Source: Acinetobacter bereziniae (lineage in GTDB: Bacteria; Pseudomonadota; Gammaproteobacteria; Pseudomonadales; Moraxellaceae). From it: DNA of 33,014 nucleotides. Position numbers and translations under genes: made by a program. The stretch covers positions 1 to 33,014 of the forward strand of contig WNDP01000038.1 in NCBI GenBank assembly GCA_009912575.1. Reading direction: 5' to 3'. The notes beneath the pieces are model-generated. The model was given only the letters and a program-made list of their open reading frames with translations. It ran no database searches and had not been told where the DNA came from. Positions 1 through 33,014 of the stretch are shown piece by piece. Each line of letters starts with the position of its first letter. The first letter of the stretch is position 1.

Positions 1-173
1 CCGAACTTACGAAGCCAGACAAGAACAGTTGATCTTCCTTGAATACCATATTTTGCCTGAACTTGCTTGTAAGTAAGTTGCCCTTTTTCAACTTCCTGAA
101 TAACCATCATTTTAAAGGCAAAAGAATAATCTCTCTGAGTACGTTTAACTCTTTGGCTTTGTTCATGTTCCAT
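1..173 (-). CDS. IS3-family transposase OrfA, N-terminal part
   Basis: The first 57 codons of a transposase helix-turn-helix subunit, truncated by the window edge. The protein begins MEHEQSQRVKRTQRDYSF and contains KYGIQGRSTVLVWLRKFG, a pattern typical of the DNA-binding OrfA proteins of IS3-family elements. In that family OrfA is joined to the DDE catalytic OrfB by -1 frameshifting; OrfB is not visible here. It differs from the right-hand copy by Tyr against Asp at residue 16. Confidence 0.75.
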   Translation of the reverse strand, partial: MEHEQSQRVKRTQRDYSFAFKMMVIQEVEKGQLTYKQVQAKYGIQGRSTVLVWLRKF

Positions 174-215
174 AAAATAAGTTTCCTATGTGTAAACTTA
201 TTTCAGGACGGGACA
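1..215 (-). mobile_element. IS3-family insertion sequence, left copy (partial)
   Basis: One end of an insertion sequence, read on the minus strand and running off the window. The tip reads TGTCCCGTCCTGAAATAAG and lies at 215; the transposase start codon follows 42 bases inside. The same 127 bases occur at 32888-33014 on the plus strand with one difference (position 128 here, 32975 there), which proves it is a repeat. The family call rests on the OrfA-like protein and the TG terminus. The subgroup, the other end and any target duplication cannot be seen. Confidence 0.85.
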
Positions 216-225
216 GTGGATTCAT

Positions 226-260
226 AAAAGCCTAAACAAATACCCTGTTTAGGCTTTTTT
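226..260. terminator. Bidirectional intrinsic terminator
   Basis: A 12-bp stem, AAAAGCCTAAAC pairing with GTTTAGGCTTTT, is followed by a T run on either strand. It closes the exporter gene at 279-1199 (minus). It also sits only 10 bases from the insertion sequence end at 215, so the element landed next to it; a gene converging from the left would have been separated from its terminator. Confidence 0.8.
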
Positions 261-278
261 ATGGTCAATAAAATACAT

Positions 279-1199
279 TTAAAGTGAGTCGAGTGACTGT
301 TTATTTCGTTTGCCCCATTGAATCGGTTTTTGCATCATTTGTGCCAATAAAATTCCACACAATGTCAGACCACCACCAATCCAATGGAAAACTTGTAGCT
401 GTTCTCCGAGCAACGCCACTGCAATCAAAGCAGTAAAAATCGGCAGTAAATTCATAAAAATACTATTCTTATTCGGTCCTAAATGCCTTACCCCCTCAAT
501 CCATAAATAAGACAACAAAATAGACGAGAAAATGCTGGCATATAAAATTAAAGGAATGGTGTGTTGATTCAACTGCATTTGAGAAGCAGGTAGAAAAATG
601 AAAAAAGGTAAAACATATAGGATTGCAAAAGTAGACATCACAAAATTTGCTTGCCACGCAGGAATTGGCATTTTCCAACGCTTTAACAGAACGCCATATA
701 GCGCATAACCTATTGATGCAATAAGCATCAACGCATCGCCAAGATGCATACCTTGGGTAAATGCTTGAGAAATATGCCCATGGCTCAATAAATACAAAAT
801 ACCGTAAAAAGACAATAGCCCGCCAATCACTAAACCATAGCTCACCTGATCTTTTAAAATCCAAGTACTTAAAATAATGGTCAATAAGGGAATCAGCGCT
901 GTCACAATCGACATATTGGTTGCGGTCGTGGTAGCAGCAGCCTGATAAGATAAAAACTGAAATAATGAGACGGATAGAAAGCCACCTAAAGCTAAGTGCT
1001 TCCAGTATTGAGCAATGACTTTACGATTTTTCCAAGTTGGGATCAGCACAAAAGTACTCATCACAGCCAATGCAAAAACTAAGCGATAAAATGTAATCGC
1101 TACTGGTGAAATTGCATGGCTCGCCATTTTGGACACAATGACATTTCCAGCCCAAAACAAAATGGCAAATAAGGGATAGAAATACGCTTTTTGAAACAT
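279..1199 (-). CDS. EamA/DMT-superfamily transporter
   Basis: A 306-residue, very hydrophobic protein with about ten predicted membrane segments, arranged as two EamA-type repeats of five (roughly residues 5-140 and 148-290). The start MFQKAYFYPLFAILFWAGN and the GNVIVSKMA and FYRLVFA patterns are typical of EamA (PF00892) proteins in the drug/metabolite transporter superfamily, which export amino acids, metabolites or drugs across the inner membrane. The substrate cannot be read from the sequence. It is divergent from an AraC-type regulator, a common arrangement for regulated exporters, and a Fur-box-like site lies in the shared upstream region. The Shine-Dalgarno signal is weak (AGAAG). Confidence 0.88.
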   Translation of the reverse strand: MFQKAYFYPLFAILFWAGNVIVSKMASHAISPVAITFYRLVFALAVMSTFVLIPTWKNRKVIAQYWKHLALGGFLSVSLFQFLSYQAAATTTATNMSIVTALIPLLTIILSTWILKDQVSYGLVIGGLLSFYGILYLLSHGHISQAFTQGMHLGDALMLIASIGYALYGVLLKRWKMPIPAWQANFVMSTFAILYVLPFFIFLPASQMQLNQHTIPLILYASIFSSILLSYLWIEGVRHLGPNKNSIFMNLLPIFTALIAVALLGEQLQVFHWIGGGLTLCGILLAQMMQKPIQWGKRNKQSLDSL

Positions 1200-1262
1200 A
1201 AGCTTCTGCCTATACAGAAAGAATCAATCATGTTAAAAAATATTGATATCGAGCTTATGCGA

Positions 1263-1281
1263 CAAAATGACAATCATTATC
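1263..1281. promoter_or_regulatory. Fur-box-like sequence
   Basis: The sequence CAAAATGACAATCATTATC matches 16 of 19 positions of the classical Fur consensus GATAATGATAATCATTATC. It lies in the 161-base region shared by the divergent exporter (start 1199) and the AraC regulator (start 1361). Fur with iron usually represses. The match was made by eye and binding is inferred. Confidence 0.45.
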
Positions 1282-1360
1282 GAGAAAAGGACATACTGAT
1301 AAAAGATAAGTGTTTAAGCTCATCGAGAACAGACTCAACAATGAATGAGGAGACCGATAT

Positions 1361-2141
1361 TTGGGCAATAATTACGATCATGGATTTTTAGATTATCCAG
1401 TTTTTGCATTTAGCGAAAAATATACACATGGTCATGTAGAAGATTGGCACAGTCATGATCGAATTCAGCTCATTCATACACTTACGGGTGTAATTCGAGT
1501 ACAGACCACTGAGGGTACATGGGTCACACCTCCCGGACGTGGTGTATGGATTCCAGCCTATAAACTGCATGCTTTGCACATCAGTGGCGATGTGCAAGCT
1601 TATGGTGTATTTATTGCACCCCACGCACGTGATCAGTTGGTCAATCAATGTCGTGTTGTGGCTATTTCACCTTTACTTAAAGAATTGATTCGCCATGCCA
1701 TGCAGGTTCAAAGCCCAATTCAAGCATACAGCCGAGAGCACAGATTACTTGAACTTATTTTGGATGAAGTAGAACTGTTACATGTACTGCCTTTCAACTT
1801 GCCCGAACCGCAGAACATTAAATTGAAAAAACTTTGCGATACCATTAAAAATGATCTTGCTCAAGAATGGAGCTTAGCGCATGCCGCAGCATTTTTGCAT
1901 ATCAGCCCCAAAACCCTTACACGACATTTTCAAAAAGGAAACCCAAATGCATTTTAGTCATTGGGTATGTCAAGCACGACTGATGCAAGCCATGATTGAT
2001 CTTGCAATGAATAAGTCTATTTTTAATGTGGCTTTAGATTTAGGTTATGACAGTACGAGTGCTTTTAGTGCCATGTTTAAACGTGAGACTAGCTTAACGC
2101 CCAGTGAATATATTCAGCAGTTTCAATCTGTATCAGTTTAA
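1361..2141 (+). pseudogene. AraC-family transcriptional regulator, frameshifted
   Basis: The two halves of one AraC-type regulator lie in different frames. Codons from the TTG at 1361 encode a cupin-like ligand domain (WHSHDRIQLIHTLTGVIRV, then PGRGVWIPAYKLHAL) and the first helix-turn-helix (AAAFLHISPKTLTRHFQK), then stop at 1957. The frame that ends at 2141 continues with KETQMHFSHWVCQARLMQAM and the second motif, ALDLGYDSTSAFSAMFKRE. Removing one A from the five-A run at 1932-1936 restores a 259-residue protein. TTG is chosen as start because AGGAGA at 1348-1353 sits 7 bases before it and no in-frame ATG lies nearby. The layout resembles E. coli NimR beside its exporter. It is either a real knock-out or a homopolymer error; as written, the second half of the DNA-binding domain is lost. 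Confidence 0.85.
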
Positions 2142-2265
2142 ATACGACCAAGAAGTTCTCCATGTATAGCCTCATCTCAATTAAGGCTGTCTAAGGATAT
2201 TTGTTTTAAAGTTTCGTTCGAACATCAGTGCTAAAAATGATTTCTGCTCTGATACCCAACATAAA

Positions 2266-2285
2266 AAAGCGCCCTAAGGCGCTTT
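2266..2285 (-). terminator. Intrinsic terminator of the TRAP permease gene
   Basis: The stem AAAGCGCC/GGCGCTTT has a CTAA loop and is followed on the minus strand by six T. It lies 17 bases after the permease stop codon, between convergent genes, so it may also stop transcription from the AraC side. Confidence 0.8.
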
Positions 2286-2301
2286 GTATAATTGCTATGA
2301 T

Positions 2302-4500
2302 TTACTTCGCACTATACCAATCAAATAGATTGAAGAAGTAAGGTGCATAAGTCACGATCACTAAAGCAGAGAACAAGACCACGATCGGTAAAATCCAACG
2401 CTCATAACGATAGTAGAAGCTGGTATATTTCGCTTTTGCTTCAGCATCGGCGGCGGCGACTTCAGCATCACCGACTGAGAGCCTCGTCAGCAAATGATTC
2501 AGCGCAACAGGTGGTGTTACATATCCAAACTCAAATGCAACCAGTACAATCATCCAGAAGTGAATTGGATGAATACCATTTTCAAATGCGACTGGCGCAA
2601 TCGTTGCAGCAACCAGAATCACCGCACCAAATGGATCTGTCGTCATACCAATCAGTGCCAGTAACAACGCCATAAAGCCAAGCGTTACCAAGATACTGCC
2701 CAGATGTGTTGGAACCATGGTCACGATTTCGCTACGCTCAATCAAACCGCCCACACTTGCAGACAATGCCATCAGGATAATCAGCGCACCAATATGTCCT
2801 AAACTTTCAGAGGTCGCAAAACGAATCGCACTGCGGAAACCACGCTTGGTTTCTGCGGTATCGCCATGCTCACGTAAATACTCTGAATTTTTTTCATGTT
2901 CCAGTGCAAGGGCTTTATTTGGATTTTCTGGAATTGGTAACTTATTGCCAAATAATTTATCAAACAAGATAAATGCCAACAGCATGATTGGAAGAATAAC
3001 AGGTGCAGTAAACTCATCCATTTGCGTGTCTAAACCGAACTTATAGAAGCCGATTACAACTGCAACAATCAGAATATATGGAATCACAGGTAAGAATGCA
3101 CGCAACATACCTGGAACTGCAATTTTTGGTGAGTTAATGCGGAATTTATTCTCAGCAAGGAACAATGACACCCCAAGGAAAATAAATGCAGTTAACCAGA
3201 ATACATAGATACCGTGATCAAATAACTCATCAGAAGTGACATGACGGCTATCAAGCATTGAAATTAAAATCACCAACAAACATGGACGTAATACCACACC
3301 CAATGAACCTGACATTGCTGAAACAGCCAGTGCATATTGACGGCGTGCACCTGAATTCCACACTTCTTTATAGATGATCGCACCCGCAGCAACAACGAAG
3401 ATACCCGATGCACCGGTATAGGCTGTTGGAATTGCAGCACCAATCAAAATGATCCAAGTCAATGTTTCTGGTGCTAAATTCCAAGGGCGTAAGATCGCCA
3501 AGAACAAGTCCATTACACGTGTTTGAGTCAGCAACATCCCTGCCCAAATAAACAGTGCAAGGTTAAGGAAGATATTGGAGAATTCAGTCAATAAGCCAAG
3601 GTAAATCCCTTGCCCCATTGGATAATCCATAAAGAACGTAAATGCGATGCCTGTTACGATCGCCATGAAGGCATAGAGCGGAATACTGAGCAGTGCCAGT
3701 CCAAAATTTCCACCTTCTTCTGCGGTATCAGGCGTACGGAATAATTTATACAGGCTGATCACAGTCAGGACGCTAAATAAAATCATCCATAACCAATAAA
3801 CACCAATGGTTTCGACGGTAGACTCTACACCAGAGTTTAACACTGAGCGGTATTGGCTAATCACCGACAAACTGAGCAGTGCATTACCCAGCACCATTGC
3901 AACGTTATAAACTTTAAAATCAAGTTTAGTACGTGCTGGTCGTAAACCAATATGATGCATTTTTAATGATGCTGTGATTGCAGCAATCACGACCATTAAA
4001 ATCAAAATCAATACACGATGTTCAGAGCCCCATTTCAATATCCAGAAAAAGCCCGTTTCCATTGAACGATAAGTACGAATGGATGGATGATTTTCCATAT
4101 GCTTCATTGACTTATCATAGAAGGCATATTTTTGTTCGCAGTCAGTTTGAGCTGAAACAAAAGAAGCTCGAACATCTGCCTCTGGTGTTAAACCAAAAAA
4201 TGCAGCATCAGGATCACTGGCTTCCTGTTGCATTTTTTCTTTTACCAGCTTATCGATGTCGAGATTGCGGTCACATGAGGGCTGTTTAGGTTCGGCACGT
4301 AAAAAGGAATATTGCATTCCAATTTTTTCGTCTCCATAGAGACGTTCACCCAAACGCAGCATTTGCCCATGGATCATATCCCCTGTCCCAATAATTAAGG
4401 TCAGCAGGAGTAGAATAAGGATGGAAAAGGTTGAGAACCACTCATTCCAGAGATAACTGAGTAGACCTAATCCCGATCTATTATTTACAGGTTCTTGCAT
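2302..4500 (-). CDS. TRAP transporter permease, fused small and large subunits (DctQM-type)
   Basis: A 732-residue inner-membrane protein. Residues 1-300 hold one N-terminal membrane segment, a soluble stretch rich in charged residues (about 45-145), then four or so further segments, as expected for a DctQ-like region with an insert. From about 300 to the end it is a DctM-type large permease, with AAIPTAYTGASGIFVVAAGA and the late GMTTDPFGAVILVAATIAP and FGYVTPPVALNHLL motifs. TRAP systems move organic acids and related solutes, using an ion gradient and a separate extracytoplasmic receptor; none is encoded in the window. I chose the ATG at 4500. The reading frame extends upstream to a TTG at 4584, but the 28 extra residues look untypical. 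The lipoprotein at 5487-6590 may be its TatT-like partner (inference). Confidence 0.85.
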   Translation of the reverse strand: MQEPVNNRSGLGLLSYLWNEWFSTFSILILLLLTLIIGTGDMIHGQMLRLGERLYGDEKIGMQYSFLRAEPKQPSCDRNLDIDKLVKEKMQQEASDPDAAFFGLTPEADVRASFVSAQTDCEQKYAFYDKSMKHMENHPSIRTYRSMETGFFWILKWGSEHRVLILILMVVIAAITASLKMHHIGLRPARTKLDFKVYNVAMVLGNALLSLSVISQYRSVLNSGVESTVETIGVYWLWMILFSVLTVISLYKLFRTPDTAEEGGNFGLALLSIPLYAFMAIVTGIAFTFFMDYPMGQGIYLGLLTEFSNIFLNLALFIWAGMLLTQTRVMDLFLAILRPWNLAPETLTWIILIGAAIPTAYTGASGIFVVAAGAIIYKEVWNSGARRQYALAVSAMSGSLGVVLRPCLLVILISMLDSRHVTSDELFDHGIYVFWLTAFIFLGVSLFLAENKFRINSPKIAVPGMLRAFLPVIPYILIVAVVIGFYKFGLDTQMDEFTAPVILPIMLLAFILFDKLFGNKLPIPENPNKALALEHEKNSEYLREHGDTAETKRGFRSAIRFATSESLGHIGALIILMALSASVGGLIERSEIVTMVPTHLGSILVTLGFMALLLALIGMTTDPFGAVILVAATIAPVAFENGIHPIHFWMIVLVAFEFGYVTPPVALNHLLTRLSVGDAEVAAADAEAKAKYTSFYYRYERWILPIVVLFSALVIVTYAPYFFNLFDWYSAK

Positions 4501-4801
4501 TGTTATTCCAGTTTTTATAACCACTATGCAATTGCTTGCATAACTTATCTTTATTATTAGGTGAGAGGTAAAATCCTTTACCAATACCCATTCCTATCGG
4601 TACATCTTAAATTTGCCGTAATTTTTCTAGAAAAAACATGACAAAGTTTTATTTTTTTGGCGACCTTTTTGTCAACTCACTCCTAATTTTATATTTTAAT
4701 GTGAGAAAAAATCAGTGTTTATCTATTGTTCTTATTAAAATACCCTGAATTCTCAAAGAATCAAGAATAAACGCCAGTCTAGAGGGCTGAATTGTAAGCA
4801 C
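4501..4801. other. Intergenic leader of the TRAP permease gene
   Basis: AT-rich and without a recognisable gene. It holds two short perfect inverted repeats upstream of the permease start: ATGCAA-ttgc-TTGCAT at 4526-4541 and GGTAAA-atcc-TTTACC at 4567-4582. Either could be an operator for an unlinked regulator. I saw no clear promoter and no terminator for the rhombosortase gene that begins the next transcript. Confidence 0.5.
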
Positions 4802-5410
4802 TTAATTTTTTAATTTAAGCGCATTTCGATGCTGGTTGTGCTTGATCACATCCATATGCAAAACTCGGCTTAAAATTGCGCAAAGACTGCCAAAGATCAC
4901 ACCCAATAAATGCGCTTGAGTTAATACAGGATGACCAATCAATTGTTCAGTTTGCAAAGCTCCGAAATAAAATTCCCAAGCAATTTTTCCAAGTACGAGC
5001 AAAAGTACCAACAATGCAAACTTACGTTCCTGTGGTTGTTGCAAACTCACAATTGCACAAAAAATAAATAAGCCATGTAAAACACCTGATAAACCAGCAT
5101 AAGCGAAAATCTGAGGATAAAACAGATAAAAACAAAAACTAAGTAAAGGCGGTAAAATCACCAATAAAGCAATCAAAATCTTCTGTTGAATGTTTGGAAA
5201 TAAAAAAGGCAAACAAGCCAAAGCCAGGACATTTAATCCGTAGTGTATCCATCCTACATGCACCCAATGCGCTGTCCACCAACGCCATGGTTGCGTCCAA
5301 AACAAATCATATTGATACATCAATATATTTTGAAAAAGCTGAAGCACTGCAAAAAAGACCATGCTTAAGACAATAAACCAAAGATTTTCATCATGCTTCT
5401 GTTGCATCAT
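4802..5410 (-). CDS. rrtA: Rhombosortase (rhomboid-family intramembrane serine protease)
   Basis: A 202-residue protein with about six membrane segments. The rhomboid active-site pattern is visible: HYGLN near residues 56-60, the nucleophile motif AGLSGVLHG with Ser108, and the catalytic His167 in LTQAHLLGVIFG. The WWTAHWVHVGWIHYGLN stretch and the small size match the rhombosortase branch, which is known to process proteins with a GlyGly-CTERM tail at the inner membrane, often ones leaving by type II secretion. No protein in this window has such a tail, so the substrate is elsewhere. ATG codons at 5410 and 5407 are equally plausible starts and the Shine-Dalgarno signal is poor. It lies between a TRAP permease and a lipoprotein gene, all on the minus strand, but a terminator separates it from the lipoprotein gene upstream. 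Confidence 0.8.
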   Translation of the reverse strand: MMQQKHDENLWFIVLSMVFFAVLQLFQNILMYQYDLFWTQPWRWWTAHWVHVGWIHYGLNVLALACLPFLFPNIQQKILIALLVILPPLLSFCFYLFYPQIFAYAGLSGVLHGLFIFCAIVSLQQPQERKFALLVLLLVLGKIAWEFYFGALQTEQLIGHPVLTQAHLLGVIFGSLCAILSRVLHMDVIKHNQHRNALKLKN

Positions 5411-5420
5411 TTGACACCAT

Positions 5421-5448
5421 AAAAAAAGAAGAGCTGTTGCTCTTCTTT
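5421..5448 (-). terminator. Intrinsic terminator after the lipoprotein gene
   Basis: The stem AAAGAAGAGC/GCTCTTCTTT has a 4-base loop and is followed by seven T on the minus strand. It lies between the lipoprotein gene and the rhombosortase gene, which suggests separate transcripts or partial read-through. Confidence 0.85.
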
Positions 5449-5486
5449 GATTTTAACCAATCTATTCATTAGAAAGAAAATGAATA

Positions 5487-6590
5487 TTAAGGATTACTTG
5501 CAGGCTCTTCTGCTGGTGCAGCGCTATCACTAGGTTCTTCAGTCGGAGCAGGTAAATCACTAAACAATTCATCATCACCCGTAGACGCAGACGCTTGTTC
5601 ATCCCAGAAAGTAGACATACCATCATCCGCAGCACGTACGCCTGTATGCTCTGTCCAATAACGATCTGCAATACCTTGGACCATTTGCCCTGCCATACCA
5701 TCTAACAATCTAAATTCAGGATTAACAGGTTTATCATCAGCACGAGATGCTGCATAAGCTTTTAACGCAGCTCTTAATTTTGCATCATCACCGCTGGCTT
5801 GTGCTGCTACAGCATTCATCGCAAAGGCCAAACGAACACCTTTTTGTTCCGCAATTTGCATAGATTGTTGTAAGGTTTGAGTTGGATCTGGTTTACCATC
5901 CCCTGCGCCTGGTAACAATATCCAAATCACAGCACGTGTCGCCATTGGCGCACCCCAGAATTTGTTGTTGTCCAGACAGCTCATGCCACGTTCAACAATC
6001 GCAGCAATATCTTTTGGCACATTGACCGCACCACCAGAGTTAATATCATTGGTCATGGCCTGCAAACCACTCAACAATCCAATGAGATAGATGGTTTGAT
6101 CTAAGTCCTTACGCATGGTTGGACAAGAGTCACCTAAAGTATATTTATATTTAGCCTGCCAACGTTCTGCAAATAACTGATAGCCCGTATATTGGCGTTC
6201 GGCAGCCAATGCAGCCCAACGTTTTTGTTCTACACGTGCATCCTGAGCCTCAGTCACTCGACCATCTTTCGATGCTCGTAAATATCTAAGTTCTGCATCT
6301 AAAGCACGATTTTCAGCGCACATTCCCGCAGCTGAATATAGCAATACAGCCATACGGGTTGGGTCGGCTCCCATATCTTTAGTTGCCATGATTGCTGGTG
6401 TTAATGCATTACCAGAATTACATGCCATATCTGTATCATTGCCCGCTAAAATTGGCGGAACAATATGCTTTTCACTAAACCCGAGTGCCACATTCGCACC
6501 AGATTTAACTACATATGAACATCCTGATAATACAGACGAGGCAATCACAGCGGTCAGCATCAATTGACCAAATTTATGGGCCTTAGACAT
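5487..6590 (-). CDS. Outer-membrane lipoprotein, possibly TatT-like
   Basis: A 367-residue protein with a lipoprotein signal peptide: basic start MSKAHK, hydrophobic core and lipobox LSGC with the lipidated Cys at 23. Ser follows the Cys, which favours the outer membrane. The body is helical and Ala-rich, with repeated helical segments (for example ACNSGNALTPAIMATKDMG and MAVLLYSAAGMCAENRALD) and NKFWGAPMATRAVIWILLPG near the middle. The last 35 residues are acidic and Pro/Glu/Ala-rich. The size, the helical repeats and a TRAP permease gene nearby suggest a TatT-type TRAP-associated lipoprotein (PF16811), but I could not confirm this. The start is well supported by GGACAGGAGT just before the ATG. 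No substrate-binding DctP gene adjoins it. Confidence 0.75.
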   Translation of the reverse strand: MSKAHKFGQLMLTAVIASSVLSGCSYVVKSGANVALGFSEKHIVPPILAGNDTDMACNSGNALTPAIMATKDMGADPTRMAVLLYSAAGMCAENRALDAELRYLRASKDGRVTEAQDARVEQKRWAALAAERQYTGYQLFAERWQAKYKYTLGDSCPTMRKDLDQTIYLIGLLSGLQAMTNDINSGGAVNVPKDIAAIVERGMSCLDNNKFWGAPMATRAVIWILLPGAGDGKPDPTQTLQQSMQIAEQKGVRLAFAMNAVAAQASGDDAKLRAALKAYAASRADDKPVNPEFRLLDGMAGQMVQGIADRYWTEHTGVRAADDGMSTFWDEQASASTGDDELFSDLPAPTEEPSDSAAPAEEPASNP

Positions 6591-6750
6591 ACTCCTGTCC
6601 TCTATATAATTGTGTTTATATCCCTTTTAAATAACAATATCAGATGCATTCTCTGAATAAAAGAGTAATTGCTCTAATACTAGCTAAACAATTTGACAGA
6701 CTTCCTGAGGTATTCAATTGACCTGATCTTTTTTTATAGAAATTTTAGGC

Positions 6751-6790
6751 AAAAAAAAGTAGCATTGCGACGGTTCAGCACATGCTACTT
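6751..6790 (-). terminator. Intrinsic terminator after the 51-residue membrane protein gene
   Basis: The 9-bp stem AAGTAGCAT/ATGCTACTT has a 16-base loop and is followed by eight T on the minus strand. It lies 16 bases past the stop of the small gene at 6806-6961, which supports that gene being a real transcription unit. Confidence 0.75.
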
Positions 6791-6805
6791 ATTAAAAGGT
6801 AAACT

Positions 6806-6961
6806 CTATTGAGAGAGTTTATTGGTTTTAAACTTGCTAGCGTTAACTTTGTTATCGTTAGCCTTTTCAATCTGTTCCCTCAGCATAGTTCCTAGTCTTC
6901 CAAATATAATTGCAAATACGATTGCAACCACTAAGAACCAAAACGTATGAATTTCACCCAT
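6806..6961 (-). CDS. Small single-pass membrane protein (51 residues)
   Basis: An open reading frame below the usual length cut-off. The product starts MGEIHTFWFLVVAIVFAII, so residues 7-20 form one membrane segment. A short amphipathic basic/acidic stretch (GRLGTMLREQIEKAND) and a Lys/Asn-rich polar tail follow. A perfect AGGAGG lies 9 bases before the ATG and an intrinsic terminator lies just downstream, which together make it convincing as a gene. I do not recognise a family. The layout, a short N-terminal anchor with a charged cytoplasmic tail, resembles many small membrane-complex regulators, but no function is claimed. It is probably monocistronic. Confidence 0.65.
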   Translation of the reverse strand: MGEIHTFWFLVVAIVFAIIFGRLGTMLREQIEKANDNKVNASKFKTNKLSQ

Positions 6962-7165
6962 TTGGAAATTCCTCCTCGCTGTTGGTATTTTTAATTTACA
7001 GGTAGAATGCTGTTTTTACAGAGATAATTGTTAGACAATCCTTAAAATGCGCTATTTTCTATATTTTTAGTCTGACAATGTGACCTAAACGACTATATTT
7101 TTCTTATTAAGAAATTGTTTTATTTACATTAAAATAAATTTTCAAATTTTAGACTTGTTAGACAA

Positions 7166-7570
7166 TCAATGCAGTTTAACCCGAGATTTTAAGGATTTCC
7201 AAGCCAGATGCTCAACTTGATCCTGCCAAATAATTAAAGTTGGCTGCTTTTTTTCATAAAAATACACCACGATATAGAGTGCATGATCAATCATTTGCTT
7301 GATCTGAACATGTTGGGCTTGCTCTAAATCTCGATATTGAATCACCCACTGATTTAATTCCAATTGCGCTAAACTTTGTACCTGCTGGCGTTTTCTGAAC
7401 CATTTTAAGCTGAGTAACGCAATGATTAATAAACATAAGCTGATCCATACATTTAAAATTGCAAACCATAAGCTACAGATAATAGCCAAACACAAAAGTT
7501 GAAAACCCAGTGCAATTCGACTGGGCTTTAACTCATATCGTTGATGTTGATTCAACTCAGCCATGAACAT
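7166..7570 (-). CDS. ygfX: YgfX-family membrane protein (CptA-like)
   Basis: A protein of up to 134 residues with two adjacent membrane segments (about residues 19-57, IALGFQLLCLAIICSLW onward) and a cytosolic tail of about 75 residues holding WVIQYRD and ending in a basic stretch. The size, topology and position directly after sdhE match YgfX (PF07254), annotated in E. coli as CptA, an inhibitor of cell division proteins FtsZ and MreB, though its role as a toxin is disputed. Its start overlaps the end of sdhE. ATG at 7570 and ATG at 7564 (MAELNQ) are both possible; the overlap suggests translational coupling. Confidence 0.75.
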   Translation of the reverse strand: MFMAELNQHQRYELKPSRIALGFQLLCLAIICSLWFAILNVWISLCLLIIALLSLKWFRKRQQVQSLAQLELNQWVIQYRDLEQAQHVQIKQMIDHALYIVVYFYEKKQPTLIIWQDQVEHLAWKSLKSRVKLH

Positions 7571-7814
7571 AATGCTTTAGTTTGTTGATCAATACTCTCA
7601 GCTCTGGGCGTGGTGGTTCAGAAACTTCCATAAACCAATCCAGTAAATCTGGATCTTCTTGATCAACCAATTCTTTAAACAATGCTTTTTCTTGTGCATC
7701 TGCTTGTAAATAATATTGTTTTACATAAGGGTCAAAATAAACATCAATTTCTTTTAAACCACGACGTGCACGATAAATCACTTTACGCTCTTCTAAACTA
7801 AGCTCTTCTGACAT
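7557..7814 (-). CDS. sdhE: FAD assembly factor SdhE (succinate dehydrogenase flavinylation)
   Basis: An 85-residue protein carrying the SdhE signature RRGLKEIDVYFDPY (residues 17-30), whose RGxxE motif is needed for covalent attachment of FAD to succinate dehydrogenase and fumarate reductase flavoproteins in the family. A five-helix fold fits the rest, including DPDLLDWFMEV. The start is placed at the ATG at 7814 because GGGGA lies about 5 bases before it; the frame extends four codons upstream to a TTG. It overlaps ygfX by a few bases, the usual pairing in gammaproteobacteria (formerly called cptB-cptA, a toxin-antitoxin pair). Confidence 0.88.
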   Translation of the reverse strand: MSEELSLEERKVIYRARRGLKEIDVYFDPYVKQYYLQADAQEKALFKELVDQEDPDLLDWFMEVSEPPRPELRVLINKLKHYVHG

Positions 7815-7979
7815 TCTTTTCCCCAATGATTTAGTTCTGACTTAGTTTACCTTATTCATCATTAATTTCGCGCTTAATTCTTAGAAATGACCAAATTCAT
7901 CATTTAAAAATACGTTTTGAGCATTCATCTCATTGCGACAACTGGCTAATTCACCTAATTTCAACTCACTAAAACTCAT

Positions 7980-9167
7980 ATGGATATTATAAAAATGCAA
8001 TCAGGTGCAATCCGACCTCTAAGCAGTATGTTGCCACGTAAATTATTTAATTCAGATCATGAAGCTTTTCGTGAAACTGTACGAAAATTCTATGAAAAAG
8101 AAGTTGTACCGAATATTGCCAAATATGAGCAACAACAACATGTAGATCGTGACTTGTGGAATAAGGCTGGAGAACTCGGTTTACTGTGCGCCACAATGCC
8201 TGAGGAATATGGTGGTTATGGTGTTGATCGTCTCTACAGTATGATTCTTATCGAAGAACAAGCCTATGCAATGGACTCTTCAACTGGCTTCTCTTTGCAT
8301 TCAGATATTGTTGCAAACTATATCAATAATTTTGGTAATGAAGAGCAAAAGAAACATTGGTTACCCAAAATGGCATCTGGCGAAACAGTCACTGCAATTG
8401 CAATGACTGAACCTGGAACAGGGTCTGATTTACAGGGTGTTCGTACAACGGCTGTTTTAGATGGTGATGACTATGTCATCAATGGCTCTAAAATTTTTAT
8501 CACCAATGGTTATCTGTGTGATATGGCGATTGTGGTTTGTAAAACAGGCAATTCAGATAAAGGTTCTGCAAACTTATCCTTGATCATTGTTGAAGCAGAT
8601 CGTGCTGGATTTACCAAAGGTAAACCACTGAATAAAATAGGCATGAAAGGCCAAGATACTTGCGAGTTGTTCTTTGAAGATGTCCGTGTACCAAAAGAAA
8701 ATTTATTGGGTATGGAAGGTATGGGCTTTATTATGCTCATGAAAGAATTGGCTTGGGAACGCATGTTAGTCGCAATTATTTGTCAGGCAGGTGCAGAAGC
8801 AGCACTGGCACATACAGTTCAATATACTAAAGACCGTAAAGCGTTTGGTAAACCGATTGGTGCATTTCAGAACACTCGCTTCAAGCTTGCAGAAATGCGT
8901 ACAGAAATTGATTTCTGCCGTGCTTATCTTGATCGCTGCATGGAGTTACAACTTGAAGGAAATTTAGGGGTCGATGCAGCCGCTGCTGCTAAATATAAAA
9001 TTTCCGATTTATTTTCAAGTGTTGTCGATGAATGCCTGCAATTACATGGCGGTTATGGCTATATGATGGAATATCCTATTGCTCGTGCTTATATAGATAA
9101 TCGAGCAAACCGTATCTATGCAGGAACCAATGAAATTATGAAGGAACTTATTTCACGTTCTTTATGA
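7980..9167 (+). CDS. Acyl-CoA dehydrogenase, long-chain/isovaleryl-type active site
   Basis: A 395-residue flavoprotein of full family length that makes the trans-2 double bond of an acyl-CoA in beta-oxidation or branched-chain catabolism. AMTEPGTGSD (141-150) and ITNG (174-177) are the flavin and substrate motifs, RKAFGKPIGAFQ (286-297) is the second signature, and QLHGGYGYM (354-362) lies near the C-terminus. The position of the medium-chain enzyme's catalytic Glu is Ala here (YAGTNEI, Ala381). A Glu sits instead in KELAWERML (Glu260), the place of the catalytic base in long-chain and isovaleryl-CoA dehydrogenases. The start is not certain: ATG at 7980 or 7995, both with weak ribosome sites. 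It converges on almA, so a joint role in alkane or fatty acid use is plausible (inference). Confidence 0.9.
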   Translation: MDIIKMQSGAIRPLSSMLPRKLFNSDHEAFRETVRKFYEKEVVPNIAKYEQQQHVDRDLWNKAGELGLLCATMPEEYGGYGVDRLYSMILIEEQAYAMDSSTGFSLHSDIVANYINNFGNEEQKKHWLPKMASGETVTAIAMTEPGTGSDLQGVRTTAVLDGDDYVINGSKIFITNGYLCDMAIVVCKTGNSDKGSANLSLIIVEADRAGFTKGKPLNKIGMKGQDTCELFFEDVRVPKENLLGMEGMGFIMLMKELAWERMLVAIICQAGAEAALAHTVQYTKDRKAFGKPIGAFQNTRFKLAEMRTEIDFCRAYLDRCMELQLEGNLGVDAAAAAKYKISDLFSSVVDECLQLHGGYGYMMEYPIARAYIDNRANRIYAGTNEIMKELISRSL

Positions 9168-9184
9168 TTTACCACATGATGGTC

Positions 9185-9206
9185 AAAGGAGCTTCTGCTC
9201 CTTTTT
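9185..9206 (+). terminator. Intrinsic terminator of the acyl-CoA dehydrogenase gene
   Basis: The stem AAAGGAGC/GCTCCTTT has a TTCT loop and is followed by T. It lies 17 bases after the stop codon. Confidence 0.8.
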
Positions 9207-9248
9207 CTATAGCCAAGCTTTTTATAATTTAATTTTACCATGACATGA

Positions 9249-9272
9249 AAAAAGGAGCTTACGCTCCTTTTT
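9249..9272 (-). terminator. Intrinsic terminator of almA
   Basis: The 10-bp stem AAAAAGGAGC/GCTCCTTTTT has a TTAC loop. It lies 14 bases beyond the almA stop and works on both strands. Its stem is nearly the same as the terminator at 9185-9206, so the convergent pair is insulated by two look-alike hairpins. Confidence 0.8.
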
Positions 9273-9286
9273 GTTTCCAAGTTAAA

Positions 9287-10777
9287 TTAGGAAACGAGTT
9301 TAGGCTTTTTTGCTGCTTGGGCTTCACGTTTATGAAACTTCAGTACACCATCTTCAAACTTCGCATGTTTAAGTTCTTTACGATCTGCAAGATAGTTATT
9401 CGATACTTTCCAAGGTGCATGCTTACCTTGTTTTGGCATAACATCCGCAGCACGGGCAATATAACCAGAACTTAAACTACCCATTACCGTATCTTCCATC
9501 AACTCAGTTGCATCACCTTGAGGGATAACTTCATCGTAGCCCTTCTTGTCCATATAGTTGACCAGACGGCAGATATACTCACCTGCAATATCAACTTTCA
9601 ATGTCCATGATGCGTTCATATAACCAATGATCATCGCCATATTTGGCACATCACTGACCATGACCCCTTGATACAACATGTGCTGAGATGTATTCATCGG
9701 CTTATTGTCAATTGTCGCTTTGATCCCACCTAAGATTTGGATTTCTAAACCTGTTGCTGAAACGATGATATCCGCATCTAAATGCTTACCAGATTTGAGT
9801 TGAATGCCTGTTGCGGTAATTTTCTCAATTTGATCTGTTTCAACACTGGCCTTACCAGAGCGTAAAATTTTAAATAAGTCACCATCAGGCACAACACATA
9901 AACGCTGATCCCAAGGATTATATGTTGGAGTAAAGTGTTTCATATCCACTTTACCTTTTAATTGCATTTCAATAGATTTAAGCAAGAACTTGCGCAGCAA
10001 TTTAGGTTGTTTTTGTGCAAGCGCATAAATTCCACGTTGCATACCGATATTACGGGCACGAGTCAGTTTATAGGCAACATCTTCAGGTAAGACTTTGCGC
10101 ATTTTGTCATAGACAAAATCAACAGATGGAATAGACGCAATATAGGTTGGTGAGCGTTGTAACATGGTCACATGTTCAGCTCCACCTTTCGACATAGCTG
10201 GAACCAGAGTAATCGCAGTCGCACCACTCCCGATAATCACAACTTTTTTGCCTGTGTAATCTAGATTTTCTGGCCAGAATTGTGGGTTAATAAACTCGCC
10301 TTTAAAATCGTCTTTACCTGGATAGTCGGGTTGATAGCCTTGATCGTAATTATAATAACCTGTACAACCAACTACGAAGTTTGCGACCCAAGTTTGTAAT
10401 TTTTGATTTTCATCTTCGATTTCTACAATCCACTTTTTGATTGAGGAATCATAATTTGCAGTACACACACGATGATTAAAATGAATTTTATCTTTCAATT
10501 TATATTCGTCGACTACTTCAGCAACATAACCTTTAATTGAAGCACCGTCGGCTAGAACATTGGCTTTTTGCCATGGCTTAAAATTGAAGCCAAATGTAGA
10601 CATATCCGAATCAGAACGAATACCAGGGTATTTAAATAAATCCCAAGTACCACCAAAACTAGCGCGACGTTCAATAATTTCAAATGAACGTTGTGGCGAG
10701 TTTTTAGAAAGATGTGCAGCAACACCAATACCAGAGATGCCTGCGCCTACGATAAGAATATCAACTTGCTTTTCCAT
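9287..10777 (-). CDS. almA: Flavin-binding monooxygenase AlmA (long-chain alkane oxidation)
   Basis: A 496-residue class B flavin monooxygenase resembling AlmA, the Acinetobacter enzyme needed for growth on alkanes of about C32 and longer. Visible motifs are the FAD Rossmann loop GAGISG (11-16), FGGTWDLFKYPGIRSDSD (41-58), the NADPH Rossmann loop GSGATA (183-188) and the late ATGLEI. The Baeyer-Villiger fingerprint FxGxxxHxxxWP is present at 158-169 but reads FKGEFINPQFWP, so its His is Asn164. The basic C-terminal tail (KFHKREAQAAKKPKLVS) is not catalytic. It has its own promoter and operator-like palindrome at 10817-10845. Another class B monooxygenase with a different substrate is possible. 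Confidence 0.85.
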   Translation of the reverse strand: MEKQVDILIVGAGISGIGVAAHLSKNSPQRSFEIIERRASFGGTWDLFKYPGIRSDSDMSTFGFNFKPWQKANVLADGASIKGYVAEVVDEYKLKDKIHFNHRVCTANYDSSIKKWIVEIEDENQKLQTWVANFVVGCTGYYNYDQGYQPDYPGKDDFKGEFINPQFWPENLDYTGKKVVIIGSGATAITLVPAMSKGGAEHVTMLQRSPTYIASIPSVDFVYDKMRKVLPEDVAYKLTRARNIGMQRGIYALAQKQPKLLRKFLLKSIEMQLKGKVDMKHFTPTYNPWDQRLCVVPDGDLFKILRSGKASVETDQIEKITATGIQLKSGKHLDADIIVSATGLEIQILGGIKATIDNKPMNTSQHMLYQGVMVSDVPNMAMIIGYMNASWTLKVDIAGEYICRLVNYMDKKGYDEVIPQGDATELMEDTVMGSLSSGYIARAADVMPKQGKHAPWKVSNNYLADRKELKHAKFEDGVLKFHKREAQAAKKPKLVS

Positions 10778-10816
10778 GTTGTTTTTATAACCATTTTAAG
10801 AGTACATTTTTATTAA

Positions 10817-10845
10817 AGCATAAATTTGACAATACGCAATGTCAA
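10817..10845 (-). promoter_or_regulatory. almA promoter with overlapping palindromic operator
   Basis: On the minus strand, -35 TTGACA (10845-10840), a 17-base spacer and -10 TATGCT (10822-10817) form a near-consensus sigma-70 promoter, ending 40 bases before the almA ATG. The -35 and spacer also form a near-perfect palindrome, TTGACATTGCGTATTGTCAA (10845-10826), with two mismatched positions in each half. A repressor bound there would block RNA polymerase. Confidence 0.6.
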
Positions 10846-10917
10846 GTTTGTATTTTTCTGACGAAATTCATGTCACTTGAGGACAAATTTGAAAAATTGT
10901 CTGACAAAAACAGACAC

Positions 10918-10948
10918 AAAAAAAGGTCGGTGAAACACCGACCTTTTT
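10918..10948 (-). terminator. Terminator of the alpha operon
   Basis: A 13-bp stem, GGTCGGTG paired with CACCGACC and extended by five A-T pairs, has a 3-base loop and is followed by a T run on the minus strand. It lies 32 bases after the rplQ stop and ends the ribosomal block of about 13.7 kb. Confidence 0.92.
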
Positions 10949-10979
10949 CGAACAACCGATTGTTCTGTGACGTAAGTAA

Positions 10980-11345
10980 TTAGTTTACTTCACGATCCAC
11001 AAGCTCTACATAAGCCATCGGTGCAGCATCACCTGCACGGAAACCAGCTTTAAGAACACGTAGATAACCGCCGTTACGTTCTTTGTAACGAGGGCCAAGA
11101 ACGGTAAATAATTTACCAACTGTTGCTGCTGAACGAGTACGAGCAAACGCTAAACGACGGTTTGCTACTGTATCGTTTTTAGCTAAAGTGATTAAAGGCT
11201 CAGCTACACGACGTAACTCTTTTGCTTTAGGCACAGTAGTTTTGATTAACTCGTGCTCAAACAAAGAATTCGCCATGTTTTGGAACATCGCTTTACGATG
11301 GCTGCTGGTACGGCCTAATTTCACACCACTATTACGATGACGCAT
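10980..11345 (-). CDS. rplQ: 50S ribosomal protein L17
   Basis: A 121-residue protein starting [20 protein letters not shown], the invariant L17 N-terminus. It includes [12 protein letters not shown] and ends [12 protein letters not shown]. coli L17 is slightly longer at 127 residues. L17 sits near the exit of the nascent-chain tunnel in the large subunit. It is the last gene of the alpha operon, 18 bases after rpoA, and a strong terminator follows it. Confidence 0.98.
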
Positions 11346-11363
11346 GGTGATAGTCCTACTTAA

Positions 11364-12371
11364 TTAACGGCTACGATAGGCGAAACGATCGTCCATACGG
11401 AGACTAGCTGGTGGCCAGTTCTCTAAACGCATGCCGAGCTGTAAGCCCTTAGAAGCCAGAACATCTTTGATCTCAGTAAGCGATTTTTTACCAAGGTTAG
11501 GAGTTTTAAGTAACTCAACCTCAGTACGCTGTACTAGATCACCAATGTAGTAAATATTTTCTGCTTTCAAACAGTTAGCAGAACGAACAGTAAGCTCTAG
11601 ATCATCAACTGGACGAAGCAAGATTGGATCAACTTCTTCACGTGGCTCTTGAGCAACTGGAGCTTGATCTTTCTGAAGATCAACAAAAATTGCAATTTGT
11701 TGTTGCAAGATTGTTGCCGCTTTGCGGATTGCTTCTTCAGGATCTACAGTACCATTTGTTTCAAGATCAATGATGAGCTTATCAAGGTCAGTACGTTGTT
11801 CTACACGAGCATTTTCAACTGTGTAAGACACACGTTTGATTGGGCTATAAGAAGCATCTAACTGTAGACGACCTACAGGACGCGTTTCACCTTCAGGGAA
11901 ACGTGAGTCAGAAGTTTCATAACCACGACCTTGAGAAACTTTCAAGCGCATTTTTAATGAGCCTGAAGCACTTAAAGTACCGATCAAATGTTCAGGGTTA
12001 ACCACTTCAACATTGTGTGGTAAGCGAAGATCAGCAGCAGTTACATCGCCGGGACCTTGCTTTTCCAATGTTAAATATGCTTCGTTTTGATCGAACAGCT
12101 TAATAGACAATCCTTTTAGGTTCAGCAAGAGCTCGACGATGTCCTGCTGCAAGCCTTCTAAAGTACTGTACTCGTGCTCGACACCCTCAATTTCCACTTC
12201 AACCACGGCAGCGCCAGGTAAAGAAGACAAAAGGATGCGACGTAAAGCATTACCAAGAGTATGACCAAAGCCACGCTCTAATGGTTCAAGAATCACTTTT
12301 GCCGAGGTCCCGCTTGCCGCTTCGACCTTGATCGCTTGCGGAGTTAGAAACTCGTTTGCAGTACGCGTCAT
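11364..12371 (-). CDS. rpoA: RNA polymerase alpha subunit
   Basis: 335 residues. The N-terminal dimerisation domain (about 1-230) carries [26 protein letters not shown], which nucleates assembly of beta and beta-prime. A linker rich in Gln, Pro and Glu (about 235-248) leads to the C-terminal domain. There [18 protein letters not shown] keeps the Arg equivalent to E. coli Arg265, which touches UP elements, and [16 protein letters not shown] follows. The protein is almost the same length as in other gammaproteobacteria and shows no oddity. Confidence 0.99.
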
Positions 12372-12388
12372 TATTGCTACCTCAAGGA

Positions 12389-13012
12389 TTATTTAGAATA
12401 CAATTCTACAATCAAGCTTTCGTTGATTTCAGCAGGTAAATCAGAACGATCAGGTGCAGCTTTAAATGTACCTTCAAGTTTTGAATGATCTACGTCAATC
12501 CAAGCAACTGTGCCACGTTGAGCAGCTAATTCAATTGCGTTTTTGATACGTAATTGTTGCTTAGCGCTTTCGTGAACTGCAATCACGTCACCCGCTTTAA
12601 CTTGGATAGATGCGATGTTAACGCGACGACCATTTAAAGTGATTGAACGGTGAGATATCAGCTGACGAGCTTCTGCACGTGTAGAACCAAAACCCATGCG
12701 ATAAACAACGTTATCGAGGCGGCTTTCAAGCAATTTCAACAAGTTTTCACCAGTTGCGCCTTTAACACGAGCAGCTTCTTTATAGTAATTACTAAATTGA
12801 CGCTCTAAAACACCGTACATACGACGTACTTTTTGTTTTTCACGTAATTGTAGTGAATACTCAGATTGTTTAGCACGGCTTTGGCCATGTTGACCAGGAG
12901 CTTTAGCAGATTTTTTAGTTTTGACGTCAAAAGGTTTAACGCCAGATTTTAATTGCAGGTCTGTCCCTTCGCGGCGAGAGAGTTTGCATTTTGGACCAAT
13001 ATAACGAGCCAT
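12389..13012 (-). CDS. rpsD: 30S ribosomal protein S4
   Basis: 207 residues. It begins [19 protein letters not shown]. The S4 RNA-binding motif spans [27 protein letters not shown] (about 94-120). S4 binds the 5' domain of 16S rRNA early in assembly. In E. coli it also represses its own operon by binding a pseudoknot before rpsM; the structured 13788-13874 region here is in the matching place. Confidence 0.98.
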
Positions 13013-13024
13013 GAATGTTTCTCC

Positions 13025-13411
13025 TTACACGCGACGTTTTTTAGGTGGACGGCAACCGTTGTGCGGAATCGGTGTCACATCGGTAATGCTGTTAATTTTA
13101 TAACCCACTGCACCTAATGCACGAACCGCAGATTCACGACCTGGACCAGGACCTTTAACAAGGACGTCCAAGTTTTTCAAACCGTAATCTAAAGCAGCTT
13201 TACCAGCAACTTCAGCAGCTACCTGAGCAGCAAACGGAGTTGATTTACGTGATCCACGGAAGCCTTGTCCACCTGAAGTAGCCCAAGCCAATGCATTACC
13301 TTGACGATCAGTAATCGTAACAATGGTGTTATTAAAAGAAGCGTGAATGTGTGCAACACCTTCAGAGACGGTACGAGTGACCTTCTTGCGTGTGCGAGTA
13401 TCTTTAGCCAT
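13025..13411 (-). CDS. rpsK: 30S ribosomal protein S11
   Basis: 128 residues. The S11 hallmarks are [17 protein letters not shown] near the start, [17 protein letters not shown] in the middle and the conserved C-terminus [18 protein letters not shown]11 lies on the platform of the small subunit next to the mRNA exit and E-site. It is 19 bases from rpsM and 12 from rpsD, a tightly packed operon. Confidence 0.98.
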
Positions 13412-13430
13412 CTTTTAGCTTCCAGAAATC

Positions 13431-13787
13431 TTATTTCTTAATAGGTTTGCGCGGACCTTTACGGGTACGTGCGTTAGTTTTGGTGCGTTGTCCACGAACA
13501 GGCAAGCTGCGACGATGACGAAGACCGCGGTAGCAGCCTAAATCCATTAAACGTTTAATGTTCATGGAAATTTCGCGACGTAAGTCACCTTCGGTAGGAA
13601 CCTTAGCAACTTCAGCACGAATCGCATCAAGCTGAGCATCATCTAATTCACGAATTTTAGTCGTAGTCGCAATACCAGCAGCAGCTAAGATGTTCTTAGC
13701 AGTGTGGCGGCCAATACCAAAAATATACGTGAGAGAGATAACAGCATGCTTGTTATCCGGAATGTTTACACCGGCAATACGAGCCAT
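13431..13787 (-). CDS. rpsM: 30S ribosomal protein S13
   Basis: 118 residues, starting [26 protein letters not shown]. The basic C-terminal tail [18 protein letters not shown] reaches between P- and A-site tRNAs in the family, and [19 protein letters not shown] is the S13 signature. The head-located protein bridges to the large subunit. GGAG lies 9 bases before the start. The preceding 108 bases are the longest gap within the block and carry a strong hairpin. Confidence 0.98.
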
Positions 13788-13874
13788 TCAAATTTCTCCA
13801 AAAAGGCAGTAGAGATAATCAACCGCCCCCACAAAAATCTTGAGGGGCGGATAATAACCTAATTAGCCTACTGA
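13788..13874 (-). promoter_or_regulatory. Structured leader of rpsM (possible S4 target)
   Basis: On the minus strand a 7-bp GC stem, CCGCCCC/GGGGCGG (13850-13844 with 13829-13823), is enclosed by a 6-bp stem, CAGTAG/CTACTG (13874-13869 with 13812-13807). It ends about 20 bases before the rpsM start. No T run follows, so it is not a terminator. The position matches the alpha operon leader bound by S4 in E. coli; a true pseudoknot was not modelled. Confidence 0.5.
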
Positions 13875-13880
13875 AATCAA
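13851..13880 (-). promoter_or_regulatory. Possible internal promoter of the alpha operon
   Basis: On the minus strand, -35-like TTGATT (13880-13875), an 18-base spacer and -10-like TATTAT (13856-13851) precede rpsM. A start about 7 bases after the -10 would leave out the 5' arm of the GC hairpin, so the hairpin would form only in transcripts reading through from the spc genes. Weak on its own. Confidence 0.35.
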
Positions 13881-13895
13881 CAGGTCTTAATTAAA

Positions 13896-14012
13896 TTAAC
13901 CTTGACGCTGCTTATGACGAGGTTCTGCGCTGCAAATTACGCGAATAACCCCATTACGACGGATAACTTTACAGCTACCACAAATTTTCTTTACAGAAGC
14001 TTGTACTTTCAT
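13896..14012 (-). CDS. rpmJ: 50S ribosomal protein L36
   Basis: 38 residues, [20 protein letters not shown] at the start and PRHKQRQG at the end. It is the zinc-binding (C+) form, with Cys11, Cys14, Cys27 and His33 as ligands. L36 lies in the large subunit near the 23S rRNA central region. It follows secY after 21 bases, the usual spc operon order. In many bacteria a second, zinc-free paralogue replaces it under zinc shortage; none is visible in the window. Confidence 0.97.
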
Positions 14013-14033
14013 GATGAAACCTTCTAAGTGCGC

Positions 14034-15392
14034 TTATCCCTTAGGATGAGCAGTCGTTTTTCTCATTAACGATTGATTGTCATATTGATGCGATGTTAAA
14101 TGGGCTTGAAGCTGAGCCATAAAGTCCATAACCACTACAACCACGATAAGCAATGAGGTACCACCCAAATGGAATGGAATACCAAAAGAGCTTTGTAAAA
14201 TCATCGGCATTAAACAGATGACTGTGATGTAGATTGCACCAATAAACGTCAAACGATTAAGAATATGATCTAAGTAACGAGCAGTTTGCTCACCTGGGCG
14301 AATACCAGGTACATAAGCTCCACTGCGTTTCAAGTTTTCTGATACTTCTTTAGGGCTAAATACTAGCGCAGTATAGAAATAACAGAAAAAGATAATTAAC
14401 GCACCGAAGAGCACTAAATACAACGGTTGTCCAGGCGATAATACCAATGCTAAATCTTGAAGGCTACGTTTTACAATTCCTGCATTTGGATCAGCACTAC
14501 CTAACCATTGACCTAAACTTGCAGGGAACAACAATAACGAACTTGCGAAAATTGCTGGAATTACCCCTGCCATGTTGATTTTCAATGGCAAATGCGTTTG
14601 CTGTGCAGTAAATACACGACGACCTTGCTGTTTTTGAGCATAGTTTACAGGTATGCGACGTTGAGCTTTCTCAATAAACACAATTGCGGCTAAAACAGCA
14701 ACTGATAGCAATCCAAATACAGCCAAACCAATAAGACTTGATTGACCATTATCTACCGAAGTAAATGCTTGAATCACTAAGTTGGGTAAACCAGCAACAA
14801 TACCTGCAAAGATAATCATTGAGATACCGTTACCGACACCACGTTCAGTAATCTGCTCACCTAACCACATCAGGAACATAGTACCTGCAACTAACGATGT
14901 TAGCGCTGGAACGTAAAAAGCCAGTCCTGAAGTCAAAGTAATACCTTGACTAATCAGACCAGCACACATCCCGATACCTTGAACCAATGCAAGCAATAGA
15001 GTGCCGTAACGCGTATATTGATTAATCTTACGCTTACCTTGCTCGCCTTCTTTCTTCAATGCTTCTAACGAAGGAACCACTGTAGACATTAACTGCACAA
15101 TAATTGATGCAGAAATGTATGGCATGATCCCTAACGCAAGAATGGACATTCGTTCTAATGCTCCACCCGAGAACATATTAAACAAACCTAAGAAAGTACC
15201 TTCATTAGCTTTGAAAAAACGTTCTAGAGCAACATTATCAATACCTGGCAGCGGAATATGCGCTCCTAGTCGAAAGACCACCAATGCGCCAATCAAGAAC
15301 ATTAATCGGCGAATAATTTCACGATATTTCACATGAAACGGTTGACCTTTCATCATGTTAACATGACCTGTAGAACTAGGAGACATAGTCAC
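14034..15392 (-). CDS. secY: Protein translocase subunit SecY
   Basis: 452 residues with ten membrane segments, the central channel of the Sec translocon. Near the start [26 protein letters not shown] is the SecY N-terminal signature, and [23 protein letters not shown] carries the plug region. The cytosolic loops contain GNGISMIIF and RQ-rich stretches, and [26 protein letters not shown] lies in the C5 loop that touches SecA. The start is GTG at 15392 with GGAG 9 bases away; ATG at 15386 is the alternative. It follows rplO after 6 bases. Confidence 0.97.
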
Positions 15393-15398
15393 TCGCGA

Positions 15399-15839
15399 TT
15401 ACTCCTCGACTTTACCGCCAGCAGCTTCAACAGCAGCTTTAGCGCCTTTAGTCAATGCAACACCTTGAACAGTGAATGCACGAGTGATTTCACCAGAAAG
15501 AACGACACGAGCACGTATCATATCTTTACGTACTACATTCGCAGCTTTCAAAGTTTCAAGTGAAACAATATCACCTTCAACTTTAGCAAGTTCAGACAAA
15601 CGTACTTCAGCAGTTTTCAAAGCCAATTGGCTTGTGAAACCGAATTTAGGTAAACGACGATATAACGCAGTTTGACCACCTTCAAAGCCTGGACGAACGC
15701 CACCACTTTTACGTGATTTTTGACCTTTGACACCACGGCCACCAGTCTTACCAACACCAGAACCGATACCACGGCCTAAACGACGGTTTTCACGTTTTGC
15801 ACCTTCAGCAGGTGCAAGCTCATTTAAACGCAGAGTCAT
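15399..15839 (-). CDS. rplO: 50S ribosomal protein L15
   Basis: 146 residues starting [20 protein letters not shown]. The Gly/Arg-rich extension [24 protein letters not shown] reaches into 23S rRNA in the family, and the C-terminal globular part carries [21 protein letters not shown]15 acts late in large subunit assembly. It is 3 bases from rpmD. Confidence 0.98.
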
Positions 15840-15842
15840 GGC

Positions 15843-16019
15843 TTATTCCTCTACACTAACCATATAGTAGACTTTGTTGATCATACCACGGTTAGAAGGA
15901 GTATCTACAACTTCTACTGTATGACCAATACGACGCAGACCTAAACCTTGTAGGCAAAGTTTGTGATTTTTCAAACGATGCGAAGAAGATTTAGTCTGGG
16001 TAACTTTAATCGTTTTCAT
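15843..16019 (-). CDS. rpmD: 50S ribosomal protein L30
   Basis: 58 residues, [20 protein letters not shown] at the start, then [20 protein letters not shown] and the C-terminus [11 protein letters not shown]. This is the bacterial short form with a ferredoxin-like fold, in the 50S subunit near 5S rRNA and helix 38. It lies between rpsE and rplO, as in E. coli, and falls below the length cut-off of simple gene finders. Confidence 0.97.
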
Positions 16020-16025
16020 GATTGA

Positions 16026-16523
16026 TTACCCTAAAATTTGTTCTACAGAAAGACCACGTTTCGCAGCAACTTTCTCAGGAGAAGTCATATCACGCAAACC
16101 GTTAAAAGTCGCGTTTACAACGTTAGCTGCGTTAGTAGAACCATAGCACTTCGTCAATACGTTACGTACACCAGCAGCTTCTAAAACTGCGCGCATAGAA
16201 CCACCAGCGATTACGCCAGTACCTTCAGATGCAGGTTGCATGTAAACACGGCTTGCGCCATGACGAGCATTAATAGGATGTTGTACAGTACCATCAACAA
16301 GATCAACAGTGATCATGTTGCGGCGTGCAGCTTCAAGTGCTTTAGAAATAGCAGCTGGAACTTCACGCGCTTTACCGCGACCAAAACCTACACGACCATT
16401 ACCATCACCCACAACAGTTAATGCTGTGAAAGAGAAGATACGACCGCCCTTAACAACTTTGGCTACACGATCAACGGCAACCAGCTTTTCAACAAGACCT
16501 TCGTTTTGTTCAACTTTAGCCAT
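16026..16523 (-). CDS. rpsE: 30S ribosomal protein S5
   Basis: 165 residues. [20 protein letters not shown] (about 25-44) forms the double-stranded RNA-binding fold loop, the region in which E. coli spectinomycin-resistance changes occur. [20 protein letters not shown] follows, then [21 protein letters not shown]5 works with S3 and S4 at the mRNA entry site and affects decoding accuracy. It overlaps nothing and is 2 bases from rplR. Confidence 0.98.
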
Positions 16524-16525
16524 GA

Positions 16526-16876
16526 TTAGAACTCCAAGCCGTTTTCACGAGCAGCATCAGCCAAGGCTTTGATACGACCATGATATTTAAAACCAGAACG
16601 GTCAAATGCAACTTTAGTTACACCAGCAGCTTTTGCACGTTCTGCGATTAAAGCACCTACTTTCGTAGCTGAATCTACATTACCAGTAGTTCCGCTACGT
16701 AAAGATGCATCCAAAGTAGAAGCTTGCGCTAATACTTTGCCACCATCTGCAGAAATAACTTGAGCATAGATGTGACGCGGCGTGCGGTTTACACACAAAC
16801 GAGTCGCACCCAATGCACGAATGTGCAAGCGTGTGCTTTTCGCACGACGCAAACGGGATTGTTTCTTTTCGTTCAT
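16526..16876 (-). CDS. rplR: 50S ribosomal protein L18
   Basis: 116 residues, starting [20 protein letters not shown]. The body [22 protein letters not shown] and the C-terminal [21 protein letters not shown] are the L18 signatures. L18 binds 5S rRNA together with L5 and carries it into the 50S subunit. E. coli L18 is 117 residues, so the length is normal. Confidence 0.98.
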
Positions 16877-16890
16877 AAGAACCTCGCGCC

Positions 16891-17424
16891 TTATTTCTTC
16901 TTAGCTTCTTTACGAAGTACAACTTCGTCAGAATAACGAACACCTTTACCTTTATAAGGCTCTGGCGGACGGTAACCACGGATTTCTGCAGCAACTTGGC
17001 CTAACAATTGCTTGTTAGCTGATTTCAAAATGATTTCAGTAGCAGTCGGAGTTTCAGCAGTTACGCCTTCTGGAAGAGCGTAATCGATTGGGTGAGAATA
17101 ACCAAGGTTAAGGTTAACAACAGTACCTTTAACCGCAGCTTTATAACCAACACCAATCAGTTGTAACTTACGTTCGAAGCCTTCGTTAACACCTTTTACA
17201 AGGTTATTAAGAACAGCGCGAGCAGTACCAGCTTGCATCCAAGAATCACGAGATTCTTTAACTGGAGCAATATGAAGTTGACCTTCTTCCTGTTTAAGCT
17301 CGACCAGCGCATGCAGGTTGAAAGACAACGTACCTTTGCTGCCTTTCACTTCGACCTGCCGGCCGTTCTGAGTAACTGCTACACCGTTAGGTACAGTTAC
17401 TGGGGCTTTAGCCACACGAGACAT
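16891..17424 (-). CDS. rplF: 50S ribosomal protein L6
   Basis: 177 residues forming two similar alpha/beta domains, with start [20 protein letters not shown]. The C-terminal signature [20 protein letters not shown] is the family hallmark. L6 lies at the base of the L7/L12 stalk near the sarcin-ricin loop, where elongation factors bind. It is placed 14 bases before rplR. Confidence 0.98.
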
Positions 17425-17437
17425 GAGGAATCACCTA

Positions 17438-17833
17438 TTAAGAAACAAAAGCAATAACTTCACCACCAACGCCTGCAGCACGTGCAGCGCGATCAGTCAT
17501 GATGCCTTTGCTTGTAGAAACAATTGCAATACCTAAACCTTGCTTAACGCTCGGAAGTGCATCTTTACCGCGATACTGACGTAGACCTGGACGGCTTACG
17601 CGCTTCACAGTTTCGATTACTGGTTTGCCTTCAAAATATTTTAAAGTAATTGTCAAAGTAGCTTTGCCTTCAAGATCAGCAACGTCTACATTTGAAATAT
17701 AACCTTCTTGTTGAAGTACGTTTGCAATAGCAACTTTCAACTTAGAATTAGGCAAAGAAACAGTTTGTTTCTTTGCCATTTGTGCGTTACGAACACGTGT
17801 TAGCATGTCGGCAACGGTATCTTGCATACTCAT
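17438..17833 (-). CDS. rpsH: 30S ribosomal protein S8
   Basis: 131 residues, starting [22 protein letters not shown]. The C-terminal [20 protein letters not shown] is the S8 signature. S8 binds the central domain of 16S rRNA and, in E. coli, represses the spc operon by binding mRNA near rplE. Here rplX and rplE are only 15 bases apart, so any such site would have to extend into coding sequence. Confidence 0.98.
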
Positions 17834-17846
17834 TTATAGTCGCTCC

Positions 17847-18152
17847 TTACCAGCTTGCCTTAACAACGCCTGGTACATCACCCTGCATTACTTTATCGCG
17901 TAATTTGTTACGGCTTAAGCCGAACTTACGGAAGTAACCATGAGGACGACCAGTTAAACCACAACGGTTACGCAGACGTACTGGAGACGCATTACGTGGT
18001 AATGCTTGTAACTTCATCATCGCTTCGAAACGTTCTTCATCAGATGCATTTACGTTTGCAATCGTAGCTTTTAATTCAGCACGTTTAGCAGCGTATTTAG
18101 CAACTGTAGTTTCGCGTTTCAATTCGCGATTAATCATACTTTTCTTAGCCAT
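17847..18152 (-). CDS. rpsN: 30S ribosomal protein S14, long zinc-free form
   Basis: 101 residues, [20 protein letters not shown] at the start and [20 protein letters not shown] in the C-terminal half. It lacks the four-Cys ribbon of the short zinc form; only one Cys is seen in that region. S14 is in the head of the small subunit, assembled with S3 and S10. The length and position agree with E. coli. Confidence 0.98.
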
Positions 18153-18161
18153 ATCGACCTC

Positions 18162-18698
18162 TTATTTGAACGGGAAGCCGAATGCACGGATTAGCGCACG
18201 GCCTTCGTCATCAGTACGAGCAGTCGTAGTGATAGTAATATCCATACCACGAATACGATCGATCTTATCAAAATCGATTTCAGGGAACATAATTTGTTCC
18301 TTGAGACCCATTGAATAATTACCACGACCATCAAATGATTTCGCAGAAAAACCGCGGAAGTCACGAATACGAGGGATCGCAATAGAGATCAAACGGTCTA
18401 AGAATTCGTACATTTGTTCGCCGCGTAAAGTTACTTTACAACCAATCGGCCAACCATCACGGATTTTAAAACCAGCGATTGATTTACGAGCTAATGTAAG
18501 AACTGGTTTTTGACCAGCAATAGCTTGCATATCCGCCAAAGCGCCATCTAACAATTTCTTGTCAGCTGAAGCCGCACCAACACCCATGTTGATGGTGATT
18601 TTAGTGATGCGAGGAATCTCCATCACATTCCCCAAACCAAGTTCTTCTTTCAACTTAGCTCGGATTTCGTCGTTATAACGTGTTTTAAGTCTGGCCAT
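18162..18698 (-). CDS. rplE: 50S ribosomal protein L5
   Basis: 178 residues. [20 protein letters not shown] and [20 protein letters not shown] begin the protein; [20 protein letters not shown] and the C-terminal [20 protein letters not shown] are the L5 motifs. L5 binds 5S rRNA and makes the bridge to S13. It is 15 bases from rplX. Confidence 0.98.
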
Positions 18699-18713
18699 AG
18701 CCTATTCAACCTA

Positions 18714-19031
18714 TTACTTCGCTACCGCCACTGATTCACCATTTGATTTGTAAACGCGAGTTTTCACGCCTTCAATCACTTGGTAACCAACACGGTCAGC
18801 CTTTTGGGTCGCAGCATTTAAAATTGCTACGTTTGAAATATGAAGCGAAGCTTCTTGTGTAACGATAGCGCCTTCAGCACCTGTTGCACGGTTCGGCTTT
18901 TGATGCTTCTTAACTAAATTAAGGCCTTCAACCTTAACTTGGTCATTTGAAACAGACAAAACAGTACCCTGTTTGCCTTTTTCTTTACCTGCGATCACAA
19001 TTACTTGATCGCCTTTTCTAATCTTAGCCAT
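18714..19031 (-). CDS. rplX: 50S ribosomal protein L24
   Basis: 105 residues. The N-terminal KOW motif [20 protein letters not shown] (about 6-25) is the RNA-binding part, and [20 protein letters not shown] follows. L24 starts assembly of the 50S subunit and sits near the tunnel exit. It is 11 bases from rplN, with the second half rich in Val and Lys as usual. Confidence 0.98.
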
Positions 19032-19042
19032 GATTGCCTCTA

Positions 19043-19411
19043 TTATAGAACTTCAGGAGCCAATGAAATGATTTTCATGAACTGTTCAGTACGAAGTTCA
19101 CGAGTCACTGGTCCGAAAATACGAGTGGCAATCGGAGCCTTGTTGTTGTTCAAGATAACTGCAGCATTATCATCGAAACGGATCACAGAACCGTCTGGAC
19201 GACGAATACCGAATTTAGTACGAACTACAACTGCATTCATCACGTCACCTTTTTTAACACGGCCACGTGGAATTGCTTCTTTTACAGTAACTTTAATAAT
19301 GTCGCCAACAGAAGCATAACGACGATGTGAACCACCAAGTACTTTAATACATTGTACGCGGCGAGCACCACTGTTGTCTGCTACGTCTAGCATACTTTCG
19401 GTCTGAATCAT
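19043..19411 (-). CDS. rplN: 50S ribosomal protein L14
   Basis: 122 residues, starting [20 protein letters not shown] with [20 protein letters not shown] next. It is one of the most conserved ribosomal proteins, making bridges to 16S rRNA, and is the contact point of the silencing factor RsfS in the family. It is the first gene of the spc group. The 92-base gap to rpsQ holds a long hairpin. GGAG lies 8 bases before the start. Confidence 0.98.
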
Positions 19412-19430
19412 TGCCCTACTCCAAAACCGA

Positions 19431-19488
19431 GCATCACCGGTCGCAATTTCGAAAGGCTCAAAGAGTACTCGAAATTGACCGATGATGC
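19431..19488 (-). promoter_or_regulatory. Long hairpin at the S10/spc border
   Basis: Arms at 19431-19452 and 19469-19488 pair almost completely: about 19 of 20 pairs with a 2-base bulge and a 16-base loop. The weak GGTTTTGG after the stem on the minus strand is not a real terminator tail. The site lies between rpsQ and rplN, where the E. coli S10 and spc operons divide. It could be an RNase III site, a pause or a partial attenuator. Confidence 0.55.
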
Positions 19489-19503
19489 AACAAGAACGTC
19501 TAA

Positions 19504-19761
19504 TTACTCAGCAGCTGCTTCAATAACTTCCACTAAAGTCCAAGCTTTAGTTTTTGAAATTGGGCGGCTTTCTTTAATGGTTACAACATCACCAGTTTTA
19601 GCAGTGTTGTTCTCATCATGAGCGTGTAATTTTGTTGAACGGCGGATTGATTTGCCATACAACGGGTGTTGAACGCGGCGTTCAATAAGTACAACAATAG
19701 ACTTGTCCATTTTGTCGCTTACTACTTTGCCTGTTAACGTGCGAACTGTTTGCTCACTCAT
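19504..19761 (-). CDS. rpsQ: 30S ribosomal protein S17
   Basis: 85 residues. [20 protein letters not shown] begins the protein, and [20 protein letters not shown] and [18 protein letters not shown] show the OB fold of S17. It binds the 5' domain of 16S rRNA. Its start overlaps the end of rpmC by 4 bases (ATGA), a sign of coupled translation. It is the last gene of the S10 group. Confidence 0.98.
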
Positions 19762-19955
19762 TGTGCGTTCCCCTGTTTTTCGGTAAGGAGGGTCTTGATA
19801 CGAGCAATAGTCTTACGAGTTAACGCAACTTCATGCGATTTACCCAATTGACCTGTTGCTTTCGCCATACGAAGACGGAATTGGCTCAACTGTTGCTCAT
19901 CAAGCAAAGCTGTCAACTCTTCTACCGACTTTTCACGTAGATCTTTAGTTTTCAT
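19758..19955 (-). CDS. rpmC: 50S ribosomal protein L29
   Basis: 65 residues, [20 protein letters not shown] at the start, [20 protein letters not shown] and [19 protein letters not shown] at the end. It is a two-helix coiled protein near the tunnel exit, part of the docking area for trigger factor and SRP. It overlaps rplP by 1 base (TAATG) and rpsQ by 4 bases. Confidence 0.98.
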
Positions 19956-20368
19956 TACATCACCGTCTTAGTAACGATAGTGGTTTTAAATGGAAGCTTA
20001 GCAGCTGCAAGCGTAAACGCTTCGCGTGCCAATTCTTCACTAACACCATCCATTTCGTACAAGATCTTACCTGGTTTGATTTGGCAAACCCAGTATTCCA
20101 CAGAACCTTTACCTTTACCCATACGAACTTCTAATGGTTTTTCAGTAATTGGTTTGTCTGGGAAAACACGGATAAAGATCTTACCACCACGTTTAACACG
20201 ACGGCTAATTGTACGACGCGCAGCTTCAATTTGACGCGCAGTCATTTGACCGCGTTCAATTGATTTAAGTGCGATTGTACCGAAAGATACTGTGCTACCA
20301 CGATGCGCTAGACCAGTATTACGGCCTTTTTGCACCTTACGGAATTTAGTACGTTTAGGTTGCAACAT
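19955..20368 (-). CDS. rplP: 50S ribosomal protein L16
   Basis: 137 residues. [20 protein letters not shown] and [20 protein letters not shown] are the N-terminal hallmarks, and [20 protein letters not shown] contains the Arg that E. coli hydroxylates (Arg81 there). L16 organises the A-site at the base of helix 38. It is 3 bases from rpsC. Confidence 0.98.
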
Positions 20369-20371
20369 GGA

Positions 20372-21097
20372 TTATTCTCCTTTTTCAGCAGAACGATCAT
20401 TGCGACGACCACGACCGCGTTTAGCTGGACGTTCTTCAGCAGGAGCAGGGTTCATGACTTGTTTCATGCCACCTAAGATCTCACCACGGAAAATCCAAAC
20501 TTTAACACCAATCGTACCGTAAGTAGTTTCAGCACGCATAGTTGCATAGTCGATATCAGCACGAAGTGTATGCAAAGGTACACGACCTTCACGATACCAT
20601 TCAGTACGTGCAATCTCTGCACCGCCTAAACGACCAGAAACTTCAACTTTGATACCTTTAGCACCAGCACGTATAGTGTTTTGAACCGCACGCTTCATAG
20701 CACGACGGAACATTACACGTTTCTCTAATTGAGAAGCGATTGCTTCAGCAACTAAACGAGCGTCTAAATCTGGGCGATCGATTTCGTTGATGCTTACTTG
20801 CGCTGGAACACCCATAATAGTGGTGAGTTCACGCTGTAATTTTTCAATGTCTTCGCCTTTTTTACCGATCACGATACCTGGACGAGCAGTGCTAATAGTT
20901 ACTTTAGCAGCGCCTGTAGGACGTTCGATAAGAATATTGCTGATCATCGCGCTTTTAAGTTTTTTAGTTAAAAACTCACGAACTTGAAGATCTTTAAGCA
21001 AATATTCAGCGTATTGTTTCGGACTCGCATACCAGTTGGCGTTATGACGTTTTACAACACCAAGGCGGATACCGATTGGATGAACCTTCTGACCCAT
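20372..21097 (-). CDS. rpsC: 30S ribosomal protein S3
   Basis: 241 residues, starting [20 protein letters not shown]. The KH domain motif [19 protein letters not shown] lies at about 74-92, and [20 protein letters not shown] in the C-terminal half is the family hallmark. The tail from about 218 is rich in Arg, Glu and Pro and longer than in E. coli. S3 sits at the mRNA entry channel and unwinds mRNA together with S4 and S5. One base separates it from rplV. Confidence 0.98.
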
Positions 21098-21098
21098 A

Positions 21099-21428
21099 TC
21101 AAACCCCTACCTTAACGGTAATGTGACAAGTACGCTTAGTAATACGATCTGCACGGCCTTTAGCACGTGGCATAATACGTTTAAGGCTCATGCCTTCATC
21201 AACGTAAATCGTAGATACTTTAAGATCGTCAACATCTAAACTGTTATTGTGTTCAGCGTTTGCAATCGCAGATTCCAAAGCTTTTTTAACTAAAACTGCA
21301 GCTTTTTTGTTGCTGAAGTTTAAGATATTCAAAGCATGCGCAACAGATTTGCCGCGAATTAGGTCTGCAACCAAACGTGCTTTTTGTGCCGAGATAGCGG
21401 CACCGCGTAATTTAGCAGTAACTTCCAT
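21099..21428 (-). CDS. rplV: 50S ribosomal protein L22
   Basis: 109 residues, beginning [20 protein letters not shown]. The loop [20 protein letters not shown] reaches into the exit tunnel; changes there give macrolide resistance in other bacteria. Two ATG codons are adjacent (21431 and 21428). The second is preferred because AAGG sits about 7 bases before it and the N-terminus then matches the family. Confidence 0.97.
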
Positions 21429-21437
21429 CATAGCACC

Positions 21438-21713
21438 TTAACGTTTAGACTTCTCGTCAACACCGTGACCACGATAGGTACGAGTTGGCGCGAATTCACC
21501 GAGTTTATGACCAACCATGTGTTCAGATACGATCACTGGAACATGATTACGACCATTGTGTACAGAAATTGTTAAACCAACAAAATCCGGGAGGATCATC
21601 GAACGACGCGACCAAGTTTTGATCGGCTTACGGTTATTAGCCGCGATAGCCGCTTCAACCTTAGCGAACAAGTGCGCATCGACGAATGGGCCTTTTTTCA
21701 GAGAACGAGGCAT
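21438..21713 (-). CDS. rpsS: 30S ribosomal protein S19
   Basis: 91 residues: [20 protein letters not shown] at the start and the C-terminal hallmark [21 protein letters not shown]19 is in the small subunit head with S13, and touches the large subunit. It is 9 bases before rplV. Confidence 0.98.
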
Positions 21714-21732
21714 TGTCAGATTCCTTTACTTG

Positions 21733-22557
21733 TTACTTAACGCGACGGTCGCGAATGATCATCTTAGTCGTACGCTTATTGGTACGTGTTTTGTACCCTT
21801 TAGCTTTTTGACCCCATGGGCTTACAGGTTGAATACCTTTGTTACGCCCTTCACCACCACCATGTGGATGGTCTACTGGGTTCATCGCCATACCACGAAC
21901 GGTAGGACGAACGCCACGCCAGCGTGCAGCACCTGCTTTACCAAGTGAACGAAGGTTGCTTTCTGAGTTAGATACTTCACCTAACACAGCGCGACATTCA
22001 ACATGTACTTTACGCATCTCGCCTGAACGAAGACGAATGATAGCGTAAGAACCGTCACGACCCAACAACTGAGCAGAAGTACCAGCAGAACGCACTAATT
22101 GTGCACCTTTACCGATTTTAAGCTCGATGTTATGAAGTGTAGAACCAATAGGCATGTTACGAAGTGGTAAGCAGTTACCTGGACGAATTGGAGCATCGTT
22201 ACCAGATTGTACTTTATCATCAGCACGCAAGCCTTTAGCAGCAATAATATAACGACGCTCACCGTCAGCATATTTCAATAAAGCAATATGAGATGTACGG
22301 TTAGGATCGTATTCAATACGTTCAACTACAGCAGGAATGCCATCTTTGTTACGTTTGAAGTCAACGATACGGTAGTTTTGTTTATGACCACCACCAACGT
22401 GACGAGTAGTAATGTGACCGTTGTTATTACGACCACCAGTACGTTTTTTAGCTTCAACCAACGGTGCATAAGGCGCGCCTTTGTGAAGATGATTATGAAC
22501 CACCTTCTCTACAAAGCGACGTCCTGGAGACGTTGGCTTACATTTTTGAATTGGCAT
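21733..22557 (-). CDS. rplB: 50S ribosomal protein L2
   Basis: 274 residues. [20 protein letters not shown] opens the protein, [20 protein letters not shown] is the N-terminal RNA-binding segment, and [20 protein letters not shown] is the C-terminal segment containing the His (229 in E. coli) long discussed in peptidyl transfer. L2 is a primary 23S rRNA binder needed for subunit joining. Its basic tail [17 protein letters not shown] is typical. Confidence 0.98.
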
Positions 22558-22568
22558 AATCTTCGTCC

Positions 22569-22889
22569 TTATTCCGCTGTGCTTTCAGCGGTATCGCCCA
22601 AGTCAGCCATTTCAACATCTTGGCCAGCTTTCAGGGTGACGTATGCTTTTTTAACATCAGAACGACGTCCCAATGTTTTACCAAAGCGTTTAGTCTTACC
22701 TTTAGTGATAGTCGTGTTAACTTTAACAACTTCTACACCAAATAACTGCTCTACTGCTTTTTTGATTTCAAGTTTGTTTGCATCAAGTGCAACTTTAAAT
22801 ACTTGAACACCAGCAGTTTCACCTAAAACTTGTGCTTTTTCTGAGAATACAGGTCCTTTTAGGACTTGATAGATACGTTCGTTGTTCAT
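22569..22889 (-). CDS. rplW: 50S ribosomal protein L23
   Basis: 106 residues, [20 protein letters not shown] at the start, [20 protein letters not shown] in the middle and [20 protein letters not shown] near the end. L23 is the docking point for trigger factor and SRP at the tunnel exit. Its ATG overlaps the rplD stop by 4 bases (ATGA), indicating coupled translation. Confidence 0.98.
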
Positions 22890-23488
22890 CCGAGTTCCAC
22901 CTCAATTTTCTTAGCAGCAGCAACAGACATAACAACTTTATCGAACGCAATCAAACCAACAGGATCGATCCCAGCAGCATCAACCACATCAACGTGTGGA
23001 AGGTTACGTGCAGCTAAATATAGATTTTCATCTACAGCTTCAGTAACGATTAATGCGCGAGTAGCGTTCAAGCCGTTTAGTTTTGCAAGCAATTCTTTAG
23101 TTTTTGGAGCTTCAACTGCAAACTCTTCAACCAATACAAGACGATCTTGGCGAACAAGTTCAGCTAAGATACATTGCATTGCACCGCGGTACATTTTACG
23201 GTTAACTTTTTGAGACCAATCTTGTGGACGAGCAGCAAAAGTTTTACCACCACCAACCCAGATTGGGCTACGAATAGAACCAGCACGAGCACGGCCAGTA
23301 CCTTTTTGACGGAATGGTTTTTTACCACCGCCAGAAACGTCTGCACGTGACTTCTGAGCTTTAGAACCTTGACGACCACCAGCTAAATAAGCTGTAACAA
23401 CTTGGTGTACAAGAGCTTCGTTAAATTCACGTCCAAAAGCAACTTCAGATAATTCAACAGCAGAGCCGGAAACAGTTTTTAAATTCAC
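22886..23488 (-). CDS. rplD: 50S ribosomal protein L4
   Basis: 200 residues, starting [20 protein letters not shown]. The loop [20 protein letters not shown] and [20 protein letters not shown] reaches the exit tunnel, as expected for L4. In E. coli L4 also represses and attenuates the S10 operon through its leader. The leader here is structured, but whether it binds L4 is unknown. It overlaps rplW by 4 bases. Confidence 0.98.
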
Positions 23489-23499
23489 GTTATTTCCCC

Positions 23500-24138
23500 T
23501 CAGGCCTTGATCGTAGGACGAACGATAACGTCGCCACCAGTAGCACCAGGAATCGCACCTTTAACAACAAGAACTGAACGTTCTGCGTCGATAGATACAA
23601 TTTCAAGACCTTGAACTGTTACGCGTTCAGCACCTAAATGGCCAGCCATTTTTTTGCCTTTAAATACGCGACCAGGGGTCTGGTTTTGACCTGTAGAACC
23701 TAAAACACGATGTGACAAAGAGTTACCGTGTGTAGCATCTTGCGTACGGAAGTTCCAACGCTTAACACCACCTTGGAAACCTTTACCTTTTGATTGACCA
23801 GTAACGTCAACAACTTGACCTACTGCGAACAAATCAACACCGATAGTTCCGCCAACTTCACGACCTTCAAGATCAGCTTCTGCAACGCGGAATTCTTTAA
23901 CTAAACGACCAGCAGCAACACCAGCTTTCGCAAAGTGACCTTTCTGAGCATTTGTTACGCGAGATTCGCGACGTTCACCAGTAGTGATTTGAATCGCTTG
24001 ATAACCATCAGTTTCAAGCGTTTTGATTTGAGTGATACGGTTAGGATCAACCTCAATCACTGTTACAGGTACAGAAACACCAGCATCTGTAAAGATACGT
24101 GTCATACCGCACTTGCGACCGACTAAACCAATAGCCAT
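23500..24138 (-). CDS. rplC: 50S ribosomal protein L3
   Basis: 212 residues, [20 protein letters not shown] at the start. The long loop has [20 protein letters not shown], where E. coli methylates the Gln (150 there) through PrmB. L3 lies under the peptidyl transferase centre and is one of the first proteins to assemble. ATG at 24144 is in frame but only 3 bases from AGAGG; the ATG at 24138 has proper spacing (9 bases) and gives the usual family N-terminus. Confidence 0.97.
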
Positions 24139-24152
24139 GTGCATAAACCTCT

Positions 24153-24191
24153 AAAAAAGCGGCCTAATTAACTTAGAGCGTTAATTAACCG
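24153..24191 (-). terminator. Possible attenuator between rpsJ and rplC
   Basis: On the minus strand a stem, CGG then TAATTAAC, pairs with GTTAATTA then CCG, with a small internal bulge and a 7-base loop. It is followed by C and six T. It has the shape of an intrinsic terminator but an AU-rich stem, so it may be partial. It lies just before the rplC Shine-Dalgarno site. Confidence 0.45.
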
Positions 24192-24197
24192 AAAGCC

Positions 24198-24509
24198 TTA
24201 ACCCAATGCGATCTGAACATCAACACCAGCTGCAAGATCCAACTTCATCAATGCATCTACAGTTTTGTCTGTAGGTTGAACGATGTCGATCAAACGTTTA
24301 TATGTGCGGATTTCATATTGGTCACGCGCATCTTTGTTTACGTGTGGTGATGTCAAAACGTTAAAACGTTCGATGCGAGTAGGCATCGGTATTGGACCAC
24401 AAACCTGTGCGCCAGTACGTTTTGCTGTTTCTACGATCTCTTGAGAAGATTGATCAATTAAACGGTGATCAAAAGACTTAAGACGGATACGAATTCTCTG
24501 GTTAGACAT
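24198..24509 (-). CDS. rpsJ: 30S ribosomal protein S10 (NusE)
   Basis: 103 residues: [20 protein letters not shown], then [20 protein letters not shown] and [21 protein letters not shown]10 is in the small subunit head and, as NusE with NusB, takes part in transcription antitermination. The frame is open 12 codons further, but the ATG at 24509 gives the family N-terminus and has GGAG 9 bases before it. First gene of the ribosomal block, 167 bases from the likely transcription start. Confidence 0.98.
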
Positions 24510-24547
24510 ACCAGTTAACTCCAAGCCAAATATATAAAGAATCACCC

Positions 24548-24676
24548 TTGACGCATCTCACCCCACTAAATAAGGTAAGTGTCAAAGGCAGTGAAAATCA
24601 CTAAGGTCGTGATCGATGCCACGACTGTAACGATCTGAATGACTTTCTTCGCCATTCACCCCTTCATATCGAAGGG
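24548..24676 (-). promoter_or_regulatory. Structured leader of the S10 operon
   Basis: Four inverted repeats lie between the promoter and rpsJ: CCCTTC/GAAGGG (24660-24676), GTCGTG/CACGAC (24606-24625), AGTGA/TCACT (24590-24602) and an outer TTGAC/GTCAA (24548-24585). In E. coli the matching leader mediates L4 control by attenuation, but I see no sequence likeness and no T-tailed terminator. Part of it could encode the peptide at 24566-24655. Confidence 0.5.
24566..24655 (-). CDS. Possible 29-residue hydrophobic leader peptide
   Basis: An ATG frame inside the S10 operon leader, MAKKVIQIVT at the start and IFTAFDTYLI at the end. After the KK pair nearly all residues are hydrophobic or Thr/Ser, enough for one membrane helix. 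AAGGGG lies just before the ATG; its spacing is a little short (about 3-5 bases). The stop is 57 bases before rpsJ. It may be a real peptide, a translated attenuator or a chance frame; it overlaps three of the leader hairpins. Confidence 0.35.
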   Translation of the reverse strand: MAKKVIQIVTVVASITTLVIFTAFDTYLI

Positions 24677-24682
24677 TCGCTT

Positions 24683-24711
24683 ATTATAACGATTGTTTAA
24701 CGCTTAAGCAA
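24683..24711 (-). promoter_or_regulatory. S10 operon promoter
   Basis: On the minus strand, TTGCTT (24711-24706), a 17-base spacer and a perfect TATAAT (24688-24683) form a strong sigma-70 promoter. Transcription should start near 24676, giving a leader of about 167 bases. Just upstream are long A/T runs that could act as an UP element. The CTTAAGCGTT at 24708-24699 recurs at 24769-24760. Confidence 0.75.
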
Positions 24712-24783
24712 ACTAATTTGGACTTTTTTCGCTTTTTTTCATTATTAACTGGGAAATGAAACGCTTAAGAATTAAACAGTGAG

Positions 24784-25509
24784 TTAAACCCTTAAAACAT
24801 AGTCAATCGCATGATTCAACAATTGATTTCCGATGACATAATCTGCATTTGGTGTTTTTTTCAACGTGGACAATGATTGGTGATGTAAATTGGTAAATAC
24901 CATATCCTCTTCTTCATGTTCGATAAATATTTTTAAACTATGTGGTGTAATTTCTGGATGAAACTGGAAACCTAATACATTTTTACCAATTTGATAGAGT
25001 TGATTTGGACAGGCTTGATTTTCTGCCAAACGAATTGCACCTTTAGGAATATCAAAAGTCTCACTATGCCACTGCATGACACTGATTTGCTCAGGAAGTT
25101 GAAAGTATTCTGCAGGCACATGATCACTTTTTTTTACAGAAGTCCAGCCTAACTCTTGCACAGTATTACGGCGTACATTTGCACCAAGTGCATTAGCGAT
25201 TAACTGTCCACCCAAGCACAAGCCAATTGCCGGTTTCTCTGATGCTAAATAACGTCTAATCCAACGCTTTTCAACTTTTAACCAAGGAAAATTTGCTTCA
25301 TCATTTACGCTCATTTCTCCGCCCATAATAATGAGCAAATCCACATCATTAACATGAGGCAAAGCATCTATATCCAAGATTGAATCTGTCGGTAAAGCAA
25401 AGAATTCAGTTGCAGTAATTTCTGCACCCATTGCTTTTAAATATTCATAACAACTACCGAAGCCTTCACCTGCAATATGCTGAAAATAATGTACTTTAAG
25501 TTTTTTCAT
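24784..25509 (-). CDS. Class I glutamine amidotransferase-like protein
   Basis: A 241-residue protein with the class I (triad) amidotransferase domain: MGGEMSVND near residue 62, nucleophile Cys98 in AIGLCLGGQLIANALG, and His184 and Glu186 in LGFQFHPE. A synthetase partner domain is absent, so it belongs with stand-alone GMP synthase-like amidotransferases. Such proteins hydrolyse gamma-glutamyl substrates or serve as an amidotransferase for an unknown partner; the substrate here is unknown. It lies upstream of the S10 promoter on the same strand, without a visible terminator between them. Divergent from the metC-like gene. Confidence 0.82.
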   Translation of the reverse strand: MKKLKVHYFQHIAGEGFGSCYEYLKAMGAEITATEFFALPTDSILDIDALPHVNDVDLLIIMGGEMSVNDEANFPWLKVEKRWIRRYLASEKPAIGLCLGGQLIANALGANVRRNTVQELGWTSVKKSDHVPAEYFQLPEQISVMQWHSETFDIPKGAIRLAENQACPNQLYQIGKNVLGFQFHPEITPHSLKIFIEHEEEDMVFTNLHHQSLSTLKKTPNADYVIGNQLLNHAIDYVLRV

Positions 25510-25689
25510 GTTATCACCTATTCTTGTTGTATCGACTACGCTACAAATCTAAAAACTCAGTTCAACAAATGCAAAAATGAAGCCAATATCAGTTTTATTT
25601 ATTATTTTTCACAAATTATTGCTTTTCGTCACCGAGTGATTATGTTTTCCTTATTTTAGTCCTGATATTTACAAAATTTGAGTATTCTT

Positions 25690-26880
25690 GTGAAACTAAA
25701 ACCACAAACCGCTTTAATTCATTCTCCACGGCAAGCGCCACAATATATCCATACAGTTCAACCTCCCTTATTTCGTGCATCGACAATCATATTCGAAAAT
25801 ACCGATGCACTATTTAATCGCCATTGGACTGATGATTATGACTATAGTTATGGTACCCATGGCACACCAACTACATTTACTCTTGGTGATAACATTGCAC
25901 AATTAGAAGGTGGGCAATATTGCTTGCTTACTCCAAGTGGTTTATCAGCCATTAACCTTGTGAATTCATGTTTTTTAAGCCATGGCGATGAAGTTTGGGT
26001 TGCAGACAATATCTATGGTCCAAATATGGAGCATTTGCGTAATCTTGAACAACGTTATGGAATTATCGTCAAAGTTTATGACCCTATTTGTGCTGACTCA
26101 TTTCAACCGACTGAACAAGCAAAATTAATCTGGCTCGAAGCCGCAGGTTCAGTCACGCTTGAATTTCCAGATTTGATTAATTTAGTGAAAAAAGCAAAAG
26201 CCAAAAATATACTGGTCGCTTTAGATAATACTTGGGGTGCTGGACTTGCTTTTAATGCTTTTAATTTTAGCCAAGAACATTTAGCGGTGGATATCAGCAT
26301 ACATGCGCTCACCAAATACCCTAGTGGTGGTGGTGATATTTTGATGGGTTCAGTCGTCACACAAGATCAAACTTTGCATTATCAATTGTTCCGTATGCAT
26401 GCAATACAAGGAATCTCCATATCGGGAGATGATGCTGCACAAGTACAACGTAGCCTAGCATCAATGCAATTGCGTTATCAGCATCAATCTCAAAGTACCT
26501 TAAAACTCTTAAACTGGTTAAAACAACAAGCGGTATTTGCACAGGTTTTACATCCAGCGGACTCAGACAATGTGAGTCACGCTTATTGGAAAGAAACTTG
26601 TGAAACCCAGCAAAGTGCTGGACTCGTCAGCGTTATCTTCAAACCCGAATTCGATCTCATGGCAGTTCGTAAATTTTGCGATCAGCTTCAGCTATTTAAG
26701 CTCGGATTTAGTTGGGGTGGCCCAGTGAGTCTGGTGATGTTGTATCAACTTGATCAGATGCGCCAGTTAGAACGCCCACATTTACAACGTGGGATTTTGG
26801 TCCGCTTTTGTATCGGGCTAGAAGATGCAGAAGATTTGATACAAGATATTCAAGCTGCACTTGAGGCGATTTCAATTTAA
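25690..26880 (+). CDS. metC: PLP-dependent cystathionine beta-lyase-like enzyme (MetC type)
   Basis: A 396-residue fold type I enzyme of the Cys/Met metabolism family, which normally cleaves cystathionine to homocysteine, pyruvate and ammonia. The PLP lysine is in IHALTKYPSGGGD (Lys209), the cofactor Asp in VALDNTWGAG (Asp179), and LTPSGLSAINLV marks the phosphate region. The Arg of the phosphate-binding YGR motif of E. coli MetC is Thr here (YGTHGTPTT), a variation I believe occurs in other lineages. GTG at 25690 is chosen because the protein then starts VKLKPQTALIHSPRQAP (read with Met) and GAG lies 7 bases before it; a TTG at 25678 is an alternative. Confidence 0.82.
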   Translation: MKLKPQTALIHSPRQAPQYIHTVQPPLFRASTIIFENTDALFNRHWTDDYDYSYGTHGTPTTFTLGDNIAQLEGGQYCLLTPSGLSAINLVNSCFLSHGDEVWVADNIYGPNMEHLRNLEQRYGIIVKVYDPICADSFQPTEQAKLIWLEAAGSVTLEFPDLINLVKKAKAKNILVALDNTWGAGLAFNAFNFSQEHLAVDISIHALTKYPSGGGDILMGSVVTQDQTLHYQLFRMHAIQGISISGDDAAQVQRSLASMQLRYQHQSQSTLKLLNWLKQQAVFAQVLHPADSDNVSHAYWKETCETQQSAGLVSVIFKPEFDLMAVRKFCDQLQLFKLGFSWGGPVSLVMLYQLDQMRQLERPHLQRGILVRFCIGLEDAEDLIQDIQAALEAISI

Positions 26881-26918
26881 TTTATTTCTGATTTTTTTTA
26901 ATATGGCGCTTTAATAAC

Positions 26919-26944
26919 TTCACGTATCTTTCACGATACGTGAA
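26919..26944. repeat. Perfect 10-bp inverted repeat upstream of the HerA-like gene
   Basis: TTCACGTATC (26919-26928) and GATACGTGAA (26935-26944) are separated by TTTCAC. No T run follows on either strand, so it is not a terminator. It lies about 130 bases before the ATPase start and may be an operator or a repetitive palindrome. Confidence 0.6.
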
Positions 26945-27071
26945 AAGATATTTGTCAATGAACACAGATTTACAACATCATCAAATTATGCAATTTTGTA
27001 TAACAATAAGCATATAAATACCGAGTCAAATGAATAAGATTCGAACTTAGATCAAAGCTATAGGAATAACA

Positions 27072-28631
27072 ATGGGCACACCAATCATCATTGCAAAAAA
27101 GACCTCGGATTCCACACAAGATATCGTTCTACACTCACAATTCGCCAACCGTCATGGGCTAATTGCTGGTGCAACGGGTACAGGTAAAACGGTTACCCTC
27201 AAAGTACTTGCTGAAAGCTTTTCCAGAATTGGTGTCCCTGTATTTTTGGCAGATGCCAAAGGTGATGTATCCAGTATTGCCAAAGCAGGTTCAAGCAATC
27301 CTAAATTCGATGAACGTATAAAAAGCCTGGGTATAGACAGTATTCCTTTTGCTGCGTCACCGACTATTTTTTGGGACTTATTTGGTGAACAAGGTCATCC
27401 TATCCGCACCACAATTTCAGAAATTGGCCCCTTGCTCTTGGCACAAATGCTGAATTTAAATGACACTCAGGAAGGTGTACTCTCAGCTGTGTTTCGAGTG
27501 GCAGATGATCAAGGTTTATTATTAATTGATTTTAAAGATTTAAAAGCGATGTTGACCTATGTCAGCGAAAATGCTGCTGACTTAAAAGCAGAATACGGTA
27601 ATCTCTCTCCTGCCAGCTTAGATGCAATCCAACGAAATTTGTTGGCTTTAGGCGATCAAGGCGGGCAGCGTTTTTTTGGTGAGCCAAGCTTAGATATTAT
27701 GGATTTTATTCAAACTGATGCGAATGGGCACGGATATATCAACCTCTTGGCCGCAGATAAGCTAATGAACACGCCTAAGCTTTATGCAACTTTTCTACTC
27801 TGGATGCTTTCAGAGTTATTTGAAAAGCTTCCTGAAGTGGGTGATTTAGACAAACCTAAATTGGTATTCTTTTTCGATGAAGCCCATTTATTATTTAACA
27901 ATGCCAGTCCAACATTACAAGAAAAAATCCAGCAAGTGGTTCGCCTCATTCGCTCTAAAGGCGTGGGTATTTATTTCATCACGCAAAGCCCATTAGATAT
28001 TCCTGAAAATGTATTAGGGCAATTGGGAAATCGGGTACAACATGCCTTACGTGCATTCACCCCGAAGGACCAAAAAGCCGTCAAAACAGCCGCAGATACT
28101 TTTCGTGCCAATCCTGAATTCAAAGTGGATCAAGCCATCACAGAACTCGCTGTTGGTGAAGCACTCATTAGTTTCTTGGATGAGCAAGGCACGCCTCAAA
28201 TTGTAGAGCGTGGCATGGTCATGCCTCCCTACTCCTCTTTTAGCCCAATCACACCTGATGAACGTAAAGCTTTGATGGCACAAAGTATTGTTGCGGGTGT
28301 TTATGACAATGAAGTGGATCGTGACAGTGCTTATGAAATGCTTCAACGTAAAGTGACCGACAATACACAGCAACAAGTTGCTTTCGAAGCTGCGGCACAA
28401 CAAGCCAAACAATTGGAAGAACTCGCTAAACAGCAACAAGTCCTAGACAAGCAACAAGTCAAAGAGCAAGAACGTTTACAGAAAGAGGAAGCCAAAGCCG
28501 CTGCTGCTCGTGCCAAACTAACACAAGATGTTATCGGTACATTTGCCAAGAGCGCAGCCAGAACGCTAGGTGGCCCGACAGGACAAAAACTGGTACGTGG
28601 CTTATTAGGTTCGTTATTTGGTGGTCGTTAA
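27072..28631 (+). CDS. HerA-like ATPase, DUF853 family (YjgR-like)
   Basis: 519 residues. Walker A is GATGTGKT at 33-40 and Walker B is LVFFFDEAHLLF near 264-275. Other family features are FLADAKGDVSSIAKAG and the sensor-like ITQSPLDIPENVLGQLGNRVQHALRA. From about 425 a coiled coil rich in Gln, Glu, Lys and Ala runs to residue 480, followed by a Gly-rich tail GLLGSLFGGR. The family is related to the DNA-translocating HerA/FtsK hexamers but its cellular role is not settled. AGGA lies 9 bases before the ATG. Probably monocistronic. Confidence 0.85.
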   Translation: MGTPIIIAKKTSDSTQDIVLHSQFANRHGLIAGATGTGKTVTLKVLAESFSRIGVPVFLADAKGDVSSIAKAGSSNPKFDERIKSLGIDSIPFAASPTIFWDLFGEQGHPIRTTISEIGPLLLAQMLNLNDTQEGVLSAVFRVADDQGLLLIDFKDLKAMLTYVSENAADLKAEYGNLSPASLDAIQRNLLALGDQGGQRFFGEPSLDIMDFIQTDANGHGYINLLAADKLMNTPKLYATFLLWMLSELFEKLPEVGDLDKPKLVFFFDEAHLLFNNASPTLQEKIQQVVRLIRSKGVGIYFITQSPLDIPENVLGQLGNRVQHALRAFTPKDQKAVKTAADTFRANPEFKVDQAITELAVGEALISFLDEQGTPQIVERGMVMPPYSSFSPITPDERKALMAQSIVAGVYDNEVDRDSAYEMLQRKVTDNTQQQVAFEAAAQQAKQLEELAKQQQVLDKQQVKEQERLQKEEAKAAAARAKLTQDVIGTFAKSAARTLGGPTGQKLVRGLLGSLFGGR

Positions 28632-28651
28632 TTCTTTTCAAATACAAATCT

Positions 28652-28675
28652 AAGGAGCGTTAACGCTCCTTTTTT
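28652..28675 (+). terminator. Terminator of the HerA-like ATPase gene
   Basis: The stem AAGGAGCG/CGCTCCTT has a TTAA loop and is followed by T. It lies 20 bases after the stop codon. Confidence 0.85.
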
Positions 28676-28860
28676 AATTCCCCACAGTTTAATTTGATCA
28701 CTTGATTGTGGGTTATTTGCTCTGCCTCTCCTTACGCAGCCTGAGCATATCTAAAACTTGTTTAAAAATTTTCAGAAAAAATTTAAAAATAAATCCAGTT
28801 ATTTCAATCATTAAATCTTAAGCTCAAAATAAACCATAATTATTTTATGTCTTTTTCAAA

Positions 28861-28883
28861 TAGATGTATTGCAAATGTTTTTA
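28861..28883 (+). promoter_or_regulatory. Second, weaker NsrR-type box
   Basis: The halves TAGATGTATTG and AAATGTTTTTA with one base between match about 15 of 22 positions of the 11-1-11 NsrR consensus (half-site AAGATGCATTT). It lies directly upstream of the better box, at -35. Confidence 0.45.
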
Positions 28884-28897
28884 ATAAGATATATTTT
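28869..28897 (+). promoter_or_regulatory. Probable promoter of the flavohemoglobin-like gene
   Basis: TTGCAA (28869-28874), a 17-base spacer and TATTTT (28892-28897) fit sigma-70 spacing. Both NsrR-type boxes overlap it, so an NsrR dimer would shut it off. Confidence 0.4.
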
Positions 28898-28908
28898 AAA
28901 TACATCTT
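28886..28908 (+). promoter_or_regulatory. NsrR-type operator box
   Basis: The halves AAGATATATTT and AAATACATCTT with one base between match about 19 of 22 positions of the E. coli-type NsrR consensus (inverted AAGATGCATTT). It lies 28 bases before the start codon of the flavohemoglobin-like gene, and a gene for NsrR itself is at 30289 in this window. Matched by eye; binding is inferred. Confidence 0.65.
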
Positions 28909-28936
28909 ATAAAGCCAGATAAAAAAGGTCTAGCCA

Positions 28937-29698
28937 ATGACTCCACAGCATATTGAACTTGTAAAATCTACAGTCCCTGTACTTCGTGAAAATGGTGTTG
29001 CATTAACCAGCTATTTTTATAAAAGAATGTTGGGTAATAATCCTGAGCTGAACAATATTTTCAACTTAGATAGTCAAAATTCAGGTCGCCAACCTCGTGC
29101 ACTTGCAGCAGCAGTTTTGGCTTATGCTGAAAATATTGAAAATCCTTCTGTTTTAGCAAAAGCAGTTCAACACATTACGACTAAACATGTCAGCTTAAAT
29201 ATTCAGCCCGACCAGTATTCAATTGTCGGTGAAAATCTACTTCATTCTATTAGTGAAGTTTTAGATGTGCCGATGGACTCTGAATTAATTGCTGCTTGGA
29301 AAGCTGCGTATTTACAATTGGCAGATATTTTAATCGGCGTTGAAAAGCAAAAATATGAAAATCTAGCAGCTCAAAATGGGGGCTGGACTGGTTGGAGAGC
29401 CTTTATAATTACTGCGATTGAAGTATCTGAAAACAGTAAAATATTTACTGTACAGTCAGCAGATCAGCAAGCTGTTGCGCAGGTCAATGATGGTGAATTC
29501 ATTTCAGTGAAAGTAAAAGTACCGCAAAAAGATATTGAGCAACCTCATCAATACACTGTCCTTCAGGCAACTGAAAACACTTATCAGTTTGCTGTAAAGC
29601 CTGAAGAAAATCACACTGAATATTCTGTATCGAATATTCTATTGAATCACTATCAAATCGGCGATCAAGTTAAATTGACCGCACCACAGGCAAAATAA
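28937..29698 (+). CDS. Short flavohemoglobin-like globin lacking the NAD-binding domain
   Basis: A 253-residue protein related to flavohemoglobin Hmp (about 400 residues). Residues 1-140 are a complete globin: distal Tyr28 and Gln52, proximal His84 in TTKHVSL, Tyr94 in PDQYSIVGE, and Glu136. The FAD-binding barrel follows, from GGWTGWRAFIITAIEV to IGDQVKLTAP. It then ends at the point where the NAD-binding domain should begin. The FAD motif RxYS of Hmp reads HQYT here (204-207), which may weaken FAD binding. Hmp turns nitric oxide into nitrate using NADH; this form would need another electron donor or has another role. A terminator follows 23 bases later and no missing domain remnant is seen downstream. 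Two NsrR-type boxes precede it. Its start has AAGG 8 bases upstream. Confidence 0.85.
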   Translation: MTPQHIELVKSTVPVLRENGVALTSYFYKRMLGNNPELNNIFNLDSQNSGRQPRALAAAVLAYAENIENPSVLAKAVQHITTKHVSLNIQPDQYSIVGENLLHSISEVLDVPMDSELIAAWKAAYLQLADILIGVEKQKYENLAAQNGGWTGWRAFIITAIEVSENSKIFTVQSADQQAVAQVNDGEFISVKVKVPQKDIEQPHQYTVLQATENTYQFAVKPEENHTEYSVSNILLNHYQIGDQVKLTAPQAK

Positions 29699-29720
29699 TC
29701 CCCATTACGATATTGCCGAC

Positions 29721-29764
29721 CTGTAATGTATGGATCGTGATTTACCCATACATTACGGTTTTTT
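29721..29764 (+). terminator. Terminator of the flavohemoglobin-like gene
   Basis: The 11-bp stem GTAATGTATGG/CCATACATTAC has a 12-base loop and is followed, after GG, by six T. Confidence 0.85.
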
Positions 29765-29867
29765 GATAACATCAAAATCCTAACCTTCTTGTTCATGTTT
29801 CTGCGCTTTAATTTTTGAATCAAGGTTTATACACTAAGACTCATATTGATGAAGCAGAGTTCACATC

Positions 29868-30215
29868 ATGCAACGTATCTTATTGATTTTCAGTCTAAGC
29901 TTAAGTTTGTTATCTTTTTCAGTCATTGCTCATACAGCAGAAGTAAAATCTTCTACGCAATGTAAAAATCAAGCAATCAAACAAGCCGCCAAGCTTTTAG
30001 AGTTTCATTTCGGCCCAGATGAGCGTATTGAAATTCAACCAGAAGTCAAAGCACTTCCCTCAATCATTAATCCACGTAATAAAAAGCAAAGATTCGATGT
30101 TTTGGAAGTCTGGGGCTACATATATAAAGGCCAATATCGTATGCGCTTTGAGTATTTTAGCCAAAGTGATTGCATACTCATGGGACAAGAGATTCTCGAA
30201 TATGCCAGTTTATAG
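29868..30215 (+). CDS. Small exported protein of unknown function
   Basis: 115 residues with a clear Sec signal peptide: basic MQR, hydrophobic core to about residue 20, and a likely cleavage site after AHTA (near 24). There is no lipobox. The mature part has two Cys (32 and 102), which would form one disulfide in the periplasm, and a compact basic and aromatic body (VWGYIYKGQYRMRFEYF). I recognise no family. It lies between the flavohemoglobin-like gene and nsrR on the same strand, but a terminator separates it from the former. Confidence 0.65.
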   Translation: MQRILLIFSLSLSLLSFSVIAHTAEVKSSTQCKNQAIKQAAKLLEFHFGPDERIEIQPEVKALPSIINPRNKKQRFDVLEVWGYIYKGQYRMRFEYFSQSDCILMGQEILEYASL

Positions 30216-30251
30216 ATGACATATCTTTCATTGTCCATTCACGTTAAGATA

Positions 30252-30272
30252 AGCATGCAATATGTTCATGCT
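30252..30272. promoter_or_regulatory. Inverted repeat upstream of nsrR
   Basis: AGCATG (30252-30257) and CATGCT (30267-30272) are separated by 9 bases, 16 bases before the nsrR start. It could be an operator for nsrR itself, but it does not resemble the 11-1-11 NsrR consensus well. Confidence 0.3.
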
Positions 30273-30288
30273 CAAATAATTTAAATTT

Positions 30289-30732
30289 ATGCAACTTAAC
30301 AAATTTACCGACTATGCCTTACGTATTTTAATGTACATCTCTTCCCCAAAAGATGTGCCTTATACCATTGCCGAAATTGCACAAGATCTAAATGTTTCTC
30401 AGAATCATTTGGTAAAAATTGTGCATTTCATGGGCAAGCAAGATTGGTTAATTACCACCCGTGGTAAAGGTGGAGGCTTACGTCTAAACCCAGCAATTCT
30501 TGAGTTTCGATTGGGTTATATCGTACGCATTCTACAAGGTGATGCACAAATTGTTGAGTGCAATACACCGCCATGTGTACTTCGCCCTCGTTGCGGTTTA
30601 AAAGGTATTTTAGATCAAGCCGTTGAACAGTTTTATCAAAGTTTAGATCAATATACGGTTGCGGATGTTTTAAATACGCCACCACAACAACCAACCTTCG
30701 TAAACTCTCCTATCCCAAATCTAAATATGTAA
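30289..30732 (+). CDS. nsrR: Nitric-oxide-sensing repressor NsrR
   Basis: 147 residues of the Rrf2 family. It starts MQLNKFTDYALRILMYISS like E. coli NsrR (MQLTSFTDYGLRALIYM). The winged helix carries VSQNHLVKIVHFM and TRGKGGGLRL. The iron-sulfur ligands Cys91, Cys96 and Cys102 fall in CNTPPCVLRPRC with the same spacing as in E. coli NsrR. The cluster reacts with nitric oxide and repression is lifted. Two NsrR-type boxes upstream of the flavohemoglobin-like gene are probable targets. The ATG is preceded by no strong ribosome site. Confidence 0.93.
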   Translation: MQLNKFTDYALRILMYISSPKDVPYTIAEIAQDLNVSQNHLVKIVHFMGKQDWLITTRGKGGGLRLNPAILEFRLGYIVRILQGDAQIVECNTPPCVLRPRCGLKGILDQAVEQFYQSLDQYTVADVLNTPPQQPTFVNSPIPNLNM

Positions 30733-30738
30733 ATGTAT

Positions 30739-30784
30739 AAATCTGAATTGAACTTTTTAAAAGCTATTTTTAAAGTCCAGATTT
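30739..30784. repeat. Imperfect inverted repeat between nsrR and engB
   Basis: Outer arms AAATCTG and CAGATTT enclose ACTTT and AAAGT with unpaired bases between. No T run follows on the plus strand. It may end the nsrR transcript weakly; I see nothing else in this 133-base gap. Confidence 0.3.
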
Positions 30785-30865
30785 GAATTATCTTCGTCAA
30801 AATTCGCTTGAATCTTCGACTTCCTTTATAATGCCACTTGTTTATCCATTTATTGAAGTTGAAGT

Positions 30866-31720
30866 ATGCATCGCAGCAGCGGAAAGTCTAAAAATAGTAA
30901 GGCATCAAATGCCCCTAAACAGAAAATCAGTTATGAAAAAAAGGCTGATCCTGCGATTTCAGAATACTCTACCTCATCTTTAAACTGGTTACGTAAAGCT
31001 GAATTTCTCATGAGTGCGCCAAAACTGAATCTTTGTGTAGAAGATACAGGTTATGAAATCGCATTCGCAGGTCGGTCTAATGCAGGTAAATCAAGTGCTA
31101 TCAATGCACTGACCAATCAAAAACAATTGGCTCGTGCATCAAAAAAGCCTGGCCGCACCCAAATGATCAACTTCTTTAGCCTCGGAAACCCAGATCAACG
31201 CTTAGTCGATTTGCCGGGTTATGGTTATGCTGCTGTCCCAGAAGCAATGAAAATTGTTTGGCAAAAAGAACTTGAAAATTATTTGATTCATCGCAAGAGC
31301 TTACAAGGCTTGGTTTTATTGATGGATATTCGCCATCCATTACAACATTTCGATGTCATGATGCTGGAATGGGCTTATTCGCGCCACTTGTTTGTTCATG
31401 TACTACTGACTAAAGCAGATAAGTTGAATCGTGGCCCTGCCAGTAAAGTTTTATTAGATGTGCAACAACAACTGAAAAAAATGAAGCTGAACTTTTCTAT
31501 TCAACTTTTTTCATCACTCAATAAACAGGGTTTAGAAGAACTCGCTTCTGTAATGGCTGGTCGTCTAAATTACACCTTAGATAAAACAATCGGTTTTGAT
31601 CTGGACGCTATTCCAGAAATGAGTGCTGAAGACATAGAGGATGAGTTTATAGATCATGATGCTGAATCAGATCACGATCTTGAAAATATTGATGGAAATA
31701 TAAATGAAAAACCAGAGTAA
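30866..31720 (+). CDS. engB: Ribosome biogenesis GTPase EngB (YihA/YsxC)
   Basis: 284 residues. It has a full set of GTPase motifs: G1 GRSNAGKS (69-76), G2 KPGRTQ with Thr98, G3 DLPG (115-118), G4 TKAD (182-185) and G5 SSL (216-218). EngB assists late maturation of the 50S subunit and is essential in E. coli. E. coli EngB is about 210 residues; this one has a basic N-terminal extension of about 45 residues and an acidic C-terminal tail (about 245-284, rich in Asp and Glu). The ATG at 30866 gives the long form; an in-frame ATG near 31010 (MSAPKLNL, residue 49) would remove most of the extension but keep G1. Confidence 0.9.
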   Translation: MHRSSGKSKNSKASNAPKQKISYEKKADPAISEYSTSSLNWLRKAEFLMSAPKLNLCVEDTGYEIAFAGRSNAGKSSAINALTNQKQLARASKKPGRTQMINFFSLGNPDQRLVDLPGYGYAAVPEAMKIVWQKELENYLIHRKSLQGLVLLMDIRHPLQHFDVMMLEWAYSRHLFVHVLLTKADKLNRGPASKVLLDVQQQLKKMKLNFSIQLFSSLNKQGLEELASVMAGRLNYTLDKTIGFDLDAIPEMSAEDIEDEFIDHDAESDHDLENIDGNINEKPE

Positions 31721-31769
31721 TAAATAAAAGCGGCTTTGTCTGACAAAATTCATCACATATTGATACTTC

Positions 31770-31813
31770 AATGTCCTAAATTGCTAATAACTATTTAGTT
31801 AGGACATTTTTTT
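31770..31813 (+). terminator. Terminator of engB
   Basis: The 10-bp stem AATGTCCTAA/TTAGGACATT has a 19-base loop and is followed by a run of T, 50 bases after the engB stop. Confidence 0.75.
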
Positions 31814-31864
31814 ATACTTGAATAATAAAGTGTGAAATCACCAAAGAAAAATTAGGACACTGTG

Positions 31865-32812
31865 ATGAAGTTACTCGCTAAATTAAAAAACAGTCGGATT
31901 GGATCGTCTATTCAGTACCACATCAAACCACGTAAAGTGAAGTTTGAATGGCAAGATACTCCTGTCGATTGGATTCCAAATCAGCCTTTTGTCAGCTACT
32001 TTATCAACGAAATCAACAATATTCTTCCTGCGGGTGAATTTTGGTTCTGCCGTTTATACAACCGCGTTTTACCAAAAATTACAGATGAAAAACTTGCTGA
32101 AGACGTTCGTGCTTTTATTCGACAAGAAGCCATGCATGCACAAGCCCATGTATCAGCAAATAAAGAATATTTAACTGTTCGCCATATAGATATTCAAAGA
32201 AATCTTGAAATTATGGATTTCTTATTTGGAAAATTACTGGCAAATCAACCGCTCGGTTTCAAAATTCCGAAGGTTCTTGATCATCAATGGGACTTGTTCC
32301 GTCTTGGCATCGTGGCAACTGTTGAGCATATGACCTGTGTATTAGGTAAATATGCACTTTACAATAAAAAGTGGGCTGAATTAGGCGCAGATCCAAACAT
32401 GCTTGATTTGGTCAAATGGCATGGTGCGGAAGAGATCGAACACCGCACAGTTGCATTTGACCTATATCGCCACTTAGGCGGTGGTTATATTTCACGTTAT
32501 TATCAAAGTGTGATCGTGATTGCTGCGGTATTAGGTTTATGGGTGGATGGTGCGGCACATATCATGGGACAAGATCCTCGTTTTGCTGAAAAAAAGCCTG
32601 CATTCTATAAACCTTGGATTTGGCGTGAATGGGCGAGTATTGCGCAATCTGACAATCGCTTAATGCCACATCCATTTTGGTTAGTATCACAGCAGTTGGG
32701 CTATTTAATGCCTTAGTACGATCCAGTACATGAAGCAAAAACCGAAGATGCAATTGCCTATTTAGATCAATCGCCTGCTGCAAAACGTGCTTTGCCTAGA
32801 GTTGCAGCGTAG
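31865..32812 (+). pseudogene. Metal-dependent hydrolase (PF10118 type) with premature stop
   Basis: A ferritin-like, helix-rich protein. Metal-ligand-like motifs are RQEAMHAQAH (86-95), TVEHMTCVLG (152-161) and WHGAEEIEHR (185-194), which fit the PF10118 family of predicted metal-dependent hydrolases. The frame from the ATG at 31865 meets TAG at 32714-32716 after residue 283 (LMP). It then runs on in frame for 31 more codons (YDPVHEAKTEDAIAY onward) to TAG at 32810-32812. The first TAG would be TGG (Trp) with one base change, so a nonsense mutation or a sequencing error is likely. All visible metal motifs lie upstream and may still fold. AGGA lies 7 bases before the ATG; a GTG at 31862 is also in frame. 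Confidence 0.8.
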
Positions 32813-32847
32813 AGACTGTTCAATCCTAAAAATACTGAAGTCAAAAT

Positions 32848-32876
32848 AAAAGCAGGATTTAAATCCTGCTTTTTTT
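32848..32876 (+). terminator. Terminator of the hydrolase gene
   Basis: The stem AAAGCAGGATTT/AAATCCTGCTTT is a perfect palindrome followed by T. It lies 36 bases after the natural stop and 11 bases before the right insertion sequence end. Confidence 0.8.
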
Positions 32877-32887
32877 GCTTAAAACTT

Positions 32888-33014
32888 TGTCCCGTCCTGA
32901 AATAAGTTTACACATAGGAAACTTATTTTATGGAACATGAACAAAGCCAAAGAGTTAAACGTACTCAGAGAGATGATTCTTTTGCCTTTAAAATGATGGT
33001 TATTCAGGAAGTTG
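32888..33014 (+). mobile_element. IS3-family insertion sequence, right copy (partial)
   Basis: The same element end as at 1-215, in inverted orientation and running off the window. The tip starts TGTCCCGTCCTGAAATAAG at 32888. Only 127 bases are visible. There is one base difference from the left copy (32975, G against T on the transposase strand). The other end and any target duplication are not visible. Confidence 0.85.
32930..33014 (+). CDS. IS3-family transposase OrfA, N-terminal part
   Basis: The first 28 codons of the OrfA-type protein, MEHEQSQRVKRTQRDDSF at the start. It is the same as the left copy except Asp for Tyr at residue 16, and is truncated by the window edge. The distance from the element tip to the ATG is 42 bases in both copies. 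Confidence 0.72.
   Translation, partial: MEHEQSQRVKRTQRDDSFAFKMMVIQEV

Follow-up and report, generated by a model that had tools for sequence, protein, structure and literature searches.

Single-domain globins, among them Vitreoscilla Vgb and Campylobacter Cgb, have no reductase half of their own, and no settled account of their re-reduction in the cell is known to us. Cgb is reported to turn nitric oxide (NO) into nitrate (PMC6950321) and to be controlled by NssR (PMC3820574). Incomplete flavohemoglobins (FHb*) have also been described in fungi, where they are reported in 21 of 29 Saccharomycotina genomes and consist of a globin and part of the reductase, with the C-terminal NAD part missing and with an unidentified N-terminal part (PMC3287990). 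In Acinetobacter baumannii, the gene A1S_3085, which we infer to be a copy of the short form described here, is named a putative flavohemoprotein or flavohemoglobin/NO dioxygenase in two papers (PMC4192346, PMC7315123), yet what bears this name would be a shortened version without the NAD(P)H domain and probably without flavin. No paper describing the Acinetobacter short form, and no biochemical data on any of its members, were found in the open text of PubMed Central, a collection that subscription papers mostly fall outside.

The gene under study was found in Acinetobacter bereziniae (assembly GCA_009912575.1, contig WNDP01000038.1), in a stretch of 33,014 nucleotides that was analysed as a whole and is called the window below. 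The explanation that we favour, and consider reasonably probable, is that its product is a settled, flavin-free derivative of flavohemoglobin, which would serve as an NO-induced NO dioxygenase or scavenger in the manner of Cgb and Vgb and would depend on a non-dedicated electron donor.

The short gene, its product and its spread

The features of the locus are the following:
28886..28908, no strand assigned: NsrR-type palindrome AAGATATATTTTAAATACATCTT, an exact match that ends 28 bp before the start codon
28937..29371, forward strand: globin domain, residues 1-145, with an intact heme pocket (Pfam; invariant Y28, Q52, H84, Y94 and E136; model and Foldseek)
29372..29698, forward strand: FAD-type barrel, residues 146-253, without the flavin-site residues, up to the end of the protein (Pfam; residue counts; dN/dS 0.043)
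29718..29764, forward strand: intrinsic terminator, hairpin and T run (fold energy)
30289..30732, forward strand: nsrR, the gene of an Rrf2-family repressor (PF02082, 103.1 bits)

The open reading frame at 28937-29698 encodes a protein of 253 aa, in which Pfam recognises Globin (27-130, 3.1e-13) and FAD_binding_6 (158-252, 1.8e-6, 28.7 bits) and lists no NAD domain. The match to Hmp starts at residue 2-4 of the short protein, and with the NCBIfam flavohemoprotein model NF009805, of which it covers 3-251 of 399, it reaches 271 bits where 432 are required. The original prediction, made from the letters of the window, of a protein that stops at the close of the FAD barrel is confirmed: the NAD(P)H domain is missing C-terminally, and the protein ends where the NAD domain of Hmp would start. 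A predicted model of the window protein (pLDDT 91.6) keeps both globin and barrel, and over the two it matches 1cqx in Foldseek (42% identity, TMq 0.90) and overlays 1cqx, 1gvh and yeast Hmp (TMq 0.90-0.91), with the reservation that the barrel of the model may be partly borrowed, since 13 of the 33 rows of the model alignment are segments of full-length relatives. The terminator expected directly after the gene is also present, as a hairpin at 29718-29760 with a T run at 29759-29764 (-17.9 kcal/mol, z -4.06, none of 200 shuffles as stable); a separate terminator pattern scan missed this hairpin, probably because its loop is longer than the limit of the scan. Between the short hmp and nsrR lies a gene of 115 residues (29868-30215) that has no Pfam or NCBIfam family match and, by eye, a signal-peptide-like start; among the loci listed, it occurs only in the window and in its nearest relative (L031/L132, one genome).

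The distribution of the gene was surveyed with one genome per species in 349 genomes of the family, of which 176 belong to the genus of the window (G000-G059 and G096-G211). The 253-aa protein was matched in 262 of the 349 genomes, with 9 of the 176 genus genomes giving no match. Among the matches listed, the short form is found in 83 of the 176 genus genomes (84 genes) and full-length frames span 396-448 residues, and no short form outside Acinetobacter appears among these matches, which include the smaller part of those in other genera. Short-form records in the best 80 of 144 related stretches include those of A. nosocomialis, A. pittii, A. calcoaceticus, A. seifertii, A. lactucae, A. lwoffii and A. 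gerneri.

Median dN/dS over 180 short-form pairs amounts to 0.014 for the globin and 0.043 for the barrel. The full forms give similar medians, 0.018 and 0.058 (20 pairs each), with 0.051 for their NAD domain (19 pairs). Between the window protein and its nearest relative dN/dS is about 0.12 in the barrel and about 0.04 in the globin; the barrel of the window lineage changes faster than the median, yet is constrained. By these comparisons the short form is settled, as had been proposed for the window gene, and is under purifying selection and not decaying; the suggested search for relatives of about 250 residues in Acinetobacter returned the short form in at least 83 of the 176 genus genomes, a spread by which a recent deletion or a sequencing error is rejected.

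Some genomes depart from the single intact gene. A. gerneri has two tandem short forms (L134:6004-7722, with the same genes in L035), 62% and 72% identical to the window protein; in the survey of the 176 genomes, the one genome with two short genes in tandem is G115. In genome G177 (L135) a frame change interrupts the short gene near residue 211 and there is no second copy, which reflects either an assembly error or a recent loss; this gene was left out of the dN/dS values, of the 77-row column count and of the first part of the residue counts, and was counted up to its own stop elsewhere. A second, full-length hmp is present in 8 of the 83 short-form genomes (G015, G045, G046, G055, G153, G176, G180 and G193; L111-L118), with an exact NsrR-type box at 6 of the 8; near these copies no matches to metC, herA or engB were found, and L118 has an nsrR match of 48%. 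The genome of A. bereziniae gives a single match to the 253-aa protein, the window gene itself, and the coexistence of a full Hmp as a rule, a possibility raised at the outset, is therefore rejected.

The hmp locus: NsrR-type box, neighbours and trees

An NsrR palindrome (a predicted site) precedes the short hmp. Nowhere else in the genome of 5.16 Mb is the motif matched exactly, and within three mismatches the window has one match where 0.02 are expected. The original prediction had spoken of NsrR-type boxes in the plural; the link to NsrR stands, while this pattern supports a single box. More generally, a box with at most two mismatches lies ahead of 116 of 119 short hits (exact in 60), and an nsrR match follows within 1.5 kb downstream in 117 of the 119, a set that includes genes fetched more than once (78 distinct proteins) and in which the two exceptions are one gene fetched twice. 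The median distance from the end of the short gene to the nsrR match is 98 nt. The product of nsrR in the window has NsrR (NF008240) as its best NCBIfam model, with 105.9 bits and thus under the cut-off of 182, and reaches 81.9 for the Rrf2 superfamily (TIGR00738), above the cut-off of 73.3.

NsrR-like palindromes also occur ahead of other genes. At L195 (G000:C327:1533), L239 and L241 they lie (with 3, 2 and 2 mismatches) 35-63 bp ahead of a gene for an HPP-CBS membrane protein (Pfam on L239 only), which is a candidate second NsrR target in A. bereziniae and two relatives; in A. bereziniae this gene consists of two overlapping frames and may therefore be interrupted. At L237, L238, L243, L246, L248 and L249, in six Acinetobacter genomes, they lie (with 1-2 mismatches) 225-245 bp ahead of an OmpW-like porin gene (Pfam on L237, the remaining loci by eye).

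Across the loci that were compared (L031-L066, L077 and L111-L150) the usual order is metC - herA-like - hmp - nsrR - engB, where the nsrR match is next downstream in 46 of 47 short-form loci (some fetched twice) and herA is absent in several. Full-length genes of the genus at their main locus (20 genes: L119-L130, L139-L141 and L143-L147) stand before nsrR and engB in 17 cases, the exceptions being L120, L122 and L147. Relatives with a full gene at the locus had been named in advance as the sign of a recent deletion; such relatives do exist, but the short form is common to at least 83 of the 176 genus genomes and is not a recent deletion. Because an outgroup genome (G219, L142) has the order metC - full hmp - nsrR - engB, the full form is likely to be ancestral at the hmp locus.

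In the gene tree (40 short and 17 full sequences) the short forms lie on one side of a branch, with supports of 100/99 for the globin alone and 100/100 with the barrel. They do so too in a wider hmp tree (support 80), which after thinning held 44 of 78 short forms, 18 of 29 full forms from the genus and the neighbour genus (L142) and 22 of 43 other full forms. Several independent truncations are thus unsupported. In the tree of EngB and MetC, 41 short and 16 full rows are interleaved, with 6 switches between the forms, at least 4 of them forced by well supported branches. A single short clade is rejected by EngB and MetC (AU p 5e-95) and by NsrR (p 6e-5), and is not rejected by HerA (AU p 0.079). 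The gene tree (57 sequences) and the tree of EngB and MetC (57 loci with both engB and metC) rest on overlapping but not identical sets; L136, L137, L119 and L142 were left out of both (long branches or other genus), and the tests with NsrR and HerA also went without L138.

We interpret this as two ancient hmp versions that have probably passed from species to species, always at one position, while the repressor gene next to them remained in place. An early duplication followed by differential loss, or movement of the flanking genes, could also account for the interleaving. The full forms of Acinetobacter group in the wider tree with Pasteurellaceae rows and not with the short forms, so that the short version may have been imported from elsewhere instead of descending from a truncated resident gene. 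These alternatives concern the origin of the short form and leave its proposed function untouched. Because one version or the other occupies the NsrR-linked slot, the short form most likely still serves in NO defence, the same job as that of full Hmp. Related species hold either form at one locus with the same kind of repressor, which opens a comparison between them of the electron source and of what a reductase half contributes.

Heme pocket, flavin site and electron donor

The residue counts come from aligned sequences of 78 distinct short and 72 distinct full forms. All of them have Y28, Q52, H84, Y94 and E136 (78 of 78 and 72 of 72), which had rightly been predicted to be intact. By Pfam and the alignment, the short protein has a 3/3 globin domain with Tyr, Gln, proximal His, Tyr and Glu, which we take to be the globin hallmarks of flavohemoglobins (Tyr B10, Gln E7, proximal His, Tyr and Glu). 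Among the columns with at least 95% invariance in the 72 full forms, 45 of 49 globin columns and 13 of 28 barrel columns survive in 90% or more of 77 short forms. The residues that only the short forms conserve are partly clustered at D45, R51, P53 and R54, beside the distal Q52, as could be expected of a sensor or regulator of NO or O2 that relays its ligand state through the empty barrel, and the available part of the fungal study names no enzymatic role for the incomplete FHbs (PMC3287990). However, the NsrR-type box and the locus in common with full Hmp point to an effector job, and the adjoining NsrR is already a likely sensor; we regard a sensor as unlikely, though the best placed of the competing readings.

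The FAD arginine, R204, is found in 72 of 72 full and in none of 78 short forms, where it is replaced by Q (49), K (16), H (8), L (4) or E (1). In Hmp structures FAD is held by the motif Arg-x-Tyr-Ser. The short protein does not have the Arg-x-Tyr-Ser/Thr motif of Hmp; in the window protein it reads H204-Q-Y-T, the altered form that had been pointed out, with a T207 that also occurs in 36 of 72 full forms. S169 and H236 are likewise present in 72 of 72 full and 0 of 78 short forms, R217 in 0 of 77, Y206 in 5 of 78 (the window protein among the five) and S232 in 16 of 78. K221 is kept in 50 and N233 in 64 of 78 short sequences, and V191, V220, V231, L235, A249 and P250, hydrophobic and turn residues of the barrel, are retained in 97-99% of the short rows. 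Since the FAD arginine and other flavin-site residues are lost in all 78 while the heme-pocket residues stay, the short protein is probably a flavin-free two-domain hemoglobin and not an FAD-carrying half, although weak or altered flavin binding may persist in some short forms, as Y206, K221 and N233 remain in part.

The original prediction had instead suggested an undescribed split flavohemoglobin, an FAD half awaiting its NAD half, in which the barrel would bind FAD, or else FMN, and receive its electrons from an NAD(P)H reductase that is a protein apart. Such an arrangement would suit a barrel whose fold is kept under selection, as well as Y206 and T207 of the window protein, but it is at odds with the family-wide loss of R204, S169, H236 and R217 and with the search for a partner. 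Specifically, when 58 genomes were searched (E up to 0.001) for the NAD domain of a full-length Acinetobacter Hmp, no free-standing Hmp-type NAD domain was found in 16 short-only genomes, where weak matches all lie in frames of at least 318 residues and G012 gives none; a split-off partner was thus not found at this threshold, except for a contig-end piece in A. bereziniae (L229). We consider a split flavohemoglobin improbable, slightly more so than a sensor.

That the protein would need an outside source of electrons, as had also been proposed, is supported by the missing NAD domain. NAD_binding_1 has five matches in the A. bereziniae genome. One is BenC; two are Fpr-like proteins, closest to ferredoxin-NADP reductase but under the family cut-off of 390 (203.7 and 160.3 bits to NF008178); another carries a 2Fe-2S domain. 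The fifth is the piece L229, close to the end of a contig, whose 178 residues with NAD-domain sequence come closest to a model for an NADH oxidoreductase and have the look of a broken ferredoxin reductase. Other NsrR-like sites, at the 19 loci examined, had no recognisable reductase in their vicinity, and a co-regulated reductase is rejected on this ground; the genes near these sites encode HPP-CBS proteins, OmpW-like porins, one nitronate-monooxygenase-like protein (by eye) or unnamed products, or there are none (Pfam on one gene of each kind). As neither an Hmp-type NAD domain nor a reductase near NsrR-like sites was found, a general, non-dedicated reductase is our guess for the donor.

The distal Tyr/Gln pair, which has a role in NO dioxygenases, is invariant, and this speaks against a main role in stoichiometric binding of NO or O2 or in other globin chemistry (peroxide, sulfide, anaerobic NO reduction). 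One study includes the A. baumannii genes A1S_3085-3086, which are annotated hmp and nsrR, in its list of genes responding to sulfide (PMC7315123), as such a role would have it, but sulfide may act via NsrR, and we give it even less credit than the split form. A decaying pseudogene, of which the interrupted gene of G177 without a second copy might be taken as an example, can practically be set aside in view of the purifying selection on both domains, the presence in at least 83 of 176 genomes and the conserved promoter box.

In the flavin-free derivative that we favour, an ancestral Hmp would have lost its NAD domain and flavin site, while the globin would have stayed active and the empty barrel been retained as a structural or docking module. 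Its domain content, the loss of flavin-site residues, the purifying selection and the NsrR-type box with an nsrR neighbour at the locus of full Hmp are directly observed. No FAD would be bound; NsrR would bind the box, and its repression would be lifted when NO arrives. The globin would then bind O2 and convert NO to nitrate, or merely trap NO, and a non-dedicated donor, perhaps either of the Fpr-like reductases of A. bereziniae, would return the ferric heme to its reduced state. A bolder proposal, which we put forward tentatively and with less confidence than the derivative itself, is that of a class of flavin-free two-domain bacterial hemoglobins, in which the barrel no longer holds a cofactor and has become a platform where a cellular reductase docks, and which alternates with complete flavohemoglobin as two long-lived versions of one NsrR-controlled Acinetobacter locus.

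Comparison with known hemoglobins

With Hmp (1cqx, 1gvh; NF009805) the short form has in common the globin and barrel, the NsrR-type box, the nsrR neighbour and the same locus in sister species, whereas it lacks the NAD domain, has lost the flavin-site residues and stays below the family cut-off. Like the fungal FHb*, it has the globin and the FAD part and is without the NAD part; unlike them, it has no N-terminal extension and sits at an nsrR locus. Because the fungal proteins are reported to lack the same C-terminal part (PMC3287990), the bacterial short form would be of a kind already known.

Vgb and Cgb have a similar heme domain (41% and 40% identity in Foldseek) and likewise no reductase half of their own, but their solved chains have about 140 aa, and the Acinetobacter form adds a barrel of about 105 residues that is under selection. 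A single-domain F globin is a globin alone of about 140 aa, and a protein of 253 aa with a selected barrel is not of this type. Regulation differs as well, Cgb being under NssR and the Acinetobacter short form at a predicted NsrR-type box. On balance, the short form would appear to work most like Cgb and Vgb, but it is not single-domain.
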